DNA from: Candidatus Cloacimonadota bacterium
GTDB lineage: Bacteria; Cloacimonadota; Cloacimonadia; Cloacimonadales; TCS61
Assembly: GCA_014382915.1 (NCBI GenBank)
Contig: JACNIV010000086.1
Span: 1 to 5,556, forward strand
Reading direction: 5' to 3'
DNA: 5,556 nt
The notes beneath the pieces were generated by a model. The model had not been told where the DNA came from and did no database searches. It was given only the letters and a program-made list of their open reading frames with translations. Of this stretch, positions 1 to 5,556 are shown piece by piece (within the stretch, counting starts at the first letter, position 1; each line of letters begins with the position of its first letter). Position numbers and translations under genes: made by a program.

Positions 1-31
1 GAACGTTTATTTTGTGTCAAATAGTTTTTTC

Positions 32-59
32 TGCAGGGTGGGTTTGCACACACCCTACA
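32..59. repeat. Imperfect palindrome in the upstream intergenic region
   Basis: The arms AGGGTG (35-40) and CACCCT (51-56) are exact reverse complements around a 10-nt loop. The stem extends by two more pairs (32-33 with 58-59) after one mismatch. It has no T-tract, so it is not a convincing intrinsic terminator. GTAGGGTG/CACCCTAC-type palindromes occur as dispersed intergenic repeats in many bacteria, and I infer this is a copy or remnant of such an element. The gene upstream of the window is not visible, so a role at its 3' end cannot be excluded. Confidence 0.45.
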
Positions 60-72
60 ATTCTTCCAAAAA

Positions 73-120
73 TGAGATTGCTTCGAAAGTTATAGCAAGA
101 AGACACCTCGCAAAGACAAT
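73..120. repeat. Probable degraded dispersed repeat (GAGATTGCTTCG...CTCGCAAAGACAA type)
   Basis: The left end TGAGATTGCTTCG (73-85) and right end CCTCGCAAAGACAAT (106-120) resemble, on the reverse strand, a widespread intergenic repeat of the form GTCATTGCGAGG...CGAAGCAATCTCA. The resemblance is from memory and the middle has diverged. It is non-coding as far as I can see. It suggests that this gap collects mobile palindromic elements, as does the 2057-2210 gap. Its family membership needs a genome-wide copy count. Confidence 0.4.
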
Positions 121-183
121 AAGAATTGTTAGTTGGAATCCACTTATCGTCCTGAATTATAGTTGATAGTTGAAAATTAATAA

Positions 184-211
184 TTTGACGGGAAATGCAA
201 AAGTATATTTT
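184..211 (+). promoter_or_regulatory. Possible promoter for the 603-aa lipoprotein gene
   Basis: TTGACG (185-190) is followed by TATATT (204-209), but the spacer is only 13 nt, short for a sigma-70 promoter. Read as a Bacteroidetes-type promoter, TTTG (184-187) and TATATTTT (204-211) approximate the TTTG / TAnnTTTG pair, again with a short spacer. The surrounding 155-230 segment is AT-rich. It lies 33-60 nt upstream of the ATG, a suitable position, but neither consensus fits well. Confidence 0.25.
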
Positions 212-233
212 TCGCACAATATTAATAATGTTT

Positions 234-239
234 AGAGGA
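234..239 (+). promoter_or_regulatory. Shine-Dalgarno site for the 603-aa gene
   Basis: AGAGGA lies 5 nt before the ATG at 245. It supports this start, which also places a hydrophobic signal segment directly at the N-terminus of the product. Confidence 0.6.
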
Positions 240-244
240 TTTGC

Positions 245-2056
245 ATGAAGGTAAAATGGAGAGTAGTTTTCATATTTGTTTCTGTAATGCTGGTAGGAAT
301 ATTTATCAGTTGTTCAGACAGTCTGGATAAAACTACTTCCTTCGATAAGCTTATGCGCGTGGAATATTCCAATTGCACGGGCTGCCTGGAATGTGTCATT
401 GATTTCAGTTGCCCCGAGAGTGCCATCAAAATAGATGAGCGCATGCAAACCGTTTACATCGATGCAGACCTGTGTACACAATGTATGGATTGCATAAATC
501 TTTTTAACTGTCCTGATGATGCTTTCACCATCCAGCCCGATGAAGTGGGACCTGCCAGCATAGACGACTTTACAGCGTTTTCCGATTCTATCGGTAAACT
601 GAATTTTCAGTTTACAGCTACGGGAGACGATTCGCTTTCGGGTCGTGCTTACAGATATGAACTTACTTTGAAAAAAGTGGGTGGAGAAGTTTTGGAACCT
701 GAGTTTGAGATACCTCTTCCACCAATTGCCGGAACTTCGGAAAATTGGGAAATTAATGATCTTCCTGAGTTTGAACTGATCACTGTTGAATTGCAGGCAT
801 TCGATGAGATAGATCATCCCTCTCCGATGAGCAGTACTCAAATTACAATAATGGGTGCGATCATCGATACAATTCCTCCTTCATCTATTCAGGATATCAT
901 CATAGATAATATTGAAATGAGTTCTTTCCGTTTGAACTGGCTTGCTGTGGGAGATGACGGCATGGAAGGAACAGCAGCTTCCTATATTATAAAGATCCAC
1001 ACAGAAGAGATCACGGAAGAGAATTGGGAAGGTCTTCCCGCATATGAACAGAATATGATCCCGCAACCTTCCGGTTCCCCGGAGCATTTGGTTATTATCG
1101 ATCTGGAACCTGAAACAGATTATTTTGCTGCTATCAAAGCGGTGGATGAAGCGAATAATATTTCCACACTTTCTAATGTAGAACAGGCTACCACTTCGGA
1201 AATACCGGATACTACACCACCTTCTACTATTACAGATCTAACTGCCACTCCAACCGAACTGGATATTACGCTCACCTGGACGTCTCCCGGTGATGATGGC
1301 AACGTGGGAACAGCTTATAATTATGAGATCAGGATTTATGAAAATGAAATTACGGAAGAGAACTGGGAAAATGCCGAACTTCTACCGGGACCTCCCTGGC
1401 CTCTGGAAGCAGGTTCTCTGCAGGATTACCTGGTAGAAGATCTGGAACATGACATCACATATTATTTTGCCATCAAAGCCTTCGATGAAAGCCAGAATAT
1501 TTCGGAACTTTCCAATGTACCTTCTGCCATGCTCATTGAAGATATTATTCCGCCATCCGATATAACGGATCTGCAGGTTGTGGAAGGTTATACTCCAAAT
1601 CTTCATACGATCACTATCAGATGGACCGCACCCGGGGACAATGGTAATGTGGGTACTGCCGCCTATTATGACATCCGGTATGCCCTGGAGCCGATAGATG
1701 AAAATAATTGGGATGATGCAATAATAGTTAACAATCCGCCCGATCCCGAACCAGCCGGTACTCTTCAGAATTGCAGTATTACAGGATTGGATGCAGCTAC
1801 AATATACTACTTTGCCATCAAGGCTTTTGATGAGAATAATAACAGCAATAATGTTTCAAATTCACCCGGCGGGAAATTAGTCTATCAGATCAATACTGCT
1901 GCTTGTATTAATTGCAGTAATTGTATTAACGATTGCCCGATCGGTGCAATACATCAGGGACCGGGTTACAAATATATCGATCCTGATCAATGCGATGCCT
2001 GTGGAACATGTACTTGTCCGTATGGATTGATATTCAGAGCTGTGGTTGCTTATTAA
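245..2056 (+). CDS. Predicted lipoprotein with terminal ferredoxin-like modules flanking about four FnIII domains
   Basis: The 603-aa product starts with a lipoprotein-like signal peptide: basic MKVKWR, a hydrophobic run to residue 21, then F-I-S-C with C23 as the likely lipidated residue. Residues 40-97 form a ferredoxin-like module with two cysteine motifs (C44, C47, C50, C56 and C77, C80, C83, C89). In both, the third-to-fourth spacing is five residues instead of the usual three. Residues about 101-545 hold a divergent and then three clear FnIII-like domains, with linkers at 210-216, 324-330 and 435-441 (PPS followed by I/T) and recurring GDDG..GTA and EITEENW motifs. Residues 548-603 form a second module: C554, C557, C560, C564 (normal spacing) and C583, C586, C589, C591 (only one residue between the last two). 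There is no twin-arginine motif. It probably binds Fe-S clusters outside the cytoplasm and acts as an extended redox or adhesion protein; the function is inferred. A 154-nt hairpin-rich gap separates it from the next operon, which also encodes exported ferredoxins. Confidence 0.88.
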   Translation: MKVKWRVVFIFVSVMLVGIFISCSDSLDKTTSFDKLMRVEYSNCTGCLECVIDFSCPESAIKIDERMQTVYIDADLCTQCMDCINLFNCPDDAFTIQPDEVGPASIDDFTAFSDSIGKLNFQFTATGDDSLSGRAYRYELTLKKVGGEVLEPEFEIPLPPIAGTSENWEINDLPEFELITVELQAFDEIDHPSPMSSTQITIMGAIIDTIPPSSIQDIIIDNIEMSSFRLNWLAVGDDGMEGTAASYIIKIHTEEITEENWEGLPAYEQNMIPQPSGSPEHLVIIDLEPETDYFAAIKAVDEANNISTLSNVEQATTSEIPDTTPPSTITDLTATPTELDITLTWTSPGDDGNVGTAYNYEIRIYENEITEENWENAELLPGPPWPLEAGSLQDYLVEDLEHDITYYFAIKAFDESQNISELSNVPSAMLIEDIIPPSDITDLQVVEGYTPNLHTITIRWTAPGDNGNVGTAAYYDIRYALEPIDENNWDDAIIVNNPPDPEPAGTLQNCSITGLDAATIYYFAIKAFDENNNSNNVSNSPGGKLVYQINTAACINCSNCINDCPIGAIHQGPGYKYIDPDQCDACGTCTCPYGLIFRAVVAY

Positions 2057-2060
2057 TGTA

Positions 2061-2082
2061 ACTCAGACACTCTTGTCTGAGT
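2061..2082. repeat. Perfect hairpin repeat, copy 1
   Basis: A 9-bp perfect stem (ACTCAGACA with TGTCTGAGT) closes a CTCT loop, starting 4 nt after the stop of the 603-aa gene. Twenty-one bases are repeated identically at 2117-2137. No T-run follows, so a simple rho-independent terminator is unlikely, although the hairpin could protect the mRNA 3' end. It belongs to a cluster of five hairpins. Confidence 0.85.
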
Positions 2083-2090
2083 GATTGCTC

Positions 2091-2104
2091 GTTCAAGAGT
2101 GAAC
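2091..2104. repeat. Short perfect hairpin between the two repeat copies
   Basis: GTTCA (2091-2095) pairs with TGAAC (2100-2104) around AGAG. On the opposite strand it reads as a CTCT loop closed by CA/TG, the same core as the flanking copies at 2061-2082 and 2117-2137 but with different outer stem bases. This suggests a related element in inverted orientation. Confidence 0.65.
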
Positions 2105-2115
2105 AAAATACAGTA

Positions 2116-2137
2116 GCTCAGACACTCTTGTCTGAGT
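2116..2137. repeat. Perfect hairpin repeat, copy 2
   Basis: CTCAGACA (2117-2124) pairs with TGTCTGAG (2129-2136) around CTCT; an outer G-T pair extends the stem. It is identical to copy 1 over 21 nt, in the same orientation and 55 nt away. The similarity is far beyond chance and indicates duplication or insertion of a small palindromic element. Confidence 0.85.
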
Positions 2138-2145
2138 ATAAAATC

Positions 2146-2173
2146 TTGTCTCCAAGCTTCAGCTTGGAGATAA
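2146..2173. repeat. Long palindrome with a TC centre
   Basis: TCTCCAAGCT (2149-2158) and AGCTTGGAGA (2161-2170) are exact reverse complements around TC. The stem extends outward by a G-T wobble and two T-A pairs to 2146-2173. In RNA the tip would open to a larger loop, leaving at least 8 bp of stem. CCAAGCT..AGCTTGG palindromes are common REP-like intergenic elements. No poly-T follows. Confidence 0.8.
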
Positions 2174-2180
2174 TGGTGCA

Positions 2181-2202
2181 TTCCAAAGCAGGAGCTTTGG
2201 AA
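2181..2202. repeat. Hairpin directly before the ferredoxin operon's ribosome binding site
   Basis: TTCCAAAGC (2181-2189) pairs perfectly with GCTTTGGAA (2194-2202) around AGGA. The 3' arm ends 2 nt before the AGTAGG ribosome binding site and 17 nt before the ATG at 2220. If transcribed, the structure sits in the leader of the ferredoxin mRNA and could influence translation or RNA stability. Similar TTCCAAAGC/GCTTTGGAA palindromes are, from memory, frequent dispersed repeats in bacterial genomes. Confidence 0.8.
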
Positions 2203-2204
2203 CG

Positions 2205-2210
2205 AGTAGG
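2205..2210 (+). promoter_or_regulatory. Ribosome binding site selecting ATG 2220
   Basis: AGTAGG lies 9 nt before the ATG at 2220. The alternative in-frame TTG at 2211 would directly abut this site with no spacer, so ATG 2220 is preferred and the protein is 81 rather than 84 residues. Confidence 0.6.
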
Positions 2211-2219
2211 TTGAAAAAA

Positions 2220-2465
2220 ATGAAAAAGAAATTACTCTTGTTTGCTGGAATATTAATCGTAGCTCTCACGCTTTTTGCAATTACAAAAAGCACCATTTTT
2301 ATTGAATCAAAATTATGTGTGGGGTGTGGGGATTGTGTTGCAGTATGTCCGGTCGATGCGATCCGGATAATCGATAGGAAAGCAATTATAGATGCCGCAG
2401 CATGCATAGATTGTGAAATTTGCATAAGAAGTTGTACCTATGATGCAATCAGGAAAAATAAATGA
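2220..2465 (+). CDS. Exported or membrane-anchored 2[4Fe-4S] ferredoxin, 81 aa
   Basis: Residues 1-22 are a short basic start (MKKK) followed by a hydrophobic stretch, reading as a Sec signal peptide or an N-in membrane anchor. No lipobox Cys and no twin arginine are present. The rest is a compact bacterial-type ferredoxin with two CX2CX2CX3C motifs: C33, C36, C39, C43 followed by Pro, and C62, C65, C68, C72 followed by Thr. By family knowledge each motif gives three ligands to one cluster and one to the other, forming two [4Fe-4S] clusters. Positive charges on the N-terminal side imply that the Fe-S part lies in the periplasm. It probably shuttles electrons between envelope proteins. Its stop overlaps the next start (ATGA), so it is translationally coupled with another ferredoxin. 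An in-frame TTG at 2211 is a less likely start. The partners are inferred from the operon only. Confidence 0.85.
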   Translation: MKKKLLLFAGILIVALTLFAITKSTIFIESKLCVGCGDCVAVCPVDAIRIIDRKAIIDAAACIDCEICIRSCTYDAIRKNK

Positions 2466-2704
2466 AAAAAATAATATTACTGGTTATATTATTTGGAATT
2501 CTTATTTATATTGGTTGTGATAAAGTAAGCAATCTGGAATATAATATAGATTCGAGTGCCTGCAATTCCTGCGGAGAGTGTATCCAGATCTGTCCGGTGG
2601 ATGCTATCGAATTTGGCTCGGACGGTAAAGCTGTGATAGATCAAACCAAATGTAACCAGTGCGGAAAATGTGTTACTATTTGTCCTAAGGATGCAATTCA
2701 TTAA
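2462..2704 (+). CDS. Predicted lipoprotein 2[4Fe-4S] ferredoxin, 80 aa
   Basis: Residues 1-18 form a lipoprotein-type signal (MKKI, a hydrophobic core, then Y-I-G) with C19 as the probable lipidated cysteine. The -3 Tyr is not the usual Leu, so lipidation is likely rather than certain. Asp follows at +2, which in E. coli would favour inner-membrane retention; whether that rule holds here is unknown. Two canonical motifs follow: C34, C37, C40, C44 with PVDAI, and C64, C67, C70, C74 with PKDAI. All eight ligands of a 2[4Fe-4S] ferredoxin are present. The length fits a minimal ferredoxin plus signal. AGGA at 2451-2454 lies 7 nt before the ATG. The gene overlaps the upstream ferredoxin by 4 nt and is followed after 13 nt by the barrel gene. 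It is a probable periplasm-facing electron carrier, with an unknown donor and acceptor. Confidence 0.86.
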   Translation: MKKIILLVILFGILIYIGCDKVSNLEYNIDSSACNSCGECIQICPVDAIEFGSDGKAVIDQTKCNQCGKCVTICPKDAIH

Positions 2705-2707
2705 AAC

Positions 2708-2710
2708 AGG
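2708..2710 (+). promoter_or_regulatory. Weak ribosome binding site selecting ATG 2718
   Basis: AGG lies 7 nt before the ATG at 2718. An upstream in-frame GTG at 2670 would overlap the ferredoxin gene by 35 nt and put 16 residues ahead of the signal peptide. The ATG start gives a normal signal sequence at the N-terminus. Confidence 0.45.
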
Positions 2711-2717
2711 CAGCAGA

Positions 2718-3947
2718 ATGAGAAAAATCATATTGATCCTGCTGGTTATCATTTTTACTTACCTTCATCTGTGCGGGTTAACTCAATGGATGCAGATTTC
2801 ATTGAGGAATTTTACAACAGATGCCGAACATGATATTGATATAATAACCGGAGCTACCCCCCAGGCAGAAACTATAGATACTGCTTCCAAAGATGGAATT
2901 TACTGGCAGCATGAGATCAGCGGTAACTTGTACACAAATCTCTCATTTACATTGGAAAATGATCTTTTCGTCTCGGATCTGAGTCATGAATTCAAGAATT
3001 CATTTTTCTACAACGATGCCAAGATTAAAGTTTACTACCAGAATGAGTCACAATACCTCAAACTTCAATATGCCAACCGAACTTATAATCCTGCAGCTAC
3101 GAATTTCTTGAATATCCCCGGCGTGGAGCATAGTACACAGCAGCAGATGGTTCATAACACAGCATTACATTACAAAGGACATCATGGACGTTTTTTTATC
3201 TCTTTATATGGAAATCTCAGGAATCTTGATTATGAGTATTTAACCATTGAAGAGGATGATGTATATGAATCCGAATCTGCCTGGGATAACGATATCTATT
3301 CTTATGCAGAATTTTCTTATAAAATAACTGATATATGGAAGGCTTTTGTCAGCGGCTATTATAAAGATGACCTGAACAGTTTTAATGAATTTGATGATTC
3401 AAATCTTGGCATTGGATTGGAATTCGATAACCGTTTTGATTTCTTTAATGCTGTAAAGACTAAGGTAGTTTATTATAATAAAAATTTCGATAGCATCGAT
3501 GACGAAAAAGACCATTATTTCTTAACTGAAGCCAGATATACAAAACGGTTTGGAAATTCACTGACCGGGTTTGTAACGTACATAAATCGTTCGTGCTATG
3601 ATGAGGATCAATCTAAATTCTTCCGTATTTCTAACATGCTGCGCATTCATGCAAAATACAGCTATTTAACGTATAATATGAAGGATTCGTTCATTCTGGC
3701 GGGAATTAAATATAATCCCGAAAATGAAGGAAATCTGGTATTCGGGGAAATGAACCAATATCTGTTCAAAGATGTTTATCTAACTGCCGGAGTTAAATAT
3801 GCTAATGAGCTTTTTGGCACCTGTTCTGCTAAATGCGAGTATTTTGTAACCCCGCTCAGATCTATCTGGATCAATAATAAATTTACCAATTTTAATAAAA
3901 AATCGACCCAGAATATTTTCTCTTTGGGTACAACTCTTATCTTCTAA
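2718..3947 (+). CDS. Predicted outer-membrane beta-barrel with N-terminal FMN-attachment-like motif
   Basis: The product has 409 residues from ATG 2718. Residues 1-20 are a Sec signal peptide. Just behind it, residues 41-47 read D-I-I-T-G-A-T, matching the Dxx(S/T)GA(T/S) pattern at which ApbE-type transferases attach FMN to threonine in NqrC/RnfG-like domains. The remainder of an FMN-binding domain is not recognisable. From about residue 63 the sequence is a series of alternating aromatic and polar amphipathic stretches with acidic turns, ending in L-G-T-T-L-I-F. A terminal Phe and this pattern are typical of BAM-inserted outer-membrane barrels, here perhaps 14-16 strands. Cysteines C293, C369 and C373 are unusual for a barrel. 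I do not recognise a named family. It lies between two exported ferredoxin genes and a DsbD-like gene, which suggests a role in envelope redox traffic or as a porin for a small substrate. The barrel call is solid; the flavin idea is a hypothesis. Confidence 0.78.
   Translation: MRKIILILLVIIFTYLHLCGLTQWMQISLRNFTTDAEHDIDIITGATPQAETIDTASKDGIYWQHEISGNLYTNLSFTLENDLFVSDLSHEFKNSFFYNDAKIKVYYQNESQYLKLQYANRTYNPAATNFLNIPGVEHSTQQQMVHNTALHYKGHHGRFFISLYGNLRNLDYEYLTIEEDDVYESESAWDNDIYSYAEFSYKITDIWKAFVSGYYKDDLNSFNEFDDSNLGIGLEFDNRFDFFNAVKTKVVYYNKNFDSIDDEKDHYFLTEARYTKRFGNSLTGFVTYINRSCYDEDQSKFFRISNMLRIHAKYSYLTYNMKDSFILAGIKYNPENEGNLVFGEMNQYLFKDVYLTAGVKYANELFGTCSAKCEYFVTPLRSIWINNKFTNFNKKSTQNIFSLGTTLIF
2838..2858 (+). 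other. Candidate flavinylation motif (DIITGAT) in the barrel protein
   Basis: The codons for residues D41 to T47 of the barrel protein spell D-I-I-T-G-A-T, with T47 as the would-be FMN acceptor. It is seen directly in the sequence. The family pattern is from knowledge of NqrC/RnfG FMN_bind domains, where the acceptor is usually followed by T-S; here P-Q follows. No ApbE gene is in the window. Confidence 0.4.
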
Positions 3948-3950
3948 GGA
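3945..3950 (+). promoter_or_regulatory. Ribosome binding site overlapping the barrel stop codon
   Basis: TAAGGA combines the stop codon of the barrel gene with a Shine-Dalgarno core 5 nt before the ATG at 3956. This indicates cotranscription and probable translational coupling of the two genes. Confidence 0.6.
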
Positions 3951-3955
3951 TCTAT

Positions 3956-4954
3956 ATGCTGCAAACACTGATCGAAGGATTTATACTGGGACTTTCCACA
4001 GGTACGATATGCCTGATGACCTGTACTCCCATCTATTTGCCATATCTAATTTCGGAAGATAGAAAGTTGAGCAAAGGCATTTTAACCGTAGTAGAAATTT
4101 CGGCGGGTAGATTCTTATCTTACCTGGCTTTTGGGGCTGTGGCTGGCTATACCGGTGCGCAGATCAGTTCGATCGATCGTGAATTATTTACTTCCATCGC
4201 ATATATTTTGCTGTCTGCTTATCTGGTTCTTTCGGCAGTACGTACCAGGAAAAAAGAAAAAAAATGTCACATTCCCAGGATAACAAAATTTACAAAAAGT
4301 GCATTTCTTTTAGGAATTCTTACGGGTATCAGTTTCTGCCCTGCATTTCTGATCGCTCTTTCCAAGGCAGTTAATCTGGGTGGTGCTTTCAGCGGGATGA
4401 TGCTATTTCTGGGTTTCTTCTTTGGTACTTCGGTATTCCTCTTGCCGCTTGCCTTTGTAGGTCAGCTTTCTAAAATTCAAAAAATGAAAATGATCGCTCA
4501 GATCGCTTCTGTTTTTATTGCTGTATGGTTCACGTTCAGTGGAGTGAAGGGATTGGTTCATACTTATGAACACAAAAAGCTGGAAGATCAACCCGGACGC
4601 ATTGTGGAAGCGTTCCATCCCCATAAACCGGTTATTGTTTTTTCTTCGGAAGAGAACAGGGGATATTTTTCTGCTGTACGCGATTCTTCAGCAAAATATC
4701 ATTTAAACCAGATTAAATTCATGGTTTATGAAGAATCTGCAATAGATACGATGAATGCTGCTGATTATATCCTTTTTGTGGACTCCAGTCTGCTGGAAGA
4801 TAAGAGAATTGAGAAACATCTGGAAAAGTTCGATTATTTCTTTATCGAAAATGGCTATCCTATTACCCGGATGTTGAACTTCCTGCGAGTTTATACATTC
4901 AAAACACACAAGCAGGTTCATTGGGAATTTAAGGAAAAAGAGTTAAATAAATAA
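3956..4954 (+). CDS. DsbD/CcdA-like six-helix membrane protein with C-terminal soluble domain
   Basis: The 332-aa product has six hydrophobic segments at about residues 5-31, 41-66, 77-96, 115-136, 145-168 and 178-200. Segment 1 carries C19, C23 and P25-P29 (T-I-C-L-M-T-C-T-P) and segment 4 carries S-F-C-P with C128. This paired-Cys arrangement in helices 1 and 4 is that of the DsbD/CcdA superfamily (the DsbD_2 or UreH-like branch, often annotated as sulfite exporter TauE/SafE). These proteins pass reducing equivalents from cytoplasmic thioredoxin to the outside. Lys/Arg-rich loops 33-40, 97-113 and 170-178 predict both termini outside. Residues 205-332 look like an alpha/beta domain but contain no Cys, unlike the thioredoxin-like end of DsbD. 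The gene starts 8 nt after the barrel gene and is the last of the operon. A metal or sulfur transporter role is an alternative, but the Cys pair and the exported ferredoxin neighbours favour electron transfer. Confidence 0.78.
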   Translation: MLQTLIEGFILGLSTGTICLMTCTPIYLPYLISEDRKLSKGILTVVEISAGRFLSYLAFGAVAGYTGAQISSIDRELFTSIAYILLSAYLVLSAVRTRKKEKKCHIPRITKFTKSAFLLGILTGISFCPAFLIALSKAVNLGGAFSGMMLFLGFFFGTSVFLLPLAFVGQLSKIQKMKMIAQIASVFIAVWFTFSGVKGLVHTYEHKKLEDQPGRIVEAFHPHKPVIVFSSEENRGYFSAVRDSSAKYHLNQIKFMVYEESAIDTMNAADYILFVDSSLLEDKRIEKHLEKFDYFFIENGYPITRMLNFLRVYTFKTHKQVHWEFKEKELNK

Positions 4955-5022
4955 TAAAAAAGTCTTTTTGTATTTTAATAATTTAATAATTGACATAGTT
5001 TACTGAAAAAAATTAATAAAAC
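4955..5022. other. AT-rich spacer between the redox operon and the toxin-antitoxin pair
   Basis: The 68-nt gap is almost entirely A and T. AAAAAG followed closely by CTTTTT (about 4961-4974) is too short and too closely spaced for a credible terminator. No open reading frame or repeat of note is present. Confidence 0.5.
4990..5019 (+). promoter_or_regulatory. Possible promoter for the mntA-hepT pair
   Basis: A perfect -35 TTGACA lies at 4990-4995. About 18 nt downstream is TAATAA (5014-5019), a poor -10 match. The ATG follows at 5023, so a transcript from this site would have almost no leader. No Shine-Dalgarno sequence precedes the ATG, which fits leaderless or A-rich initiation. Confidence 0.3.
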
Positions 5023-5322
5023 ATGCAAAATATAAAGTCAAAAGAAAAGTTAGAAATATTAAGAGAACTAAAAAAAACTATTCTTCAGGATTATTATGTA
5101 AAACAAATCGGGATTTTTGGATCATATATCAGAGGTGAAGAGAGTATAGAAAGCGATTTAGATATTTTGGTAGAATTTGAAAAACCGATAGATATTATTA
5201 AATTCATGGAGTTAGAAAGAACTCTTTCTAAATATTTAAATGCTAAAGTGGATCTTGTTAGCAAAAAAGCTTTAAAAACCTTCATCGGAAGAAGGATATT
5301 ACAGGAAGTGATTTATGTATAG
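5023..5322 (+). CDS. mntA: MNT-type nucleotidyltransferase antitoxin (MntA family)
   Basis: The 99-aa product is a minimal nucleotidyltransferase. The catalytic signature GSX10DXD is complete: G33-S34 in I-F-G-S-Y-I-R-G, then D45 and D47 in S-D-L-D-I-L-V, with a third acidic residue at D77 in K-V-D-L-V. In characterised HepT-MntA systems this enzyme AMPylates a tyrosine of the HEPN toxin and so blocks its RNase activity. The length is normal for the family. Its last 8 nt overlap the start of the downstream HEPN gene, the standard arrangement. Codons are visibly richer in A and T than in the redox genes upstream, and no obvious Shine-Dalgarno site is present, in line with a horizontally moved module. 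The family call is strong; the activity is inferred. Confidence 0.9.
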   Translation: MQNIKSKEKLEILRELKKTILQDYYVKQIGIFGSYIRGEESIESDLDILVEFEKPIDIIKFMELERTLSKYLNAKVDLVSKKALKTFIGRRILQEVIYV

Positions 5323-5556
5323 AAGGGATTTTCGAGATTCGTTACTGGATATCTGGAAAGAATTAGAACACATAGAAGAATTTTCGACAAATCGTGATCA
5401 CAAAGAGTTGATTAAAGATGAAAAAACATTTTATGCAATTGTAAGATGTTTAGAAATTATTGGAGAAGCAGTAAAGAATATTCCCCAGGAAGTTAGAGAG
5501 AAATATAATAATATTCCTTGGATAGATATAGCAGGAATGAGAAATAAATTAATCCA
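5315..5556 (+). CDS. hepT: HEPN-domain toxin (HepT, DUF86), 3' end beyond window
   Basis: An ATG at 5315, overlapping the antitoxin gene by 8 nt, opens a frame that runs to the window edge, giving the first 80 residues. The sequence is helical and charged, with the family's C-L-E-I-I-G-E-A-V-K block (residues 45-54) and P-W-x-x-I-A-G-M-R-N-K-L-I at 68-80. In HepT proteins the catalytic motif is RX4HXY starting at such an Arg (here R76); the His and the Tyr that is AMPylated would lie just past the last base. The final bases CA are compatible with a His codon. It is expected to be an RNase toxin neutralised by the MntA product. The full length is usually about 110-140 residues, so some 30-60 are missing here. 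Confidence 0.88.
   Translation, partial: MYRRDFRDSLLDIWKELEHIEEFSTNRDHKELIKDEKTFYAIVRCLEIIGEAVKNIPQEVREKYNNIPWIDIAGMRNKLI

Follow-up and report, generated by a model that had tools for sequence, protein, structure and literature searches.

Exported-type ferredoxins encoded beside a predicted outer-membrane barrel in Cloacimonadota, a candidate locus for envelope electron transfer

To our knowledge, all electron routes across the bacterial envelope described so far use haem or bound flavin. A run of five genes from a Candidatus Cloacimonadota genome raises the question of whether ferredoxins could carry electrons outside the cytoplasm instead. The host is a metagenome-assembled genome of 1.98 Mb that is 77.8% complete, and the window, meaning the whole stretch of DNA analysed, is an entire contig of 5556 bases. 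All five open reading frames are on the plus strand between 245 and 4954, with spacings of 163, -4, 13 and 8 nt along the run:

245..2056, +, FN3-ferredoxin lipoprotein of 603 aa (PF00041 E 8.1e-16, several Fer4 models over cut-off)
2220..2465, +, FdB, exported-type 2[4Fe-4S] ferredoxin of 81 aa with a Sec-like leader and no lipobox (Fer4_7 E 5.7e-13)
2462..2704, +, FdC, lipoprotein-type 2[4Fe-4S] ferredoxin of 80 aa (Fer4 E 4.8e-15)
2718..3947, +, predicted outer-membrane β-barrel of 409 aa from an unnamed family (AlphaFold2 model and structure matches)
3956..4954, +, D, a DsbD-like membrane protein with a C-terminal α/β domain predicted to be periplasmic (PF13386 E 9.9e-20)

An MntA/HepT-like toxin-antitoxin pair lies downstream of D, outside the cluster. 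Compared with two relatives, each of the five genes has a dN/dS of 0.06-0.20, which is a rough estimate as several dS values exceed 1. These low ratios, together with a gene order that is kept where the barrels are only 30-50% identical, imply that the cluster is more than a chance arrangement.

Ferredoxins and their export signals

Eight Fe-S cluster motifs, forming four pairs, were located by motif scan in the three ferredoxins of the window, all of which match Pfam ferredoxin models over cut-off:

374-412, 473-511, 1904-1936 and 1991-2017, +, cluster motifs of FN3-ferredoxin
2316-2348 and 2403-2435, +, cluster motifs of FdB
2561-2593 and 2651-2683, +, cluster motifs of FdC

FN3-ferredoxin carries a two-cluster head at either end (374-511 and 1904-2017) with fibronectin III units in the middle, the number of which ranges from 2 to 12 among 24 proteins (local HMM; a few are cut or of doubtful start). 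The N-terminal head consists of two copies of CX2CX2CX5CP, and in an alignment with 11 relatives none of its eight cysteines varies, while the last motif of the window protein is a compact CX2CX2CXCP that is shared by near kin and replaced by CX2CX2CX3CP in others. FdC has nine cysteines (eight ligands plus the lipobox cysteine), FdB has eight and FN3-ferredoxin has 18, including 16 ligands. Cluster ligands and ferredoxin spacing are kept among the aligned relatives.

A lipobox-type cysteine is found in FN3-ferredoxin and FdC, and that of FdC is present in 8 of 8 aligned relatives; this is the fair count, as a figure of 30/30 is circular, the class having been defined with the lipobox. The leaders of the window ferredoxins have a mean hydrophobicity over 14 residues of 2.95-3.39 (FdB 2.95, FdC 3.39), as compared to values from -1.44 to 1.90, all below 2.0, in seven other Fe-S ORFs drawn as controls from the 49 Fer4_9 matches in the host. 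When all cluster loci are taken together, a leader above 2.0 is present in 116 of the 123 Fe-S ORFs. This count leaves out one ORF truncated by the start of its contig and supersedes an 87-ORF set (82 with a leader) in which two FN3 proteins had been missed; the seven leader misses are read as two ORFs cut by contig ends, two frame-broken and three wrongly started. A Tat-like leader occurs in one of the 123 with a strict pattern and in five of the 87 with a looser one. Positive residues precede the hydrophobic core in the leaders of cluster ferredoxins.

The preliminary description of three neighbouring ferredoxin genes with four motif pairs behind Sec or lipoprotein signals is thus borne out, and the leaders point to exported rather than cytoplasmic ferredoxins. 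Its statement that ferredoxins are normally cytoplasmic went too far, as some Fe-S proteins, NapG for example, are known to be exported by Tat; the unusual part is export by the Sec, lipoprotein and T9SS routes.

A T9SS C-terminal sorting domain was found on cluster ferredoxins of G091 (E 1.2e-15), G051 (4.5e-7) and G082 (9.3e-10), which is 3 of the 15 scanned with Pfam, a sample of the three window ferredoxins and 12 from relatives picked partly by length. The tailed proteins come from three genera in two families, the genus of the window not being among them, and the Pfam scan gave no such tail on the three window ferredoxins. The model behind these three matches, PF18962, is over cut-off in each (the L015, L079 and L094 ferredoxins). 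SprA, the T9SS translocon, is present in all ten genomes tested, including the host, and was matched as PF14349 in G091, G051 and G082. Judged from sequence, the tails are an independent sign of export and a stronger one than leader hydrophobicity.

The barrel, the DsbD-like protein and their conservation

The window barrel has no match in Pfam or NCBIfam at E 1. Its AlphaFold2 model (pLDDT 79, pTM 0.69) has 20 strands and no visible plug and matches outer-membrane barrels, Opd porins as well as receptors, with siderophore receptors among the closest; none of the TonB-receptor Pfam models matches the protein. The claim that an outer-membrane barrel is encoded next to the ferredoxins agrees with this model, and a barrel of 20 strands may be an ordinary porin. 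The [ST]GA[ST] site associated with flavinylated DsbD/DUF3570 systems occurs in the window barrel and was counted in 7 of 30 barrels; it is lost in the two nearest relatives and reappears in G079.

D belongs to the DsbD/CcdA superfamily by profile, scoring 71.7 bits where the PF13386 (DsbD_2) model requires 24.9. Its four cysteines C19, C23, C104 and C128 are kept without exception in all 40 sequences, including those from genomes where D stands apart, and by the modelled topology C19, C23 and C128 lie in membrane segments one and four. Mean charges are +1.1, +4.8 and +2.6 for the loops of one side; those of the opposite side have -0.2, -0.6 and -0.1, from which the C104 loop is predicted to be cytoplasmic and the C-terminal α/β domain periplasmic.

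The cluster recurs across Cloacimonadota, and the 11 relatives in named genome contigs are all Candidatus Cloacimonadota. A survey of 124 Cloacimonadota genomes gave D in 45 (23 of the 70 of good quality), with long sequences from 40 and a few remnants, the barrel family in 40 and the FN3-ferredoxin head in 28, one of these being G091 with a weak partial match. The usual order, in which optional genes are given in brackets and which sometimes varies, is (NapH-like), (ferredoxin of 174-202 aa), (FN3-ferredoxin), FdB, FdC, barrel, (D), with gene classes assigned by local HMM and length only. Conservation across relatives, on which the earlier proposal depended, is therefore found in the order kept in many Cloacimonadota.

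When the loci were read, 46 barrel-family ORFs were counted, and 41 of them have an Fe-S ORF no more than 400 nt upstream. The 46 come from 44 genomes and include the G097 barrel twice, as it is divided between two contigs, and a 172-aa match in G011 (E 1.3e-5) judged to be spurious. The five exceptions are this weak G011 match and the barrels at contig ends in G060, G097, G052 and G116; G060 has an FdC frame at L018:161-343, and a ferredoxin is present on the other contig of G097. D is located at most 250 nt downstream of the barrel in 29 of the 46 and not directly behind it in the other 17, although in G054 D does follow the barrel and was left outside the 29 by an overcalled ORF start. Eleven genomes have a barrel and no D match, and there the FdB-FdC-barrel unit is still present, whether or not the upstream genes are, and its neighbours differ. 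D is apart from the ferredoxins in G050, G077, G079 and G084; in G079, FN3-ferredoxin, FdB, FdC and the barrel are together on a contig other than that of D. G058, G059 and G068 have a ferredoxin and D with no barrel between them. Fisher tests over the 124 genomes, which ignore phylogeny and completeness, gave p 1.6e-8 for D and barrel, 1.2e-9 for D and FN3-ferredoxin and 1.3e-7 for barrel and FN3-ferredoxin.

These locus counts define a core of an exported ferredoxin pair and a barrel, with D as a frequent but optional companion. The operon link between D and the ferredoxins proposed earlier fits the gene order of the window, where the PF13386 gene directly follows the barrel; over the phylum the barrel is the stronger partner. 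The window thus holds a gene run for export-type ferredoxins, a predicted barrel and D, and its predicted ferredoxin-barrel unit is conserved in Cloacimonadota.

A possible electron path and its alternatives

The preliminary description had taken D for the transmembrane reductant carrier. A NapH-like protein with Fer4_5 domains is the more plausible donor at the inner membrane. At least 15 clusters include such a gene or adjoin one, which in one case is on the opposite strand. The window has no such gene; that of the host lies in a different setting on another contig (C26). This host protein scores 62 bits against a TIGR02163 cut-off of 213 and is termed NapH-like only, as the score is far under the curated NapH cut-off. 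NapH-like proteins are found in 77 of 124 genomes, and their genome-wide association is weak (for D, Fisher p 0.022; for the barrel, 0.018; phylogeny and completeness ignored).

Cytochromes, ApbE and Rnf were searched for in the host, as had been suggested. CXXCH is absent from all five window proteins, and the 78% complete host has no match to the one Pfam model used for multihaem cytochromes, Paired_CXXCH_1. ApbE, which 107 of the 124 genomes encode, has no match in the window or in the 78% complete host. RnfC is present in the host (E 1.1e-163), on a contig (C12) that also carries the sole FMN_bind match of the host. The proposed route without multihaem cytochromes fits the extracytoplasmic ferredoxins encoded with a barrel and the Paired_CXXCH_1 result; the electron path itself is what we infer.

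Judged from sequence, it is an evenly balanced proposition that the genes form a cytochrome-free envelope electron-transfer module in which Sec-exported ferredoxins would link the inner membrane and the barrel as electron carriers. The NapH-like membrane ferredoxin encoded elsewhere in the host would move electrons out of the inner membrane, and FdB, FdC and the two-headed FN3-ferredoxin would relay them toward the barrel, where FdC, the gene of which adjoins the barrel gene, could dock. The electron acceptor would be at or beyond the outer membrane, and in some relatives a T9SS-tailed ferredoxin may be located on the cell surface. The Sec pathway exports unfolded chains, which means that the clusters of exported ferredoxins would have to form outside the cytoplasm; we know of no machinery for Fe-S cluster assembly there. 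CcdA acts on apocytochrome c in cytochrome c maturation, and by analogy the most likely role of D would be to keep the cysteines of exported apo-ferredoxins reduced, thereby permitting [4Fe-4S] formation or repair outside the cytoplasm.

Several points weaken this reading of an envelope module. D is optional and is found apart from the ferredoxins in four genomes, the NapH-like link is weak genome-wide, extracytoplasmic Fe-S assembly is required, and the barrel is possibly an ordinary porin. Most aligned relatives have Asp or Glu directly after the FdC lipobox cysteine. In E. coli, Asp or Glu after the lipid cysteine could retain a lipoprotein at the inner membrane; by this rule FdC could stay there, which also weighs against electron transfer to the barrel. 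A bolder version, in which lipoprotein ferredoxins at or in the 20-strand barrel would pass electrons through the outer membrane, T9SS ferredoxins would extend the wire and the CcdA-like protein would keep ligand cysteines reduced for Fe-S assembly outside the cytoplasm, is rated as doubtful. Such a porin-ferredoxin conduit, if true, would give the cell an extracellular electron route that needs neither cytochromes nor flavins.

The foremost rival is a periplasmic redox module in which electrons would pass from the NapH-like protein through the exported ferredoxins, acting in the manner of NapG, to a soluble reductase, the barrel being a porin that admits substrate, with no electron crossing of the outer membrane. 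This is a lesser prospect that nevertheless deserves serious weight: NapH-like proteins accompany at least 15 clusters and the barrel, which has no known cofactor site, resembles Opd porins as well as receptors. Against it, no reductase gene is constant in the clusters read (classes by local HMM and length), and the T9SS-tailed ferredoxins of three genera point to the cell surface. That D itself could be the donor, with electrons from cytoplasmic thiols passing through its cysteines to periplasmic ferredoxins, is compatible with its four invariant cysteines, C104 being in a loop predicted to be cytoplasmic, and with its position directly behind 29 of 46 barrels. Dithiol couples have a higher potential than 2[4Fe-4S] ferredoxins usually do, however, and the flow would be uphill; as D is also missing beside 17 of the 46 barrels and the Pfam search gave no thioredoxin-like gene in the window, this reading is improbable.

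Two further readings deny that the ferredoxins carry electrons outside the cytoplasm. Ferredoxins that are N-terminally anchored and face the cytoplasm would have a precedent in RnfB-like topology, and the missing lipobox of FdB would suit them; the lipobox cysteines, the positive residues ahead of the hydrophobic core and the T9SS tails make this very improbable. Storage or scavenging of iron and sulfur at the surface by ferredoxin-like proteins, with the barrel importing the product, would explain why cysteine-rich exported proteins adjoin a barrel and why siderophore receptors are among its closest structural matches. It is the remotest of the readings considered, given the conserved spacing of true ferredoxin ligands, the missing TonB-receptor Pfam match and the plugless barrel model.

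Relation to known systems

In cytochrome c maturation, CcdA or DsbD is a membrane thiol carrier that occurs beside exported proteins with ligand cysteines; here, the clients would be apo-ferredoxins. Among the matches listed, no description of this cluster was found in the open-licence full-text literature. The nearest described gene set is the flavinylated DsbD/DUF3570/ApbE system, which, in the part of the source consulted, comprises PF02683, DUF3570, DUF4266, a thioredoxin-like protein and ApbE (PMC8238504). The two have in common a DsbD-type protein with an exported protein of about 420 aa and a proposed thiol-to-cofactor route (PMC8238504), whereas the window has PF13386, a barrel unrelated by Pfam, ferredoxins and no flavin genes. 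DUF3570 (PF12094) has no match in the window barrel or in the host, and profile comparison of the barrel with two DUF3570 proteins gave 4%. Four other genomes of the phylum encode DUF3570, three with ApbE on the same contig and one of them also with D.

The NapGH quinol dehydrogenase and NapH-like systems, as covered in that part of the source, resemble many of the clusters in joining a membrane protein of the Fer4_5 type to Fe-S proteins that are exported (PMC8238504). By contrast, the Fe-S partners of the cluster look Sec- or lipoprotein-exported rather than Tat-exported, and the NapH-like score is far under the curated cut-off. The Fus system for ferredoxin uptake likewise combines an outer-membrane barrel with a ferredoxin; its receptor, as described in the part of the source consulted, imports the ferredoxin of the host plant, while the ferredoxins here are the cell's own (PMC6793856).

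Conserved ferredoxins exported by the Sec, lipoprotein and T9SS routes would be a third type of carrier, and their study would open to test the question of [4Fe-4S] assembly outside the cytoplasm, both whether it occurs and by what means. The set would also supply a candidate mechanism of electron exchange for Cloacimonadota, a phylum listed, in the part of a metatranscriptome study consulted, among those that may use conductive pili (PMC7382037). The layout is that of the porin-cytochrome conduits MtrAB, PioAB and Pcc, in that the gene for an outer-membrane barrel adjoins that of the carrier, with the difference that the carrier here is a 2[4Fe-4S] ferredoxin and the window proteins are devoid of CXXCH.

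Surroundings of the ferredoxin cluster

The intergenic region between the FN3-ferredoxin gene and FdB contains palindromic repeats (window 2058-2173), composed of a 25-nt unit present twice and another, 13-nt inverted pair. In two species of a single genus, the ferredoxin cluster is preceded by three large genes on the same strand (about 505, 767 and 832 aa), the third of which encodes an Fe-S motif; by their resemblance, they are putative molybdenum hydroxylase and YgfK-type genes.

L050 1305-7644, same strand as the cluster: three large genes 5' of the cluster
L081 6388-12710, same strand as the cluster: three large genes 5' of the cluster

Variation in and behind the DsbD-like gene D

Certain relatives of D are longer, at 454-458 aa (P0088, P0094, P0098 and P0102), and look as if the periplasmic alpha/beta domain occurs twice in them, with a linker that bears cysteine. 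After D, the window holds an MntA/HepT-like toxin-antitoxin pair (5023-5556), which also lies 3' of D in one related locus.

L011 43-2027: toxin-antitoxin pair and copy of the D C-terminal part

Here, MntA is 94% identical to that of the window, the HepT reading frame is broken, and behind the pair the C-terminal part of D (residues 252-329) occurs once more, as if insertion of the pair had brought about a duplication or gone along with one.

Barrel insert and ApbE-DUF3570 genes

The barrel N-terminus (window 2718-2900) bears an insert with D-x-x-T-G-A-[ST], a motif that, judged by sequence, resembles an ApbE flavinylation site. The insert with this motif is present in 7 of 30 barrels and has been lost in the two nearest relatives. 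Elsewhere in the Cloacimonadota, an ApbE gene is followed by a DUF3570 protein gene at L085 and L086 (genomes G085 and G094), with G094 also harbouring the ferredoxin cluster on a different contig. These genes correspond to the flavinylated system described in PMC8238504.
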